Shown in pieces: positions 1-64,000 of a stretch of 64,000 nt of DNA. How positions within the stretch are numbered: the stretch's first letter is position 1; each line of letters starts with the position of its first letter. Under the pieces are notes generated by a model. That model did no database searches and had not been told where the DNA came from. It saw only the letters and a list, made by a program, of their open reading frames with translations. Source of the DNA: a bacterium (lineage in GTDB: Bacteria; Sumerlaeota; Sumerlaeia; SLMS01); the NCBI GenBank assembly GCA_016125005.1, contig WGMQ01000005.1:62001-126000 (forward strand). The letters are read 5' to 3'. Both the position numbers and the translations under genes were made by a program.

Positions 1-2
1 AC

Positions 3-614
3 GCGGACGACAACTACTTCCAGGGTACGGCTCCTGCCTTCATCGAGAACTCGACCGCACTTGATGACACCAACATCGACGGTGAGCAGCCCGCAGACCA
101 GCTCCCCACCTTCCCCGTCCTCGATAGCGATGGCGACGGCATCAACGACGACGCCGAAACCGCTCTTGGAACGAACCCCAACAACGCCGACAGCGACAAC
201 GACGGTATCCCGGACGGCGTTGAAGTCCGCCTCGGTCTGAATCCCCTCGTGATCGAGTCCAACACCGACACCGACGGCGACAAGATCCCCGATGCGGTGG
301 AACTCGTCCTCGGCACCAACGCCAACGATGCCGACACCGACAATGACGGTATCCGCGACGACTACGAAGTGCTCGTTGGTACCGATCCGACCAGCGCCAG
401 CCAGACGCCTTCCTTCGGCGACGCTGACGAGAACGGCACCACCAACGCCACGGACGCGACCAAGATCCTGGAAGCCTTCCTCCAGATCAGCGTCCTCAAC
501 GTCACCAACCGCGACCGCGTGGACATCAACCGCGACGGACGCGTGGACAACGTCGACGCCGTGATCCTCTATCAGCGCACGCTCGGCAATATCCCCTACG
601 TTCCGTTCCCATAA
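3..614 (+). CDS. Secreted dockerin-type protein with calcium-binding repeats, C-terminal part (5' end outside window)
   Basis: The frame is open from the window edge, so the start and any signal peptide are missing. The visible 203 residues hold several thrombospondin type-3-like calcium repeats (DSDGDGINDD, DSDNDGIPDG, DTDGDKIPDA, DTDNDGIRDD). They are followed by a C-terminal dockerin type I domain with two Ca-binding loops, GDADENGTTNATDA and VDINRDGRVDNVDA. Dockerins bind cohesin modules, and a cohesin-like repeat protein is encoded two genes downstream. It is therefore probably an extracellular or surface protein. The enzymatic or adhesive part lies upstream of this window. The domain calls rest on motifs read by eye. 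The ORF track starts it at an internal ATG (249), which is not the true start. Confidence 0.85.
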   Translation, partial: ADDNYFQGTAPAFIENSTALDDTNIDGEQPADQLPTFPVLDSDGDGINDDAETALGTNPNNADSDNDGIPDGVEVRLGLNPLVIESNTDTDGDKIPDAVELVLGTNANDADTDNDGIRDDYEVLVGTDPTSASQTPSFGDADENGTTNATDATKILEAFLQISVLNVTNRDRVDINRDGRVDNVDAVILYQRTLGNIPYVPFP

Positions 615-642
615 GAACTGAACCAAGGAACAACAGCCAATC

Positions 643-676
643 AGCGCCGGGATGGCTTCAGGGCCTTCCCGGCGCT
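643..676 (+). terminator. Hairpin after the dockerin gene
   Basis: A perfect 10-bp inverted repeat (AGCGCCGGGA / TCCCGGCGCT) with a 14-nt loop lies 28 nt after the stop codon. No clear T-run follows (C-rich instead), so it may be a weak or factor-assisted terminator, or an mRNA-stabilising hairpin before the next secreted-protein gene. Confidence 0.5.
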
Positions 677-728
677 CCCCCTCGACTCCACCTCCCCTGA
701 GAGACCTACAAAGGAGAACTAAACGAAC

Positions 729-1364
729 ATGAAAAAAGTGACAACCATCCTCTCAACCTGTCTTGCTCTGGCCACCTCGGTCGCATTCGCAGGTTCACCA
801 AACCTAACGATCACCGCCGAACGTGTCAGCTCTAACTCCGTGAGCGCTGGCGAACCACTCGTCGTCAAGTTCTCCATCACCAACAATGGGCCTGATCAGG
901 CACCCCAGTCGGCCACCTTCCGTATCCGTTTTGACGATACCTACCTGACCTGGGTTGGCGCCACCAACCTGCCCAACGATGCCGGCTTTGCCACTGGTGT
1001 CACCTACGGCTCCGCGCAGTCGGACGGCGACATGGGTGCTCCGGTTACCTCCGCATCCCCCGACAGTGACGCCAGCGCCCTGCCGGACTATGTCGACCTG
1101 GCCACCATCGGCCCGCCGACCTTCCCCGCCACCATCAAGACCCCGATCCTGGCCTACGCCAAGTTCACCGTGACGGCAGCAGGTCAGGCCGCGTCCAACT
1201 TTCAGGTCGCCGCGGACGTCAAAGATGCGAGCACAAACCACTTTCCCGTGATCAGCCTCGCTCCCCCGGCCGTAAACAGCCTTGACGGTGTTTCCGACGC
1301 CAACCTCACCTTTGCACCAGCCAACATTACCACGGTGAGTGATTGGACCCTCCTTGGCGAATAA
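729..1364 (+). CDS. Small secreted cohesin-like protein
   Basis: 211 aa. A clear Sec signal peptide (MKK-TTILSTCLALATSVAFA) has a likely cut after AFA. The mature part looks like one immunoglobulin/cohesin-like beta-sandwich: 'GEPLVVKFSITNNGPDQ' and 'FRIRFDDTYLTWVGATNL' resemble the cohesin pattern in which a YD-type strand precedes 'vG'. The ATG is preceded by AAAGGAG. The protein ends VSDWTLLGE, close to the VADWSVY end of the secreted protein at 11.2-12.1 kb, which hints at a shared C-terminal signal. It sits between the dockerin gene and the giant cohesin/BACON gene and probably belongs to the same surface assembly. No enzymatic motif was seen. Confidence 0.75.
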   Translation: MKKVTTILSTCLALATSVAFAGSPNLTITAERVSSNSVSAGEPLVVKFSITNNGPDQAPQSATFRIRFDDTYLTWVGATNLPNDAGFATGVTYGSAQSDGDMGAPVTSASPDSDASALPDYVDLATIGPPTFPATIKTPILAYAKFTVTAAGQAASNFQVAADVKDASTNHFPVISLAPPAVNSLDGVSDANLTFAPANITTVSDWTLLGE

Positions 1365-1439
1365 GGGCTTGCCTCGGAGTCCGTACTCTCTGTAGCAATT
1401 TTGGACACCATTCAGAAGGACCAATTCTTGGAGAAAACG

Positions 1440-4400
1440 ATGATGGTCTTAAACCCTCGATACATCATCCTCGCTCTGTGGCTCTCCCTGGTCATGGCAT
1501 TCCATGGTCAGGGATTTGCCGATGCCGTCGTTTCGACGCGCATCGCGAGTGGAGATCCTGCCGTTGCAGGTTCCACTTTCACAGTAGCGGTGGACGTCGA
1601 CAGTGATGCCGAGCTTCCGCACGCCGTAGCGCTGAGGCTTAGCTACCCGACCGATTCCGTCGAGTTCCTCGGCGTAAACGACGGGGTCCTGGGAACCGCC
1701 TCGGCCAGCAACGCCATGGGCGTCGCTCCCAACGTGTTCCGCAACATCGCCACCATTGGCGATTCCAGCCACGGAACTTCCACCACGCTTGCCTTCACGG
1801 TTGATTTCCGCACGCTCGTGAATGCTGCGGAAAACTTCGACATCACCGTCGACGCCGACAGCAACACGCCGGCGAACGTCATTGGTGCCGATCCGTTTCC
1901 GACGCTGACTGCCACCTACGACAGCAGCGCCACCACGGGCCTCGCCCCTGTCATCCCCTCCGCGATCATCAGCACGTCGCTCGCCAGCTCTCCTTCTGTT
2001 GGCGGTGACCAGTTCGATGTGGCGGTGGCTGTCAGCAGCAACCCGTTCACACTCGTCCCGACCTCCTTCTCTGCTCGCCTGACCTACGACGCGGCCCTCG
2101 TTAGCTACGTCGGCTTCACCGATGGCGACCTCGGACCGGTTTCGGTCGGCAACGAGATGGGCACCTCGCCCAACAACTACCGCGATATCGCTTCGCTCGG
2201 CAACATTCCCAACGCGAACCTCCTGGCAGCCCTCGGCACCTTCACCTTCAAGGTGAATGACTGCATCACTGGGCCGGCCAGCATCGCCATTGGTGTGGAA
2301 GCCGATCCCTCCGCTACCGCCACCCTGATCGAGGTCGACGTGCCGAACAGCACCGTCTCCGAGATCCGCAGCGCGTTCGACAGCACCGCCACCGCGGCGA
2401 TTGCTGCCGACAAGGCCGCTGACGCCATCGCCTTCTCGGTTCCCTCGATTGCCACCTCCGGCACCGAGCGCGAGTCTGTCGCTAGCGTTTCCGTCTCTCT
2501 CAACAACCTGGTCGCCTGCCCCGTTGACGTCACTCTGGTCTCCGACCAGTCCTGGCTCTCCGTGGTGCCGAACTCGACGACCGTCGCCGCCTCCGGCTCC
2601 GTCCTCGTCAACCTCAACGTTGACCCGGGCACGCTCCCCGCGGGCTCTTACAGCGCCAACGTGACCGCGACGTCCGCCGACGGGTCCGGCTCTGCCGTCC
2701 TCGTTGTCGACCTGACCCTCAACTCGCTTCCCTCCGTTCTGGTGGCCACCAGCGTCACCAACGCTCCCGCCACCGCGGGCGACATCTTCACGGTCGGCCT
2801 GACCGTTGCCGACAACCCCACGACGGGCCTTACCCCGACTGCGGCTGTCGTTCGCCTGAACTTCGACTCTGCCGTGGTTGACGTCCTTCCCGGCAGCCTC
2901 ACCAGCGGCGACCTCGGTCCTGCCTCCATCAGCCCCGTCCAGGGCAGCTCGCCCAACAACTGGGTGACGATCGGCACGCTCGGCGACGTCAACAATGCCA
3001 ACGAGCTTCCGGCCATCGCTTCCGTTTCCTTCCAGGTTAAGGAATGCCTCACCGGAACCACCTCGATCTCCATCATCGCTGGCGAGGACAACTCTGCCGC
3101 CAGCCCGCTGCTCGACGTGATCGTTGCTCCGCCCGCGCAGAACAAGATTCTGGCCACCTTTGACTCGGCAGCCACGGCTGCCCTGTCCGCCGAGCCCGAC
3201 GCTGCCGACTTCGCGTTTGCCAGCGCCTCTGCTGACTTCGCCGGCATCGAGCGCGAGTTCGCCGCCACCAATGCTTCCGCCACCCTCAACAACCTGACCA
3301 ACTGCGACACCGACGTCACCTTCACCTCGAGCGACTCTTGGCTCACGGTTAACACGACGTCCGGCGTCCTCGCTGGCGCCGGTTCCCTCTCCGTCGACTA
3401 CACGGTCGACCCGGGCAACCTCCCCGCTGGCGTCTATTCCGCGACCATCACGGCCGTCGACGCTGCCAACACGGCCAGCGCCGTCTTCACCGTCAACCTG
3501 ACCCTCTCCAGCCTCCCGGTTGTTGAAGTTGCCACCAGCCTCGACGTCACCCCGGCCTCCGCCGGCGATCAGTTCAACGTCACGGTTGCTGTCTCCGATA
3601 ACCAGACCACCATCACCCCGACCGCCGCTATCGTTCGCCTCACCTTCGACGCCTCGGTCGTGACCCCCGTTGTCGGCTCCGCTGTTTCCGGCGACCTCGG
3701 CCCGGTCAGCGTCAGCAACGTCTCCGGTACCTCCCCCAACAACTGGGTGACCATCGGAACGCTCGGTGACGTCAACAACGCCTCCACCACGCCGGTCATC
3801 GCCACGGTTACCTTCGAGGTTGCCGAGTGCTTGACTGCCACCTCGACTCTCAACATCGTCGCCGGTGAAGATCCCTCCGCTCCGAGCCCGCTGGTCGACA
3901 TCGTTGTCGCCCCGCCCGCCACGAACAAGATCCTCGCCACCTTCGACTCGAATGCCACTTCCGGCATCTCGGTTGATCCGGACGCCATCAGCATCGCGTT
4001 CGTCCCCGCTGGTCCGATCGACCTGACCGTCAACCAGGGCAGCACCACTGCCGATGAGACGGTTCAGCTCTCCAACACCGCCAACTGCCCGACCTCGGTT
4101 ACCCTGACCAGCGACGCCGCATGGCTCTCCGCTGCGCCGGTTTCCGCCACTGTCGCTCCTGGCGTTGACGTTGACGTGACCCTCTCCTTCGACACCGCAT
4201 CGCTCGCTCCGGGCAGCTACACCGGAACGGTCACGGCTACCGGCACTCTGGGCGCCGTCTCCTCGATCACCGTCAACCTCACGGTCATTGAGAACGCCGT
4301 CATCGCACTCAGCACCAACAGCATCATCCAGACCCTTGACGCGGGAACGTCGACCACGGCGACCTTCGTCGTCAGCAACATTGGTGGCCGCGCCCTGAAC

Positions 4401-7190
4401 TTCACGGCCAGCGACGACGCTGACTGGATCTCCCTCAGCCCGGAGGTTGGTTCCCTCGCCCCCGCCACCAGCGACACGATCACGGTTGTGCTCGACGCTT
4501 CGAGCCTCCTCGCCCGCATCGCTCCCTACACGGCAACCATCACGGTGGCTGACGCCGCCGCGAACAACTCGCCCCAGACGATCAGTGTTGCGCTGACGGT
4601 CGTTGGCCAGCCGACCATTGCGGTCGCTCCTCCTTCCATCACCCGCACAATCAACGAGGGCACCAACGCCGCTCCGACGTCGCTGACTCTCAGCAACACC
4701 GGCACGGACGTCCTGAACTACACGGCCACCTCGACGGCCGCTTGGGTTTCTGTTGCTCCGAACGGTGGCAGCGTTGCCGCCGGCGGCTTCACGAACCTCA
4801 ACGTGACCTTCAATACCGCCGCTCTGCCGCCGACCGCTCCGGGCACTCCGCTCACCGCGTCGATCATCGTTGCCGACCCGAACGCCACCAACGGTCAGGT
4901 TGTTGTCCCCGTCACCTTGACGATCAACAACGTGATCGACCCGGCTGTCATTGCCAGCACGGTCATCAGCGGCAACCCCTGCGTCCCGGGCAGCACCTTC
5001 ACGGTTCGCTATCAGGTCGCCACCAACGGTGAGACGGGCCTCATCGCCCGCAACTTCACCTTCGCGGTTGAATACAACACGAACGCCATCGAGTTTGTCT
5101 CCGCAGTCAAGGGCCAGCTCGGTAACCTCGACGTTGTCAACAACCCGCCTGTTGCAACCCCGCCGAACAATGCAACGCACGTGCTGACGAGCAACTTCTT
5201 CTTCGGCAACCCCACCAATGCGACCCCGGTCCTGGCTGACGTAACCTTCCGCGTGAAGGAAACCGGCTTCCTCGCACCGTACAGCATCACGATGGCCTCC
5301 TTTAACGGGAACTTCCCGCTGACCGGTGGCCTGCCCAACACCTCCATCGGCAGCACGCGCATCGACAGCATCTTCGACGCGTCCGCTACCTCCGGCTTGG
5401 GCCTCTGCCCGATTCTGGAAGTCAACCCGCTTGACTTCGCCCAGACGATCGACATCGGCAACGATGCCGCTTCTGAGCAGTCCATCGTCGAGAACCTCGG
5501 CAACGTCGATCTCAACTACACTGCCACCTCCAACGTGGCTTGGATCACCCCGACCCCCGCTTCTGCCACGCTCGCTGCTGGCACGAGCACCACGCTGACC
5601 CTGAACTTCAACACCGCTGGCCTCCCCGGCGGCGAGTATGTGGGTGTTGTGACGATTGCCGACGCGGCCGCCGTCAACAGCCCGCTCGAAATCACGGTTA
5701 GCATCACCATCATCGATCCGAACCCGCCGGTCCTCGGTCTCGACCGTACCGACATCGCCGTCGCCATCGACGAGCGCACCAACGCAGCCGACGAAACCGT
5801 TGTCTTCAGCAATGATGGCATCGGTGGCGCCCTGACCTACTCGCTCTCCAGCAGCGCCCCCTGGCTCTCCGCCGGTCCCGCCGCTGGCATCATCGACGCG
5901 GGCACGACCTCCACGGTTACGCTCTCCTTCAACACCGCCGCGCTGGCACCGGGCTCTTACTCCGGCACCATCACCGCGACCGGTAACTTCACCAACTCTC
6001 CGCAGACCATCAGCGTCGACCTCACGGTCAACGACGTCGTGACTGCTCCGGCCGACACCATTGCCTTCGGCTTTGATGCCAACAATGAAGGCTGGTCGTT
6101 CTTCAGCCCCGCCCTCAACCTCACCGGCATCGGAATCTCCGACATCGGCACGAGCAATGAAGGCGCGATCGCCGGCTCCATCGACCTCGTCACCAGCACG
6201 ACCAAGACCTTCGCTTACTGGTCTTCGCCGCGCTTCGACATCGTCACCGACACGGACAACGTGACCCCGGGTGCTGTGGCCATCGGCGGCACGTCTGGTT
6301 CCGACTCCCTGTTCCGCCTCGCTGTCAACGTCTCCACCGACGTCACCTCTAAGGCTCTGGTTCCGACCTTCCGCCTCCGTACCTCGGCGTGGGATTGGCA
6401 GCAGGCTGACGTCCTCGTGGTGACCTCGACCGACATCGCTGGCAACTCCGGCATCGAGTACCTGCCGGATGCAGCTGGCCGTGACTACATCCAGTACTTC
6501 ACGCAGCCCGCTGGCTCCAGCAGCTTCCGCGTCGACTTGGATGTGACGAACTTTGACCCGCTGGATCAGGCCGCTTCCGTCCTGAAGATCAACGGCGTCG
6601 AAGTCGCTGCCTCCTCGCAGACCGACTTGGCCTCCTCTGGCAACGAGACAGAGGTCGTCAACCTCGACCTGACCAGCAGCAGCGCCGGCTTCACCTCCGG
6701 CACCCTGCCGCTGCTCTTCGGCGAGCCGATCTTCACCGCCGATGCCAACGGCCTCGGAATCACCGGTGTTGGCAACGTGACTAAGGGTGCCAACCCTGAC
6801 GACCGTTTCCCCAACCCGCTGCCTGTCGTTGACTACGGCGCTTGGGAACTCAACGCGTTCGACGCGACCTTCACCGCTGGCACGACTTATCGCATCGACT
6901 TCACCGTCGGTACGAACGCCACCAACGTGATGGACGTCCCGACGTTCCGTCTCCGTACCAACGCCGCCTCGCAGGTGTTCGCTTCCTACGTGAACATCAA
7001 CTCGAGCAACGGTGCCTCGAACATCCCGACGGCTGGCAACCCTGTCACCTACTCGATGTTCCTCGAGGCTCCGGCCGAGATCGACGGCGACTTCTGGATC
7101 TTCGCCTTCGAGTACATCTACTCGAGCGATACGGATGACAGCCGCGATGCCGCCATCTTCCTCGAAAACCTCCGCGTCCGGGCTTACTAA
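1440..7190 (+). CDS. Giant secreted protein with alternating cohesin-like and BACON-like repeats
   Basis: 1916 aa from the ATG at 1440, which has GGAG six bases upstream. The ORF track uses a TTG at 1401 that lacks this. A signal peptide or N-terminal membrane segment (IILALWLSLVMAFHGQGFA) is followed by about five cohesin-like modules. Each opens with S/ATS-x-x-x-x-P-x-xGDxF and closes with FDSxATxG. About seven BACON/Ig-like modules alternate with them, with signatures such as WLSVVP, WISLSP and LPAGSYS. The last ~390 residues form two related beta-rich modules sharing a 'vPTFRLRT' motif, perhaps carbohydrate-binding. It is probably a surface scaffold or adhesin that could bind the dockerin protein upstream. 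No catalytic motif was seen. Long antisense ORFs opposite it are codon-bias shadows. Confidence 0.85.
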   Translation: MMVLNPRYIILALWLSLVMAFHGQGFADAVVSTRIASGDPAVAGSTFTVAVDVDSDAELPHAVALRLSYPTDSVEFLGVNDGVLGTASASNAMGVAPNVFRNIATIGDSSHGTSTTLAFTVDFRTLVNAAENFDITVDADSNTPANVIGADPFPTLTATYDSSATTGLAPVIPSAIISTSLASSPSVGGDQFDVAVAVSSNPFTLVPTSFSARLTYDAALVSYVGFTDGDLGPVSVGNEMGTSPNNYRDIASLGNIPNANLLAALGTFTFKVNDCITGPASIAIGVEADPSATATLIEVDVPNSTVSEIRSAFDSTATAAIAADKAADAIAFSVPSIATSGTERESVASVSVSLNNLVACPVDVTLVSDQSWLSVVPNSTTVAASGSVLVNLNVDPGTLPAGSYSANVTATSADGSGSAVLVVDLTLNSLPSVLVATSVTNAPATAGDIFTVGLTVADNPTTGLTPTAAVVRLNFDSAVVDVLPGSLTSGDLGPASISPVQGSSPNNWVTIGTLGDVNNANELPAIASVSFQVKECLTGTTSISIIAGEDNSAASPLLDVIVAPPAQNKILATFDSAATAALSAEPDAADFAFASASADFAGIEREFAATNASATLNNLTNCDTDVTFTSSDSWLTVNTTSGVLAGAGSLSVDYTVDPGNLPAGVYSATITAVDAANTASAVFTVNLTLSSLPVVEVATSLDVTPASAGDQFNVTVAVSDNQTTITPTAAIVRLTFDASVVTPVVGSAVSGDLGPVSVSNVSGTSPNNWVTIGTLGDVNNASTTPVIATVTFEVAECLTATSTLNIVAGEDPSAPSPLVDIVVAPPATNKILATFDSNATSGISVDPDAISIAFVPAGPIDLTVNQGSTTADETVQLSNTANCPTSVTLTSDAAWLSAAPVSATVAPGVDVDVTLSFDTASLAPGSYTGTVTATGTLGAVSSITVNLTVIENAVIALSTNSIIQTLDAGTSTTATFVVSNIGGRALNFTASDDADWISLSPEVGSLAPATSDTITVVLDASSLLARIAPYTATITVADAAANNSPQTISVALTVVGQPTIAVAPPSITRTINEGTNAAPTSLTLSNTGTDVLNYTATSTAAWVSVAPNGGSVAAGGFTNLNVTFNTAALPPTAPGTPLTASIIVADPNATNGQVVVPVTLTINNVIDPAVIASTVISGNPCVPGSTFTVRYQVATNGETGLIARNFTFAVEYNTNAIEFVSAVKGQLGNLDVVNNPPVATPPNNATHVLTSNFFFGNPTNATPVLADVTFRVKETGFLAPYSITMASFNGNFPLTGGLPNTSIGSTRIDSIFDASATSGLGLCPILEVNPLDFAQTIDIGNDAASEQSIVENLGNVDLNYTATSNVAWITPTPASATLAAGTSTTLTLNFNTAGLPGGEYVGVVTIADAAAVNSPLEITVSITIIDPNPPVLGLDRTDIAVAIDERTNAADETVVFSNDGIGGALTYSLSSSAPWLSAGPAAGIIDAGTTSTVTLSFNTAALAPGSYSGTITATGNFTNSPQTISVDLTVNDVVTAPADTIAFGFDANNEGWSFFSPALNLTGIGISDIGTSNEGAIAGSIDLVTSTTKTFAYWSSPRFDIVTDTDNVTPGAVAIGGTSGSDSLFRLAVNVSTDVTSKALVPTFRLRTSAWDWQQADVLVVTSTDIAGNSGIEYLPDAAGRDYIQYFTQPAGSSSFRVDLDVTNFDPLDQAASVLKINGVEVAASSQTDLASSGNETEVVNLDLTSSSAGFTSGTLPLLFGEPIFTADANGLGITGVGNVTKGANPDDRFPNPLPVVDYGAWELNAFDATFTAGTTYRIDFTVGTNATNVMDVPTFRLRTNAASQVFASYVNINSSNGASNIPTAGNPVTYSMFLEAPAEIDGDFWIFAFEYIYSSDTDDSRDAAIFLENLRVRAY

Positions 7191-7221
7191 TTACGTAACC
7201 CACGCAAGAAAACCTCTCCTG

Positions 7222-7253
7222 AATCCCCCCTGGGCTTGCCCGGGGGGGATTTT
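7222..7253 (+). terminator. Intrinsic terminator after the giant repeat protein
   Basis: A 13-bp stem (AATCCCCCCTGGG / CCCGGGGGGGATT, one T-G pair) with loop CTTG is followed by TTTT. It sits 32 nt after the stop codon. It also argues against the ORF-track start at 7236 for the next gene, which would lie inside this hairpin. Confidence 0.85.
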
Positions 7254-7271
7254 CATGATGGCCTCCCAGTC

Positions 7272-8159
7272 ATGACACCACCTCCGGTCTCCATCGTCGT
7301 CCCCATCTACAACGAGGAACGAGGCCTGCCCGACGGCCTCCCCGCACTGCTGCAACTCCTCGACGGGCTTCCAGCCGGAAGCGAACTGCTTCTCGTCGAT
7401 GACGGCTCGACCGATCAGACCGCACATGTTCTCGACGAGGTGGTCGCTGCCAATCCCGGGCGCCCCATCCGGCGACTCTCCCACTGGCGCAATCTCGGGT
7501 ACGGCCGAGCTCTCAAGACCGGCATTCGAGCTGCGACGAACGAAGTCATCGTCATCAGCGACGCGGACGGCACCTACCCGACCGCGGCCATTCCTACCCT
7601 GCTTTCGTGCTTTGTGGACGAAGAGGCCGCGATGGTCGTCGGGGCCCGCCCCGTCGGTCAGCAACCGGCCATCCGCCGTCCCGCGAAGGCGGTTCTCCGC
7701 TGGCTTGCCGAGTACCTGACCGGTGCCCGTATTCCCGATCTGAACAGCGGTCTACGGGTCATGCGCCGTTCCGACTGCCTCCGTTTCGAGAACCTGCTCC
7801 CCAACGGCTTCAGCTTTACGACAACCATCACCATTGCACTGCTGTCCTCGGGCGAGAAGGTCCTCTATCATACGATCGAGTATCGGAAGCGGATTGGGAA
7901 TTCCAAAATCCGTCCCTTTGCCGACACCATCAACTTCCTGATCCTCATCATGCGGACCACGCTGGCGTTCGATCCGCTCAAGGTCTATGGCCCCATTGGC
8001 CTGCTGCTGCTCGCTGGCGGATTGGTCCTCTTCGTCCTCCGCCTGATTCTAACCCATCCGATCGGCATGGTCACGACTGTGGTGCTGGTGACCGCGGGCA
8101 TTCAGGTTCTGCTGCTCGGCCTGCTGGCCGATCTGGTCAACCGGCGGGGCCTGCGCTGA
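7272..8159 (+). CDS. Family 2 glycosyltransferase, membrane-anchored (dolichol-phosphate-sugar synthase-like)
   Basis: 295 aa from the ATG at 7272. The fold signature of GT2 enzymes is plain: VSIVVPIYNEE at the N-terminus, LLVDDGSTDQT for nucleotide-sugar binding, and SDADGTYP as the metal-binding DxD motif. Two hydrophobic segments near the C-terminus (GPIGLLLLAGGLVLFVLRLIL and TTVVLVTAGIQVLLLGLLADL) place it at the inner membrane face. Such enzymes transfer a sugar from a nucleotide donor to a lipid carrier or glycan. The acceptor cannot be told from sequence. It stands just downstream of the terminator of the secreted-protein gene, so it is probably independently transcribed. Confidence 0.85.
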   Translation: MTPPPVSIVVPIYNEERGLPDGLPALLQLLDGLPAGSELLLVDDGSTDQTAHVLDEVVAANPGRPIRRLSHWRNLGYGRALKTGIRAATNEVIVISDADGTYPTAAIPTLLSCFVDEEAAMVVGARPVGQQPAIRRPAKAVLRWLAEYLTGARIPDLNSGLRVMRRSDCLRFENLLPNGFSFTTTITIALLSSGEKVLYHTIEYRKRIGNSKIRPFADTINFLILIMRTTLAFDPLKVYGPIGLLLLAGGLVLFVLRLILTHPIGMVTTVVLVTAGIQVLLLGLLADLVNRRGLR

Positions 8160-8260
8160 GGATTCGCGCATTCGCATGGCACTGGCCCAGCTTTCGCCAT
8201 TGTCATCGCGAGGTGTGCGCATGAATGCTCACCGCATAACGACATTGAGGGCGAGACCGC

Positions 8261-9559
8261 ATGGCAGATCCCAACAATCCGGAAGAAGCGAAGACCCCCG
8301 AATCGCAGTCTCAGCCTGGCGACGCGGTGCCACCGCCCCTTCCTCCGTCAGCCACAGGCGGTCCGTCCGTCGGACCTCCTGCGCCGCCCGAATCACCCTA
8401 TGCGGCGCCCCCGCGGCCCTCAGGTCCGCCGCCCCAGCCTGCGCAGGCTCCTCGTCCCAGCTACGGCTACGTTCCGCCCCAACCGGGCGCTCCCGGCGGC
8501 TACGGCGCGCCGCCTCCCGGCTATGCGCCGCCGCGGCCTCCCTATGGCATGCCACCTTCCCCGCAGGGCCCCGCCCCGCGCTCGCGCATGGTACCTCTGC
8601 TGATCGGCCTGGCTGTGTTTGCCTTTGTCATGGTGGGGGGTATCGTCGCGCTGATTGCCGGCCTGTCCGGCTCTGACAATAGCGGATCGTCCATCTATCC
8701 GTTCGGCGATCGCATGGCGATCCTCGACATCGAGGGTGTCCTCGGCGAAGGCCCGGAGTACGGTGCCAACACCAAGGTACTGGTCAGGCAGGTGAACGAG
8801 TGGACGGCAAATCCCAACATCAAGGGGATCCTTCTGCGCATCAATTCACCGGGCGGGGCAGTCAGCGCCACTCAGGATCTCTACTACGCGCTTGACGAGT
8901 TCTCGAAGACTGGACGTCCCGTGGTCGCCAGCATGGGCGACGTGGCCGCATCCGGCGGCTTCTACACTGCCATGGCCGCAGATCAAGTTTTTGCCAACGA
9001 GGGTAGCCTGACCGGCAGCATCGGCGTCATCCTCAGCTTCCTGAACTTCGAAGGCCTCCAGCAGAAGATCGGTGTCTATTCGCACAATGTGAAGAGCGGC
9101 AAGTTCAAGGACATCGGTTCCGGCTCCCGCCCCATGACCGAGGAGGAAGAAGCGCTCCTCAACACCATGATCCAGGATGTCTACGACCAGTTCCTCGAGG
9201 CGGTCATCGCCTCCCGCGGAGAGAAGGTTCGCGGTGTCATTGCCAGCCAGCTCAACATGCCCGCCGCATCCGTCAGCGATGAACAGATCGAAACCTACGT
9301 CCGTGGATTCGCCGACGGGCGCATCTTTTCCGGTCGTCAGGCCTATCAGGCCCAAATGATCGACAACGTCGGCACCTTCCAGACGGCTTTCGATGCGCTC
9401 TGCAAGAGCGCGGGCGTTCCCAACACCATCGCCACCGTCCGCGCTCCTGTTCGCAAGCAGGGGCTTTTTGGCGGCGTCGATTCCCTCGCCACAAAACTTC
9501 AAAACCTGCCGAGCGAGCCCTTCTCCAAGGTTCGTCTCGAGTACCGACTTGGTTGGTAA
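8261..9559 (+). CDS. sppA: Signal peptide peptidase SppA, S49 family
   Basis: 432 aa. The first ~110 residues are proline/glycine-rich and low complexity. A single membrane segment follows (VPLLIGLAVFAFVMVGGIVALIAGL), then an S49 protease domain. Catalytic signatures are visible: INSPGG, the serine nucleophile motif GDVAASGGFYTAMAADQ, and the general-base lysine region SGKFKDIGS. This is the short single-domain form, as in Bacillus SppA, rather than the double-length E. coli form. It is predicted to cut remnant signal peptides or membrane peptides, with its active site on the outer side of the membrane. The Pro-rich N-terminus is an unusual extension that would be cytoplasmic. The start is supported by a purine-rich GAGGGCGA upstream. 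Confidence 0.9.
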   Translation: MADPNNPEEAKTPESQSQPGDAVPPPLPPSATGGPSVGPPAPPESPYAAPPRPSGPPPQPAQAPRPSYGYVPPQPGAPGGYGAPPPGYAPPRPPYGMPPSPQGPAPRSRMVPLLIGLAVFAFVMVGGIVALIAGLSGSDNSGSSIYPFGDRMAILDIEGVLGEGPEYGANTKVLVRQVNEWTANPNIKGILLRINSPGGAVSATQDLYYALDEFSKTGRPVVASMGDVAASGGFYTAMAADQVFANEGSLTGSIGVILSFLNFEGLQQKIGVYSHNVKSGKFKDIGSGSRPMTEEEEALLNTMIQDVYDQFLEAVIASRGEKVRGVIASQLNMPAASVSDEQIETYVRGFADGRIFSGRQAYQAQMIDNVGTFQTAFDALCKSAGVPNTIATVRAPVRKQGLFGGVDSLATKLQNLPSEPFSKVRLEYRLGW

Positions 9560-9565
9560 ACCACA

Positions 9566-10942
9566 TTGAGTTCCTTTTCCGACTTTCCCCTGTCCGACAA
9601 ACTGAAGGGCGCCGTGGCGGACCTTGGCTTCACCGCTCCGCTACCCATTCAGGAGAAGGTGATCCCGCTGGCGCTTGAACGCCGCGACGTGGTGGGCTGC
9701 GCGCCGACCGGCACGGGGAAAACGCTCGCCTTCCTGCTTCCCATCATGGACGGGCTGCTCGAAATGGGGCGCGTCCGCCGATTCCGCCCCCGCGCCTTGA
9801 TTCTTCTCCCCACCCGCGAATTGGCCATTCAGGTCGGCGAGGTCTTTCGGTCGCTTGCCACCAAGACTGGTCTTCGTTCGGTCGTTGTCTGCGGCGGTAT
9901 GGATCTCTCCGAGCAGGAACAGCAGATGCAGCTCGGCGTTGATGCGGTGATCGCCACTCCCGGCCGTCTCATTGAGCACCTGGAGCGTCAGGGCTTGAAG
10001 TTCGCCGAGCTTGAGTACTTGGTTCTGGACGAAGCGGACCGCATGCTGGATGAGGGGTTCCTCCCCGACATCCGGCGCATTGTCGACCAGATCCCGGACC
10101 GTCGGCAAACGATGCTGTTCTCCGCCACCATGCCGCCGGAAATGGAGAAGTTTGCCCGCGAACTGCTCTCCGAGCCCGCCCGCATTCAGGTCGGCCTCGT
10201 CGCCCCCAAGGACTCCATTGAGGAACGCGCCTACCCGGTCATCGAGGAGCAGAAGGTTGATCTGCTCAAGGCCATCTTCGAGCGCGAGCAGGGCTTCGAG
10301 AAGGTCCTTGTCTTCGTGCGAACCCGTGCCCGCGCCCGCGAATTGGTGGAACCACTTCAGGCAGTCACCGGCTCGGTTGCCCGCGAACTGCACGCCGAAC
10401 TGACGCAGAAGGAACGTACCGCTGCGCTCGATGCCTTCCGCTCCGGCGAGTGCAAGCTGCTGGTGGCCACCGACGTGGCCTCCCGCGGCCTCGACATCGA
10501 GGCACTCAGCCACGTCGTGAACTTCGACGTCCCCAACACCCCCGACGAATACATTCACCGCATCGGCCGTACCGGTCGCGTGGATCGCACCGGCATTGCC
10601 ATCACGCTTGTTTCGCCCAAAGAGCAGACCCTTTTCATGGCGATCGACAACGCCGTGCGGCGCCCCATCGTCACGCGCCGCGTCGAAGGCTTTCCCTACA
10701 TCTTCCCGGAGGACGAGTTTGGCGAGGGGGGCTCGGAAAGCTCCAAGCGCAAGCGCCGCGGCTCGACCAGCTTCCGGCCCACCGAGGCTTCGGCGGGGGA
10801 GAAGGAGAATCCCTTCACCAAGTCCGGTCACCTCAAGAAGAAGTACCAACACCGGGAACTTGAGGAAGGCCCACGCCGCAACTCGCGCAAGCGCATCGAA
10901 AAGAAGATCAAGAACAAGAAGCTGCCGCACCAAAAGGGGTAA
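9566..10942 (+). CDS. DEAD-box ATP-dependent RNA helicase (RhlE-like)
   Basis: 458 aa, starting at TTG six bases after the sppA stop. No ATG lies near the conserved N-terminus. All core helicase motifs are present in order: Q motif (FTAPLPIQ), motif I APTGTGKT, Ia PTRELA, Ib TPGR, motif II LDEADRMLDEGF, III SAT, V TDVASRGLDIE and VI HRIGRTGR. The last ~90 residues form a lysine/arginine-rich tail ending KKIKNKKLPHQKG, typical of RhlE-type enzymes that contact RNA. The likely role is remodelling RNA structure in ribosome assembly or mRNA decay. The close spacing suggests co-transcription with sppA. Confidence 0.92.
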   Translation: MSSFSDFPLSDKLKGAVADLGFTAPLPIQEKVIPLALERRDVVGCAPTGTGKTLAFLLPIMDGLLEMGRVRRFRPRALILLPTRELAIQVGEVFRSLATKTGLRSVVVCGGMDLSEQEQQMQLGVDAVIATPGRLIEHLERQGLKFAELEYLVLDEADRMLDEGFLPDIRRIVDQIPDRRQTMLFSATMPPEMEKFARELLSEPARIQVGLVAPKDSIEERAYPVIEEQKVDLLKAIFEREQGFEKVLVFVRTRARARELVEPLQAVTGSVARELHAELTQKERTAALDAFRSGECKLLVATDVASRGLDIEALSHVVNFDVPNTPDEYIHRIGRTGRVDRTGIAITLVSPKEQTLFMAIDNAVRRPIVTRRVEGFPYIFPEDEFGEGGSESSKRKRRGSTSFRPTEASAGEKENPFTKSGHLKKKYQHRELEEGPRRNSRKRIEKKIKNKKLPHQKG

Positions 10943-11163
10943 ACCTGGCTCGGTGCGTTGGGTGGCGACCGGAAGAATGACGACCAGTTGGCATTCTCCT
11001 GCGGGCAAGTCCCCACCTTTTCGCGACGAAGTGGATCATGAAAACGGGGCTTTCTCGGTGGTTGGTTGGTCGTCCTGTTCAACAAGGGGTTTTTTTGGGT
11101 TGCATGGAGTGGTGAGTCGCGGTACCCCGTGACTCAAGCTGAGCCAGACTTTCGGCCCAGTCC

Positions 11164-11186
11164 TCCGGATTTCAGTCAAATCCGGA
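11164..11186. repeat. Perfect inverted repeat upstream of a secreted-protein gene
   Basis: TCCGGATTT and AAATCCGGA, a perfect 9-bp stem with loop CAGTC, lie 28 nt before the ATG at 11215. A second, imperfect hairpin (GAGTCGCGG / CCGTGACTC) lies just before it. There is no T-run after either. It could be a 5' leader structure, an operator, or the end of the helicase transcript. The ribosome-binding site AAGGAG is at 11204-11209. Confidence 0.45.
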
Positions 11187-11214
11187 CCCCCATCCCCTCC
11201 TTAAAGGAGCAATC

Positions 11215-12084
11215 ATGAAGAAGGCCCTATTTTGCGCGGGAGCAATTCTCGCCGCAAGCGCGGCTTCCGCCGCTTCCCTCAGCTACGACTTCAACACCGA
11301 CCAGAGCGCAAGTTTCACCAGCGTTGTGTTTGGGAACGCTGGCACCACCAGCACCGACTTTAGCTTCGATTACTCGACCGCCGGCATCCCTGCCGCACCG
11401 AGCGGCACCGGGACCATTGGCCTTCGTACGGCCGTCAACATCGCTTCAACGGTGGCCAATTCGCTCACCCTCTACCCTGACACGACCACTCTCAACGTCG
11501 CCGATGGCGACTGGCAGATGACCTTCGACGCCTATGTGCAGTTCGGCGACAATGCTGGTGCGACGACTGAGTTCGTCGGATTCGGTGCGCAGGCCACGAA
11601 GACCTTCCCGGGAGTTGGCGGCGACGGAGACAACGGATTCAACTACATCCTTACCTGTGACGGTGGTTCGAGCAACGACTACCGCTATTCCTCCGGTACC
11701 AGCTCGCCGATGACGGGCGACAATACCGCTCCCAACTGGTGGGGCACCGGCGAGGTGAACAACGCCGGCACCAACTGGAGCGCATTCTTCCCGGTCGTTG
11801 GCAGCTCGGTCGCGGGCTCCCCCGGTCTCCAGTGGGTCACCATTCGCCTGACCGTCAAGGATGCCGGCGCAACCCGCATCGTGGCCTTCAAGAAGCCCGG
11901 AGACGCCGATTTCACCACTGTTTCCACCATCACCGGCGGCATCGGATCCGCGGCCAACCCCTGCTTTGGCCATGCCGACTACTTCACTGGCAGCGCCCAG
12001 ACCAATCAGTTTGTCGTCTTTGACAACGTCGTGATCAGCGACACCGGTCCCTTTGCCGACGTGGCCGACTGGTCCGTCTACTAA
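11215..12084 (+). CDS. Secreted beta-rich protein of unknown function
   Basis: 289 aa with a textbook signal peptide (MKKALFCAGAILAASAASA, cut after ASA) and an ideal AAGGAG five bases from the ATG. The mature protein is rich in Ser, Thr, Gly and Asp. It resembles a concanavalin/LamG-like jelly-roll: 'GDWQMTFDAYVQFGD' and 'FVVFDNVVISDTGPFAD' look like the paired edge strands of such domains. No catalytic residues are evident. It ends VADWSVY, similar to the VSDWTLLGE end at 1.36 kb. It is transcribed alone, with a strong terminator behind it. Binding of a polysaccharide is a guess; 'secreted, unknown function' is what the sequence supports. Confidence 0.75.
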   Translation: MKKALFCAGAILAASAASAASLSYDFNTDQSASFTSVVFGNAGTTSTDFSFDYSTAGIPAAPSGTGTIGLRTAVNIASTVANSLTLYPDTTTLNVADGDWQMTFDAYVQFGDNAGATTEFVGFGAQATKTFPGVGGDGDNGFNYILTCDGGSSNDYRYSSGTSSPMTGDNTAPNWWGTGEVNNAGTNWSAFFPVVGSSVAGSPGLQWVTIRLTVKDAGATRIVAFKKPGDADFTTVSTITGGIGSAANPCFGHADYFTGSAQTNQFVVFDNVVISDTGPFADVADWSVY

Positions 12085-12113
12085 GACAGCCTTTCCCCTT
12101 TCCGGGATGGTCC

Positions 12114-12147
12114 TCCCCCGGCACGGACTCCGTGCCGGGGGATTTTT
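12114..12147 (+). terminator. Strong intrinsic terminator
   Basis: A perfect 13-bp stem TCCCCCGGCACGG / CCGTGCCGGGGGA with loop ACT is followed directly by TTTTT, 30 nt after the secreted-protein stop codon. Confidence 0.93.
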
Positions 12148-12247
12148 GCGACTGAGGTTCGTCAACCGCTCGAACACCCCGCTTGCGGTTTCGGCGCGCT
12201 TGCCTCTTCCTTGGGCTTGAGAATGAAGCGCCGGAGCCCATCCTGCC

Positions 12248-13150
12248 ATGGCGAATGACAACCTGGATTCATCGATCCGATACCCGGGGAGTTCATGGGA
12301 CACGGTGGAGCAGGCCGCCCAAGCGGCTGATCGGCAACCGGCCTTCCTATTGGTGCTGGGGCGGCACGCGACGCTCCCCAGCGAGCGAAAGGTGGCGGCC
12401 TTCGCCCAGGCCCTTCATCTGGACCCGTTCACCGCACGTCAGTGGCTCCTCGCCCCGACGCCGCGCATCATCCGCCGTGAGAATCGCCACGACAAAGTGC
12501 TCGAATGGGTGAGTTGGTTTCGCGCCATCGGCATTCGCGCCTTCGACCTCCCCGAGACACACCTCGCCGAGCAGGAGTTCATCGCCCCCAGCACGCTGGC
12601 CCTCGCTGGCGACGAGTTGGTCGTGGAGTTCGACGACAAGCGGCGCGAGACGCTTTCAGTGCACGATCTCCTTTGTGGTGTTTGGGGCGAGGTCCAGGAG
12701 CGCACCACCACCGAGACAACCTCTCAGGCGGTCGGATGCGAACTCCCGGCCCACCGGAAGACGTCGCTTCACGCCGAACTGACGCTCGACCTGCATCGCG
12801 TCGATTCTTCGCTTTCGATTCGCCTGGCCCAGGACCAGATCCGCTGGTCCGCCGTCTATCCCGACGAGACCGGCCAGTCATCCATGCACATGCGTCGGCT
12901 CCTCAAGCAGGTGCGAACGCTTTGGCCGCGACTCCCCATCATGGAGGACTTCGGTCGCGCCGAGCCGGTGCTGGGCACGTCGCGCGAGCTGCTCGGCAGC
13001 TCGACTTACCTTCAATCGAACTGGATGGGGGGTGGCGGGCGGCTGCGGCTCCAGCGCGAGAAGACTTTTCACGAATCGGGCCGCGGACCCTTCGCGATCT
13101 ACTCGACACTGTTGCGGCTGGAGATGCTACGTCTTGGCCCACCGCACTAG
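12248..13150 (+). CDS. Protein of unknown function upstream of a GT4 glycosyltransferase
   Basis: 300 aa, not recognised. The N-terminal ~80 residues (LVLGRHATLPSERKVAAFAQ, then LDPFTARQWLLAPTPRIIRR) are helical and charged. The rest mixes strands and helices with no signal peptide or membrane segment, so it is probably cytoplasmic. A lone cysteine pair (LLCGVWG, VGCELP) does not form a metal motif. Its stop lies ten bases before the glycosyltransferase start, so the two are likely co-transcribed and may share a role in surface glycan synthesis. Coding character is good: its base use matches its neighbours, and the overlapping 12505-13878 ORF is a shadow in another frame. Confidence 0.7.
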   Translation: MANDNLDSSIRYPGSSWDTVEQAAQAADRQPAFLLVLGRHATLPSERKVAAFAQALHLDPFTARQWLLAPTPRIIRRENRHDKVLEWVSWFRAIGIRAFDLPETHLAEQEFIAPSTLALAGDELVVEFDDKRRETLSVHDLLCGVWGEVQERTTTETTSQAVGCELPAHRKTSLHAELTLDLHRVDSSLSIRLAQDQIRWSAVYPDETGQSSMHMRRLLKQVRTLWPRLPIMEDFGRAEPVLGTSRELLGSSTYLQSNWMGGGGRLRLQREKTFHESGRGPFAIYSTLLRLEMLRLGPPH

Positions 13151-13159
13151 GAGCCGCCC

Positions 13160-14287
13160 ATGAAGATCCTCCTCGACGCCCGCTACCTCGATGGATCCTT
13201 CACCGGCATCGGCACCTACTCGCTTCAGTTGATCCGTCACTTGGTCATGCTCGACGAGACGAACGAGTACACGGTGATCGCGCGCCCGGGCTTCAAGCCC
13301 GACGCCGAATGGGGCGAGCGCGTGAAGTGGCTCGTGTGGAAGCCCCGTCCCGTCAGCCTCTCCACGCTCTATCGGCTCGGGAGCGCCATCGACGACCTGA
13401 AGGTCGACCTAGTCCACAGCCTCTTCCCGCTCGCGCCGCTCCACATGAAGACGCCGCTGCTCATCACCATTCACGACCTCCAGCCATTCATCGACCCGGA
13501 CTTTTCCGCACGCCGTCCCTTCGCGGTGCAGACCGCCTACAACCTCTTCTATCGACGCGCCTATCCGGCGGTGATGCGCAAGGCGCGCTATGTCCTCAAT
13601 GTGAGCTACTACACGGGCGACTGCGTGGCGGAACTCTTTCCCGAGTTCCAGCCCAAGATCATCGTGGTGCAGTCGGGCCTCGACCCGGCGCACCTGGCGC
13701 CGCCGCCCGACGACTTCGAGCTGGTCAGCGCCGAGTTCCACCTGACCAATCCCTACGCCCTCTACTACGGCTCCACGCGCCCCAACAAGAACCTGGCGAT
13801 GATGATCCGTGCCTTTGCCCACCACGTCCGCGTCACGCGCGACGAGGAAACCGAGTTGGTGCTGATCCTCAAGCGTGATCGCTTCTTCCGCGATCTTCCC
13901 CGCCTCATCCGTCAGGAGGGCATGCAGCAACGGGTCCGCGTGCTGGATCAGGTGAGCCCGTCCGAGCAGCGCACCCTGCTGGCCAACGCCCGCGCCTTCC
14001 TTTTCCCGAGCAAGTACGAAGGCTTCGGCTTCCCCGCGCTGGAGGCGATGGCGGCCCATGTGCCGGTGGTGGCCGGGCGCTCCGGCGCGCTGGAGGAGAT
14101 CTGCGGCAACGACGCCGAATTCGTCGACGTGGACAACGTGGAGGACATCGCCCGGGGCATCGGGGCGGTGCTCCGCGACACCCCCCACCGCAACCACCTG
14201 ATCGAGCGGGGCCGCGTGCGCGCCGAACGCTTCAGCTGGAAAGAAACCGCCGCTCGCGTGATCGATGTCTATAAGCTGCTATTTTGA
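13160..14287 (+). CDS. Family 4 (group 1) glycosyltransferase
   Basis: 375 aa in the GT-B fold. The N-terminus (MKILLDARYLDGSFTGIGTY) is the acceptor-side signature of the GT4 mannosyltransferase-like group. The C-terminal donor domain carries YYGSTRPNKNLAMMI and the E-x7-E motif SKYEGFGFPALEAM, which holds the nucleotide-sugar diphosphate. No membrane segment is present, so it is a cytosolic enzyme acting at the membrane surface. The likely role is adding a hexose to a polysaccharide or lipid-linked glycan; donor and acceptor are unknown. It follows the unknown gene by nine bases and converges with trmB, whose end is 17 bases away. Confidence 0.9.
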   Translation: MKILLDARYLDGSFTGIGTYSLQLIRHLVMLDETNEYTVIARPGFKPDAEWGERVKWLVWKPRPVSLSTLYRLGSAIDDLKVDLVHSLFPLAPLHMKTPLLITIHDLQPFIDPDFSARRPFAVQTAYNLFYRRAYPAVMRKARYVLNVSYYTGDCVAELFPEFQPKIIVVQSGLDPAHLAPPPDDFELVSAEFHLTNPYALYYGSTRPNKNLAMMIRAFAHHVRVTRDEETELVLILKRDRFFRDLPRLIRQEGMQQRVRVLDQVSPSEQRTLLANARAFLFPSKYEGFGFPALEAMAAHVPVVAGRSGALEEICGNDAEFVDVDNVEDIARGIGAVLRDTPHRNHLIERGRVRAERFSWKETAARVIDVYKLLF

Positions 14288-14304
14288 GGATACGGCCCCC
14301 CGCC

Positions 14305-14967
14305 TTACCCCTTTTTCCGAAACTGCATGTAGTGGATCGGGTGTCCGGCCTCGATGGCTTTGCGCTGGAAGTTGGTCATGATGTCGTTCTCTTCCGGCTC
14401 AAGGTCCAGGCGCTTGTCGAAGACGAGCGTGAGCCATTCGGCGCATGCGTCGAAGAGGGGACGGATGACCTCGTAATAGGCGGTCACGTCGGTCTTGATG
14501 GTGAGGAGGCCGCCCGGCTTGAGCGTGCGGCGGATCGGCTCGACGAGGCGCGGCTGGAAGAGGCGGCGCTTGTGGTGGCGCTTCTTGGGCCACGGGTCGC
14601 TGAAGAGGATGATGTAGGCGTCGACGCTTTCCAGGGCGGGAAATTCCTCCAGGAAGTAGTGGGCGTCGCAGCGGACGATGCGGGTGTTGGTCAGGTTGCG
14701 GCGGCGCCACTTGTCCTTGGCGCGATGTACCTCTCCGGTGTCGACCTCGATGGCGAAGAAATCCACGTCGGGGCGGCGCTTTGCTTCCTCGGCCAGGAAC
14801 AGTCCCGAACCGGAGCCGACCTCGATCTCCACGGGGCCGCTGCGTCCGAAGATGGCGGGGAAGTCCAGCGGGCGCGTCAGCTCACCCAGGGTCAGTTCGA
14901 AGTCCCATCCGCCGTGTTCCGATTCGCGCAGCGGCGGGGTGCATTCGTTGGGTGCCAACGTCATCAC
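14305..14967 (-). CDS. trmB: tRNA (guanine-N7-)-methyltransferase
   Basis: 220 aa. TrmB makes m7G46 in the tRNA variable loop using S-adenosylmethionine. Visible signatures are the SAM-binding VEIEVGSGSGLFLAEEA, the acidic IEVDTGE loop, the family motif FSDPWPKKRHHKRRL, and the 'TDVTAYYE' and 'ETNF'-like 'DIMTNFQRKA' regions near the C-terminus. The length is normal for the family. The start overlaps the preceding gene's stop by four bases (ATGA), showing translational coupling with the 121-aa unknown protein. Confidence 0.95.
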   Translation of the reverse strand: MMTLAPNECTPPLRESEHGGWDFELTLGELTRPLDFPAIFGRSGPVEIEVGSGSGLFLAEEAKRRPDVDFFAIEVDTGEVHRAKDKWRRRNLTNTRIVRCDAHYFLEEFPALESVDAYIILFSDPWPKKRHHKRRLFQPRLVEPIRRTLKPGGLLTIKTDVTAYYEVIRPLFDACAEWLTLVFDKRLDLEPEENDIMTNFQRKAIEAGHPIHYMQFRKKG

Positions 14968-15329
14968 GCGGGGTCCTTGAGGAACGATTCGATATTGGTG
15001 GAGGTGACGGCCATCTCCGGCTCGGACAGCATGATCTTCCAGGCATAGAGCCCGAGCAGGCGCTTCACGCCATCGCTCTTGTCGGGCTGGTGCAGCGCAT
15101 CGAGGCCGATATGCAGGAGGCCGTCCTCGCGGACGTGGATGCGGACGAAGAAGGTCTTCCGGTAGCCGCGCTCGATCACGAGGCTGCGCACAAGCAGTTC
15201 CTTCTTGTCGGCGGAGAGGTAGGCCCCCTCGGACTTGTAGCGGTTACCCTGCTCGACGACTTCCAGCGGCGCGTAGGCGAGCCAGATGTCCTCGACCGTG
15301 GTGGGGCCGTTCAGGATGACGTGTGGCAT
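14964..15329 (-). CDS. Small conserved-looking protein of unknown function
   Basis: 121 aa, not recognised. It is compact and soluble, with no signal peptide. The sequence reads like an alpha/beta fold: a strand-rich middle (LVRSLVIERGYRKTFFVRIH) and a helical C-terminal part with DKSDGVKRLLGLYAWKIML. It is translationally coupled to trmB by a 4-base overlap and lies 12 bases after the M24 peptidase, so it is part of one operon. Given this context a role in RNA or protein quality control is conceivable, but nothing in the sequence shows it. Confidence 0.65.
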   Translation of the reverse strand: MPHVILNGPTTVEDIWLAYAPLEVVEQGNRYKSEGAYLSADKKELLVRSLVIERGYRKTFFVRIHVREDGLLHIGLDALHQPDKSDGVKRLLGLYAWKIMLSEPEMAVTSTNIESFLKDPA

Positions 15330-15341
15330 GTGTTGGGCTCC

Positions 15342-16436
15342 TCAGCCGATGATGCGGAGACGGCGCGGGCTCTTGGAGAGCACCTCGCAGCCGTCCTCGG
15401 TGATGAGGACATAGTCCTCGATGCGGACGCCGCATTCGCCCGGGATATAGATCCCCGGCTCGACGGTGACGATGTTGCCCGGTTCGAGCAGGTAGTCGCC
15501 GGCGCGGGGACTCAGGCGCGGGTTCTCATGAATCTCCAGGCCAACGCCGTGACCAAGTCCGTGGCCGAAGAACTCGCCGAAGCCCGCCTCCGTGATGACG
15601 TTTCTGGCGATGGCGTCGACGTCGCGTCCATTCATGCCCGGCTTGAGGGCCGCGATGGCAGCCTGCTGTGCCTCGAGCGTCACATCGTATATACGAACGA
15701 ACTGGTCGGTCGGCTTGCCAAGCACCGGCGTGCGCGTCAGGTCAGAGCAATAGCCACCCACGATGCCGCCCAGGTCGATGGTGATGGGCTCGCCCTTGCG
15801 GAAGCGGCGCGCCTCCGCCTGGTGGTGCGGGTGCGAGGAATTGGGGCCGCTCGCCACGATGTTGGAGAACGACTCGCGCTCGCCGCCGAGTTCCTCCATC
15901 AGGATGCGGATGGTGCGGCTCAGTTCCTTTTCGGTCATGCCGACCTTGATGCGGTCGATGGCCTCGCCCATGACTCGATCTGCCAGACGCACGGCGCGGC
16001 GAATGGTCTTCAGCTCCTCATCGTCCTTCACGCGACGCAGGCCCGGGATCAGGTCGCCTTCGTTCGTCATCTTGATTTTGCGGAAGAAGCCCTTGATGGT
16101 CTCCAGCTCGTCGACCGTGACGGAGCCCTCGAAGCCCACGCGCTCGTAGTCGTTCTTCTTGAAGAGCTTGCGGAACCACTCCTGCACGTCGGAGGTCGGC
16201 TGGACGTGGACCTCGGCGATGTCCTCCATCATGGCGGTCGCCACTTCGCCGTAGCGCGGATCGGTGATGAAGCGCACGCCGTCCTGGTCGATGACCAGGT
16301 AGGAGTAGGAGCCGGAGAACCCGGTGAGGTAGCGCGTGTTGACGCGGTTGACGACGACGAGAGCGTCGACCTCGCGCTGGCGCAGGGCCTTGCGGACCTT
16401 CTTCAAGCGTTGTTGAAAGGATTCCTTGCTGCTCAT
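15342..16436 (-). CDS. M24 family Xaa-Pro aminopeptidase/dipeptidase
   Basis: 364 aa from the ATG at 16436 (MSSKESFQQRLKKV). The ORF track's 33-residue extension runs into the intergenic repeat and is unlikely. The N-terminal creatinase-like domain (VVVNRVNTRYLTGFSGS) is followed by a pita-bread metallopeptidase domain. The metal ligands are in place: ITIDLGG and CSDLTRTP (two Asp), GHGLGHGVG (His), VTVEPGIYIPG (Glu) and GVRIEDYV (Glu). The enzyme removes N-terminal residues before proline, or splits Xaa-Pro dipeptides, in the cytosol. It heads the operon with the 121-aa protein and trmB. Confidence 0.92.
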   Translation of the reverse strand: MSSKESFQQRLKKVRKALRQREVDALVVVNRVNTRYLTGFSGSYSYLVIDQDGVRFITDPRYGEVATAMMEDIAEVHVQPTSDVQEWFRKLFKKNDYERVGFEGSVTVDELETIKGFFRKIKMTNEGDLIPGLRRVKDDEELKTIRRAVRLADRVMGEAIDRIKVGMTEKELSRTIRILMEELGGERESFSNIVASGPNSSHPHHQAEARRFRKGEPITIDLGGIVGGYCSDLTRTPVLGKPTDQFVRIYDVTLEAQQAAIAALKPGMNGRDVDAIARNVITEAGFGEFFGHGLGHGVGLEIHENPRLSPRAGDYLLEPGNIVTVEPGIYIPGECGVRIEDYVLITEDGCEVLSKSPRRLRIIG

Positions 16437-16555
16437 CGGTCGACCCTCCCGGCGTAAGACTGGACTTCTGCGATTCCCGGCGCGCGGCGCCGTGGCACAA
16501 GGGAAAACGGCGGACGGCCCATCGGTCGCGCGCAACTCGACAAAATCAAAGCATC

Positions 16556-16670
16556 ACCACGGAGACACGGAGACACGGAGAAAAGCATGCGGCACATAAT
16601 TCTTGAGAGACTTGATCGCCATTGCCAGCATCTCTTGATCTTCTCCTCCGTGCCTCCGTGTCTCCGTGGT
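16556..16670. repeat. CACGGAG-type inverted repeat element in the pepP-puuD gap
   Basis: The left arm reads ACCACGGAGACACGGAGACA and continues CGGAG. The right arm (16641-16670), read on the opposite strand, is nearly the same, ACCACGGAGACACGGAGGCA. The arms are ~28 nt each and enclose ~57 nt. Each arm is itself built of tandem ACACGGAG units. The element fills the only sizeable gap between the M24 peptidase and the amidotransferase. From memory, similar CCACGGAGACACGGAG elements recur between genes in many environmental bacterial genomes. Its mobility or function is unknown. It could fold as a long hairpin between two transcripts. Confidence 0.75.
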
Positions 16671-16712
16671 AACCCTTTTGTGAAACACTTCAGGACTGGT
16701 TGAACGCCTCTA

Positions 16713-17393
16713 TCAGCCCTTCGACTTGCCAGCCTGACGGACAAAATCCGTGAACAGATCGGCAAAGCGAGGGTCCACCTCGTCGGCACGCTCGGGGTGG
16801 CATTGGAGCCCCACGATCCAGCTATTGTCCATGGACTCGATGGCCTCGACGAGGCCGTCGGGCGAGTACCCGGTGGGCCTCATGCGCGGCGCAACCATCG
16901 TCGGGACCACGGCCTGGTGGTGGCGGCTGTTGATCCCAACGGGGCCGTAGGCCTTCAGGATGCGGGAGAGCTTGGAACCGGGCGTCACGTCGAGCGTATG
17001 CTGGCCGGAGACGCCCTCCTTCGAGGTGTGCCCGTCCACATGCTGCGCCAAGCGACCGCCAAACGCGACGTTCAGGAGCTGGAACCCGCGGCAAATGCCG
17101 AGCACCGGCTTGTCGAGGCGACGCATCTCCGCGAGCAGGTCGATTTCCATGCGATCACGACCGAGGTCCGGCTCGAAGGTCTTCGGGTCCATCGGGTCGC
17201 CGAAGCGATCAGGATGGATGTCGTTCACGCCACCGCTCAGGATCAGGCCATCGAGCGCCTTCGCATCGGGCGCGGGTCCCGCGGGGCGCAGCAGCACGCT
17301 CTCGGCCCCTGCCTTCTCCAGCGCCGCGGCGTAACGCTCGGCGCAATCGTCTGGCTTGTCAGTGACAGTAATACCAATCAGCGGCTTGGACAT
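16713..17393 (-). CDS. Class I glutamine-amidotransferase-like hydrolase (PuuD/peptidase C26 family)
   Basis: 226 aa from the ATG at 17393 (MSKPLIGITVTD); the ORF-track extension is not supported. The family hydrolyses gamma-glutamyl amides such as gamma-glutamyl-GABA. The catalytic cysteine sits in the nucleophile elbow PVLGICRGFQLLNVAFGG, and the histidine-glutamate pair in VGLQCHPERAD. 'GLILSGGVNDIHP' is the conserved glycine-rich oxyanion region. It is cytosolic and of usual family length. The true substrate is uncertain because no putrescine pathway genes lie nearby. It follows hisS by 22 bases on the same strand. Confidence 0.85.
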   Translation of the reverse strand: MSKPLIGITVTDKPDDCAERYAAALEKAGAESVLLRPAGPAPDAKALDGLILSGGVNDIHPDRFGDPMDPKTFEPDLGRDRMEIDLLAEMRRLDKPVLGICRGFQLLNVAFGGRLAQHVDGHTSKEGVSGQHTLDVTPGSKLSRILKAYGPVGINSRHHQAVVPTMVAPRMRPTGYSPDGLVEAIESMDNSWIVGLQCHPERADEVDPRFADLFTDFVRQAGKSKG

Positions 17394-17415
17394 GGTCGTT
17401 AGTTGGTCCCTTCGC

Positions 17416-18738
17416 TCACCCGAGGATACACTTCGCAACGTGGGCAACGACTTCGCCCGCGGGGAGATTCTGCTGCTCGCGGGTCCGGAAGTTCTTCACG
17501 GCCACCTCGCCGTTGTCCCATTCCGTTCCGCCAACGATCACCACATAATCCACGTCCTTGTCACCGGCTTCCTTCAGCTGGCGACCAAGATTCTTTGCCG
17601 TGTACATGAACTCGGTGGAGATGGTGTGGCGACGAAGCCCTTCGGCAATCGCCATCGCATCGTACTTCACACCGGCGTCCATGTAGGCGACCAGCACGCG
17701 GGGCGGCGCCACGGGGGGCGCGATGATGCCTTGGGATTCAAGGGCCAGCAGCACGCGCTCGATGCCGGAACCGAAACCGATTCCCGGCGTTGAGCTGCCG
17801 CCGAGCTGCTCCACCAAACCATCGTAGCGACCACCGCCGCCGATCGTCTTGATGGCACCGTCCAGCGTCTGGCACTTCACCTCGAAGGCCGTCTTTGTAT
17901 AGTAGTCGAGCCCGCGCACCAGCTTCGGATCCAGCTCGAAGGGAATCCCGAGCTTCGTCAGCCCGCGCTTCACTTCCTCGAAGTGCTCCAAGCACTCGTC
18001 GCTCAGGTGATCCACCATCTTCGGCGCGTCGGCGAAAAGCTCCTGATCGCGCGGATCCTTGCTGTCGAGGCAGCGCATCGGGTTCGTGTAAAGGCGCGCC
18101 AGCGAGTCCTCGCTCATGCGGTCCTTGAACTGTTCGAGGAAGGCGATCAAGACCTCGCGATAACGGGGGCGGCACACCGCGTCGCCCACGGAGTTCAGGT
18201 GCACGGTGAGCTGCGTCAGCCCCAGCCGCTGGTAGAATCCCACCAGCATGGCGATCACTTCCACATCGGCGGAGGGGGCGGCTTCCTTGAAGATTTCCGC
18301 GCCGAGCTGCGTGTGCTGGCGATAGCGTCCCCGCTGGGGGCGCTCGCTGCGGAACATCGGCGCCATGTAGTAGAACTTCAACCCCGACTGCGACCGCGCC
18401 AGCCCGTGTTCCACCACCGCGCGGCAAACACCCGCGCTCCCCTCGGGACGCAGGCACAGGTCAAAACCCTCGCCCTCGTCCGCCGCCGTCGACGACCGCT
18501 TCACCAGGAACATTTCCTTGTTCACGATGTCGGAGGTCTCGCCGCTCGTGCGCTTGAAAAGCTCGATTTCCTCGATCACCGGCGTTTCGATGTAGCGATA
18601 GCCGTGCGCCTCGACCCAGGCGGCGAACTGCGACCGCACCCAAGTCCACTTGTCGGACTGATAGATGAACTGCTTCTGGCCGACAGGGAGGACGTCGCCC
18701 ATTCCGCGGACAGCCTGCACCTTGCGCTGCTGAGACAT
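17416..18738 (-). CDS. hisS: Histidyl-tRNA synthetase
   Basis: 440 aa from the ATG at 18738 (MSQQRKVQAVRGMGD). The ORF track adds 47 residues that run through the upstream terminator. Class II synthetase motifs are visible: motif 2 FRSERPQRGRYRQ, the histidine-specific signatures LVRGLDYYTKTAFEV and GGGGRYDGLVEQLGG, and motif 3 GIGFGSGIERVLL. A C-terminal anticodon-binding domain follows (VLVAYMDAG to AVKNFRTREQQ). It charges tRNA-His in the cytosol. It is separated from the tiny upstream gene by an intrinsic terminator, so it probably has its own promoter within 18739-18780. Confidence 0.96.
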   Translation of the reverse strand: MSQQRKVQAVRGMGDVLPVGQKQFIYQSDKWTWVRSQFAAWVEAHGYRYIETPVIEEIELFKRTSGETSDIVNKEMFLVKRSSTAADEGEGFDLCLRPEGSAGVCRAVVEHGLARSQSGLKFYYMAPMFRSERPQRGRYRQHTQLGAEIFKEAAPSADVEVIAMLVGFYQRLGLTQLTVHLNSVGDAVCRPRYREVLIAFLEQFKDRMSEDSLARLYTNPMRCLDSKDPRDQELFADAPKMVDHLSDECLEHFEEVKRGLTKLGIPFELDPKLVRGLDYYTKTAFEVKCQTLDGAIKTIGGGGRYDGLVEQLGGSSTPGIGFGSGIERVLLALESQGIIAPPVAPPRVLVAYMDAGVKYDAMAIAEGLRRHTISTEFMYTAKNLGRQLKEAGDKDVDYVVIVGGTEWDNGEVAVKNFRTREQQNLPAGEVVAHVAKCILG

Positions 18739-18780
18739 GACGAGAGTTCCTTTGCTGCAAAGGGTATAGGGAGGGGGGGA

Positions 18781-18811
18781 CAAAAGAAAACCCCGGCGGG
18801 TTGCGCCGGGG
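18781..18811 (-). terminator. Intrinsic terminator between the mS38-like gene and hisS
   Basis: Read on the minus strand it is CCCCGGCG, a 5-nt loop, CGCCGGGG, then TTTTCTTTTG. The 8-bp perfect stem followed by T-rich sequence is a classic terminator. It lies between the stop of the 29-aa gene and the hisS start. It could also serve as an attenuator for hisS, but no leader peptide or T-box features were seen. Confidence 0.8.
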
Positions 18812-18885
18812 AAAGCTTTTCCAGGAATGAACCGTGGAGGTCCTCCGGTCTGCGAAGGAGGGTTCCGTGGCCGGGCCACACCCGG

Positions 18886-18975
18886 TCAGCGCCGCTGGAA
18901 GCGGGTACGCTTGCGCAGCTTCTTGTACTTGTGCTTGCGGATTTTTTTCCGGCGCCACTTGATCACGCTACCCAT
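18886..18975 (-). CDS. Tiny basic AURKAIP1/COX24 (mS38-like) ribosome-associated protein
   Basis: 29 aa: begins MGSVIKWRRKKIRKHKYK and ends KRTRFQRR. This is the hallmark of the COX24_C/AURKAIP1 family, whose mitochondrial member mS38 is a small-ribosomal-subunit protein. Bacterial versions are short, extremely basic peptides. The ORF track buries it inside a 73-aa ORF. I choose the internal ATG at 18975 because the family begins there, and AAAGGAGG lies ~11 bases upstream. It ends before a strong terminator, so it is probably a monocistronic, well-expressed gene. Confidence 0.85.
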   Translation of the reverse strand: MGSVIKWRRKKIRKHKYKKLRKRTRFQRR

Positions 18976-19126
18976 CTGGACCGAAGCCTCCTTTCGAAAG
19001 GATCTCCCCACCCTGCGAGTCGGCGGGGAAAGGGCGGGTAGAAGACTCCCCTCCCAAACCCCGGGACAAGGGAAATCGACCAGCCGTGTTGGTCGTTTGC
19101 GGAACAAGGGTGCCTGCCCGGCTCCG

Positions 19127-19756
19127 TCAAGGAATGGGAAACCAGCCGCGGAGGATCGTCAGCAGGCGCTTGAAAGCCGGATCCTCGCAGTTCTTGAAGC
19201 TGGCCTGCTTGGCGATCTCCCCGTAGTACGAGGCGGATTTCCGAGGCTTCCCTTTCTGCACCAAGGCCGCTTCCATTGCTTCTTTTGGCGGTTCCCATTT
19301 GCCTCGGGAATTCTGCCGGAAGCCCTTCTCCCGCAGGAAACCGGCAAGCGCCTGCTCCTCCCCATTCCAGCCAAGAACTTTGACGACAACAGGGGATGGC
19401 GACCAGACCCAACTTTCCAGTTCTGGCTCGATCACCACACACTCGATCCGCTCAGGGTCCCACCCAGCCGCGATATTGGCGCGGCGGACCTTTTCTTCCA
19501 TCTCCGGGATTTCACTCGGTGACGCGGCACCGGAGCCGTCGCGGTCGAACACCACGATGCCATAGCTGACGCGCCCAAGAAAGGACTGCATCAGACCTGC
19601 CGACTTACCGTAACAGCCCGAGTCGTGATTGTTGTGCTTGATGATTCGATAGGCGATGGAGCGGATCCCGAGTGCCTGATGACGCGCAAGCAATGCCTCA
19701 AGGGCCCGCCGTTGATCGTCATCCGCGACAAGCACCCCGAGGTCCAGTTCCATCAA
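19127..19756 (-). CDS. Small protein paired with an AAA ATPase (TOPRIM/DUF4276-like?)
   Basis: 209 aa. It begins MMELDLGVLVADDDQRRALE. It contains 'VVFDRDGSGA' and 'CVVIEPELESWVWS', an acidic pattern resembling the TOPRIM-like DUF4276 proteins that accompany AAA_21 ATPases (glutamate near the start of a strand, then DxD, then E-x-E-x-W). A lysine-rich C-terminal region follows. The start codon overlaps the ATPase stop by four bases, so the two are translated together. Such ATPase plus small-nuclease-like pairs are common in phage defence and DNA repair. The family placement is tentative, and it needs a profile search to confirm. Confidence 0.6.
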   Translation of the reverse strand: MMELDLGVLVADDDQRRALEALLARHQALGIRSIAYRIIKHNNHDSGCYGKSAGLMQSFLGRVSYGIVVFDRDGSGAASPSEIPEMEEKVRRANIAAGWDPERIECVVIEPELESWVWSPSPVVVKVLGWNGEEQALAGFLREKGFRQNSRGKWEPPKEAMEAALVQKGKPRKSASYYGEIAKQASFKNCEDPAFKRLLTILRGWFPIP

Positions 19757-20955
19757 CTCAGGACCCCGCTCGCGAGCAAGTCCCCCAAATCAGCCATGCG
19801 CTTCCAATTCCGGAGTGCCGGGTGTTGGTCACCCCGGATCACCTGCGTGGCACCGTCCTCATCACGCGAGAAGCACAGCAGCTCGGATGGCTCCATCATG
19901 TTGAGGATCACAGGTGAATGCGTCGCGACCAGAATCTGCGCCGTTGCCACCGAACGCAGCGACTGGCACATGGTCTCGATGGCGGCGGGGTGGATGCCTG
20001 TTTCCGGTTCCTCGATCATATAGACGCCCGTCAGTCCCGGTATATACGCGAGGGAGGTCAGCGCCAGCAGGCGCAGCGTGCCATCGGAGGTCATCCACGA
20101 GGGCACTTCGACGCCCGAGTCGTATTTCATCATGAGGTACTTGTAGCGGTCTTCGGGACGTTCCACCACGCGGATGTCGGCAAGGTCCGGCAGGGCTGTG
20201 CGCAGGTGCGCGATCCAGTCGGCGAAGGCGGCGGGGTTCGATTGCTTGAAGGCATCGATGACATAGGCAAGGTTGCTTCCATCTGAACTGAGCCGGTTCC
20301 GGGATTTGTCCTCTGATCCGCGCGCGAGTCCTCTTGAATCCAAATTGATGGTCGTCATCAAGTGACACAGGCTTTCACGTAGTTCTGTCAAGAGTACGAA
20401 AGCGTCGTCTTTTTCTGAAAGTACCGGCACTTGATCCAGAACAGACTTTGCACGGTAGGTCATGCCACCGTACACACCTTTCTCTTGTTGCCCGTATGGA
20501 TCGCGGACGTAAAATTTTCCGTCCTCGGTCCGGTTGGCGATGAACTCCACGCGCCCGCTTTCCTCGACAAAATCCAAAGTTTCCGAAATCAGGCGCAATG
20601 CCTGAGCCGGATCGAGCCCCACGCGGGCTGAGTAGCGGACGATCGGGGTCTTCAGTGAGTCGGGAACGGCATGGGTAAAGAGCCCCAAACGCGGATCTAC
20701 GCTAAGCAGGTCAACATCGACCAGAATCTCGAAGTTGTTCCCCTGCCGCCCCCAGACCAGATCGTGGAAATTCCAACTGCGATCAGACACAGCGATATTC
20801 GCATCATGGCGCACCATCGTCCCAAGAAACGCCAGCGCGTCCATCAGCGTCGACTTGCCGGATGCGTTCGGTCCCACGAGGACTTGGAAGCGGTCGAGCT
20901 TCACGTCCACGTGGCGCAGGCAGCGGTAGTTCTTGATCTCGATCCGACGAATCAT
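19753..20955 (-). CDS. AAA family ATPase, RecF/SMC-like (AAA_21)
   Basis: 400 aa. The N-terminus MIRRIEIKNYRCLRHVDVKL with LVGPNASGKSTLMDALAF is the RecF/OLD-type Walker A region. The C-terminus carries Walker B in VYMIEEPETGIHPAAIE and the H-loop LVATHSPVILNMMEP. No coiled-coil arm of SMC length and no fused TOPRIM is present. The partner small protein downstream may supply the effector. This is a DNA- or nucleotide-sensing ATPase of the kind seen in OLD, Septu, Gabija and methylation-associated defence systems, as well as repair. No transposase, integrase or restriction gene is adjacent, so a defence role is inference only. Confidence 0.8.
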   Translation of the reverse strand: MIRRIEIKNYRCLRHVDVKLDRFQVLVGPNASGKSTLMDALAFLGTMVRHDANIAVSDRSWNFHDLVWGRQGNNFEILVDVDLLSVDPRLGLFTHAVPDSLKTPIVRYSARVGLDPAQALRLISETLDFVEESGRVEFIANRTEDGKFYVRDPYGQQEKGVYGGMTYRAKSVLDQVPVLSEKDDAFVLLTELRESLCHLMTTINLDSRGLARGSEDKSRNRLSSDGSNLAYVIDAFKQSNPAAFADWIAHLRTALPDLADIRVVERPEDRYKYLMMKYDSGVEVPSWMTSDGTLRLLALTSLAYIPGLTGVYMIEEPETGIHPAAIETMCQSLRSVATAQILVATHSPVILNMMEPSELLCFSRDEDGATQVIRGDQHPALRNWKRMADLGDLLASGVLS

Positions 20956-21033
20956 CTGGCGAAGCCTCCGGGGCTCAGGACGACCGCACAGTATCCATGT
21001 CGCTACCGCCTGCCAAGGGCCAACCGTTGGTCG

Positions 21034-21594
21034 TCACTTCGTCATCAGCTCTCCGAATGCCCAGTTGCAGAGGATCACGCTGGCGGCGAGGCCGGCGAAG
21101 TCGCCGATCAGGCCCGCGGCGACTGCGTGGCGTGTCTTGCGCAGGTTCACCGATCCGAAGTACACTGTTAGCACGTAGAAGGTGGTTTCCGTGGACCCCA
21201 TCATGACGGACGCCATCAGGCCCGCGTAGCTGTCGGGGCCGGAGGTCAGGAAGATGCTGTTCATCACGCCCAGCGCGCCGCTTCCCGACAGGGGGCGGAT
21301 CAGGGCCATCGGCAGCAGTTCCGCCGGCATCCCGACGTAGTTCGTGATCGGGCCCAGGAGCCGGTTGAAGATGTCCATCGCCGTGACGTCGCGGAACATG
21401 CCGATGGCGACCAGGATCGCCACCAGATACGGCATGATGCGGACGGCGACGTCGAAGCCTTCCTTGGCGCCTTCGACGAAGGCCTCATATACCTTCACGC
21501 CACGGAACAGGGCGTAGACTGGGATCACAAAGATCAGCGCGGGGACGGCCCAGTCTGAGAATACTTGCAGGAATTTGGTGAGCATTTCCATCAT
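21034..21594 (-). CDS. spmB: SpmB-like membrane protein (nucleoside-recognition/Gate domain)
   Basis: 186 aa with about four to five membrane segments. Family signatures are FVIPVYALFRGVKVYEAFVEGAKEG, ALIRPLSGSGALGVM and MMGSTETTFYVLTVYFG, the last being the hallmark of the SpmB half of the SpmA/SpmB pair. In Bacillus these affect spore core dehydration. In non-sporulating Gram-negative bacteria the pair is widespread with unknown function, probably as a transporter of the Gate superfamily. It follows spmA by two bases. Confidence 0.92.
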   Translation of the reverse strand: MMEMLTKFLQVFSDWAVPALIFVIPVYALFRGVKVYEAFVEGAKEGFDVAVRIMPYLVAILVAIGMFRDVTAMDIFNRLLGPITNYVGMPAELLPMALIRPLSGSGALGVMNSIFLTSGPDSYAGLMASVMMGSTETTFYVLTVYFGSVNLRKTRHAVAAGLIGDFAGLAASVILCNWAFGELMTK

Positions 21595-21596
21595 GA

Positions 21597-22712
21597 TCAG
21601 GACTTGGCCTCCGCGGTGGTGTCGGTCTCACGCATTTGTGGCGGAAGCGGGATCTTGAAGATGGGCAGGCGCTCGAGAATCTTGCAGGCAAGCACCGCGA
21701 AGAACGTCGAGCAGAGCGTGGCGGCCAGCATGATCGGCCAGAACTTCATCAGTTCCACCGAACCGGCGGCGGCGCGATAGCCAATGATCGACGGCGTGAT
21801 GATCGTGACGCTGGAGGTGTTGATCGCCAGCAGCATGCACTGGGCGTTCGACGCGTATTCCTTGTGCTCGTTGATGGCCTGCAATTCGGCCATGGCCTTG
21901 AGTCCGAGCGGCGTGGCGGCGTTGCCGAGGCCGAGCATGTTCGCGGCCACGTTCATCACGATGGCGCCCATTGCCTCGCCATCGGGGGGAATGTCCGGGA
22001 AGAGGAACTTCATGATCGGGCGGAGCATCCGCGCCAGCAACTGCACCAGACCCGCCTGCTCAGCAACACGCATAAGGCCGAGCCAGAACATGATGACGCC
22101 GATCAGGCTGATGGCCAGTTCGATGGCTTTCTCCGCCCAGCTCGTCGCCGAGTGTGTGAGCACTCCCATCCAGTTCGGTGCCTTGACGGAGTCGCCAACC
22201 TTGGACTTCTCTGGGAAAATCAGATTCACATCGTCGACCTGGAAGGTTCCCGATGTCGGCTCGCTGTTGGCCTTTCGGATCACAGCGATTGCCGTAAGGG
22301 TCATCGGGTAGGACGACTTGGCGGTGGGGTTCTCGGGAGCAGGGGTCAGCGTGGCCAGGTCGATGGAAGCGTCCACCCAAGCGTCGCCGGCGCCCAGTGT
22401 CCCCGAGGCATCCCCGTAGAAAACATCACCCGCTTCCGTCGTGAAGACGCCCTGAAGACGGTGGCCGCTGTTGTCTCCCCTTACCTTGATCGCGAGCTTG
22501 CTTGGGGTATCCTTCGCGGGCTTGGGAACGGTGACACCGACGGGGATTTCCTGACGGCGACCTTCGCCGAAGGAGTACTCGATGGATTTGTCCTGAAGAT
22601 CACCGATCACCAGGGGGGCGGGTGTCGTGGTAGTCGGCACCTTGCTGACGTCGAGCCAGGCGCCGTACCCGATGGCCAGCACCACCAGGCCGATCCAGAC
22701 GTAGTTAATCAC
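21597..22712 (-). CDS. spmA: SpmA-like membrane protein with a large inserted extracytoplasmic domain
   Basis: 371 aa from the GTG at 22712, preceded by GGAGA eight bases upstream; the ORF track uses a farther GTG. The first helix (INYVWIGLVVLAIGYGAW) and the C-terminal Gate helices (LISLIGVIMFWLGLMRVAEQAG, NMLGLGNAATPLGLKAM, TSSVTIITPSIIGYR) are standard SpmA. Between them lie ~160 residues of soluble, beta-rich sequence (roughly residues 25-190; e.g. 'HRLQGVFTTEAGDVFYG', 'TSGTFQVDDVNLIFP'). This looks like a carbohydrate-binding-type sandwich facing outward. A standard SpmA is only ~200 aa. It is in an operon with spmB. Confidence 0.88.
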   Translation of the reverse strand: MINYVWIGLVVLAIGYGAWLDVSKVPTTTTPAPLVIGDLQDKSIEYSFGEGRRQEIPVGVTVPKPAKDTPSKLAIKVRGDNSGHRLQGVFTTEAGDVFYGDASGTLGAGDAWVDASIDLATLTPAPENPTAKSSYPMTLTAIAVIRKANSEPTSGTFQVDDVNLIFPEKSKVGDSVKAPNWMGVLTHSATSWAEKAIELAISLIGVIMFWLGLMRVAEQAGLVQLLARMLRPIMKFLFPDIPPDGEAMGAIVMNVAANMLGLGNAATPLGLKAMAELQAINEHKEYASNAQCMLLAINTSSVTIITPSIIGYRAAAGSVELMKFWPIMLAATLCSTFFAVLACKILERLPIFKIPLPPQMRETDTTAEAKS

Positions 22713-22814
22713 AGTAGCATCTCCGTGCCCTGGAAATTGCGTCACGAAGGCGTGAGCCCAAACGGCACTCTTTTTCGTGATGATCTGTCAATTCTTCCGT
22801 CCCGAAAGGGAGCG

Positions 22815-24293
22815 TCAAGGCGGACTTGCCGGTTCGTGGATCCAGAGGCGGCACCACCACGAGTCGTAGGCCTCAACGGGGCGGTAGGATCGCGCGACGG
22901 CCTCGCGCATTTCCGGTGTCCAGCCCGGCGTCGGCTGCGAGCCGTCCATTGGCTGCGTGGTCACGATCAGGCGGAAGCGGTGGGCGGCGATGTCGGCCAG
23001 AAACGGGGCCGGGTCCCAGCGGCCCTCCGCCGCGAGCTGCTGCATGATGAACGGCTGGTAGAGCACCGGCTTGTCCGCGCGGATGGCGTAGATGGGAAGT
23101 TCGCTCAGCACGTCGCCGTCGGTGCCGACAAGACGAGCCCAGAGGGCCGTATCTCCCGGTTGCTCGACGGGCACCGCGTGGATTGCGACGCGCCGCACGG
23201 GATGCCACTGGAGTCCCGCGCCGACGAGCAACGCCACCACGCACGCCACTTGTAGAGCGCGCCAAGGACGAGAGGCATCCGCAGGGAGCGGCATGGCCGC
23301 GGCCAGCACCGCCACGACCGCGACGGCCACGTCCAGCTCCAGCAGGTAGTTGGCCGCGGAACCCGCCTTTGCCAATTGTATATACGATAGCGAATTGAGC
23401 AGCAGCCACATGCCGAACGCCAGGGCAGTGGGCTGTTCCAGGCGCGCGCGCCACAGGATGGCCAGACCCAGCACCGCGACAGCCAGCTTCTCGCCGCTGA
23501 ACCGACCCAGGTGACCTGCCCAGGTCCAGAGCTTCCCCCACTCCATCACGTTCGCGTTGAAGGTCACCGTATGGCGCCAGAACTCGCCACCGGTCAGCCA
23601 TTGCAGGATGCCCAGCACAATCAGCCCCGCCACGGCGAGGCCGCAGGCAAGCGCCAGCGCCGCGCGGCGACGGCCCTGCCAGACGAGCAGTGCGATTCCC
23701 GCGACGGGCGCCAGTATCTGCGTCTGCTTTGTATAGACAGCCAGGAGGAACAGCGCTGCCGCCACGGCGAGCCGCCACTTTCGTGTGCCGCCGGTCAGCA
23801 CCACCAACCCGCCAAGCCCCAGCGCGATCGCCGGGATGTCGACACGCGTATAGACAATCCAGTCGTTCCAGTCCCAGGTGACCAGAAAGAGCATCGGCGC
23901 CAGCAGCGCCGGCGCGACTCGGCCTGTCTCGCGCCACACGATCCACGCTGCCATGAGGGCGATGGAAACCGCCGCCAGCAAAACCAGCAGCCGCCCCTGC
24001 CAAAGGCCCGGCGAGCCAGTCGCCAGCAGTGCTGTATAGACGGCGGGATAGACCGGCGGATAGTTCCCCACTGTGTAGGGATAGCCGTCTAAGTCCGGAT
24101 AGATCGTGCGGCCGGCTTTCAGCTCCAACGCCTGTTGAAGCAGGAATCCCTCCTCGCGATCAAGCTGCCACGGATAGTGGCCGATCACCGCGATGGACCG
24201 CTGGATCGGGGCCAGCGCCGGAATGAATAGCAGCAGCACCGCCAGGACGAAGAGCGCCGTCGTCCACGGATGCCGCAGGTCCGCCGGTCTCAT
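22815..24293 (-). CDS. Polytopic GT-C type glycosyltransferase (ArnT/PMT-like)
   Basis: 492 aa with ~10 hydrophobic helices and a C-terminal soluble domain of about 130 residues. The first periplasmic loop carries PWQLDREEGFLLQQALEL, with acidic residues in the place used by GT-C enzymes to bind a polyprenyl-phosphate sugar, followed by VGNYPPVYPAVY. It would transfer a sugar from a lipid carrier to a glycan or protein on the outer side of the membrane. The start overlaps the stop of the family 9 glycosyltransferase by four bases, so both probably serve one cell-envelope pathway. Two GTATAGAC copies and a third within 0.3 kb, plus a GTATATAC, lie inside this gene. Confidence 0.82.
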   Translation of the reverse strand: MRPADLRHPWTTALFVLAVLLLFIPALAPIQRSIAVIGHYPWQLDREEGFLLQQALELKAGRTIYPDLDGYPYTVGNYPPVYPAVYTALLATGSPGLWQGRLLVLLAAVSIALMAAWIVWRETGRVAPALLAPMLFLVTWDWNDWIVYTRVDIPAIALGLGGLVVLTGGTRKWRLAVAAALFLLAVYTKQTQILAPVAGIALLVWQGRRRAALALACGLAVAGLIVLGILQWLTGGEFWRHTVTFNANVMEWGKLWTWAGHLGRFSGEKLAVAVLGLAILWRARLEQPTALAFGMWLLLNSLSYIQLAKAGSAANYLLELDVAVAVVAVLAAAMPLPADASRPWRALQVACVVALLVGAGLQWHPVRRVAIHAVPVEQPGDTALWARLVGTDGDVLSELPIYAIRADKPVLYQPFIMQQLAAEGRWDPAPFLADIAAHRFRLIVTTQPMDGSQPTPGWTPEMREAVARSYRPVEAYDSWWCRLWIHEPASPP

Positions 24294-25441
24294 CCGAGCA
24301 CGCGCTCGACCGCCGCGAAGACCGTCTCCGCAGTCATCGCTTCAAGGCAGAAGGTCGGCTTGGGGCACCGCTTCAGGTAGCAGGGCGCGCAGGGGAAATC
24401 CGTCACGATCTTCTCGCCGAGGCCGTAGAGGTCCACCTCCTGATGACAGGTGGGACCGAACCAGGTGACGATCGGGCGAGCCAGCGCGATGGCGACGTGC
24501 ATCGCCAGCGAATCGGCGCTCAGCACCGCGTCGAGCCGCTCGACGAAACCGAAGAAGCCCTCCAGCGAGTTGTCGGTCCCCGAGTCGAAAACCTGCCGCC
24601 CGACCAGCGAACCGGCCCGCGCCATCAGCTCGCGATGGAGCGCCGCCTCGCGCTTGCCGCCTAGCAGCACGACGCGCCATTCGGGGTGCTTTTCCACCAG
24701 CGCCAGGAACTCGGCCATGCGCCCGGTGGTCCAGCCCTTGGTGGCGAACACCGGACCGCATCCGGTATTAAGGCCGATCACCTTGGTGCCCGCGGGAAGC
24801 GGCTCTGCACCGAAAAGCTTCGTCCAGAGCGCCGCCGCCTCGCGACGACCCTCGTCGCTCACCGTCAGCGTGTAGCGCTCGCCCTCGTAGGGGAGCTCGG
24901 CCACCTCGCTCACGATCTGCGGCATCGACTTCTGATTTACGGTAAACTTGAGCGGATCGGACAGGCCGAGCCGCAGCGCGTACATGGCCGCCTCGTTCCA
25001 AACCGTGATCGTGTTGTAGGCCGTGGGGGCGAAACCCTGGCGGCGGTCCGCATCCAGGCGCGCGGAGAGCGCCACCGCGTGCGCGTCCTTGTCGAGGCAG
25101 ATGAGGCGCGAAAAGCGGCGACCTTCGAGCGCGGCGATTCCCGCCGGGCTGAAGGTGCGGATTTCGTCAACCAGCGGATCGCGGGCGATGGCCTCGCTTC
25201 CCGCCTCAGTCAGCCAAACGATCCACGACGTCGGGTGCTCGCGCTTGAGCGCCGGCAGGATCGCCTTCGTCCGGAGCACATCCCCCATCGCCCCCAGCTT
25301 GATGATGAGGATCTGCTCGCCGCGCGGTTGATAATGCGTGCAGGAGGGGCAGCCGTCGTGCTTGTTGCAGGGCTTGTAGCCGCTGAAGTAGCGACAATCG
25401 GTGCGGAGCTCGGACAGGGCGATCGTGGCAAATGTTGTCAT
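24290..25441 (-). CDS. Family 9 glycosyltransferase (heptosyltransferase-like) with cysteine-rich ends
   Basis: 383 aa. The GT9 core is clear: ILIIKLGAMGDVLRTKAILPAL at the start, IGLNTGCGPVFATKGW for donor binding, and SADSLAMHVAIALARPIVTWFGPT near the C-terminus. These enzymes add ADP-heptose or related sugars to lipopolysaccharide core. Unusually, an N-terminal extension holds four cysteines (CRYFSGYKPCNKHDGCPSC), and the C-terminus carries CAPCYLKRCPKPTFC. The C-terminal set is common in some GT9 branches. The N-terminal set looks like a small metal-binding knuckle. It is the first gene of a run with the GT-C enzyme and possibly spmA/B. Confidence 0.88.
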   Translation of the reverse strand: MTTFATIALSELRTDCRYFSGYKPCNKHDGCPSCTHYQPRGEQILIIKLGAMGDVLRTKAILPALKREHPTSWIVWLTEAGSEAIARDPLVDEIRTFSPAGIAALEGRRFSRLICLDKDAHAVALSARLDADRRQGFAPTAYNTITVWNEAAMYALRLGLSDPLKFTVNQKSMPQIVSEVAELPYEGERYTLTVSDEGRREAAALWTKLFGAEPLPAGTKVIGLNTGCGPVFATKGWTTGRMAEFLALVEKHPEWRVVLLGGKREAALHRELMARAGSLVGRQVFDSGTDNSLEGFFGFVERLDAVLSADSLAMHVAIALARPIVTWFGPTCHQEVDLYGLGEKIVTDFPCAPCYLKRCPKPTFCLEAMTAETVFAAVERVLG

Positions 25442-25773
25442 GGCGTGGGGGGCGACGGACGAAGCTCCTCGGGGTTAGGCAAGGGCCTCCAAGCTGACCA
25501 CCGGGAAGGGAAACGCAATGGGGGATTCGCCGCAGGAGGTCGTAAAGGTCCGGATCCTTCGTTGGCCTGCGGTCGGTGGGCTCTGTCATGTATGTTGAAT
25601 ACACTCCGTCGCCCACCGCCTTGGCCGCCTCGGCTGCGAACCTTTACGCCTCTCCTGAGTGATTCTCAGGAGTTGCTCCGATTCGCCGCCGCCGCCGAAA
25701 GAACTCCTTGTCACGCTCGACCAATTTCCCAAGTCTTCGACCTTATTTGACTAAACGTCCAAAGGTTATTTCT
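25442..25773. other. Divergent intergenic region with nested inverted repeats
   Basis: This 332-base gap lies between the GT9 gene (-) and the dipeptidase (+). It holds an outer 9-bp inverted repeat CGTAAAGGT (25541-25549) / ACCTTTACG (25640-25648), an inner 8-bp pair CGGTGGGC (25574-25581) / GCCCACCG (25611-25618), and an adjacent hairpin CTCCTGAG / CTCAGGAG (25652-25672). Together they could fold a ~130-nt branched RNA in the 5' leader of the dipeptidase. It matches no riboswitch that I recognise. A short reading frame on the minus strand (MTEPTDRRPTKDPDLYDLL) is not supported by a good ribosome-binding site. Confidence 0.45.
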
Positions 25774-27309
25774 GTGTCCGAGCCCCGCGCCGCCGAACTG
25801 AAGAAGAGACTCGAATCGCTCCTCGCCTCCCTTGACGCCGACCTGCTCAGGGACAGCCAGCGCATCCTCACCTTCGAGACGGTTTCCGGCGGCAACCCGG
25901 AGCAGGAAGCCAAGTATCGCCAGCAGATTCCCGCCTGCCTCCTCTGGCTGCGCGAGCTGGCCACCCGCATGGGCTTCGAGTTCCGCCAGTGGGACAACAA
26001 GGTGGCCGAGATCGAGTGGGCCGAAGTCGCCGAAGCGGGCACGACCCGTCCCGTCATGGGCATCGCCGCCCACATCGACGTGGTGACCCCAGCCGGACGC
26101 TGGAAGTACGGTCCCTTCGACGGCACCATCGACCAGGGGATCCTTTACGGTCGCGGCACCCAGGACGACAAGGGGCCGCTGATCCAGGCCCTCTACGCCA
26201 TGTATATTGCCAAGGAAGCGGGCGTGGTCCCCTCCTGCGACATTCGCCTCATCATCGGCACGAAGGAAGAAACCGGCGACTGGTCCGACGTCGAGTTCTA
26301 CATCAAGCATCGCGGCGCCCCTGACTTCGGCTTCACCCCCGACGCCGAGTTCCCCCTCATCACCGGCGAGAAGGGGATGATCAACCTTGAGTTCACCGCC
26401 ACCTGGCCCGCCGTCGCGGCCAACGCGGAAACCGGCATGGAATGGATTTCCCTCAAGGGCGGAGAGCGTTCGAACATCATCCCGGCCCTCAGCGAAGTGC
26501 TCCTCCGCTTCCCCGTTGAGAGCAAGCACGCCGTCATGAAGGAGCTGGTCCGCGAGACCACGCGCTTCACCGTCGAGAATCCCGGCTCCAACGTGACGCT
26601 CATCCCGAACAACGAGACGGACAGCGCCGCCAAGGGCTACTACGAGGCGCTCGTTTCCTTCGTCGGCAAGGCGGCCCACAGCTCCCTGCCCGACAAGGGC
26701 TACAACGCGATCACGGATTCTCTCCGGTTCTTCGCCGACGTCGAGACACTTCCCCCCGCGGTGCGCGCGTACATCCAGTTCCTGGCCCTGATGGCCTCCG
26801 CCACCGACGGCAGCCCGCTCCAGATCGACAGCACCCACCCCTTCGTCGGCGCCACCACGGCGGCGTTGACCCTCTGCACCATCGAACCCACCAAGGGCTT
26901 TGGCCTGCTCAACGTCCGCCCGACCATGGGAATGGACTGCGCCACGGTCCTGGCCAACGCACGCGCCGCCACCGCGGCCTTTGCCGACGCCACCGGTCTG
27001 GAGATCACCGTCGAGCCCCGTGGCGGACGCACCGTCGAGGCCATCTACCTCGATCCGGAAAAGCCCGGCATCGAGCAGTTCATCAACGCGCTGCGCTCCG
27101 GCTACCAAGGCGTGACCGGCAAGCCCGGCGAACCCATGTCGATCGGCGGCACCACCTACGCCAAGGCGTTCCCGAACTTCTGCGCCTTTGGCCCCGTCGA
27201 GCACGGCGTGGACGAGGAACTGGCCCACCAGGCCGACGAGCACCTGGCCCTCGACTCGATCCGCCGCAACACGCTCATCTACGCGCTCAGCATCGCGATG
27301 ATGGGGTAG
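25774..27309 (+). CDS. M20 family dipeptidase (PepV-like)
   Basis: 511 aa from the GTG at 25774, with AAAGG eight bases upstream; the TTG at 25708 in the ORF track is less likely. The di-zinc site residues are visible: AAHIDVVTP (His/Asp), GRGTQDDKGPL (bridging Asp), GTKEETGDW (catalytic Glu pair), PDAEFPLITGEKG, and the C-terminal VEHGVDEELAHQADEHL. The lid domain lies between. It hydrolyses dipeptides, including Xaa-His types, in the cytosol. The last 26 bases of the gene (27283-27308) recur exactly at 29937-29962 behind the ammonium transporter gene. Confidence 0.92.
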   Translation: MSEPRAAELKKRLESLLASLDADLLRDSQRILTFETVSGGNPEQEAKYRQQIPACLLWLRELATRMGFEFRQWDNKVAEIEWAEVAEAGTTRPVMGIAAHIDVVTPAGRWKYGPFDGTIDQGILYGRGTQDDKGPLIQALYAMYIAKEAGVVPSCDIRLIIGTKEETGDWSDVEFYIKHRGAPDFGFTPDAEFPLITGEKGMINLEFTATWPAVAANAETGMEWISLKGGERSNIIPALSEVLLRFPVESKHAVMKELVRETTRFTVENPGSNVTLIPNNETDSAAKGYYEALVSFVGKAAHSSLPDKGYNAITDSLRFFADVETLPPAVRAYIQFLALMASATDGSPLQIDSTHPFVGATTAALTLCTIEPTKGFGLLNVRPTMGMDCATVLANARAATAAFADATGLEITVEPRGGRTVEAIYLDPEKPGIEQFINALRSGYQGVTGKPGEPMSIGGTTYAKAFPNFCAFGPVEHGVDEELAHQADEHLALDSIRRNTLIYALSIAMMG

Positions 27310-27350
27310 CCAACCGCCACAGCCCCCCACTCGATCCGCTCCGCGGCGGA

Positions 27351-27977
27351 TTGCTGGTGCTTGTCTATCTCGTGATTGGACTGGCCCTCCCCCTGTTCGT
27401 CCGATCCTGCGCCATTGAGACCACCTATATAGCCTTCCTCTTCCTCGATAAGGCCCTGCTGATCCTGATCGGGATCGTCGGACTCCTTGGACTCTACGGC
27501 GTCTTCCTCCATTGGAAAGGGGGGCAGCGGAAGCTCGCCATCCTTTGCCTAGGCCTCGCGCTCCTCAACATGATGATGGCAGATGTCTATGGATCCTGGA
27601 GATGGATCATCCAATCACGCTTCACGGGAGACAACGGAGTTGCCGAGGTCCGTCGCCTCCTCGCCGAGGAAGTGACCCGACTCGAAGCAGCCAGCCCCAA
27701 CCCCTTCGAGGGGGCCTCCTTCGATGCCTGGGATCCCGCCTTCATCGCCGAGTCCCGCCTCGCGCCCATTCAGCGGCGATTTGAATCCAAGTACGTTCGC
27801 CTAATGCTCCTCGAACGGGGCCGTTACGCCTTGGTCCTCGACGACGGCGGCGGCCACCTCTCCCCATGGGGAATCGTCGTCGGTCCCCCCGACATGCTGC
27901 CCACCGAGTTTCACATCCCCGTCTCCCAGACCTGGGAACCGGGCGTCTTCTTCTACGACGCCATCTCGCCGCGCTGA
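27351..27977 (+). CDS. Membrane protein of unknown function
   Basis: 208 aa starting at TTG, 42 bases after the dipeptidase stop. Three hydrophobic segments fill the first ~80 residues (VLVYLVIGLALPLFV, DKALLILIGIVGLLGLYGVFL, KLAILCLGLALLNMMMADVYG). A soluble domain of ~120 residues follows with FDAWDPAFIAESRLAPIQRRF and a C-terminal TWEPGVFFYDAISPR. No family was recognised. The close spacing suggests read-through from the dipeptidase gene. Codon use matches its neighbours. The start is uncertain because no strong ribosome-binding site is present. Confidence 0.6.
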   Translation: MLVLVYLVIGLALPLFVRSCAIETTYIAFLFLDKALLILIGIVGLLGLYGVFLHWKGGQRKLAILCLGLALLNMMMADVYGSWRWIIQSRFTGDNGVAEVRRLLAEEVTRLEAASPNPFEGASFDAWDPAFIAESRLAPIQRRFESKYVRLMLLERGRYALVLDDGGGHLSPWGIVVGPPDMLPTEFHIPVSQTWEPGVFFYDAISPR

Positions 27978-28360
27978 CCCCCTGCCCGTCAACGATGTCG
28001 AAAGAACCGGCACACACCTCGGCACTCCACCCGTGAATCGCCCTAATGGACCCACATCCTGTCAGAAGCGCTTTACTGTCCAACGCCCCGTGACCCTCGC
28101 GAACCCTATGGCCCTTTTCGGTCAGCGGGACGACCGCATGCTTTCGCCGCGATGTTCGTAGGCTTGCATTTTCTCACCAAAACTTGTCCAATAAGGGCCA
28201 CGTCATCAGGGCAATTTGTGCCACCCACTCGCGAGGTCCCTTTTGACCACTTTGACGAAGCGCGTCCAAAATCGCGTTGATCTGTTATGTCCACCTACCT
28301 ACCAACCTGCGGTCCACATCACAAGACAGTGCCTTGCCCATCCCAGCCTCCGGAGATCAC
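27978..28360. other. Intergenic region upstream of the ammonium transporter
   Basis: 383 bases without a credible gene. A GGAG lies eight bases before the transporter ATG. I looked for a sigma-54 site, as expected for nitrogen-regulated amt genes. The nearest match, TGGCACAAATTGC, is on the opposite strand with three instead of five bases between its halves. No terminator or repeat stood out. The promoter for the transporter probably lies here. Confidence 0.4.
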
Positions 28361-29833
28361 ATGGAACAGTATCACCCCTCGCTTGTGGAGCGCCGCCACC
28401 AGTCGCCCGCGCGCCCCCTTGTTGCCACCCTGGCGGCCTCTCTCCTCGCAGTATGCGCTACCTCCGTCATGGGACAGGATGCAGTGGCCGACGCCACCGC
28501 CGCCGTCACGGAGGTCGCCAGCACTGCCCCGGCCACCACTGAGGCCCTCCTCGCCGAGCTGACCAGCAAGGTCGCCGCCGCCCAGTCCGCCGCCGACAAC
28601 GCCTGGATCCTCACCAGCTCCGCCCTCGTCCTCATGATGACCGCCCCCGGCCTCCTCCTCTTCTACGGCGGCCTTGTCCGCGCCAAGAACGTCCTCTCGG
28701 TCTTCATGCAGGGCTTCTTCCTCATGGCCCTCGTCTCGATCATCTGGCTCCTCTTCGGTTACAGCATCGCCTTCGGCGAAATGGAGGGTCCCCTCGGAGC
28801 CTTCGTCGGTGGCTTCGACCACCTCATGCTCGCTGGCGTCACCGGCGAACCGAGCGCCCTTTCCGTCACCCTCCCCGGCATCACCTTCTGCTTCTTCCAG
28901 CTCATGTTCGCCATCATCACCCCCGCACTCATGTGCGGCGCATTCGCCGAACGCTTCCGCTTCAAGGCCCTCGTCCCCTTCATGATCCTGTGGGTGATCT
29001 TCATCTACCTGCCGCTCGCCCACATGGTCTGGGGCCCCAATGGGTTCCTTAATGGCTGGAGCGAGGCCGCCACCATCAAGGCCCTCGACTTTGCCGGGGG
29101 CACCGTGGTGCACATCAGCTCCGGTGTCTCTGCCCTCGTCATCGCCATCTACCTGGGCAAGCGCTATGGCTACCCCGGCAAGCAGTTCGTCCCCCACAAC
29201 CTCGCCCTGAGCATGACGGGCGCCGGCCTCCTCTGGTTCGGATGGTTCGGCTTCAATGCCGGCAGCGCCCTCAATGCCGGACCCCTTGCCTCCTGGGCCT
29301 TCATCAGCACCCATATGTCCGCCGCTGGCGCCACGATGTCCTGGATGGTTGCCGAGTGGCTCTTCCGCGGAAAGCCCAGCCTCCTCGGTGCAATCTCCGG
29401 GGCTGTCGCCGGCCTCGTGGCCGTCACCCCCGCCGCAGGCTTCGTCCACCCCGGCTCAGGCCTCATCATCGGCCTCATCGCCGGCTTCGTCTGCTGGTTC
29501 ACCTGCGCGAAGCTGAAGGAAAAGCTCGGCTATGACGACTCCCTCGACGTCTTCGGCGTCCACGGCGTCGGCGGCATCCTCGGCGCCGTCCTCACCGGCG
29601 TCTTCGCCCACTCCGACATCAATGGCATGTCCGGCCTCATCGACGGCAATCCCGGCCAGGTCGTGCAGCAAATCCTCGCCGTCCTTGTCACCATCGTCAT
29701 GGCCGTCATTGGCACCATCATCTTCATGGTCCTCGTCGACAGAACCATCGGCGCCAAGGCTTCGAACGACGATCAGGAACTCGGCCTCGACATTGTGGAC
29801 CACGGCGAACGCGCCTACCACGAAGCCAGCTAA
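28361..29833 (+). CDS. amt: Ammonium transporter (Amt/MEP/Rh family)
   Basis: 490 aa from the ATG at 28361, which has a GGAG ribosome-binding site; the ORF-track start 28 codons upstream is unlikely. A signal peptide-like stretch (LVATLAASLLAVCATSVMGQ) and a ~60-residue Ala/Thr-rich periplasmic segment precede eleven membrane helices. Channel residues are visible: the twin histidines in GGTVVHISSGVSALV and FGVHGVGGILGAVLTGVFA, and LLLFYGGLVRAKNVLS in the first pore helix. It conducts ammonium into the cytosol. The usual partner, a PII (glnK) gene, is not adjacent; the transporter is followed by its own terminator. Confidence 0.95.
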   Translation: MEQYHPSLVERRHQSPARPLVATLAASLLAVCATSVMGQDAVADATAAVTEVASTAPATTEALLAELTSKVAAAQSAADNAWILTSSALVLMMTAPGLLLFYGGLVRAKNVLSVFMQGFFLMALVSIIWLLFGYSIAFGEMEGPLGAFVGGFDHLMLAGVTGEPSALSVTLPGITFCFFQLMFAIITPALMCGAFAERFRFKALVPFMILWVIFIYLPLAHMVWGPNGFLNGWSEAATIKALDFAGGTVVHISSGVSALVIAIYLGKRYGYPGKQFVPHNLALSMTGAGLLWFGWFGFNAGSALNAGPLASWAFISTHMSAAGATMSWMVAEWLFRGKPSLLGAISGAVAGLVAVTPAAGFVHPGSGLIIGLIAGFVCWFTCAKLKEKLGYDDSLDVFGVHGVGGILGAVLTGVFAHSDINGMSGLIDGNPGQVVQQILAVLVTIVMAVIGTIIFMVLVDRTIGAKASNDDQELGLDIVDHGERAYHEAS

Positions 29834-29859
29834 CCCACACGCAGAACCCGGCAGGAAAG

Positions 29860-29893
29860 CGGCCCGCCACGATCATCCGTGGCGGGCCGTTGT
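29860..29893 (+). terminator. Terminator hairpin after amt
   Basis: A perfect 12-bp stem CGGCCCGCCACG / CGTGGCGGGCCG with loop ATCATC is followed by TTGT. It begins 27 bases after the amt stop codon. Confidence 0.8.
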
Positions 29894-29903
29894 CTATATT
29901 TCT

Positions 29904-29963
29904 ATGCATCCGTTCCGCTGTAACGCCCTCGTCTATGCGCTCAGCATCGCGATGATGGGGTAA
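29904..29963 (+). pseudogene. Remnant matching the 3' end of the M20 dipeptidase gene
   Basis: A 19-codon frame ends in LVYALSIAMMG-stop, almost the same as the LIYALSIAMMG-stop end of the dipeptidase at 27.3 kb. The final 26 bases before the stop's last base are identical (29937-29962 and 27283-27308). The preceding codons also align (CGC-x-AAC-x-CTC) but with changes. This looks like the tail of a duplicated dipeptidase gene left after deletion or recombination. It stands between the amt terminator and the end of a convergent secreted-protein gene. It may carry no function. Confidence 0.65.
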
Positions 29964-29966
29964 GGA

Positions 29967-31010
29967 TCACTCCGCCTTTAGCCCCATCTGACGACGGGTC
30001 TCTGCGAGCGACAACGGCCCGAAGCGGTCGAAGGCGGAGGGCATCAGGTTCGCCGTCGAAACATCCAGCGCTCGCCTGTCGCCGACGATGGCGGGTGTCA
30101 GGTCGTCGGAGCCCTCTGCCATGATCACGGCTCCGTCCGGATAGACATCCCGCAGGTTGAAGAACGTCTTCGGGAAATCCGCTGGCAACGCCTCGATATG
30201 GAGAAGGGCGTAGTCCCATTTGAGGATCTCCCCCTGCGTGCCGAGCACCTGGGTGGAGGTGGCCTTTGCCGGGATTCGATGCCCCTTGTAGCTGGTCCAG
30301 CCCGACACCTCAATCATGTTCACCTTCACGCCGTCGGCCAAAGAGGTGACGCTCTTCAGTGCCCCCGATTCGTAGCGATAGACGTCATCGAACACGGGCT
30401 GTCCCTTCAGGCTGATCGTGATGGTCTCGGCGGTTCCGACGCTGCTGTAACTCACGGTGCGCTGCCGAAAGGCTCTTCTCAATCGTTCATCGCGGTCGGT
30501 GATACCCAGTCGCTTGAAAGTCTCCACCAGTTCCTCGCGCGACATGGGCGGATCGGTTTGGCCCGGATCGCACCACTCGGAAAGGGGGAACTCGACAGCG
30601 GCGGTGCTTCGATAGGTCAGCCCGGCCAGCGACAGGCCGAACTGAAATTCGGTCACCTGATTCTTCGGTCGTAGCCACCCCCCGTTCATCCCATTGCCCC
30701 AGGTCCAGGTCCCGTTGCCGTCGAACGACCAGATCGTGCGGTCATCCCCCGAGAAGTCCTTGTCGGGAAAAGCGCTCAACATCTCCGCATACTCAAGAGA
30801 CCCCATCTTGACCGTCAGGCAGCGATCAACCGTGCCGTCGGGACCGCGCTTCTCCACAATGGCGGCACAGCTCGCCATGTCGGCCTCGATGGCGGCCAGA
30901 CGACTCAGCAGCGCACTCAACGTGTAAGTCGACGCCCGGTCATCCCCGCTTGCAGGAAGCGGGGAAACGGCGCACAGAAGCAATGCCATTAGACAAAGGT
31001 ATTTTCTCAT
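29967..31010 (-). CDS. Secreted protein of unknown function
   Basis: 347 aa from the ATG at 31010. The ORF track adds 70 residues that overlap the cysteine-rich gene out of frame. A clean signal peptide is present (MRKYLCLMALLLCAVSPLPASG). The mature part looks like a lipoprotein-localisation-type beta fold: 'TIWSFDGNGTWTWGNG' and 'YRYESGALKSVTSLADG' suggest antiparallel strands, as in outer-membrane lipoprotein carriers. No family was recognised with confidence. The start overlaps the stop of the cysteine-rich gene by four bases (31007-31010), so the two are co-translated. Base composition is nearer the genome average than that of its two upstream partners. Confidence 0.65.
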   Translation of the reverse strand: MRKYLCLMALLLCAVSPLPASGDDRASTYTLSALLSRLAAIEADMASCAAIVEKRGPDGTVDRCLTVKMGSLEYAEMLSAFPDKDFSGDDRTIWSFDGNGTWTWGNGMNGGWLRPKNQVTEFQFGLSLAGLTYRSTAAVEFPLSEWCDPGQTDPPMSREELVETFKRLGITDRDERLRRAFRQRTVSYSSVGTAETITISLKGQPVFDDVYRYESGALKSVTSLADGVKVNMIEVSGWTSYKGHRIPAKATSTQVLGTQGEILKWDYALLHIEALPADFPKTFFNLRDVYPDGAVIMAEGSDDLTPAIVGDRRALDVSTANLMPSAFDRFGPLSLAETRRQMGLKAE

Positions 31011-31441
31011 GGACAAAATGACCTGCCAGCGTAATTGGGCCCACATGTGTCCGCACAACAGCTCCCTCGCTTCCCACAGTTTCCGGACCAAGAATTCGAG
31101 ACTTTGCAATAGGGCTGCCCATCCAGAGAAACGGCGCACGATCCGACCTTTCGGCGACCACAGCTCTGAGCGTCTTGGTGTCCCTGACAGTGCTGTTTCT
31201 CGTCTCCGGTAACCAAGCAAGCATAGCCGGAACTGCCAGGCGTCTCACAAATCTGGCAGACGTTGTTGAACGGTGCCTGTAAACAATAGTTGGCTGCATC
31301 ACTCGCGCTAGCACAACCTATCGATGCTACGATGCAACAAGAACCATACTTGGCTTCTCCTGCGGCCGGAGCCCAATTGAATGACTGCAGAAGGCAGATT
31401 CCCAGAAGCAATAAAAAAAACAAGCAGTTTAATTTATTCAC
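31007..31441 (-). CDS. Cysteine-rich secreted protein
   Basis: 144 aa. A signal peptide (MNKLNCLFFLLLLGICLLQSF...) precedes a mature region of ~115 residues with about 16 cysteines in pairs and spaced sets (SCCIVASIGC, VCQICE, SCCADTC). The even, dense pattern suggests a disulfide-bonded extracytoplasmic domain rather than a metal site, because histidines are few. No family was recognised. It sits five bases after the TPR-protein stop and overlaps the next gene's start, so the three form a tight operon. The DNA is clearly AT-richer than the rest of the window, with many A-runs at its 5' end, suggesting horizontal acquisition. Confidence 0.65.
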   Translation of the reverse strand: MNKLNCLFFLLLLGICLLQSFNWAPAAGEAKYGSCCIVASIGCASASDAANYCLQAPFNNVCQICETPGSSGYACLVTGDEKQHCQGHQDAQSCGRRKVGSCAVSLDGQPYCKVSNSWSGNCGKRGSCCADTCGPNYAGRSFCP

Positions 31442-31445
31442 AATA

Positions 31446-33311
31446 TCACCAGTTTACCTTGTTCAGTTTGCACTCAGGCCATCTTTCGTTGACATACGTC
31501 TTAATTCTCAAAAAATCTGACACATCGCCCTGTTTCTTGGCAACAAGAGCGGCGTCGAACCATGCATACGCATGATAATTCAATGTGTAAAAGAAGGGTG
31601 CGTCCTCGGGAATTTCGTCTCTGACCTTCTTCATTAAAGTGGAAGCCTCGTCATATTGATTCATTTGACGAAGGCTTGACCATGAAAAGTAACTTGCGGT
31701 ACCCAGCTCACGGTACTGTTTGGGATAGAGTCGCCACATCTTCTGTTCCATCGCCACGACGGTTGTAAATTCGTTCTGTAGATAATGGGATTCTAAAGTC
31801 ATCAGGTAAGCCACAGAGGTTACATCGGGTCCAAACTCCGAACTGTTTATGATTTCGCTGAGTACCTCGCGAACATTCGTCCATTCTTTGGCATCGTCAC
31901 TCGCCTTTGTCTGTTCAAAATACAATCCCGCAGCCTCAATCGTGGCCAACCCCTTGTCGCGTGAATTGCTGTGCAGCGACTCACGCCAGTCAGCCTGAAG
32001 AGTTATGACTTTCTCAAGGGACTGAACGGTTTTTTCTGTAACCGGAGGCTCCGAAAATTCGCTCTGTCGTGGTCTATTGTAAATTTCTGAATGTGCGAGA
32101 TTCTTCATTGCAAGTCGAGCCTCCAAAGTCCAAGGATGTCGCTCGTTAAGTACAGGAACCGCGGAAAGGAACTGCTCGAAAGCCTTGCTTGCTTCATCCC
32201 CCTTCCCAATTTTCGTCAGGAGGTAGGCTCGGCGCAACAGAGCCTCCTTTCGGAAGAAAGAGTCTGGGTTCTCTGTCAAGAAAAGATCGATCCTCGAAAG
32301 AGCTTCAAGTGAGTTCGCCTTGCCGACCTGCAGCGCCGCCCGTAGTTGCCTGTTCTCCTCTTCATAGTTGGAATTCTCGTAGACTTGTCCGGATATTTCT
32401 TCACTTAACTTGGAGGCACGGCAAGCATACACTCCAAAAAGAGGCTCGGCAGTCATGAGGTTGCAAAGCCTGGAAGCCGCAAATAGGTCGTGGTGTCGAA
32501 TCTTTTCGCAGTAGGCATACGTACGCTGCGCAACCAAAAGAATATCTACGGAGCGACTTCGCGCCCCTTGAGTACGAGCTACAAAGTCTTCGAGTTGGCC
32601 CGTAAGCATTGCGTTGTCGACATCTGGATTGGCGGAATCGCGTAGCAGCTTAAGCCACATCATAGCAGCTTTTGATTCACCGAAAGCCCCTGGATCGCAT
32701 TGATATGCACGATCAAAGTAGTCTTCGGCGGTGTCTAAGTCGCCTGATCTACTAAGGTGGATGTAGCCGCAGTGGACAAGTGCTTCTGCTCTATTTGTGA
32801 AACTTACGTCTTGTGCAAAGTTTGTCGTGTGAGCAATGTACTCATCATATTTCTTGGCTTTCCAGAAGTGCCGAAGTAGGTCGATTTTCGCTTGTGGGGC
32901 GTCTGGAGACTGTGAGCATTGATCGGCGATCTTCATCCATAATTCAACAGCCTCTTCTTCTTTTCCATATCCCACGAGAATTGGGCAACACAACAAGTCG
33001 ACTTTGCAGAGGTACGGACTCTCGGGGTTCTTGTTTCGAATACTGTCTGCCAGTCGCAATACATCACTTGATCTTCCCATATCGAAAAGACATGCTGCTT
33101 CTTTGTACTCAAAAAGAGATTCGAATTGTTTTTTGTCAGCCTGCTGAAGGACGGACCTGCTAAGATTCTTCGCCTGATCGTACTCTTTTGTTTTGTACTT
33201 TAACAATACTTCTCGGACGTCTAACGGGAGAGCGTCCACGTTCAATTGCGCCACCCCTGAATGGGCCAATGATAGAATTGTGACTACAGCAAGTGTAGCG
33301 AGCTTTTGCAT
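31446..33311 (-). CDS. Secreted TPR-like repeat protein, AT-rich
   Basis: 621 aa from the ATG at 33311, which has TTGGAGGG four bases upstream; the ORF track's longer start is not needed. The signal peptide MQKLATLAVVTILSLAHSGVAQ is followed by helical repeats resembling tetratricopeptides ('EALVHCGYIHLSRSGDLDTA', 'ALLRRAYLLTKIGKGDEASK', 'SSLRQMNQYDEASTLMKK'). It is likely a periplasmic protein-binding scaffold. Its base composition and codon choice are much AT-richer than flanking genes, so the gene was probably acquired from another source. It leads the operon with the cysteine-rich protein and the 347-aa secreted protein. Its partner is unknown. Confidence 0.75.
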   Translation of the reverse strand: MQKLATLAVVTILSLAHSGVAQLNVDALPLDVREVLLKYKTKEYDQAKNLSRSVLQQADKKQFESLFEYKEAACLFDMGRSSDVLRLADSIRNKNPESPYLCKVDLLCCPILVGYGKEEEAVELWMKIADQCSQSPDAPQAKIDLLRHFWKAKKYDEYIAHTTNFAQDVSFTNRAEALVHCGYIHLSRSGDLDTAEDYFDRAYQCDPGAFGESKAAMMWLKLLRDSANPDVDNAMLTGQLEDFVARTQGARSRSVDILLVAQRTYAYCEKIRHHDLFAASRLCNLMTAEPLFGVYACRASKLSEEISGQVYENSNYEEENRQLRAALQVGKANSLEALSRIDLFLTENPDSFFRKEALLRRAYLLTKIGKGDEASKAFEQFLSAVPVLNERHPWTLEARLAMKNLAHSEIYNRPRQSEFSEPPVTEKTVQSLEKVITLQADWRESLHSNSRDKGLATIEAAGLYFEQTKASDDAKEWTNVREVLSEIINSSEFGPDVTSVAYLMTLESHYLQNEFTTVVAMEQKMWRLYPKQYRELGTASYFSWSSLRQMNQYDEASTLMKKVRDEIPEDAPFFYTLNYHAYAWFDAALVAKKQGDVSDFLRIKTYVNERWPECKLNKVNW

Positions 33312-33467
33312 GAAACCCTCCAAAAATGTGGATGTTAGTGAAGATGGGGAGCGACGCGACGCAAGGAAATTTGTTCGGGGGAGTTGAGAACGAAAAGGCT
33401 TGAGGAGAATTGACCGAAGTCCAACCGCTCCATGCGGTTTTCTTGAGCCAACCTCCCCCATCGCCAC

Positions 33468-35039
33468 TCAATACTCAGCTTGCGGGAACGTGTGGTACAT
33501 TTCCGGTGACGAGCCGGTGCTGGAGAGGGAGCAGCTTGGCTCGGTGGCGATATCGCCGATCGTGTAGGTCCCGCCGCCGGGACACATGGGCGTCCGCCGT
33601 ATATACGCCTGCTCGCCGACAAGGTCCTCCCAGGTCGGTTGCGCGTCCGCTGCGGCGTTGTTTTCGAGCGCCCATTGCTGCTTGGCGCCGTCGATCTTCG
33701 CGAGGTTTTCCTGGCACGCGTTGCGCCCCGAGATGTCGCGGGCGCGTAGGAACGACGGCACGGCAATCGCACCCGCCATCCCCATCGGGAGAGCACCCAG
33801 CGCGGCGAGCATCGAGCGGCTGTCGCGCTTTTCGCGCGAGACCCATTCGATCCCTTCGTCCGTGTTGCGCGTGATCGCCACCCGCTGGTGCAGGCCGTAG
33901 AGGGTGCCGATGAAACCTGTCATCTTCTCGAGAATGGCCTGATCCGACTCGTTGTTGGCCGTTTCCGCGAGGGCGGCATTGAGGGTCTCCATCACTTGGG
34001 ACGACACGAAGATCATGCTGTTGACCTCGGTGGGGAGCCCCGCCGTGAGGGTCTTGTATTCCTCCGACTCGGAAAGCCCGCCGGTCCCGGCGCGATGGCG
34101 CGCCACCGCGGCCGCAAGCATGGCGGGGGAGGTGCTCGACACGAAGAAGTCCTTCCCGTCTGCTGTATAGCTCATCTCGCAATCGGGGCAGATATTCGGG
34201 AGCAACACGTGGGTGAAGTTAATCCCGTCGGACTCGACGGTCTTGACCGTGAAGCCCTCTCCCTTGAGACGCGTTGTCAACGCATCGTAAAGGACCCCGT
34301 CGCCAATCTCGACCGTGGCGTAGATGTCGGGCCGCGCAAGGGTCAGCGTCTTGGACGAGTCATCGAGCGGGATGGTGACCGTGACGCCGGGGCGCGGGGC
34401 CACGGCGATGGTCATCTCGCCGTTGACCGCCTCAAGGATTCGTTGCAGCGGCATGCGCGCCTGGATGTCCATCATGGCCAGGCCCATGTTCACCATGGCC
34501 TCACCCGATTGCGGTTCGACGGCGCTGGCCGCCTGGCGGATCGCCTTCACCCATTTCCCCGGATAGGTGGTGGCCGTTGTATAGATCATGGTCTCGGTCG
34601 GCGCGAAGTGCAGCAGGCGGGGTGTGTGGGCGGGCTCGTTCGTGGGCGCAAGGAGTCCGATGCGCTCGCCCTTCAGGTGCAGGAAGGAGCGGTTGATACT
34701 GAGCCCCGTCGCGGCGTCGGTCCGGCCCGACATGCCAAAGCCCGCGATCGACCCCAGGCCCATCTTGGGGTAGCCGTCCTTGAGGAACTTGATGATCAGC
34801 TCACCATTCTGTTGGTTATCGAGGGGTGCGGACTGGTTGAGGACTTCGCAAAGCGGCGCCAGTTCAGAGCCCAGTGTTTCGAAAAAGTCGTCGCTGTCCA
34901 GATAGACATAGAACGAGCCGCCGGGATCGAGGTGCTTCTGCACCGCCATGAAATCGGGGTTCGGTTCGAAGTCCTGGGCGCCGACAGGCGCACCCGCGAG
35001 TACAACTGCCGCAGCAGCGGCGAGGATCGTTTTCTTCAT
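33468..35039 (-). CDS. Secreted DUF3352-like protein fused to a pilin-type C-terminal domain
   Basis: 523 aa. The signal peptide MKKTILAAAAAVVLAGAPVGA is followed by ~380 residues resembling DUF3352 (YVYLDSDDFFETL near the start, 'FVSSTSPAMLAAAVARHRA' later). The last ~110 residues match the soluble half of a family of type IV pilin-like proteins: AGAIAVPSFLRARDISGRNAC, 'NLAKIDGAKQQWALEN' and a GGTYTIGDIATEPSC end. The prepilin cleavage site and most of the pilin helix are missing, so it cannot assemble as an ordinary pilin. The mature protein is probably periplasmic or surface-bound. The composition is normal for the genome, unlike the gene set that follows it. Confidence 0.75.
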   Translation of the reverse strand: MKKTILAAAAAVVLAGAPVGAQDFEPNPDFMAVQKHLDPGGSFYVYLDSDDFFETLGSELAPLCEVLNQSAPLDNQQNGELIIKFLKDGYPKMGLGSIAGFGMSGRTDAATGLSINRSFLHLKGERIGLLAPTNEPAHTPRLLHFAPTETMIYTTATTYPGKWVKAIRQAASAVEPQSGEAMVNMGLAMMDIQARMPLQRILEAVNGEMTIAVAPRPGVTVTIPLDDSSKTLTLARPDIYATVEIGDGVLYDALTTRLKGEGFTVKTVESDGINFTHVLLPNICPDCEMSYTADGKDFFVSSTSPAMLAAAVARHRAGTGGLSESEEYKTLTAGLPTEVNSMIFVSSQVMETLNAALAETANNESDQAILEKMTGFIGTLYGLHQRVAITRNTDEGIEWVSREKRDSRSMLAALGALPMGMAGAIAVPSFLRARDISGRNACQENLAKIDGAKQQWALENNAAADAQPTWEDLVGEQAYIRRTPMCPGGGTYTIGDIATEPSCSLSSTGSSPEMYHTFPQAEY

Positions 35040-35182
35040 GTCAGCCCCCTATGTTTAATTGTCCGATGTAAACTCCTGCTGCGGGAAGGTGCGCAAGGGA
35101 TAGTCGGTGCCAACTGCACTTGCTTCTCTGCATCGCAGGGGCCTTGAATCGCGTCATTCTTCCTGAAGGACATACCCGCGCC

Positions 35183-36202
35183 ATGAAGGTCGTCATCGCC
35201 CACCGTACCGGTCAGGCCCGCGTTGTGGATTTGCCCGAGCCGAAGAGTAGCCGCGGGTGCGTGACGGTCCGCGTCAGCCATTCCGCCGTGCAACTGCCCG
35301 ACGAGCTGTTCCTGCTGGAGGCGGCGCCCAAGTCGCTGAAGCGCGGACAGGACGGCGTGCCGATCGGTTCCGGCGCCAGCGGCACGATCCTCGACGTGGG
35401 CAGCGGGGTGGAGACGCTCAAGGCGGGCCTGCGCGTGGCCGTGTACGGCCTTCCCTATGCCTACCACGCAGGGCAGCTTGTGGTGCCGGAAAACATGGTG
35501 GTGGAGCTTCCCAAGAAGGTGAACCACGAGGAGGGCTCCTTTGCCGGGCAGGGGGCACTGGCGCTTAACCTGCTTCGCTCCGCCGACGTGCGCCTTGGCG
35601 AGACCATGCTGATCTTCGGTGCCGATTTGGTGGGGCTGTTGCTTGCCCAACTGGTGCGGGCCGCCGGTGCCACGCCCATCGTGGTCGACGAGTCCGACTA
35701 TCGCCTCACCAAGGCCAAGGCCGTGGGCATTGCCCACACGCACCAGCGCATCGACGACCAGTTGGTGCAGACGGTCACTGCGGTCACTGATGGCTATGGA
35801 GTCGATTCGGCGGTGTTGATGCGCCGCGACCAGCCGGGAGCGTTGAAGGGGGCGCTTGAGATGATTCGCGAGGGAGGCGCCTTGGTGCTCGGCGCGCCGA
35901 TCCGCGAGTCCGTCGACCTGCCGACCTTGCGGGAAAAGGGCGCGCGCATCATCACCGCGGCGGGCGGCGGACCCGGAGCGGGCGATCCCGATTTCGAACG
36001 ACGTGGCTCGATGTATCCACGCCCGATCACCCGCTGGACCGTCCGCGACAACATGGCCTGCTTCTGCGCCCAGCTTGCGGAGCGTAAGGTCCAGGTTTCG
36101 CCGCTCGTGACGGACCGTGTGCCGCTCGACCGCGCCCAGATGGCCTACGAGAAGGCCGCGCGCGGTCGCGACGCGGTACTTGGCGTGGTTCTTACGACCT
36201 GA
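35183..36202 (+). CDS. Medium-chain dehydrogenase/reductase-like protein, non-zinc
   Basis: 339 aa from the ATG at 35183 (MKVVIAHRTGQARVVDLPEP). The GroES-like N-terminal domain lacks the usual cysteine and GHE zinc ligands. The nucleotide-binding domain has IFGADLVGLLLAQLVRAAGA where the standard motif is GxGxxG, so the second glycine is Asp. 'VVDESDYRLTKAKAVG' then supplies the normal NAD(P)-type acidic strand end. It is probably an oxidoreductase or sugar/polyol dehydrogenase relative; the substrate is unknown. It is a lone + gene whose 3' end overlaps queA by 11 bases. Confidence 0.75.
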   Translation: MKVVIAHRTGQARVVDLPEPKSSRGCVTVRVSHSAVQLPDELFLLEAAPKSLKRGQDGVPIGSGASGTILDVGSGVETLKAGLRVAVYGLPYAYHAGQLVVPENMVVELPKKVNHEEGSFAGQGALALNLLRSADVRLGETMLIFGADLVGLLLAQLVRAAGATPIVVDESDYRLTKAKAVGIAHTHQRIDDQLVQTVTAVTDGYGVDSAVLMRRDQPGALKGALEMIREGGALVLGAPIRESVDLPTLREKGARIITAAGGGPGAGDPDFERRGSMYPRPITRWTVRDNMACFCAQLAERKVQVSPLVTDRVPLDRAQMAYEKAARGRDAVLGVVLTT

Positions 36203-37289
36203 TAACCGGCACCAACATCGCATCGCCGTAGGAGAAGAACCGATACTTCTCCGCGATGGCCTCTGTATAGATATCTAGCAGGCGCTCGCGTCCGATGAGG
36301 GCGCTCACCAGCAGGAGCAGCGTCGAGCGCGGCAGGTGGAAGTTCGTCACCAGCAGGTCGAAGGCACGCACCCGCACGCCGGGATGAATCATGATGCGGG
36401 TCTCCCCGGGACCGGGGCGGACCGTGCCCAGGGCCTCGTCCCATGCGGACTCGAGCGTCCTGACCGTGGTGGTGCCCACGGCCACCACGCGGCGACCTTC
36501 GCGCCGCGCCCGGGCGATGGCCTCCGACGTCGAGGCGGTGACGTCATAGTGTTCCGTGTGCATCTGGTGATCCTCAACACGCCCGCCCTCAGCCATACCG
36601 ACGAAGGTCCCGGCGCCAACGTGCAGTGTCACGAAGTGGCGCTCGACCCCCATCGCTTCCAGTTCTGCGAGCAACTCCGGCGTGAAGTGCAGCCCTGCCG
36701 TCGGGGCCGCGATGCTTCCCTCCTGCTCTGCATAGACCGTCTGGTAGCGCGTCTCGTCCTCGGGGAGGTGCAGCGCGGGCGCGGGCAGGTGTAGTTCCTC
36801 CGCGCGGCGCTTCAGGATATACGGCGGGATCGGCATCCGTCCGTGCTGGCGAAGAACCTCGCGAAACGCCTCGCCGCCGGGCGTGAAGACGAGGGTGCGC
36901 TCGCCGTTCTCGTGGCAGCGCGCGACCGTGGCCGTGAGGGCCCCGTCGCCGATGAGGATGGTCTCGCCCTCGCGGGCCTTGCGACCGGGACGAACCATCG
37001 CCTTCCAAGCTTCGCCGTCTAACTCGTGATCGCGCTCAAGCAGCAGCATCTCCACCAGCGCCCCGGTCGGACGTGCTCCAAAGAGACGCGCGGGAATCAC
37101 CCGTGAATTGTTCATCACCAGCACGTCGCCGGGCCGGAGATAGTCCTTCAGGTCGCGAAAGCGTCGATGCTGATTCGGCTCGGAGGGATCCGGCGCAACG
37201 ACCAGCAGGCGCGAAGCATCGCGCTGCGGCGCCGGATGGGCCGCAATCAGTTCCTCGGGGAGTTCGAAAGTGAAGTCTTCGACGTTCAA
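36192..37289 (-). CDS. queA: S-adenosylmethionine:tRNA ribosyltransferase-isomerase
   Basis: About 365 aa. QueA transfers the ribosyl part of SAM to preQ1-tRNA in queuosine synthesis. Family signatures are FELPEELIAAHPAPQRDASRLLV at the N-terminus, 'DVLVMNNSRVIPARLFG', 'GSIAAPTAGLHFT', 'VTLHVGAGTFVGM' and 'FHLPRSTLLLLVSALIG'. No ATG precedes the conserved start. I prefer TTG at 37289 (LNVEDFTF); another TTG at 37328 would overlap the toxin gene. Other queuosine genes are not in this window. The gene is probably transcribed with, or just behind, the toxin-antitoxin pair. Confidence 0.94.
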   Translation of the reverse strand: MNVEDFTFELPEELIAAHPAPQRDASRLLVVAPDPSEPNQHRRFRDLKDYLRPGDVLVMNNSRVIPARLFGARPTGALVEMLLLERDHELDGEAWKAMVRPGRKAREGETILIGDGALTATVARCHENGERTLVFTPGGEAFREVLRQHGRMPIPPYILKRRAEELHLPAPALHLPEDETRYQTVYAEQEGSIAAPTAGLHFTPELLAELEAMGVERHFVTLHVGAGTFVGMAEGGRVEDHQMHTEHYDVTASTSEAIARARREGRRVVAVGTTTVRTLESAWDEALGTVRPGPGETRIMIHPGVRVRAFDLLVTNFHLPRSTLLLLVSALIGRERLLDIYTEAIAEKYRFFSYGDAMLVPVIRS

Positions 37290-37308
37290 TGGAGAGTGGC
37301 CGTGTGCT

Positions 37309-37704
37309 TCACCAGGTTCGCACGACAAGCGACGGAATGAAGGAGAAGTGGTGATCTCGGGTCAGGACCGGCAGTCCATGACAAAGGGCCTGTGCGGCGA
37401 TCCAAGCGTCGTTTGTAGGAATCGGCTTTCCTAGCTTCCTGAGGGAGGCCAGCAAGGAACCGTACACTTCTGCGGTCCGGAGGTCAAACTCCAGAACCTC
37501 GAAGGCCGTCAGGAGGCTCATGAACCGGTTCTTGTTTTCAGCGGGTCGGCTGGATTTCTCTGCTCCCGCCATCAATTCGCCAACCGAGATGAGGGAAATC
37601 ACTGGGGCGAGTTCCAGCAACTCTGGTTTGAAGAAGGTTGGGTCGCGCTCGATCCAAGCAATGATGGCATTGGTATCAAAGAGAACCCTGATCGCCGACG
37701 ACAT
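37309..37704 (-). CDS. PIN-domain ribonuclease toxin (VapC-like)
   Basis: 131 aa. Acidic active-site residues of the PIN fold are visible: LFDTNAIIAW (first Asp), SVGELMAGAE (Glu), PTNDAWIAAQAL (Asp) and VLTRDHHF (Asp). These metal-dependent RNases act as toxins that cleave tRNA or rRNA. The start lies inside the end of the upstream antitoxin gene (29-base overlap), the usual toxin-antitoxin layout. Confidence 0.9.
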   Translation of the reverse strand: MSSAIRVLFDTNAIIAWIERDPTFFKPELLELAPVISLISVGELMAGAEKSSRPAENKNRFMSLLTAFEVLEFDLRTAEVYGSLLASLRKLGKPIPTNDAWIAAQALCHGLPVLTRDHHFSFIPSLVVRTW

Positions 37705-37930
37705 CGATGCGTTCGCACTCCTCTTCGATGTCGTGGCGGAGCTTGTCCGCCTCTCGACCGGAGATCAAACCGATGGTTCCGGGATAGCGCTGCGACAGGA
37801 TTGCTATGACTTCATCCGGCGTCGGAACTGGGGCGGAGATGGGGGTCACTTCCACTTTTGTGCCCTCCGGCAGCTGGACTTCGCCGTCGGGGAGAAACAC
37901 TCCATTGGAGTAAACGGCACTGAAAGTCAT
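37676..37930 (-). CDS. Antitoxin partner of the PIN toxin (AF2212/DUF104-like)
   Basis: 84 aa from the ATG at 37930; the 337-aa line in the ORF track joins it to out-of-frame oxidase sequence. The first ~35 residues, AVYSNGVFLPDGEVQLPEGT then KVEVTP, match the AF2212-like antitoxin pattern (a short beta strand pair with 'GxxxP...LPEGxxV'). The C-terminal charged helix (READKLRHDIEEECERID) is likely the toxin-neutralising part. It is placed directly upstream of, and overlaps, the toxin gene. Confidence 0.8.
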   Translation of the reverse strand: MTFSAVYSNGVFLPDGEVQLPEGTKVEVTPISAPVPTPDEVIAILSQRYPGTIGLISGREADKLRHDIEEECERIDVVGDQGSL

Positions 37931-37954
37931 CTTTGCACTTCCCGACGAGAGTCG

Positions 37955-37985
37955 CCGGGCGATCCTATTACTCAAGATCGCCCGG
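37955..37985 (-). terminator. Hairpin at the end of the respiratory operon
   Basis: A perfect 10-bp stem CCGGGCGATC / GATCGCCCGG with an 11-nt loop lies ~10 bases after the coxC stop. It has no T-run on either side. It probably marks the 3' end of the long respiratory transcript and separates it from the toxin-antitoxin pair. Confidence 0.6.
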
Positions 37986-37995
37986 GAAACATGCC

Positions 37996-38829
37996 TCAGT
38001 GTGCGCTCGGCTGGATGCCCAGGTAAAGTACAAAGAAAACGAAGAGCCAGATCACGTCGACGAAGTGCCAGTACCAGCTCGCCGCGTTCATCGAGAAGTG
38101 ACGCCTGCGGTCGAAGCTGCCAAGCTCCATGCGGGCGTACACCACGAAGAGCATCAGCAGGCCCGTGATGACGTGGAAGCCGTGGAAACCGGTGATCAGG
38201 TAGAAGATCGTGCCCACGTAGCTGGACGACGGGGTGAAGCCGAAGTAGCTCATCAGGTGGCCCCACTCGTACCCCTGCATCCCGATGAAGATGAAGCCGA
38301 GGATCAGGGTGAACATAAGCCAATTCTTGGCCGCGGCGCGGCGTCCGCGGAGCAGTGCCTTGTGGGCCAACTCGCAGGTGATCGAGCTTGCAACCAGCAC
38401 GCCCGTGCCAAGAGCCGGAATGGAGAGGGCAATGTGCGGCGTCCCGATGGGCGGCCAGGTGTTGCCGAGGATCGCGCGCGACTCCGCGTGGTACATCGTG
38501 TAGAAAAGGTGCCCGAAAAAGGCCGAGAAGATCGCCGCTTCGGACAGCAGGAAGAGCTTCCACGCCATGGTGAGCGTGTTGTTCCCCCAGGTCTGGTCGA
38601 TCGTGGTCTTCTCGCGGATGACCATGGTAACCCAGCCGAGTGTCCCGACCAGCGTCAGGAATCCGCCGAACCCGAGGATCGCGGGCCACAGGTAATGCAG
38701 CGGCAACTCGGGCCGCAGCGCGAGAATGGCCGCCACGGGCAGGGGCGAGATGCCCAGCACCAGAATGAAGGGCCAGATGGTCGGTTCTGGCAGGTGAATG
38801 TGTTCTTCTTCGTGCGCAGCGGCAGACAT
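37996..38829 (-). CDS. ctaE: Cytochrome c oxidase subunit III
   Basis: 277 aa with seven membrane helices. Typical features are a first helix pair followed by WKLFLLSEAAIFSAFFGHLFY, the 'GYEWGHL' segment, 'GFHGFHVITGLLMLF' with conserved histidines, and the C-terminal SWYWHFVDVIWLFVFFVLYL, the most conserved stretch in the family. The subunit stabilises the catalytic subunit and helps proton uptake. It is the last gene of the operon, three bases after a small membrane-protein gene. Confidence 0.95.
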   Translation of the reverse strand: MSAAAHEEEHIHLPEPTIWPFILVLGISPLPVAAILALRPELPLHYLWPAILGFGGFLTLVGTLGWVTMVIREKTTIDQTWGNNTLTMAWKLFLLSEAAIFSAFFGHLFYTMYHAESRAILGNTWPPIGTPHIALSIPALGTGVLVASSITCELAHKALLRGRRAAAKNWLMFTLILGFIFIGMQGYEWGHLMSYFGFTPSSSYVGTIFYLITGFHGFHVITGLLMLFVVYARMELGSFDRRRHFSMNAASWYWHFVDVIWLFVFFVLYLGIQPSAH

Positions 38830-38832
38830 CGC

Positions 38833-39030
38833 TTAGACGCTCCTGAAAAGATCAGAGTTATCGAAAGGCATCACGCCAAGGCGGATCAGCCCGTACATCG
38901 TTCCCGCCATCAGCAACAGCACGACGACAAGGAGCACAATCCCGAACACCAGCGACGCGCGCTTCTGCCGGGCCAGCACTGCTACTTCTTCTTCCTCCGT
39001 CACGGAGGAGATCACGATTCCCTTCCTCAT
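38833..39030 (-). CDS. Small single-helix membrane protein in the oxidase operon
   Basis: 65 aa. It has a short acidic N-terminus (VTEEEEVAVLARQKR), one long hydrophobic helix (ASLVFGIVLLVVVLLLMAGTMYGLI) and a short tail. The start overlaps the cox11 stop by four bases, and coxC follows two bases later. By position it may be a small oxidase subunit or assembly factor like the CoxIV/CtaF types, but no family signature is visible. Confidence 0.75.
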   Translation of the reverse strand: MRKGIVISSVTEEEEVAVLARQKRASLVFGIVLLVVVLLLMAGTMYGLIRLGVMPFDNSDLFRSV

Positions 39031-39686
39031 TTCGCCCCTCCATTCCGAACATTGAGGGCGTCCTGGGTGCCAGCCTTGTAGGCTGCCTGGGCCGCTTCGT
39101 AACTGGCCTTGTCGCTCAGGTGCAGCGTATAGGCCATCTTGAGCACTTCCACGTCCGACTCGACCTTGTCGGTGAATGTATAGATCACCGGCATGTTGAG
39201 GGTTTCGAATGGTCCGATTTTCTGCTGGGTGAAACAGAAGCAGGCCTCGAGGATGAGGCTGTCCTCCGCACCTGCCGCCATCGGGTAAACGTCGTGCACC
39301 GGCTTGAAGTAAATCGTCTCGCCGCTGGTGTTCACGAAGCGGTAGTCGTTGATCATGCGCTCGCCGATGTGGGTCTTCTGCATGCGGTTCTTCACGGTGA
39401 AGACGATGGGGAGATTGTCGGCCGTGGTGGCGCTGAAGTACACGTCGACAGGACGTCCGATCTTCTGACCGCTGGCATCGCCGCGCAGCGCTGTCGGGGA
39501 TTCGGCCAAAAGCCCGACCCGACGACAGATCGTGACGAAGAACTCTGCATTGGCGAAGGCGAAACCGAACATCCCGACCGCGAGCACCAGGAGAATCGCG
39601 AGATAGCGGGTGTTTTGGCGCGACCGGCTCTGGCCGGGAACGCGTTCATCCACCACAACGGGGGGCTGCTTTTCCTGATTTTCCAT
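39027..39686 (-). CDS. ctaG: Cytochrome c oxidase copper-delivery protein Cox11/CtaG
   Basis: 219 aa. An N-terminal membrane anchor (YLAILLVLAVGMFGFAFANAEFF) is followed by the Cox11 beta-sandwich. The copper-binding signature is present: EACFCFTQQKIGPFETLNMPVIY with the CFCF pair. Cox11 inserts the CuB copper into subunit I from the outer face of the membrane. The gene lies between ctaB and coxC in the oxidase operon. The region between anchor and core ('TADNLPIVFTVKNRMQ') is normal for the family. Confidence 0.93.
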   Translation of the reverse strand: MENQEKQPPVVVDERVPGQSRSRQNTRYLAILLVLAVGMFGFAFANAEFFVTICRRVGLLAESPTALRGDASGQKIGRPVDVYFSATTADNLPIVFTVKNRMQKTHIGERMINDYRFVNTSGETIYFKPVHDVYPMAAGAEDSLILEACFCFTQQKIGPFETLNMPVIYTFTDKVESDVEVLKMAYTLHLSDKASYEAAQAAYKAGTQDALNVRNGGAK

Positions 39687-39719
39687 CCTGCGCGTTCTCC
39701 TTTCCGGTGCCGGACCGGC

Positions 39720-40655
39720 TCACAAAATCGGGATGCGATAGGCCACGTCGACCATCATGGCGATGAAAAGTCCGAACAGATAGACGATGGAGAACCCGAA
39801 CATTCCCCAATACTGGCTGCGTTCCTGACGCTGGAGGGAGAGAATCGACTTCCACAGGAACAGGCCGCCGAAGATCACTGCGCCGACGAGATAGACGAGC
39901 CCGGCCTCCGCCCAGACGAGCGAAAGGCTCACGCCGATCAGCGCGATTGTATAGACGACCATCTGGCGAAGCGTGCTCAACTCACCGGCCACGTTGGGCA
40001 TCATGGGGAGCGGGTTTGCCTTGTAGTCCTCCTGCAGGCAAAGCGCCAGCGCCCAGAAGTGGGGCGGAGTCCAGAGGAAGATGATCGCGAACATGGCCCA
40101 CGGGACCCATGTCATACCGTCGATGCCCGTTACTGCAGCCCAGGCGATCACCGGTCCCATCGCGCCCGCCGCGCCGCCGATCACGATGTTCTGAGCCGTG
40201 CGGGGCTTCAGGTACATCGTGTAGAAGAACGCATAGAACAGGATGGTGCCGAGCGCCAGGAAGGCGCTGAACCATGTATAGACAACGGCGAAGATCGCCG
40301 TCCCCGCCACGCCAATGGCTGTGGCGAAAACCAGCGCATGGAACGGCTTGATGCGACCCATGGGAAGCGGGCGGCGCTTGGCCGTGCGCTTCATCAGCTT
40401 GTCGCGATCGCGCTCCAGATACTGGTTGAGCGCATTCGCCGACCCTGCCGTGAGGAAAAGCCCCAACATCACCAGCAGGAAGTCCACGGGGCGGTGGGAG
40501 AACTCGCCCTGCCACACGAGGCCCGCGGCCCCGGTGATCAGCACCAGCAGGCAGATCGTCGGCTTGGTCAGGGCCAGATAGTCCCTCACCATAGAACCGA
40601 CGGACACGCGTGGTGCCTCGGCGATGGGCTCCATGACAACCGCTACATCAGGCAT
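39720..40655 (-). CDS. ctaB: Protoheme IX farnesyltransferase (heme O synthase)
   Basis: 311 aa from the ATG at 40655, whose start overlaps the ctaA stop by eight bases; the ORF track adds 16 residues. The UbiA-family acidic motifs are NALNQYLERDRDKLMKRTAK (first, binding the prenyl diphosphate through magnesium) and a later AIIFLWTPPHFWALAL. About eight to nine membrane helices are present. It attaches a farnesyl group to heme B to form heme O, the precursor of heme A for the oxidase in this operon. Confidence 0.95.
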   Translation of the reverse strand: MPDVAVVMEPIAEAPRVSVGSMVRDYLALTKPTICLLVLITGAAGLVWQGEFSHRPVDFLLVMLGLFLTAGSANALNQYLERDRDKLMKRTAKRRPLPMGRIKPFHALVFATAIGVAGTAIFAVVYTWFSAFLALGTILFYAFFYTMYLKPRTAQNIVIGGAAGAMGPVIAWAAVTGIDGMTWVPWAMFAIIFLWTPPHFWALALCLQEDYKANPLPMMPNVAGELSTLRQMVVYTIALIGVSLSLVWAEAGLVYLVGAVIFGGLFLWKSILSLQRQERSQYWGMFGFSIVYLFGLFIAMMVDVAYRIPIL

Positions 40656-41805
40656 GAGCAGGCTCCTGGCTCGCTTTCGCGGCCTTTTCTTCCCGCTCGG
40701 CAAGAGCCGCTTCGGAAACCACCGGGTGACACTTCGTCTCGTAGATGACGACCAGCACGGAGAGCAGCAGCACGAGACCCACCGACTGGTGTGTCAGCGC
40801 CAAGTGCGGATGCACGCCCTTGAGCAGAGTGAAGATTCCGAGGATGATCTGCAGCACCACGATGGCCGGAGCCAATCGAAGCGCCCAGCGCGCAACCTTC
40901 GAGACCTCGATATAGGCGGCGCTCAGCGCCATGTAAAGCACGGCCAGCGCGACTGCGAAGGCGAACCAGCGGTGCGTCAACTGGATCATCACCACGTTTT
41001 CGGTCAGGTTGTGGTACAGGCCCGTTCCCGCCTCCCAGACTCCCGGAGCAATCCACTGATCGCCCATCTTCGGCCAGGTGTTCATGGTGTAGCCGGCGTG
41101 GCTGGCAGCCATGAGCCCGCCGGAAAACAGCTGGATCATGATCACCACATAGACCGCAGACGAAACGCGGAGGATCGTGTTGCCGGGCGAAGGCTTCTCG
41201 ACAGTCGCGGGGTGGAGGAGCTTGAGAAGCATCCATGAAAGGATACTGGTGAAGATGAAGGCGTTGACCAAATGGATGGAAACCTTCACCGAATCCAGAT
41301 GGAACTTCACGGCAAGGCCGCCGAGCACCGCTTGGGCAACCAGGACGAACAGGTTGATCACTGCCAGCTTGCCGATCCGTGCGCGCACCCCCTTGTAGGC
41401 CAGGGCGCACCCAAGGAACGCGAGATAGACAAGGCCGATGAACTTCGCCACCGCGCGGTGGCTCCATTCGACGAAGAACATCCGCTTGAACTCGCTCATG
41501 GCGATGCCCGCTTCAAAGCCGGGGATGTCGCGGACAAAGATGTCCTTCAGGATCACCCATCCCTCCTCCGTGGTCGGAGGAAAGATGGACTTCTTCGAGG
41601 CGATGACCTTGCCGGTCTCGTCGAGGGTTTGGCTGACGGTGAAGAACGGCCATTCGGGAATGGCAAGGCCGGACCCGCTGAGGCGCACATAGCCGCCCAG
41701 CGTCACTATGACAAAGCACAGCACGATCAGGGACCACAGGAGCCACACCGTGGGGCGTGTACCCGGCTCACGACCGTGTGCTTGAAGCGAGGACTGCGTG
41801 GACAT
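40648..41805 (-). CDS. ctaA: Heme A synthase (CtaA/Cox15)
   Basis: 385 aa from the ATG at 41805. It has eight membrane helices with heme-ligand histidines, such as VEWSHRAVAKFIGLVY, 'VSIHLVNAFIF', 'QLTHRWFAFAVAL' and 'LTHQSVGLVLLL'. The N-terminal LGGYVRLSGSGLAIPEWP is the family signature. An extra segment after the first helix (SQTLDETGKVIASKKSIFPP) is typical of the longer Cox15 type. It oxidises the heme O methyl group to make heme A. Confidence 0.94.
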   Translation of the reverse strand: MSTQSSLQAHGREPGTRPTVWLLWSLIVLCFVIVTLGGYVRLSGSGLAIPEWPFFTVSQTLDETGKVIASKKSIFPPTTEEGWVILKDIFVRDIPGFEAGIAMSEFKRMFFVEWSHRAVAKFIGLVYLAFLGCALAYKGVRARIGKLAVINLFVLVAQAVLGGLAVKFHLDSVKVSIHLVNAFIFTSILSWMLLKLLHPATVEKPSPGNTILRVSSAVYVVIMIQLFSGGLMAASHAGYTMNTWPKMGDQWIAPGVWEAGTGLYHNLTENVVMIQLTHRWFAFAVALAVLYMALSAAYIEVSKVARWALRLAPAIVVLQIILGIFTLLKGVHPHLALTHQSVGLVLLLSVLVVIYETKCHPVVSEAALAEREEKAAKASQEPAHA

Positions 41806-41834
41806 CAAAAGACTTACCGGTGAACCTTTCCTGG

Positions 41835-43532
41835 TCAGACAATCTTCGGCAAACGGTCGAAGTTATGCGGGGCGGGAGGCGACTTGGTTTCCCAATCGAG
41901 CGTGTGCTGTGTTGCGTTCACGCCCCAGGGATCGTTTCCGGCCGTCCGCTTCTTGGCGACCAGGGTGTAGAGGATGTTGCCCAGCAGCATGATGCCGCCG
42001 GCCAGCATGAGCAGGTAGCCGCAGGAAATGAGGCGGTTCATGTCGAGGAACTCGGGGCGGTAGGTGTAGATGCGGCGAGCCATGCCTGCCAGACCGATCC
42101 AGTGCATCGGCATGAACGTCAGGTTCATCCCAAGGAAGATGCACCAGAAGATGATCTTGCCGAGCTTCTCGTCCAGGAAGCGTCCCGACATCTTGGGGAA
42201 CCAGTAGTAGGTGCCGCCGAGAATCGTCATCACCGAGCCGCCGAATAGCACATAGTGCAGGTGGGCGACCACGAAGTAGGAGTCGTGGACCTGGACGTCG
42301 AACGGCACGTTGGCGAGGAACACGCCCGAGACGCCGCCGATCGTGAAGAGTCCGATGAAGCCGAGCGCATACATCATCGGCACGGTGAAGCGAATCGATC
42401 CGCCCCACAGCGTCGCAAGCCAGCTGAAGATCTTCACGCCGGTGGGCACTGCGATCAGCATCGTCATGAAGCCGAAGTAGGCGCGGAGCCAGGGCTCCAT
42501 GCCGGCGGAGAACATGTGGTGGCCCCAAACGAGGAAGCCGATGATCGCGATGAAGGCCGTCGCGTAGACCATGCCCTTGTAGCCGAAGACGTGCTTTCCG
42601 GAGAAGGAGGCCATGATGTGCGACACGATTCCGAAGCCCGGAAGGATCATGATGTACACGGCCGGGTGGCTATAGAACCAGAAAAGGTGCTGGTAGAGGA
42701 GCGGGTCGCCGCCGCGCGCCGGATCGAAGAAGCCGGTGCCAATGAGCCGATCGGTCAGCAGCATCGTCACCACGCCGGCAAGCACCGGCGTGCCGATCAG
42801 GGCCATCCAGCTCTGGATCAGCACCGTCCAGCAGAAGAGCGGCATCTTGAACCACTTCATGCCGGGGGCGCGCATCGTCGACATCGTGACGATGAAGTTG
42901 ATGGCACCCATGATCGAGCTGACGCCCGCCAGGTGAATGCCGAAGATCCACATGTCCACGCCGATGTTGGGCGAGTACGTGCGGGTCGAGAGAGGAGCGT
43001 AGCCCGTCCAGCCCGCGCCGGTCGATCCGAAGGCAAAGCTGCAAATCATCAGCAGCGCCGACGGGATCAGCAGCCAGAACGCGAAGGCGTTCATCTTCGG
43101 GAAGGCCATGTCACGCGCGCCGATCAGCAGCGGGACGAAGTAGTTCGAGAAGCCCGCAAAGCCCGGGATGATCGCAAAGAAGATCATGAAGGACGCGTGC
43201 ATGCCGATGAACTGATTGAACAACTCCGGGCTCAGAAGGGCTTTGCCCGCGTTCAGTCCCATCGTGGCGTTCGTTCCATCCGTCAGGATGGGGAGCGCCA
43301 ACTGGGCGCGGATACCACCCGCGAGCGCACCACCCGCGAAGGCGGAGAAGAATGCGAACCAGAGGTACATGACGCCGATCAGCTTGTGATCCACGGTCGT
43401 GAGCCAGCGGAGGATCCCCTTGTATTCCTTGTGAAGGTGGGGGGTCTCCTCAGCGGGGATGTAAATGGGGGCCTCTGCCGGGCGTGCGGCGCCCTTGGCG
43501 TCGGAACCGGGTTCGGGTAGGATGATGCTCAT
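41835..43532 (-). CDS. ctaD: Cytochrome c oxidase subunit I, A2-type heme-copper oxidase
   Basis: 565 aa, twelve or more membrane helices. It is the catalytic subunit carrying low-spin heme a and the heme a3-CuB site. Ligand regions are visible: '[18 protein letters not shown]', '[19 protein letters not shown]' (CuB His plus the cross-linked Tyr area), '[10 protein letters not shown]' (two CuB His), and '[16 protein letters not shown]' (heme His pair). The YSHPAVY sequence in place of GHPEVY marks the A2 subfamily, which lacks the channel glutamate and uses Tyr/Ser, as in Thermus and Rhodothermus caa3 enzymes. A CtaD C-terminal extension is absent. Confidence 0.97.
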
Positions 43533-43562
43533 TTCCTTCCGTCCTTCCTGCGTTGAAATCGG

Positions 43563-44441
43563 TTAGTGGTTCGTGGTGGTGCTGGTGGCGAGTGCGGTGG
43601 CGGTGACGTCCTCACCCAGGAGAGCAGCCACGTATTCCTGCTCCTCAGGCGGGAACTTGGCGCCCTTCTTCTTGAGCCACTGGTAGAATTCCTTCTCGGG
43701 CACGACGTTCACGTGGATAAGCATGTAGGCGTGCAGCGTACCGCAAAGCTCGGCGCACTGGCCCTTGTAGGAGCCCTCGCGTTTCGTCCGGATCCAAGAG
43801 GTGTTAATGCGGCCGGGGATTACGTCGAACTTCACGCCGAATGCGGGCACCCACCAGGCGTGATTCACCTGGAAGGACTGGCCGTTGAGGAGGATCGCCT
43901 TGTCGACCGGCAGGACCAGCGGGTCCTTGCCGTCGCCCTCGTCCGTCACGGTCACGTCATACTTGGGAAGCGTATACTGCCAGTAGAACTGGGCCCCAAC
44001 CACGTCCACGACCAAGTCAGGCTTCGTCGGGGGCTTTTCCATGTAGCGCAGCACCCCGTAGGCGGGAACCGCCATCGCCACAAGCACCACGGCAGGGACG
44101 ATGGTCCAGAACACCTCAAGCGGCAGGTGCTCGTGAAAGGTGGCGGGGACCGGGTTGTTCTTCTCGTTGAAGCGTCCGATGATATACAGCAGCGTGATGA
44201 TGGGCGCGAAGAGGAACGGGAAGATCACCGCCACTGTCCAAGCTGTATTCACGCGAACCATCTCGGCCACAGTGGTTGATGGCTGGAAGATCCAGTTCGT
44301 GATCGGGCTCGTCTCCGTCGGACTGCCACCGGGCGCCGCGGGAGAGTAGAACGAATAGACCAACGCAGCCGATGCGAAGGCCAGCAACGTCCCGACGACC
44401 CAGATGGCCACGAGATTGCGGATGTCTTTGTCCTTGAACAT
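43563..44441 (-). CDS. ctaC: Cytochrome c oxidase subunit II
   Basis: 292 aa. Three hydrophobic stretches (AIWVVGTLLAFASAALVYSFY; WTVAVIFPFLFAPIITLLY; 'FWTIVPAVVLVAMAVPAYGVL') anchor a cupredoxin domain carrying the CuA site, seen as VNHAWWVPAFGVK and QCAELCGTLHAYMLIHV (Cys, Glu, Cys, His, Met). No cytochrome c domain is fused at the C-terminus; a separate cytochrome c gene lies just upstream. The start has GAGGAT upstream. It receives electrons from cytochrome c on the outer side of the membrane. Confidence 0.96.
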   Translation of the reverse strand: MFKDKDIRNLVAIWVVGTLLAFASAALVYSFYSPAAPGGSPTETSPITNWIFQPSTTVAEMVRVNTAWTVAVIFPFLFAPIITLLYIIGRFNEKNNPVPATFHEHLPLEVFWTIVPAVVLVAMAVPAYGVLRYMEKPPTKPDLVVDVVGAQFYWQYTLPKYDVTVTDEGDGKDPLVLPVDKAILLNGQSFQVNHAWWVPAFGVKFDVIPGRINTSWIRTKREGSYKGQCAELCGTLHAYMLIHVNVVPEKEFYQWLKKKGAKFPPEEQEYVAALLGEDVTATALATSTTTNH

Positions 44442-44532
44442 GCGTTAAATCCTCTTCGATTTCGTGGGCGAATTGACCCGCCTTGCCGGTCGACATCGGT
44501 CACTTAGACCTGACAGCGAAAACCTTGCAAGG

Positions 44533-45186
44533 TTACATTTTCCCCGGTGTGCCGTTTTCGGCCTCGCGGAGCATCTGGCGAATGGCAAAGTCCACGGGGA
44601 CTCGTGTTTCCTTGTACGAATCGATCTTGATCGAAACGGCGCCGCCCGGCTGGGGAAGGGCTGCGATGTCCTTCTCGCTGTCCGCCGGGATGGCCAGATC
44701 CTTCATGAACTCGGCGTGGATGTAGTGGATCACCGCGTAGCGCTGCTCCGGATCGAGAGCCGGGAAAGCAGGCATGGAGCCCAGCCCCTTCTCCAGGGTG
44801 TGGTACATCCCGAGGGTGGATGCGCCCTGCTTCCAGTTGTCGAGGCTATGGAAGTTGCGCGGCTTGACCGCGAGCTTGCTTCCTGCGGTGCCGTTTCCAA
44901 GACCTTCCGCCCCGTGGCACGAGGCGCAGTTATTGGCGAACACCTTGGTGCCGAGGGCCACCAGATCCTCCGACGGCTTCATCAGCTTGCGATGGTCGTA
45001 AACCTTCTCCTCCGCGACTGCCTCGGGGGCCGGTGGCGGTGACAGGAGCTTCTCCACTCCACCTTCCTTCATGCCGATCTTGAAGGGGATTGTCGCGGTC
45101 AGGTACACGAGGTACACGCCCACGACGGCCAACGGCAGGAAGATGAAGATCGAGCTCTTTTCCTTCGGAGCGTTTTCGTTATGCAT
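44533..45186 (-). CDS. Membrane-anchored monoheme cytochrome c between ACIII and the oxidase
   Basis: 217 aa from the ATG at 45186 (MHNENAPKEKSS). One N-terminal membrane helix (IFIFLPLAVVGVYLVYLTATI) precedes a cytochrome c domain with one heme site, FANNCASCHGAEGLGNG, and a likely axial methionine in GLGSMPAFPAL. It is encoded between actF and coxB and overlaps actF by eight bases. It is well placed to carry electrons from Alternative Complex III to the CuA site, in place of a cytochrome domain fused to subunit II. Confidence 0.9.
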   Translation of the reverse strand: MHNENAPKEKSSIFIFLPLAVVGVYLVYLTATIPFKIGMKEGGVEKLLSPPPAPEAVAEEKVYDHRKLMKPSEDLVALGTKVFANNCASCHGAEGLGNGTAGSKLAVKPRNFHSLDNWKQGASTLGMYHTLEKGLGSMPAFPALDPEQRYAVIHYIHAEFMKDLAIPADSEKDIAALPQPGGAVSIKIDSYKETRVPVDFAIRQMLREAENGTPGKM

Positions 45187-46408
45187 GGAGGTACTCCCCA
45201 TTGATGCTGGAGATCAGGTCCGGGTCCTCGACCGGGACGATCGAAGCCTCGGACGCGAGCGAGTGGGTTACGCTCCATCCGAAGACGCCGCCCACGCCGA
45301 TGAAGGTCATGATGTTCACAAAGCTCGGCCACAGGTAGGTCTGGGCCTGCTCCGCGTCCACCGGGCCGACGGTCCACCACAGGTCCACATACTGCCCGCC
45401 CAGGATGCACGCCGCCACGATCACGTGGGCAAGGATGCTGGTGCGGCACTTCGGCGGCATCAGCACGAAGAACGGAATCAGCCACTTCAGCACGGGGATG
45501 GCCAGCGTGAAAAGCAACCAGCCGTGCTCATAGCGCTTCAGGTAGAAGAACGTCTCGTCGGGGATGTTCGCGTACCAGATCAGCATGAACTGGGAGAAGC
45601 CGATATAGACAAAGAACGTCGAGAAGCCCATGACGTAGGTGCCCATGTCATAGAGCTGGCGCTTCTCGGCCAGGTAGCCCGGGTACTTCGAGCGCAGCCA
45701 GAAGCTGAGAAGCATCATCGTCGAGAGGGCGCTCACGAATCCGCCGGAGAAGCAGTAGACGCCCCACATGGTGGAGAACCACTTGGGCTCCAGCGACATG
45801 AGGATTTCCCAACCCCAGAAGGAGAAGACAAACGTGAAGACGATCAGGAACGCGATCGAGACCTTCTCGCGGTAGGTGCGAAGTCCCGCGGCATCACGAC
45901 CCGCGCTCTTGCGCGAGGCACCGACGAGCACGAAGGTCGCGGCCGCGAGGATGCCTGTATAGACGATCATCTTGGCGGTCTGCACGGGAGCCGAAAGCCA
46001 GAAGGCCTTCACAGTGCCCTCGTAGGGATAATCGGTTCCGGGGCGCGCGCCGCTGTACAGCGTGGTCACGGCCAGCACGGCAATGATGATCGGGAAGACA
46101 AACCCGCCCTTGTAGGAGAACGCCGCCAGTGCCTCAGGCAGACGCTTCACGGTGATGAACCACTTGGCTCCCACCACATACTGAATCGCGAGGAACGCAG
46201 CGGCACCCATCGACAGGAACCAAAAGTAGGAGGCGGCCACCATCATGCCGTTCCAAGCGTTGTAGCGCGATGCCTCGGTGCCCGTGAAGGCGCCGTACAG
46301 GAAGACCAGAAGCCCAACGATGCCGATGCCTAGCAGCCCGTACTGGATGGCGGGGCTGATCCGGGCGGGACCGGGGTCTTCCACATGTTTGATTGCGTGT
46401 CCGTGCAT
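45179..46408 (-). CDS. actF: Alternative Complex III subunit ActF (quinone-side membrane subunit)
   Basis: 409 aa from the ATG at 46408 (MHGHAIKHVEDPGP), with AAGGAT upstream; the ORF-track extension overlaps actE out of frame. About ten membrane helices are present (IQYGLLGIGIVGLLVFLYGAF, 'YFWFLSMGAAAFLAIQYVVGA', 'FVFPIIIAVLAVTTLYSGA', etc.), typical of the NrfD-like ActF family. In ACIII this subunit pairs with ActC in the membrane arm that binds menaquinol. The position between actE and the cytochrome gene agrees with known act operons. Confidence 0.92.
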   Translation of the reverse strand: MHGHAIKHVEDPGPARISPAIQYGLLGIGIVGLLVFLYGAFTGTEASRYNAWNGMMVAASYFWFLSMGAAAFLAIQYVVGAKWFITVKRLPEALAAFSYKGGFVFPIIIAVLAVTTLYSGARPGTDYPYEGTVKAFWLSAPVQTAKMIVYTGILAAATFVLVGASRKSAGRDAAGLRTYREKVSIAFLIVFTFVFSFWGWEILMSLEPKWFSTMWGVYCFSGGFVSALSTMMLLSFWLRSKYPGYLAEKRQLYDMGTYVMGFSTFFVYIGFSQFMLIWYANIPDETFFYLKRYEHGWLLFTLAIPVLKWLIPFFVLMPPKCRTSILAHVIVAACILGGQYVDLWWTVGPVDAEQAQTYLWPSFVNIMTFIGVGGVFGWSVTHSLASEASIVPVEDPDLISSINGEYLHA

Positions 46409-46415
46409 GGGATCC

Positions 46416-47108
46416 TTACTTCTCCGTTCCGCCGAGATAGAGCTGGGCCGGCTTGATGTCTTCGCGATAGGGGTTGTCGAGCGCCTTCGCGTCCTTCCAG
46501 CCGAGCTTTTCGACCTCGGCCAGGTCGGCCTCGGTCGGGTGCGCCGCACGGCCGAGCGCGCGGACGTAATGAACCACCGCCCACTTCTGCTCGTCGGTCA
46601 TGCGCTTGTCATAGGCCGGCATCTGCCCCTGACCCATCTTGATCGTGTGGAAGATCTGACCGTCAGCCCACTCGCTGCGAATCTTGTCGGAGTAGAGCTG
46701 CGGCGGGATCGGCATGCCCTTTTCGCGATGGGCCAGCGTAACCATGCCGTCGCCGGAACCGACCACGCCGTGGCAGACCTTGCAGTGGATGTTGTAGTAC
46801 TTGCGGCCGGTTGCCAGCGTTTCAGCGCTGACGGGCACGGGGTTCACCAGCTCACGCCCAGCCTTTTCCCCCTCGATGATGCTGTAGGGATAGGGGACGA
46901 AATCGCGGCTGATGGTGCCCGCGGGAGGAGTCCGCATTCCGCTGCCGTCCGCGAAGAAGGCACTGGGCTCCTGCGGTTTCACCGCCTGGCTGAAGTACAT
47001 GTCGGGCATGTACTGAATCTCGCGACGCTCCGGGTTGCGATCGCAGGAGGACAGGCCGACCAGCGATAGCGCAACGACGGTGACTTTGAAGAGGGATCGA
47101 ATCGTCAT
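46416..47108 (-). CDS. actE: Alternative Complex III cytochrome c lipoprotein ActE
   Basis: 230 aa from the ATG at 47108; the ORF track's 352-aa line is in part shadow of actD. A lipoprotein signal peptide ends LVGLSSC, so the protein is lipid-anchored outside the inner membrane. One heme site, YNIHCKVCHGVVGSGDG, and a Met ligand candidate in GQGQMPAYDKRM are visible. ActE is the monoheme subunit that takes electrons from ActA. It follows actD by 11 bases. Confidence 0.93.
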   Translation of the reverse strand: MTIRSLFKVTVVALSLVGLSSCDRNPERREIQYMPDMYFSQAVKPQEPSAFFADGSGMRTPPAGTISRDFVPYPYSIIEGEKAGRELVNPVPVSAETLATGRKYYNIHCKVCHGVVGSGDGMVTLAHREKGMPIPPQLYSDKIRSEWADGQIFHTIKMGQGQMPAYDKRMTDEQKWAVVHYVRALGRAAHPTEADLAEVEKLGWKDAKALDNPYREDIKPAQLYLGGTEK

Positions 47109-47119
47109 CGTGAAAGACC

Positions 47120-47704
47120 TCACCCGGCCGCCTCGAGCGGAGCCGCCCGGAAGATTACCTGCTGTTTCTCGTGATCGATGCCATCCACGATCTTTACCTT
47201 CAGCGCGCCGTTGCTCTGCAGGAACGCGATGGCCCGCTTTTCCTCTTCCTCGCCGGAGACCGGAATCACCAGCACGAAGCGGTCGTTGGTGATGCGCTTC
47301 GAGAGGATCATGGTCTTCGGACGCGGATAGAGGCCGCAGAACGCAAACATGGAAAGCAGGTTGCAGAAGGCGGCCAGCAGCACCGCCGACTCGAAGGTGA
47401 TCGGAATCCATGCGGGCCAGGAAACGAAGGGCTTGCCGCCGATGTTGATCGGCCAGTCCACCGCCGAGGTCCACGACTGGAGCATGAAGCCGAGGAACGC
47501 GCCCGACACGAGTCCGATGCGGGCGATCGTGCCGACGGGGGAGGCCTTCAACCCGAGCGCCTCCTCCATCCCGTGAACGGGATAGGGCGTGTAGGCGTCG
47601 AGGTTCTTAAAGCCCTCGGCCTCGCGGGCCTTGGTGGTCACCTCGAGAAGGTCGTGACCGTCATCGTAGAATCCAAGAATCGCAGGAACCTGAATGCGAG
47701 CCAT
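47120..47704 (-). CDS. actD: Alternative Complex III subunit ActD (DUF3341)
   Basis: 194 aa. The N-terminal domain (ILGFYDDGHDLLEVTTKARE, then 'LDAYTPYPVHGMEEALGL') is the DUF3341 signature. It is followed by two membrane helices (ARIGLVSGAFLGFMLQSW and 'ITFESAVLLAAFCNLLSMFAF'). ActD is a small membrane subunit of ACIII without cofactor. The start follows actC by two bases. Confidence 0.94.
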   Translation of the reverse strand: MARIQVPAILGFYDDGHDLLEVTTKAREAEGFKNLDAYTPYPVHGMEEALGLKASPVGTIARIGLVSGAFLGFMLQSWTSAVDWPINIGGKPFVSWPAWIPITFESAVLLAAFCNLLSMFAFCGLYPRPKTMILSKRITNDRFVLVIPVSGEEEEKRAIAFLQSNGALKVKIVDGIDHEKQQVIFRAAPLEAAG

Positions 47705-47706
47705 GG

Positions 47707-49167
<1,461 letters not shown>

Positions 49168-49187
49168 TCGCTAGTGCCGTCCTTTCC

Positions 49188-52100
49188 TTAGTGGTTCGAG
49201 CCGGAACCGGCAGAATGGGTGGCCTCGTGACTACCCGAGGCGGAATGTTCTTTTTCGTCGTGGCCGTGATCGCCATGATCGGCGCCGTGGTGATCCTCGC
49301 GGTGCGCCTGGTACTTCGTGCGATACGGCGACTTCTCGTCGCGGTTGCGGACCAGCGTCATGTAGCGGATCGACGGGTCCGTGTTAAGGTCCACAAGCAG
49401 GCCGTAGGCACGCGGATCGCGCCACAGCTTGGAGATCTCGGAGTTCGGGTCGTTGCGGTCGCCGAACACGATGGCCTTCGCGGGACAGGTCTGCTGGCAA
49501 GCCGTCACCATCGCGCCGTCCTGCAGCGGCTGGCCGCTCTCGCGAGCCTTTTCCTTCGCCACCTTGATGCGATGGCTGCAGAAGGAGCACTTCTCCATGA
49601 CGCCCTTGCTGCGGACCGACACCTCGGGGTTCAGCACCAGCTCCATCGGCGACACGCGCTTCACGTTGTCGTAGGGACCGGTGCGGTAATCGGTGTACTG
49701 CCAGAAGTTGAAGCGGCGCACCTTGTAGGGGCAGTTGTTCGCGCAGTAACGCGTTCCCACGCAGCGATTGTAGGTCATGACGTTCAGACCCTCATCGTTG
49801 TGCATGGTCGCGATGACCGGGCAGACCGTCTCGCACGGTGCATTGTCGCAGTGCTGGCAGAGCAGCGCCTGCAACACGAAATCCGGATTCTCCGGCGTAC
49901 CGCGATAGTAGCGGTCGATGCGGATCCAGAACATCTCGCGTCCCTTGATGACCTCGTCCTTGCCGACGATGGGGACGTTGTTCTCGATCTGGCAGGCCAT
50001 GATGCAGGCGCCGCAGCCGTTGCAGGCGTTCAGGTCGATCGCCATGCCCCAGTGGTGCCCCACGTACTTGTGAGAGCGCTCCCACATGGACTCGGGATTC
50101 TTGCCCGGATCCTCGTGGTTCGGATAGCCCGCGTACTTGTTCAGCGCCCACTCATTCCACGTGGTTTCGCCGATGATCGGACGTTCGTAGACCGCCTCGC
50201 CCGTCTCGGTGACCGTGGCGCCGGCGGGAACCTCGCCCTTGCGCTTGTTCACCATCAGGCCCAGCTTCGGCGAATACAGGTAATTGTGGCCCTGTGTGTT
50301 CGCCAGGCGGATGTGCTCCTTCGTCTTGGAGATTTCCTTGATCGCGATGCCGGAAAGCTGCACCTTGTTGGCCGCAACCGTCGATGCCGCCCAGGCGTTG
50401 ACGCCGATTCCATCGCCGATCCCGTCGAAGGTGTTGCGACCCCAGCCGAGCTGGACCGCAACCACGTCCTTGTGGGTACCCGGCTGAACGAACACCGGCA
50501 CCTTGAGATGGCCGAGGTCGCCGAGGTTCAGCGAGATCACATCGCCATCCTTCAGGCCCTTCTCCTTGGCCAGTTCGGGCGAGACGCTCGCGTGGTTGTC
50601 CCAGGAGATCTTCGAGATCGGATCGGGCAGCTCGATCAGCATCGGGTTGCTCATGCTCTGGCCGTCGCCATGCACATTGGTCGCCGCCAGGACCAGCGAA
50701 TGGGCAGCCGCACCGGTCGCACTGGCGCTCAACGCCGTGACGCTGGCTGCCAGCGTGCCGATCGCCGTCGCGCTCATCGTAGCCTTCGCGGCTTCGTCCT
50801 TCGGGCGCTGGTCCAGCACGCCAAGCTGGAGCACAGAGGTCCATGCTTCCTCGGAGGTGAGGAACATGGTCATCCACGTTTCCTTCACAAACTCCTGCCA
50901 GGTCTGCAACCGCGCGGTGACAACCCCTGCCGCATCGGTCGTCGACTGGGCGAATACCGTCTTGCCCGCGGCGGAAAGCGCCGCCATGAGCGACTCCTGC
51001 CAGGCGCGCGTCTCAAAGTACGGCGTCGCCGAGTCTTTGCCGAAGATCGGATTGATCGTGGGCTGTTGAATGCTCAGCAGGCCCGACATCGGCTCCGCAT
51101 CGCCCCAGCTTTCAAGACCGTGCACCTGCGGGATCAGCACATCGCTCAGGTCCGAAGTCTCATCGAGCCGCAGGTTGAAGGAGGCCACGAAGCCACCCGC
51201 GTCGCGCATCGACTTGACCGCATCGCTGAATCCAACCGCCTTGGGCAGGCTGTATGCCGGGTTGACACCGCTCATGATCAGCACGGAAACCGCGCCGTTC
51301 TTGAGGTCCTCAATAAGGCGAAGGATCGCCGAGGGATCGCCCTGTGCCTGCAGCGAAGGGCTCGTGGTGACGTCGATCACCGGGCCGTAGTTCCCAAGCA
51401 GGCTGTTCAACAGCACGCCCACCATCGCGAGCGCCGTTCCCTGCTCGGTGCGGCTGGCCGTGCTATCCGTATAGACAATCGAACGTCCCTTGGCATCGGC
51501 CAGGGACTTGGCGGCGCGCGTGATGTCGTCCGCTTTGATGCCGGCCTGGGAAGCCACTGCGCTGGCCTCGTAGGCGGAGAGCATCGACGCAATGGTCGAG
51601 TCCTCGGCACCGGGGACGGCGCGCAGCTTCAGCACCAGCTCGTTGGCGATCGCCAGCCCGACGGCCAGCAGGAACTCGGGGCGCACCATGTGACGGTAAT
51701 CCGAGGCCATGCCCGTCAGCGTGGGTGCGGGCTCAAACGCGTAAACGCGCGACATGCCCTCGGGGGTCGGGCGGCGCTTGGCCGCAAAACCCATCTGGGT
51801 CGAGACCTTCGAGACGGACTGCGCCAGCGGATCGCCGCCGATGCAGACCACCACGTCCGCCTTGTCGAAATGATAGGCAGGCGTCACGGGACGGCCGAAC
51901 GCCGCGCGATGGGCGTCATACTGCTGGGCGCTTGCCATCGCGTCGTAAATCACATGCTCGAAGTTCGAACCCTGGCTCTTGAAAAGCTCGATCAGGCGCT
52001 GGTTGCTTGGGCCCGAGAGGGTCGGCGTCAGGAGGACGACCTTTCCCTTCGCGTTGGCAATCTTGAGGCCCAGCTTCTGGTCGTAGTCAGCCATCCGCAG

Positions 52101-52616
52101 GGTGTCGGTACGGGTCAGGGCGCCGTTGCGATCGCGACCCATCGGGAACTTCTGACGATCGGGGTCATAGAGATCGGTGATGCTCGCCTGGCCGCGCGTG
52201 CAGAGCTTCCCCTGGTTCATGGGGTGATCGGGGTTGCCCTCCAGCTTGATGGGACGACCGGTGCGGGTCTTCACCAGAAGGCCGCAGGCCGCCGCACAAC
52301 TGGTGCAGGTGCTGGCGTAGTAAAGTGCGTGGTTGATGTCCGAATCGGCGGGCTTGTTGACGTAGGGGAGAATATGGTCAACGGGCCGCTCGCAGCCCTG
52401 AAGGGCCGCTGCCACCGTCGCAAAGGCGCTCAGCTTGAGGAACGTGCGGCGCTGCATCGGAGAAAGGGAGGACGACTCCCCCTCGAAGTACCGTTCCGGC
52501 TTCGCACCCGGGTAGAATTCCTCGCCCATCTGGGCAAGATACTCTTCGTCCCGGTGATACTCCGACAGGGTGGTCCAGTACTCAGGCCCCTGAAGGGTTT
52601 GCTCATTATGACTCAT
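49188..52616 (-). CDS. actB: Alternative Complex III iron-sulfur/molybdopterin-like subunit ActB
   Basis: 1142 aa. The N-terminus carries a twin-Arg-like motif, QRRTFLKLSAFATVAAALQGC, so the protein is probably exported folded. A molybdopterin-oxidoreductase-like domain (residues ~80-740) follows, with 'STCTSCAAACGLLVKTRTGRP'. In characterised ACIII this domain holds no molybdenum. The C-terminal ferredoxin-like part carries CNGCGACIMACQIENNVP, CQHCDNAPCETVCPV, 'RYCANNCPYKVRRFNFWQ' and 'CSFCSHRIKVAK', for up to four Fe-S clusters. The last ~40 residues are His/Asp/Ser-rich (HHGADHGDHGHDEKEH). A 1201-aa antisense ORF here is a codon shadow. Confidence 0.95.
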   Translation of the reverse strand: MSHNEQTLQGPEYWTTLSEYHRDEEYLAQMGEEFYPGAKPERYFEGESSSLSPMQRRTFLKLSAFATVAAALQGCERPVDHILPYVNKPADSDINHALYYASTCTSCAAACGLLVKTRTGRPIKLEGNPDHPMNQGKLCTRGQASITDLYDPDRQKFPMGRDRNGALTRTDTLRMADYDQKLGLKIANAKGKVVLLTPTLSGPSNQRLIELFKSQGSNFEHVIYDAMASAQQYDAHRAAFGRPVTPAYHFDKADVVVCIGGDPLAQSVSKVSTQMGFAAKRRPTPEGMSRVYAFEPAPTLTGMASDYRHMVRPEFLLAVGLAIANELVLKLRAVPGAEDSTIASMLSAYEASAVASQAGIKADDITRAAKSLADAKGRSIVYTDSTASRTEQGTALAMVGVLLNSLLGNYGPVIDVTTSPSLQAQGDPSAILRLIEDLKNGAVSVLIMSGVNPAYSLPKAVGFSDAVKSMRDAGGFVASFNLRLDETSDLSDVLIPQVHGLESWGDAEPMSGLLSIQQPTINPIFGKDSATPYFETRAWQESLMAALSAAGKTVFAQSTTDAAGVVTARLQTWQEFVKETWMTMFLTSEEAWTSVLQLGVLDQRPKDEAAKATMSATAIGTLAASVTALSASATGAAAHSLVLAATNVHGDGQSMSNPMLIELPDPISKISWDNHASVSPELAKEKGLKDGDVISLNLGDLGHLKVPVFVQPGTHKDVVAVQLGWGRNTFDGIGDGIGVNAWAASTVAANKVQLSGIAIKEISKTKEHIRLANTQGHNYLYSPKLGLMVNKRKGEVPAGATVTETGEAVYERPIIGETTWNEWALNKYAGYPNHEDPGKNPESMWERSHKYVGHHWGMAIDLNACNGCGACIMACQIENNVPIVGKDEVIKGREMFWIRIDRYYRGTPENPDFVLQALLCQHCDNAPCETVCPVIATMHNDEGLNVMTYNRCVGTRYCANNCPYKVRRFNFWQYTDYRTGPYDNVKRVSPMELVLNPEVSVRSKGVMEKCSFCSHRIKVAKEKARESGQPLQDGAMVTACQQTCPAKAIVFGDRNDPNSEISKLWRDPRAYGLLVDLNTDPSIRYMTLVRNRDEKSPYRTKYQAHREDHHGADHGDHGHDEKEHSASGSHEATHSAGSGSNH

Positions 52617-52653
52617 GGATCGTGTCTCTCGCGCTCTGGGTCAGGTCGTCGGA

Positions 52654-53439
52654 TCAATAGTGACAGGTGCTGCATTCGACCGAGGCATTCTTGCCGCGGA
52701 GCTGGGCGCCACGCCCGTGGTAGTAGATGTCCTTCTTGTACTCGACCAGGCGGGCCTTGAGCTGCTCGGCCTCCTCGGCGGAGAGCCCCGCCGTGCCATA
52801 CTTCTCGAGGTGGCGGGTCACCGAGGCGAACTCGCCCGTGGCGGGCGCCTCCTTGGCATGGTCCTCATGCTCGTGATCGCCGTGGGCATCATGGGCGTGG
52901 TCGTGGTCACCGTGGGCATAAGGTGCCTCGTGATAGGTCGGTGGGTGATTGATCGAATCGACGTAGGTGTCCTGGCGGTGGCACTGCATGCACGCGCCCA
53001 TTTCGAGCTTCTGCCACTGGCCAACGACGTTCATTTCCTGAATTGGGCCGTGGCAGGTCTGGCAGGCAACACCGGCAGCGATGTGCCACTGGTGGTTGAA
53101 GAAAGCATGGTCGGGGAGCTTGTGAATGCGCACCCACGGCACGGGCTGGCCCTTCTCGTAATACTCGGTCAGCTTCTGAATGTACGGACTGTCAGTCCGG
53201 ACGATCGAGTGGCAACCCATGCACAGGTCCATCTGAGGAACGCCCGCGTGCGGCCCCGTTTCCGCCGTGGAGTGACAGTACAAACACTCCATCTTCATCA
53301 CACCCGCGTGAAGCGCGTGGCTGAAGGGGATTGGCTGCTGCGGCGCATAACCCTCGTTCGAGAAGACACCATACAGCTGGTAGCCCCCTACGGCGAGTAG
53401 GGCGAGGGTGAAGAGGAAAACTCTCCAGTACTGGAGCAT
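52654..53439 (-). CDS. actA: Alternative Complex III pentaheme cytochrome c ActA
   Basis: 261 aa, first gene of the operon. One N-terminal helix (VFLFTLALLAVGGYQLYGVF) is followed by five heme-binding CxxCH motifs: CLYCH, CMGCH, CQTCH, CMQCH and CSTCH (the last at the C-terminus). The five-heme count is that of ActA proteins. Between hemes four and five lies a histidine/aspartate-rich insertion, AHGDHDHAHDAHGDHEHEDH, not expected for heme ligation and probably metal-binding or a low-complexity linker. It passes electrons from ActB to ActE or cytochrome c. Confidence 0.95.
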   Translation of the reverse strand: MLQYWRVFLFTLALLAVGGYQLYGVFSNEGYAPQQPIPFSHALHAGVMKMECLYCHSTAETGPHAGVPQMDLCMGCHSIVRTDSPYIQKLTEYYEKGQPVPWVRIHKLPDHAFFNHQWHIAAGVACQTCHGPIQEMNVVGQWQKLEMGACMQCHRQDTYVDSINHPPTYHEAPYAHGDHDHAHDAHGDHEHEDHAKEAPATGEFASVTRHLEKYGTAGLSAEEAEQLKARLVEYKKDIYYHGRGAQLRGKNASVECSTCHY

Positions 53440-53596
53440 AGTCGTAATCCTTCAAATGAAGCCGAACCCACGGAGCGACAGCCATCGCCACGAGGATTCT
53501 GCGGTACGTTCAGACAACAGGACGCAGCCCGGTGCAGGTTGCTAAGGACCCACGGCTTACCGGGACAAGCCCTTTCACTGCCTTGTCAGGTGAGAA

Positions 53597-54172
53597 GTGA
53601 CGCTTCGCCGGGCACCGTTGGACACAACAGTACCCCGCACTTCGACCGGACGTCGTCAGGCTTGTGATTTTTTTCACAAACTCAAGGGCAAAAAGCTGGC
53701 TCGTTTCACGCATTCTATCAACCTCCCTCGCTATCCCACCCGGGAGTTGCATCAGATCAGCCACCCAAACGGCCCCATCCTCTTTTATGACGGCGACTGC
53801 GCTCTCTGCCAGGGGAGCGTGAAATGGCTTCTGGCCAGAGACCAGCGCGCCGTTCTCCGCTTCGCCCCGCTTGGCGGCGAAACGTGGCAGGAACTGGTCC
53901 CCGAGCAGGTCCGCGCCACCCTTCCCGACTCGGTGGTCCTTATCGTTGCCCGCGGCTCCAAGCCACTCATCCGCTCAACCGCGATCCTGACGGCCATGGC
54001 CTTGATGGGTCCCCCCTGGAAAAAAAGGGCGGCCCTGCTGGGTCGGATCCCGAGCGGTCTGCGTGACTTGATCTATCGGGCCGTCGCCCGGGTCCGCCGT
54101 CTGATTCTCGGCAAGCCAAAGAGTCAGTGTCCGATGATTCCCCCGGAATGGCGATCCCGCCTGCTGCCCTAG
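53597..54172 (+). CDS. DCC-family thiol-disulfide oxidoreductase-like protein (DUF393)
   Basis: 191 aa from the ORF-track GTG. The conserved domain only begins near residue 60 with PILFYDGDCALCQGSVKWLL, so a TTG at 53747 (141 aa, nearer family length) is an alternative start. Neither start has a good ribosome-binding site. The D-x-x-C-x-x-C core defines the DCC/YuxK family of small proteins with unproven redox function. 'VLRFAPLGGETWQEL' and 'STAILTAMALMG' are standard later motifs. It lies divergent from actA and converges with thiE (4-base overlap). Confidence 0.8.
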   Translation: MTLRRAPLDTTVPRTSTGRRQACDFFHKLKGKKLARFTHSINLPRYPTRELHQISHPNGPILFYDGDCALCQGSVKWLLARDQRAVLRFAPLGGETWQELVPEQVRATLPDSVVLIVARGSKPLIRSTAILTAMALMGPPWKKRAALLGRIPSGLRDLIYRAVARVRRLILGKPKSQCPMIPPEWRSRLLP

Positions 54173-54822
54173 CCGATCTGCAGCGCCCGTCGCCATTCTC
54201 GGACCCGCTCGGGAACCGACGGATGCCTGAGCACTCCCCCGATCGACGCCACGAAGGCCTTGGGGGCGACAACGCGCACCATCCCGAGGTTCTCCAGCGT
54301 GATCCCCCCGATCAGCACGAGCGGGCGGTGATCCCCTTCCAACTCCAGCACCGCCTGCTCCACCATTTCCAGACCCACCGCCGCCTCAGCGTCGGCCTTC
54401 GTGCTGGTCGGGAAGACCGGTCCAAGGGCGATATAGTCGACCGGCTGCTCCATCGCCCGGCGGAATTGCGTCATGTCGTGGGTCGAGATTCCGATCACCT
54501 TTTCGTCGCCCAACAGTTCCCGTGCTCGTTCCGGGGCCATGTCGTCCTGACCGAGGTGAATGCCATCGGCGTCGACCTCCAGCGCAACTTCCACCCGGTC
54601 GTTCAGGATAAACGTCGCTCCGCCGGCGCGGCAAATGGCCTGGCACTTACGGGCCATGAGGCGGATTTCCACGTCGCTGGCCAGCTTGTGACGTAGTTGA
54701 ACCAGCCGCGCGCCGCCCGCCACGAACTGTTCCACCTGCTCTGTCATCGGGAGCGGGCTCAGCTGAGGATCGGTGATGCAATATAGGTCTGGAGGCGAGA
54801 CGGGCCGGGGAGCGGCGCTCAC
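54169..54822 (-). CDS. thiE: Thiamine-phosphate synthase
   Basis: 217 aa from the GTG at 54822, which overlaps the upstream stop as GTGA and has GGGGAAG seven bases before it; the ORF-track extension is not needed. TIM-barrel motifs are visible: 'GGARLVQLRHK', LNDRVEVALEVDADGIHLGQ, 'GISTHDMTQ', VDYIALGPVFPTSTK (the phosphate/thiazole site) and 'LIGGI'. It joins the pyrimidine and thiazole parts of thiamine. The rest of the thi pathway is not in the window. It ends an operon with the MauE-like, rhodanese and DUF1573 genes. Confidence 0.92.
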   Translation of the reverse strand: MSAAPRPVSPPDLYCITDPQLSPLPMTEQVEQFVAGGARLVQLRHKLASDVEIRLMARKCQAICRAGGATFILNDRVEVALEVDADGIHLGQDDMAPERARELLGDEKVIGISTHDMTQFRRAMEQPVDYIALGPVFPTSTKADAEAAVGLEMVEQAVLELEGDHRPLVLIGGITLENLGMVRVVAPKAFVASIGGVLRHPSVPERVREWRRALQIG

Positions 54823-55337
54823 GAGGTCACTTCCCCTGATGGCTTGGTGTCGTCGGCCGTGAGTGCAAAACGCCCTCCACCCAGAATGAGGCATGCCAGC
54901 GAGAGCACAATGAAGACTCCGTTACGCACCAGCGACATGGGACCAACCGAGGACTCGCCAAAAAGGCCGCCGAAGCAGCCACAGTCAATGTCCAGTCCTC
55001 GCACCAGCACGCTGGCGAGACCGACGGTGAAGACCACATAAAGCCCCGTCACCACCAGCGCCGACTGGCGCGTCCAAATCCCGAGCACCAGCGCGAGCCC
55101 AGTGAGGATCTCGAGCCACGGAAGGAAATAGGCGAGCGGCATGGTAGCCCAGGCGGGGACCAGCTTGAAGCCCTCGATCGACATCTGGAAAATCAGCGGA
55201 CCTCCCTTCACCTTCAGGGCACCGGCCAGGATAAAGGCGCCACCGGCAACGATCCGGCAAAGCAGAAGGGCCACGGAAACCGGTACGCCCCTCTGCTGGG
55301 AGGATAGGGGTTCGGCGGGGGCGACCGCTTCACTCAT
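54819..55337 (-). CDS. DoxX/MauE-like membrane protein
   Basis: 172 aa from the ATG at 55337 (MSEAVAPAEPL). Four hydrophobic helices with the pattern 'CRIVAGGAFILAGALKV', 'YFLPWLEILTGLALVLGIW' and 'LVVTGLYVVFTVGLASVLV', followed by LDIDCGCFGGLFGESSVG. The CGCFG motif is typical of MauE-type proteins linked to disulfide transfer across the membrane. It overlaps both neighbours by four bases. Together with the rhodanese and DUF1573 genes this suggests a redox or sulfur-handling role outside the cytoplasm. Confidence 0.85.
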   Translation of the reverse strand: MSEAVAPAEPLSSQQRGVPVSVALLLCRIVAGGAFILAGALKVKGGPLIFQMSIEGFKLVPAWATMPLAYFLPWLEILTGLALVLGIWTRQSALVVTGLYVVFTVGLASVLVRGLDIDCGCFGGLFGESSVGPMSLVRNGVFIVLSLACLILGGGRFALTADDTKPSGEVTS

Positions 55338-55828
55338 AGCGTTGGTTCCCCAGTTTCCACGGGATACTCCGCCTTCTCCCAGGCAGGGAAACCGGCCTCG
55401 AAAATCTTCAGGTTCTGATAACCGTGGCTTTGCATCATGCGCTCCACCATGTGCGAGGCATCGCACTCACCGCCACCGCAGTAGATCACGATGTGCGCGT
55501 CCGTGGGGAGGAAGTCGAGCGCCTCGGGACGCCCCTGGCGGAACATCTCCACATCGATGTGGAGAGCCCCGGGGATGTGGCCCTCCGCGTACTGGGCGAT
55601 GGGCCGGGCGTCGACGAAGAATGATTCCCCGCTCTCGAAGGCCGCCCGCGTGTCCTCAAGGGTGATGCCATTCGTGGACGGTGCGTGCCCATCCGTCGGC
55701 GTTCCAGCCGCCACGGCGGGACGCGGCGGGGGAGTCTTCACTGGGCGGAAAACAAAAGCATCCGCACCGGCCACCATGCTGGCCAATCCAATCAGCACGA
55801 CAAGCCTCAAGATCCAAATTTTCGCCAT
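55334..55828 (-). CDS. Exported rhodanese-domain protein
   Basis: 164 aa from the ATG at 55828. The N-terminal signal or anchor (IWILRLVVLIGLASMVAGADA) precedes a proline/alanine linker and a single rhodanese domain: 'FFVDARPIAQYAEGHIPGALHI' and the active loop IVIYCGGGECDAS with the persulfide-forming cysteine. It probably transfers sulfane sulfur or acts in periplasmic redox. It overlaps the MauE-like gene by four bases and follows the DUF1573 gene by nine. Confidence 0.9.
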   Translation of the reverse strand: MAKIWILRLVVLIGLASMVAGADAFVFRPVKTPPPRPAVAAGTPTDGHAPSTNGITLEDTRAAFESGESFFVDARPIAQYAEGHIPGALHIDVEMFRQGRPEALDFLPTDAHIVIYCGGGECDASHMVERMMQSHGYQNLKIFEAGFPAWEKAEYPVETGEPTL

Positions 55829-55837
55829 CACTTCGCC

Positions 55838-57022
55838 TTACTGGTGGGCGGTCGGGGGAGCCGCCGGCCCCTGCACCGGCAACCGCGAGGCGGTGCTCGG
55901 CACGGCGGTCGGGCGCTGCCCGCGGATGCTCGCGATAATCGGTACCAGCATGGAGCTCTGCGTTCCGTTGGTATCCGCAATGGTGATGGTGGCGCGACCC
56001 GTGTAGGAGCGCGGCTCAACATTGGTCGCATCAATCTCCGCGGTGACCGTGGCCTCTGTCTTGGCCTCGTTCATGGTTGTTTCGAACTTGATCGGCAGGG
56101 CCACGTCGTGGGTAACGCCCACCACGGTGAAGGCAGAGCCCTTGCGGGAAGTGACCGTGATGTTGCGGGAGATCATCTGCCCCTTCTCGGTGATGAGTGC
56201 GAGGCGAGCGGGAGAGAACGCAAAGTCTCCCACCACATTGGCGCGCAGCGAAAGGTACTGGTTCGGGTTCTTCTCGTTGTCCGTTTCGATGGACACGCGC
56301 CCGTTAAAGTCCCCCTGGGGGAGACCCTTGGGTGCGGATACTTCGAACTCGTACTCGGTGCCGCCACCCTCCTGCTTGGTGCGGGTGCGCTCGCCAACCT
56401 GCGTCACCGTCAGGGCCGGGTCCGAGGGCTCGATCTTCTTGAAGGCCAGCGGCTTCTCCAGGTTGGAAACCACCGAGAAGCGCTGGGAGACGGGATCGCC
56501 GACGCTCACAACGCCGAAGTCGAGGACCCTCTTCGGCATGAAGATCTCAGCGATCACGTTCACCTCGAAGGTGAGGCGGTACTCCGGTGTCACCGGGTCA
56601 TCGGTGAAGACCGTGATCGACTTGGTATTCTTGCCGAGGCGACCGTGCGAGTCAAACTCCACGCGGATTGTTTCCGTCTGCCCTGCCGCCACGGACGTCG
56701 GGTTGTTCGACGCCGTCGTGCAGCCGCAGGAAGGCTGGACCTTGGTGATGTTGATGACACGATCAGTGGTATTCTTGAAGGGAAACTCCGCCAGCACCTT
56801 GTCGCCATCGTTGATTTCGCCCAGATTGCGCGAGGTGGTCTCGAAAACGAGAGCAGGAGAGGTGGGGACTGATTCGGAGGGCTGAACCGCCGCACCCTCG
56901 ACGCTTGCGGGCGTGGGCGCTGCGGCCTTCGTCGCCTCTTCCGCCCGCCCGGATCCCGGGAAAGCGGTCATCATGGCACACAGGGCCAAGGTCGGAATCG
57001 CCAGCCGAAAAGTCGTTTTCAT
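55838..57022 (-). CDS. Secreted DUF1573 domain protein
   Basis: 394 aa. The signal peptide MKTTFRLAIPTLALCAMMTAFPGSGRA is followed by a low-complexity Ala/Pro/Glu region. A DUF1573 beta-sandwich comes next with 'RNLGEINDGDKVLAEFPFKN' and the hallmark VQPSCGCTTA. One or two further Ig-like domains follow, and the protein ends in a proline-rich tail. DUF1573 proteins are common in Planctomycetes, Bacteroidota and relatives; their function is unknown. It is the first gene of an operon with the rhodanese, MauE-like and thiE genes. Confidence 0.88.
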   Translation of the reverse strand: MKTTFRLAIPTLALCAMMTAFPGSGRAEEATKAAAPTPASVEGAAVQPSESVPTSPALVFETTSRNLGEINDGDKVLAEFPFKNTTDRVINITKVQPSCGCTTASNNPTSVAAGQTETIRVEFDSHGRLGKNTKSITVFTDDPVTPEYRLTFEVNVIAEIFMPKRVLDFGVVSVGDPVSQRFSVVSNLEKPLAFKKIEPSDPALTVTQVGERTRTKQEGGGTEYEFEVSAPKGLPQGDFNGRVSIETDNEKNPNQYLSLRANVVGDFAFSPARLALITEKGQMISRNITVTSRKGSAFTVVGVTHDVALPIKFETTMNEAKTEATVTAEIDATNVEPRSYTGRATITIADTNGTQSSMLVPIIASIRGQRPTAVPSTASRLPVQGPAAPPTAHQ

Positions 57023-57148
57023 CGCGTGAATCCTTGTGTCGAGTGTGCCGCCCGCGGTTCGTTCGGGCTTCCCCGCCCCTGGTCCGTCAGCAAAACCGGT
57101 TCCGCGTGTGCATTCGAAAAGACCAAAAGAGGGGCGCGGTAGTTTGGT

Positions 57149-58606
57149 TTACTCTCCCTGACCCAGGGAGTACCCCGGCTTGCCGTCGAAGTTGCAGAGA
57201 TGCTCTGTCTTGATGAAATCGATGCCTGCCCGCTCAAAGGACGTCAGCAGGTCGATGATGGTGCGGTGGCTGACCAGGGGCTTGTCCTTGTCTCCCGTGC
57301 GGAAGCGCAGACGCCAGTGGTCGACAGTGAAGGTTTCCGGGTTACCCGCGGGCCAGACCTTCACGCCGCGGTTTGTGATGAGGATCAGCTTGAGGATTCC
57401 GCCGGTTGCCTTTTGGACGCGCGCCGCCAGATCGTCGGCATTGCCGGTCCATTCCACGAAGACGTCCACGCCCACCAGATCCTTCTTGGAACGGGGGGGC
57501 GAAGTGCGGGGGCGCTCGTCGTGCTCCACCTGGGGGCGCTCCGGCTTGTAGTCCACCGGGTGGAGGATTTCCGGGCGCTGCCCAAGACGTGAAATCAACG
57601 CTTCGCTGAACTCTGCCGTGCCCACGCGCTTGCGGCTGGTCGCCTCGCGGAAGATGTCGCCGGTGTGGATCCCTTCCTCGATCGTCTTCAGCCAGGCATT
57701 GTGGACCAGCGTGGCAACGTCCTGCTGGCCGATGTGGTTGAGCATCAGGATCGCGGACAGGAGCAGACCCGAGGGGTTGGCGATGCCCTTTCCGGCGATG
57801 TCCGGCGCCGAGCCGTGGATCGCCTCGAACATGGCGATGTGCTCGCCGATGTTGGCGGAGCCACCGAGACCCACCGAGCCGGAAATCTGGGCGGCCACGT
57901 CCGAAAGGATGTCGCCATAGAGGTTCGGGAGCACGATCACGTCGAAGATCTCCGGCGTATCGGCCAGGCGGGCTGTGCCGATGTCGATGATCCAGGACTC
58001 CTTCTCGATGTCCGCATACTCCTCACCGATCTCCTTGAAGACCTGGTGGAAGATGCCGTCGGTCATCTTCATGATGTTGTCCTTCACCATGACCGACACC
58101 TTGCGGCGCCCGTGCGTGCGGGCGTACTCGAAGGCATAGCGGCAAATCTTCTCGCTGCCGGGTCGGGTGATGAGCTTGAGGCACTGATAGACATCGTTGG
58201 TCTGCCGGTGCTCGATGCCCGCGTAGGTGTCTTCCTCGTTCTCGCGGATGATCGCGAGATCCATCTTCGGATGCTTCGTCTGGACGAACGGGTGGTATGA
58301 CTGGCAGGTACGGACGTTGGCGTAGAGTCCCAGGGTCTTGCGGATCGTCACGTTGAGGCTCTTGTAGCCACCACCCTGGGGGGTCGTGATCGGCGCCTTC
58401 AGGAACACCTTGGTGCGCCGCAGCGAATCCCAGGAACTCTCCTCGATGCCCGAGGTGTGCCCCGCCATGTAGACTTCCTTGCCGATCCGGATGACCTCTT
58501 TCTCCAGACTGGCGCCTGCCGCGTCCAGGATGGCCAGGGTGGCCTCCATGATTTCCGGGCCGATGCCGTCGCCATAGGCCACGGTGATTGGAGTCGGGTT
58601 AGACAT
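57149..58606 (-). CDS. icd: Isocitrate dehydrogenase, Thermus-type with C-terminal extension
   Basis: 485 aa. The isocitrate/isopropylmalate dehydrogenase fold is clear: 'VAYGDGIGPEIMEATLAIL', 'LNVTIRKTLGLYANVRTCQSY' for substrate, IIRENEEDTYAGIEHRQ, 'VKDNIMKMTDGIF', and the DILSDVAAQISGSVGLGGSAN and 'IHGSAPDIAGKGIANP' regions. A C-terminal domain of ~140 residues (from 'KDLVGVDVFVEWTGNADDLA') matches the longer Thermus/Rickettsia-type enzyme. It converts isocitrate to 2-oxoglutarate in the TCA cycle. The gene is alone, with gaps of ~115-125 bases on either side. Confidence 0.92.
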   Translation of the reverse strand: MSNPTPITVAYGDGIGPEIMEATLAILDAAGASLEKEVIRIGKEVYMAGHTSGIEESSWDSLRRTKVFLKAPITTPQGGGYKSLNVTIRKTLGLYANVRTCQSYHPFVQTKHPKMDLAIIRENEEDTYAGIEHRQTNDVYQCLKLITRPGSEKICRYAFEYARTHGRRKVSVMVKDNIMKMTDGIFHQVFKEIGEEYADIEKESWIIDIGTARLADTPEIFDVIVLPNLYGDILSDVAAQISGSVGLGGSANIGEHIAMFEAIHGSAPDIAGKGIANPSGLLLSAILMLNHIGQQDVATLVHNAWLKTIEEGIHTGDIFREATSRKRVGTAEFSEALISRLGQRPEILHPVDYKPERPQVEHDERPRTSPPRSKKDLVGVDVFVEWTGNADDLAARVQKATGGILKLILITNRGVKVWPAGNPETFTVDHWRLRFRTGDKDKPLVSHRTIIDLLTSFERAGIDFIKTEHLCNFDGKPGYSLGQGE

Positions 58607-58722
58607 CGTGAGTGAAAGCCTCCACAGGGGTCAGGGGTTTCGAGTTCGACACAACAGTTGCATTGTCAGTGTTCGAGGGCAACCAAAGTCCTCGCCGCGC
58701 CGGTTCGAATGGGGTGAATCGG

Positions 58723-61700
58723 TTACCCGATCACATTGACCAATCGACCGGGAACCACGACCAGCTTCTTCACCTCACGCCCGCCGAGTGCCTTTTGAAT
58801 CTGCTCGTTGGCCAGTGCCAGCGCCTCCAGCTCCGCCTGCGGAGCCTCGCGCGCCACCACGACGCGATCCTTGATCTTGCCGTTGTGCTGGAGCACAATC
58901 TCGACTTCATCCAACTTGGTGAGCGACTCGATGTATTCCGGGAAGCGTCCGGAAACCCAGATCGACTCACCGTGGCCGAGTGCGCCCTGCCAGATCTCTT
59001 CCGCAAAATGAGGCACGAACGGTGCCAAGCAGAGGATCAGGGTCTCGCGAACGAAGGTGCTGATGTTGGGAGACGCCTTGGCCGCGTTGAACAGCTCCAT
59101 GCACGCCGCGATGGCCGTGTTGTAGCTGAGCGCGTCCAGGTCCTCCTTCACCTTCTTGATGGTCTGGTGGGTCTTGACGCGCAGTTCCTTCGCCAGTTCC
59201 TCGTCGGCCACGATGGGCTGCGAGTTCTCGAAGTACCACGCCGTCAGGCGGTTGAGGAAGCGGCGCATTCCCTGGATGTCGTTGTCGCGGAAGTCGCCCC
59301 CTTGCAGGTACGGCCCAAGGAACATCAGGTATAGACGGAGCGTGTCGGCACCGTACATTTCCACGTACTGGTCCGGGTTCACGACGTTGCCCTTGCTCTT
59401 GGACATCTTGGCCCCGTCCTTGATGATGAGGCCGTGGGCGCGGAACTTACGGAAGGGCTCGGCGGGGTCGCGCGTTTCCGGGCGTGGGCCCATCTCCAGC
59501 GCTCCCGCGCGGGTCAGCGCCATGCAGATGAAGCGCGTGTAGAGCAGGTGCAGCACCGCGTGCTCGTTGCCGCCGATGTAGATGTCGACGGGAAGCCACT
59601 TCTTGATCGTTTCCGGATCGTAGGGCACGTCGTCCCGATCCGTCGAAACGTAGCGGAGGAAGTACCACGCGCTGTCGAGGAAGTTGTCCATCACGTCGGT
59701 CTCGCGACGACCGGGGCGGCCGTCGGGGAGCGTCGTGTTGTACCAGTCCGGGATATTGGCGAGCGGTCCGCGCCCATCGCCCTTCGGACGGAAGTCCTTG
59801 GTTTCCGGGAGGAGCACCGGGAGCTGGTCCTCCGGCACCGGATGCGCATTCCCCTGCTCGTCATAGATGATCGGGATGGGCGGTCCCCAGTAACGCTGGC
59901 GGCTGATGCCCCAGTCGCGGAGACGGAAGGTGCTCTTCTTCTCGCCGAGGCCCTTCGCGGCCAGCCAGGCGGTGATCTTCGCCTTCGCCTCATCGACACC
60001 GAGGCCATCGATGGAGACCTCGGCGTTGGACGAGTTCATGGCGACGCCCGCGCCGGACCAACACAGCTCGCCGCGACGAATATCGTCGAGCAGCGACTCG
60101 GGATCGGGGGAAGTCGAGACGATGAGGCCCTCGGGCTTCCACTCCGCCAAAGCCTTCGGATCGGGATCGATCACGGCACGGATCGGCAGGCCGAACTTCT
60201 GTGCAAAGGCAAAGTCGCGCTCGTCATGGGCCGGCACGGCCATGATCGCGCCCGTGCCATAGCCCATCAGCACATAGTCGGAGATATAGATGGGGATCTG
60301 CTGGCCGTTCACGGGGTTGATGGCGTGGGCGCCGCTGAAGACACCGGTTTTGTCCAAGGTAGCGCGGGCGTCTCGCCCGCGAGGCTCCTCTGTCCTCCAA
60401 CGCCACTCCCAAGCCTGCATTTTGGCGACCTCGGGGTTGCGCCACACATAGTCCAGCAGGTGCGTGTAGGAGTTCTCCGTGCGAATCAGATGGTCATAGT
60501 ACTCTGCCGCCCAGAGCGTTGACTCGGTCAGGTTGAGCGCCTTGGCGATCTCCTTCGAGGTGAACGATTTCCATGAGTGCAGGATTTCCGAGAGGGACAC
60601 GCCGTCCTTGGGCTCAACCACCACATGCACATGGTTCGGCATCACGCACCAGGCGTGAAGCGTATAACGCTCTCCGTCGAAGTGCTTCAGTGCATTCGCG
60701 ACGATCTTTGCGGCCTCGGGCGTCCGAAGCGTGGAGGCCCCCGATCCGGCGTCCAGATACTTCTCGATCCGGTCGGAGAAGAGGAACCGCAGCCTCTCGT
60801 GCTCCTCGTCGCTGAGGTCGCGATTGGCTTCCTTCGCGAGGCGCATCACACCTGCCCGCTCAAGCGCCCAGGCGTCCCGAACGTTCGCGGGAACGCTGTC
60901 TGCCAGTCGGAAGACCACATGATACACCCCACCGTTCTCGGACCAGTGCGGGAGGTTGCGACCTTGTCGAACGTCGATCGAACTCGCGGGCGAGACGCCC
61001 GCGCTACCTTGTCTATACGCCTCGATCTCTCCGCGTTTGTCTGCCGCGGCGATCTTGTCCACCAGCGGGTGATCCATTGCCAGCACCATGAACGTGGCGC
61101 CAAAGAGCGTGTCGGGGCGGGTCGTGAAGACGCGGATCTTGTCCGCGTGCCCGGCCACCTGGAAGTCCACCTCGGCGCCTTCGCTCCGGCGGATCCAATC
61201 GAGCTGGGTCAGTCGCGTGCGTTCCGACCAATCGAGCCACTCGTGGTTCTTGGAAAGCTCATCGGCGAACTCGGTCGTCTTGAAGAACCAGCACGGCATG
61301 ACCACGCGCTTGACGATCGTGCCGGAGTGACGCTCGCACGTCCCGTCCGGGTTCACCTGCTCGTCGGCGATCACCGTGCCGCAATCGGGGCAGTAGTTCA
61401 CTTCCTTCTCGGCGCGATAGGCGAAGCCCGCCTTGTAGAGCTGGAGGAAGATCCACTGGGTCCACTTGTAGTATTCCGGCGAGGTCGTGTCGACGGTGCG
61501 GCGCCAATCGAACATGAAGCCCATCATGTTGAGCTGGCGCGTGAAGTTCTTCACGTTGCTCGGGATCAGCTCCGCCGGATGGCGGTTCACCTTCATGGCG
61601 AAGTTTTCCGAGTGGATGCCGAACGCGTCGAAGCCGATCGGCTCGAACACGTCGTAGCCGCGCAGCCGACGGTGGCGCCCATGCACGTCCGCGCCCGTGA

Positions 61701-61872
61701 AGGCGTACACATTGCCGACGTGGAGCCCCTCCGCACTCGGGTAGGGGAACATCATCAGCACATAGTAGGGATTGGTGGCTTTTTGCAGGTCGATCTCGTT
61801 GGTACGGTGGGAGGACCACCACTGCTGCCACTTTTTCTCCACTACTGCGGGGTCGTAGACGTACTCGGCCAT
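58723..61872 (-). CDS. leuS: Leucyl-tRNA synthetase with an in-frame RAYT transposase inserted in the CP1 region
   Basis: 1049 aa from the ATG at 61872 (MAEYVYDPAVVEKKW). Class I signatures are intact: MFPYPSAEGLHVGN (HIGH motif, residues ~41-54), the editing site TTRPDTLFGATFMVLAMDHP and GYGTGAIMAVPAHDERD, and KMSKSKGNVVNPDQY near residue ~820. Residues 288-506 are foreign: a complete REP-associated tyrosine transposase flanked by 29-bp inverted repeats. Without the insert the enzyme is ~830 aa, the normal bacterial length. A short connecting stretch that normally precedes 'KTGVFTGAYAINPV' seems to be replaced. No stop or frameshift interrupts the gene. Whether the enzyme folds and edits is unknown. 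Confidence 0.93.
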   Translation of the reverse strand: MAEYVYDPAVVEKKWQQWWSSHRTNEIDLQKATNPYYVLMMFPYPSAEGLHVGNVYAFTGADVHGRHRRLRGYDVFEPIGFDAFGIHSENFAMKVNRHPAELIPSNVKNFTRQLNMMGFMFDWRRTVDTTSPEYYKWTQWIFLQLYKAGFAYRAEKEVNYCPDCGTVIADEQVNPDGTCERHSGTIVKRVVMPCWFFKTTEFADELSKNHEWLDWSERTRLTQLDWIRRSEGAEVDFQVAGHADKIRVFTTRPDTLFGATFMVLAMDHPLVDKIAAADKRGEIEAYRQGSAGVSPASSIDVRQGRNLPHWSENGGVYHVVFRLADSVPANVRDAWALERAGVMRLAKEANRDLSDEEHERLRFLFSDRIEKYLDAGSGASTLRTPEAAKIVANALKHFDGERYTLHAWCVMPNHVHVVVEPKDGVSLSEILHSWKSFTSKEIAKALNLTESTLWAAEYYDHLIRTENSYTHLLDYVWRNPEVAKMQAWEWRWRTEEPRGRDARATLDKTGVFSGAHAINPVNGQQIPIYISDYVLMGYGTGAIMAVPAHDERDFAFAQKFGLPIRAVIDPDPKALAEWKPEGLIVSTSPDPESLLDDIRRGELCWSGAGVAMNSSNAEVSIDGLGVDEAKAKITAWLAAKGLGEKKSTFRLRDWGISRQRYWGPPIPIIYDEQGNAHPVPEDQLPVLLPETKDFRPKGDGRGPLANIPDWYNTTLPDGRPGRRETDVMDNFLDSAWYFLRYVSTDRDDVPYDPETIKKWLPVDIYIGGNEHAVLHLLYTRFICMALTRAGALEMGPRPETRDPAEPFRKFRAHGLIIKDGAKMSKSKGNVVNPDQYVEMYGADTLRLYLMFLGPYLQGGDFRDNDIQGMRRFLNRLTAWYFENSQPIVADEELAKELRVKTHQTIKKVKEDLDALSYNTAIAACMELFNAAKASPNISTFVRETLILCLAPFVPHFAEEIWQGALGHGESIWVSGRFPEYIESLTKLDEVEIVLQHNGKIKDRVVVAREAPQAELEALALANEQIQKALGGREVKKLVVVPGRLVNVIG
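60355..60383 (+). repeat. REP-like terminal repeat, left
   Basis: CAAGGTAGCGCGGGCGTCTC followed by GCCCGCGAG. It holds an internal hairpin GCGGGCG-TCT-CGCCCGC, preceded by the GTAG tetranucleotide typical of REP sequences recognised by RAYT proteins. It is an exact reverse complement of the copy at 60983-61011. Confidence 0.92.
60983..61011 (-). repeat. REP-like terminal repeat, right
   Basis: The exact reverse complement of 60355-60383. Together the two give a back-to-back REP pair enclosing the transposase. The GTCTATAC octamer (61011-61018) begins at its last base. Confidence 0.92.
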
Positions 61873-62051
61873 GAAAGGTTGCTCGCAAACGAAGGAAGTC
61901 CGCCGCCGGGCGGCGGGTCGCCGACACCCCACGGCAAGCGGGGGGGTGGGAGCAAGGCGGAACGGTGGCATCGCGGAGGCAGGCTGTCCTTGCGCCGCCC
62001 AAACCGCCTGCGTTCACTCGCCGCTCCATCGGACCTTTGGAGCGCACCCAC

Positions 62052-63023
62052 ATGAGTTTCTCGAACAATGACAAGCCGCCGGTCGTCCTGCCGGGACGGG
62101 CATCAACCGACCTGGCGCGCGAAGTCTGCCATCAGCTCGAGATCCCCTACGGCGGCGTCGAGTCCAAGAACTTCTCCGACTCGGAGACCTTCGTCAAGAT
62201 TCTCGATAACATCCGTGGACGCGACGTTTACGTTGTCCAATCGACTCATCAGCCCGCCAACGAATACCTGATGGAATTGCTGCTCCTCATCGACGCCGCC
62301 CGCCGCGCCTCGGCGGAGCGCGTCACCGCCGTGCTCCCCTACTTTGGCTATGCCCGCCAGGACCGCAAGGACCAGGGGCGCGTGGCCCTCAGCGCCAAGC
62401 TGATCGCCAACCTGATCACCGTGGCCGGCGCCGACCGCGTCCTGACCATCGACCTGCACAGCGGCCAGATTCAGGGCTTCTTCGACATCCCGGTGGATCA
62501 TCTGCTGGCCGGATCGATCCTGGTCGAGTACGTCCGCAAGAGCGGCATCGAGGATTTCTGCGTGGTTTCGCCCGACGTCGGCAACGTGAAGCTGGCCCGC
62601 AACTATGCCAATATTCTCAAGGCTCCGCTGGCGATTGTCGACAAGCGCCGCCCCCGCCCGAACGTCAGCGAAGTCATGGCGATCATTGGCGAACGGGAAG
62701 TTGAAGGCAAGAACGTGTTGATCTTCGACGATATGATTGACACGGCAGGGACGATCTGCAACGCATCCCACGCCCTGCGGGACCGTGGCGCGAAGGATAT
62801 CTATGCCTTTGCGGTCCACGGCGTTCTGTCTGGGCCGGCCTTTGAACGGCTGGAACAAGCACCAATCAAGGAAGTGGTGATTACGAACACGATCTCTCAA
62901 CACGGCCGCGAGCTGCCCGCCAAGGTCAAGCTCCTCAGCGTCGCCCCCCTCATGGCCCAGGCAATCGAGAGAATCCACAATCACCAGTCCGTCAGCGACC
63001 TCTTCAAGATGATGTCCCACTGA
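62052..63023 (+). CDS. prs: Ribose-phosphate pyrophosphokinase (PRPP synthase)
   Basis: 323 aa from the ATG at 62052, with TTGGAG upstream; the ORF track's longer start is not supported. Family motifs are 'LPYFGYARQDRKDQGR' (ATP-binding flexible loop with RQD), 'DRVLTIDLHSGQIQGFFDIPVDHL' shortened here to TIDLHSGQIQGFFDIP, 'VVSPDVGNVKLA', and the PRPP loop VLIFDDMIDTAGTI. It makes PRPP from ribose-5-phosphate and ATP for nucleotide, His and Trp synthesis. It is followed by rplY 49 bases later, a common bacterial order (prs-rplY-pth). Confidence 0.96.
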   Translation: MSFSNNDKPPVVLPGRASTDLAREVCHQLEIPYGGVESKNFSDSETFVKILDNIRGRDVYVVQSTHQPANEYLMELLLLIDAARRASAERVTAVLPYFGYARQDRKDQGRVALSAKLIANLITVAGADRVLTIDLHSGQIQGFFDIPVDHLLAGSILVEYVRKSGIEDFCVVSPDVGNVKLARNYANILKAPLAIVDKRRPRPNVSEVMAIIGEREVEGKNVLIFDDMIDTAGTICNASHALRDRGAKDIYAFAVHGVLSGPAFERLEQAPIKEVVITNTISQHGRELPAKVKLLSVAPLMAQAIERIHNHQSVSDLFKMMSH

Positions 63024-63072
63024 CGCGACGGAACCAAGCGGCACGCGCTTACACAAGGAAGGATTCACCCCT

Positions 63073-63657
63073 ATGTCGCAGTTTACCATCAAGGCCGAGA
63101 CCCGCACGGGCCTCGGGAAGGAAAAGGTCGCGAAAATTCGCCAGGCCGGGAACTCTCCCGCTGTCGTCTACGGCACCAACAAGGATGCCGTTTCGCTGAC
63201 CATCAACACCCGCGAAGCAGAGCTGGTCATCCAGCGCATGCACGGCGAGAAGATCCTGGTCGACCTCGTCGTTGACGGCGCCGTCGAGAAGGTCTTCGTC
63301 CGTAACATCCAGCGTGACCCGCTGTCCGACAAGCTCCTGCACATCGACTTTTACCGCGTCGACATGGACCGCGAGATCGACACCATCGTTTCCGTGACGG
63401 AAGTTGGCGTCGCTGAAGGCGTCAAGCTCGGCGGCCTCCTCGAGCACGGCCTCCGCCAGCTCCACATCCGCGCCCTCCCGGGCGATGTCCCCCCGCACAT
63501 CGAAGTCAACGTGGCTCCCCTCCAGCAGGGTCAGTCGATCCACGTCAAGGACCTCCCCGCCATCAAGGGCGTCAAGATCATCGCCCGTCCCGACGCCATT
63601 CTGTTCGCCGTGGTCGGCAAGCAGAAGGAAGACGCCCCGGCCGCTCCGACGGCCTGA
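63073..63657 (+). CDS. rplY: Large-subunit ribosomal protein bL25 (CTC/TL5 type)
   Basis: 194 aa, the long form with an N-terminal 5S rRNA-binding domain ('GKEKVAKIRQAGNSPAVVYG') and a C-terminal beta domain ('RDPLSDKLLHIDFYRVDMDR', 'GVKLGGLLEHGLRQLHIRAL'). It ends in a short Ala/Pro tail. AAGGAAGGA upstream of the ATG is a strong ribosome-binding site. It probably shares a transcript with prs and is followed by an intrinsic terminator. Confidence 0.95.
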   Translation: MSQFTIKAETRTGLGKEKVAKIRQAGNSPAVVYGTNKDAVSLTINTREAELVIQRMHGEKILVDLVVDGAVEKVFVRNIQRDPLSDKLLHIDFYRVDMDREIDTIVSVTEVGVAEGVKLGGLLEHGLRQLHIRALPGDVPPHIEVNVAPLQQGQSIHVKDLPAIKGVKIIARPDAILFAVVGKQKEDAPAAPTA

Positions 63658-63687
63658 CGTCAGTCCCGATTATCCGCTTCCTGATAT

Positions 63688-63730
63688 GTCCCCGCCGATG
63701 GCTGCCCCTTCGGCGGGGACGGTGCTTTTT
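63688..63730 (+). terminator. Intrinsic terminator after rplY
   Basis: An 11-bp perfect stem GTCCCCGCCGA / TCGGCGGGGAC with an 11-nt loop is followed, five bases later, by TTTTT. It starts 30 bases after the rplY stop. Confidence 0.88.
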
Positions 63731-63980
63731 AGGGCACCCCTTCGCCGATATTGCGCGCGAGCACGCAAGCACCACCAACGATCATTGGCCACGCTTCCTC
63801 ACAACCCACGCAAGGCAAATCACCGCGAAATCCCGCTTAATCGAAGCGCTGCCCCGGGATGCGAAAAAACCGCATTTTTCGCTTGTGCGGTGAAGCGCGG
63901 GAGGGAATTGAAGACCCCATCAGATAACCGCTCCACTCGTTCTTCGCAGGAACGCGCCGAGCTAAGGACTTGTCCCCACG
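63731..63980. other. Intergenic region at the window end with an A/T-rich hairpin
   Basis: With the terminator, the gene-free gap after rplY is ~320 bases. It holds one clear inverted repeat, GCGAAAAA (63861-63868) / TTTTTCGC (63875-63882), which could terminate transcription in either direction. No RNA gene was recognised. A promoter for the next gene is likely here but is not obvious. Confidence 0.5.
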
Positions 63981-64000
63981 ATGCCCATGGTTTTTCGCAT
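63981..64000 (+). CDS. Possible start of the next gene (runs off the window)
   Basis: ATGCCCATGG... translates as MPMVFR before the window ends. AAGGA lies 12 bases upstream, slightly far for a ribosome-binding site. Peptidyl-tRNA hydrolase (pth) often follows rplY, but six residues cannot identify it. Confidence 0.25.

Follow-up and report, generated by a model that had tools for sequence, protein, structure and literature searches.

What do three tightly packed genes for apparently secreted proteins, one of them crowded with cysteines, do together in a bacterium of the uncultured phylum Sumerlaeota, and do they form a unit at all? The locus lies in a 64,000-nucleotide stretch of DNA (the window) on contig 29 of a Sumerlaeia MAG of 4.69 Mb that is 88.5% complete. 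All three genes are on the minus strand. Gene 1 (31446..33311; ATG at 33311, TGA ending at 31446) is preceded by a Shine-Dalgarno-like GGAGGG and encodes a TPR protein of 621 aa. After a gap of 4 nt (TATT) it is followed by gene 2 (31007..31441; GTG at 31441, stop at 31007), whose product is a Cys-rich protein of 144 aa with 18 cysteines, 16 of them after the signal peptide. Gene 3 (29967..31010; ATG at 31010, stop at 29967) overlaps gene 2 by 4 nt (ATGA) and encodes a predicted secreted protein of 347 aa. The packing and the count of mature cysteines agree in full with the preliminary description of this DNA. Its view that all three proteins are exported is also supported, in that the N-terminus of each contains a hydrophobic signal-like segment, as assessed by inspection and with a hydropathy heuristic that counts membrane proteins too.

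A 14-bp GC-rich hairpin (29858..29891, no strand assigned) sits between the trio and a convergent gene that we take to encode an ammonium transporter. It matches the consensus and might be a shared terminator, such matches being no more frequent in the region than in shuffled sequence. Promoter and terminator scans of the region gave matches at shuffle level, and a comparison of two genomes revealed no shared structure in the upstream leader.

A close trio in the same gene order is present in two other Sumerlaeota MAGs, G008 from another family of the same order as the host and G004 from another genus of the same family. Both emerged from a single-sequence search that had the TPR protein as query, after which the neighborhoods were read. 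The same kind of search missed these copies when the query was the Cys-rich or the third protein, so negatives obtained in that way with these two proteins are weak. Among the close trios, the TPR proteins are 23-31% identical, the Cys-rich proteins 31-39% and the third proteins 25-28%, and the homologous third genes hold the same position. Pairs of Cys-rich proteins scored above all 300 shuffles (z 9-16, or z 6-11 with the cysteines held fixed), and in a shuffle test the window third protein reached z 9-11 against those of G008 and G004. Weak matches in G001 and in G000:C92 (G000 being the host genome) are likely due to chance and were set aside. The preliminary description had suggested looking for the trio elsewhere; its recurrence in the same order confirms that it is a real unit whose linkage is more than chance.

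The surroundings of this unit are not conserved. By profile searches the close trio is restricted to three of 39 Sumerlaeia genomes (host, G008 and G004), and is therefore dispensable, and its flanks differ in every one of them. By our reading of the sequences, the window trio is presumably flanked by an ammonium transporter gene and a DUF3352-like gene (a weak match), that of G008 by serC and a sulfite/nitrite reductase-like gene, and that of G004 by plsX and an amidase-like gene. An empty site was sought by way of the upstream gene at 33468-35039, whose relatives mostly match only its short C-terminal tail. Plasmids held no relatives of the third protein, and the viral contigs searched for relatives of the trio held none.

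The layout extends beyond the close trios. We compared the surroundings of genes related to gene 1 with 20 control stretches, filtering both in the same way for small secreted ORFs that contain 8 or more cysteines and leaving the window copy out of the count. Six such ORFs lie within 2 kb of a TPR-family gene (240 kb scanned) and one lies elsewhere (628 kb); six of seven thus adjoin TPR-family genes in 28% of the scanned DNA (P 0.002). All six are the directly downstream gene on the same strand, and each is followed by a gene for a secreted protein of ~300-400 aa (in G008, G004, G028, G034, G009 and on host contig 89). Besides the two close trios this gives four further loci with the trio layout and diverged partners, on host contig 89 and in G028, G034 and G009. 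The second host cassette (contig 89; L122 12997-15605) comprises TPR, Cys-rich and third-protein genes, the first two overlapping, and its Cys-rich protein has a TPTPTP linker. The seventh ORF (G028 contig 292; L100 398-1754) has no TPR gene directly upstream or in view, and the gene after it encodes a protein related to the G028 third protein (z 21). A clear relationship (z 7-21) links the third proteins of G028 and G034, whose similarity to that of G008 is borderline (z 4.1). In the G009 cassette (contig 84; L123 10284-13093) the third gene is duplicated in tandem, the copies scoring z 95 against each other.

Could these nevertheless be unrelated secreted genes, linked by chance or moved as passengers of transferred DNA? 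Such an account would accommodate the unusual composition of two of the genes, the differing flanks and the lack of known domains in two of the proteins. Against it, several genera preserve both the gene order and the tight packing, diverged partner pairs recur in G028, G034, G009 and the second host copy, and the conservation of cysteines and many other residues at 25-39% identity needs long selection. Recurrence largely refutes this explanation, which we consider highly improbable.

How did the unit come to be where it is? Against a reference of 140 genes of at least 600 nt from about 250 kb of the host genome (mean GC 0.632, sd 0.032), the TPR gene has the lowest GC of all (0.478, z -4.8), with a GC3 of 0.50 compared with a reference mean of 0.79. 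The Cys-rich gene is also AT-rich (0.517, z -3.6), and the third gene is normal (0.612, z -0.6). The contrast between the first two genes and a native-like third is thus as first described, and the composition of the former is not one shared by much of the genome. Low GC is also a recurrent trait of the TPR family. All three family genes found in the host are AT-rich (0.478, 0.541 and 0.532), and across 30 loci the TPR gene lies below its neighbors in 73%, by 3.8 points on average. The contig 89 trio, with GC of 0.541, 0.493 and 0.586 in gene order, again has its least AT-rich gene in third place, as in the window. The composition is therefore no proof of a single recent insertion, an argument that we dropped because the contig 89 trio and the third family member are AT-rich too.

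Of the recent transfer originally proposed, the element of mobility is supported by the patchy presence (3/39), by the differing flanks and by the fact that the closest match is not the genome that shares the host's family, and the element resting on base composition is weakened by the family-wide AT bias. TPR similarity does not follow taxonomy: G008 and G004 resemble each other more than either resembles the host, although host and G004 belong to one family. Low GC, patchy presence, different flanks and non-taxonomic similarity together fit lateral movement within the lineage.

The TPR protein offers the best handle on function. By sequence, it belongs to a TPR family expanded in Sumerlaeia and defined by a C-terminal domain of ~180 aa (31446..32003, minus strand), from which we built profile A8. 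The window protein scores 217.6 bits and is itself a seed of the profile; relatives were also found independently of A8, by a single-sequence search and by a search with profile A1. A8 has 56 matches, spread over 20 of the 39 Sumerlaeia genomes, with up to seven in one genome. In a control set of 242 genomes the best match outside Sumerlaeia reached 43.9 bits, and most Sumerlaeia members score higher. On this evidence the domain marks a Sumerlaeia family above roughly 45 bits, and members near that value rest on gene context as well, including the second host copy, which at 45.9 bits is slightly above the best outside match. TPR families are promiscuous; at E 1e-14, a profile search of 386 genomes, most of them from other families, gave no match to the TPR protein beyond Sumerlaeia. 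In the three close TPR proteins (window, L005, L006) the final residue is an invariant Trp, perhaps a signal for sorting or docking.

Weaker matches to the TPR profile span only the C-terminal ~180 aa and often occur in proteins that start with a SPOR domain, a module that binds peptidoglycan in known proteins. The domain (PF05036) exceeds the Pfam cut-off in TPR-family relatives of G028 and G036. We counted the SPOR domains in many relatives in favor of a wall-associated scaffold. Like SPOR-TPR envelope proteins, the window protein is apparently exported and rich in TPR repeats, and several SPOR-starting Sumerlaeia proteins share its C-terminal domain; it differs from them in having no SPOR match (PF05036) of its own. 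To our knowledge, neither this C-terminal domain nor the pairing with a Cys-rich protein is part of any described SPOR protein.

Through its repeats the TPR protein also shows weak profile similarity to BamD, YbgF (CpoB) and PilW-type proteins, from which it differs in length and gene context. This similarity bears on a role as an accessory of a type IV pilus or type II secretion system, in which the TPR protein would take the part of a pilotin or of PilF/TadD, with the Cys-rich and third proteins as minor tip components, linked to the gene upstream. That gene (33468-35039, minus strand; 523 aa) has a DUF3352-like body, a weak match, and appears to be fused to a pseudopilin-like tail recognized by inspection; the tail is common to many short ORFs. 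Over its final ~105 aa the protein shares 44-69% identity with free-standing pseudopilin-like ORFs, of which there are several copies per Sumerlaeia genome. Type IV pilus genes are reported for Sumerlaeota MAGs in one genome paper (PMC8092238). However, the PilW, BamD and YbgF matches all fall below cut-offs (28.9 bits against 81.4 for BamD, TIGR03302; 22.3 against 90.1 for YbgF/CpoB, TIGR02795), no counterpart of the upstream gene adjoins the trio in G008 or G004, and by inspection neither small protein has a prepilin N-terminus. A pilus role is very unlikely.

The neighbors of the wider TPR family point towards the cell surface. Of 34 genes that come next in the same direction, 28 encode a signal-like segment, compared with 76 of 155 such genes from control DNA (P 0.0003). 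Members outside the trio layout are followed by larger secreted proteins, including Cys-bearing ones of 290-530 aa, and Calx-beta-like and beta-helix proteins are also among the neighbors, several of these names having been given by inspection. Among the large neighbors scanned, the Pfam cut-off was reached by beta-helix matches and by one glycosyl-hydrolase-20 domain-2 match. We counted these large secreted surface-type neighbors in favor of an envelope or surface cassette. Beside members of the family we also noticed large secreted proteins in which an RHS-like body follows a Cys-rich N-terminus (L111 6382-11256 and L094 8953-12501; G010), and a secreted Cys-bearing neighbor in G009 (contig 95; L102 6117-7721) with a possible transglutaminase-like segment by eye and no Pfam match.

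These pairings also bear on a bacteriocin-like cassette, in which the Cys-rich protein would be a disulfide-stabilized toxin, the TPR protein would aid its export and the third protein would protect the producer. The Cys-rich protein is small, secreted, patchy in distribution and encoded by an AT-rich gene in a neighborhood that differs from genome to genome, and the partners diverge strongly between groups, as such a system might lead one to expect. With bacteriocins and knottins it shares a signal segment, small size and a high, mostly even number of cysteines; at about 120 aa in its mature form it is larger, and it matches none of their families. No toxin family was matched in PADLOC, PHROGs, Pfam or NCBIfam, nor any defense or phage family in PADLOC or PHROGs. 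The third protein is itself apparently exported and is large for an immunity protein, and the Cys-rich protein is no more variable than its partners in the close trio (31-39% identity, compared with 23-31% and 25-28%). The pairing of the same TPR family with many secreted surface-type proteins, some of them very large, favors a role in export or envelope assembly over a toxin, and we regard a bacteriocin-like function as unlikely.

What, then, is the Cys-rich protein? Twelve cysteines are invariant across the three close relatives (window, G008 and G004). The window protein contains one CxxC and two CC motifs, of which one CxxC and one CC pair are conserved among the relatives. A second, weakly similar group is formed by the proteins of G034, G028 and contig 89, which have a Pro/Thr linker, and the G009 protein stands alone, outside both groups. 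None of the eight Cys-rich proteins contains a CxxCH heme motif, so they are not c-type cytochromes. The mature cysteine count is even in seven of the eight, as expected if all cysteines are paired. VKOR was not found in the 88.5% complete host MAG, which we counted against disulfide formation. One relative gave a match to an omega-atracotoxin over 17 residues (E 0.05), which is below the cut-off and at chance level.

The cysteines could instead bind metal or cycle thiols in an extracytoplasmic metal-binding or redox module, with the third protein delivering a ligand. Their high density, the conserved CxxC and CC pair, and genes with heavy-metal-binding motifs near the second host trio (C89, L113 2086-4808) would suit such a module. 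Set against this, there is one CxxC among 16 cysteines, few histidines lie near the cysteines, and the even counts and long loops suit disulfides better than a metallothionein. A thioredoxin-like domain was not found, and no metal-transport neighbor was seen beside the trios of G008, G004 or the window. We consider this explanation quite unlikely.

Neither the Cys-rich nor the third protein has a match in Pfam, NCBIfam, PHROGs, PADLOC or the PDB, in keeping with the initial impression that the trio corresponds to no described system, and the two add two unrecognized protein families. The AlphaFold model of the Cys-rich protein (pLDDT 44) was left out of the fold search, and that of the third protein (pLDDT 35) was too poor for fold comparison. 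Third proteins resemble LolA-like secreted proteins in being apparently exported and ~300-400 aa long, and several end in LP followed by an F-P-x-G-T-like pattern that may resemble the ends of such proteins. None of nine third proteins matched a LolA-type model in Pfam or NCBIfam or had a relative in the PDB. A profile search of solved structures with the third protein brought up nothing above chance level, an ADP-ribosyltransferase component (E 0.18) among the matches, and these we rejected.

Tight packing, signal-like N-termini and conservation of the unit in several genera frame the interpretation that we tentatively prefer, at a little less than even confidence: the trio would be an envelope or surface cassette specific to the Sumerlaeia lineage, made up of a TPR scaffold, a disulfide-rich product and a partner. 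Location, disulfides, interactions and function are predictions of this model. All three proteins would pass through the inner membrane along the general secretory pathway. The TPR protein would stay in the periplasm, associated with the wall, as a scaffold or chaperone, its TPR part holding a secreted partner and its shared C-terminal domain contacting common machinery. The Cys-rich protein would be oxidized to a compact disulfide-bonded form and delivered to the cell surface or the outside, where it may serve as a structural or adhesive component. The third protein might be its dedicated carrier, anchor or second subunit.

The wider family raises the possibility, which we hold to be real but doubtful, of a new Sumerlaeota system for export or display. 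Here, TPR proteins that are associated with the wall and share a private C-terminal domain would be dedicated, client-specific secretion or assembly factors. Each would be encoded next to a secreted client of its own, either a small Cys-rich protein accompanied by a third subunit or a large surface protein.

Little has been written on the envelope or secreted proteins of this phylum. The two genome papers on Sumerlaeota that we found treat metabolism, stress and evolutionary history, and a term search of their text returned nothing on such cassette proteins (PMC8092238, PMC10866078). The trio studied here is a real but undescribed cassette that may act in the envelope or at the surface. Its recurrence, and its tie to an expanded TPR family, would provide a testable entry into how Sumerlaeota build or decorate their surface.
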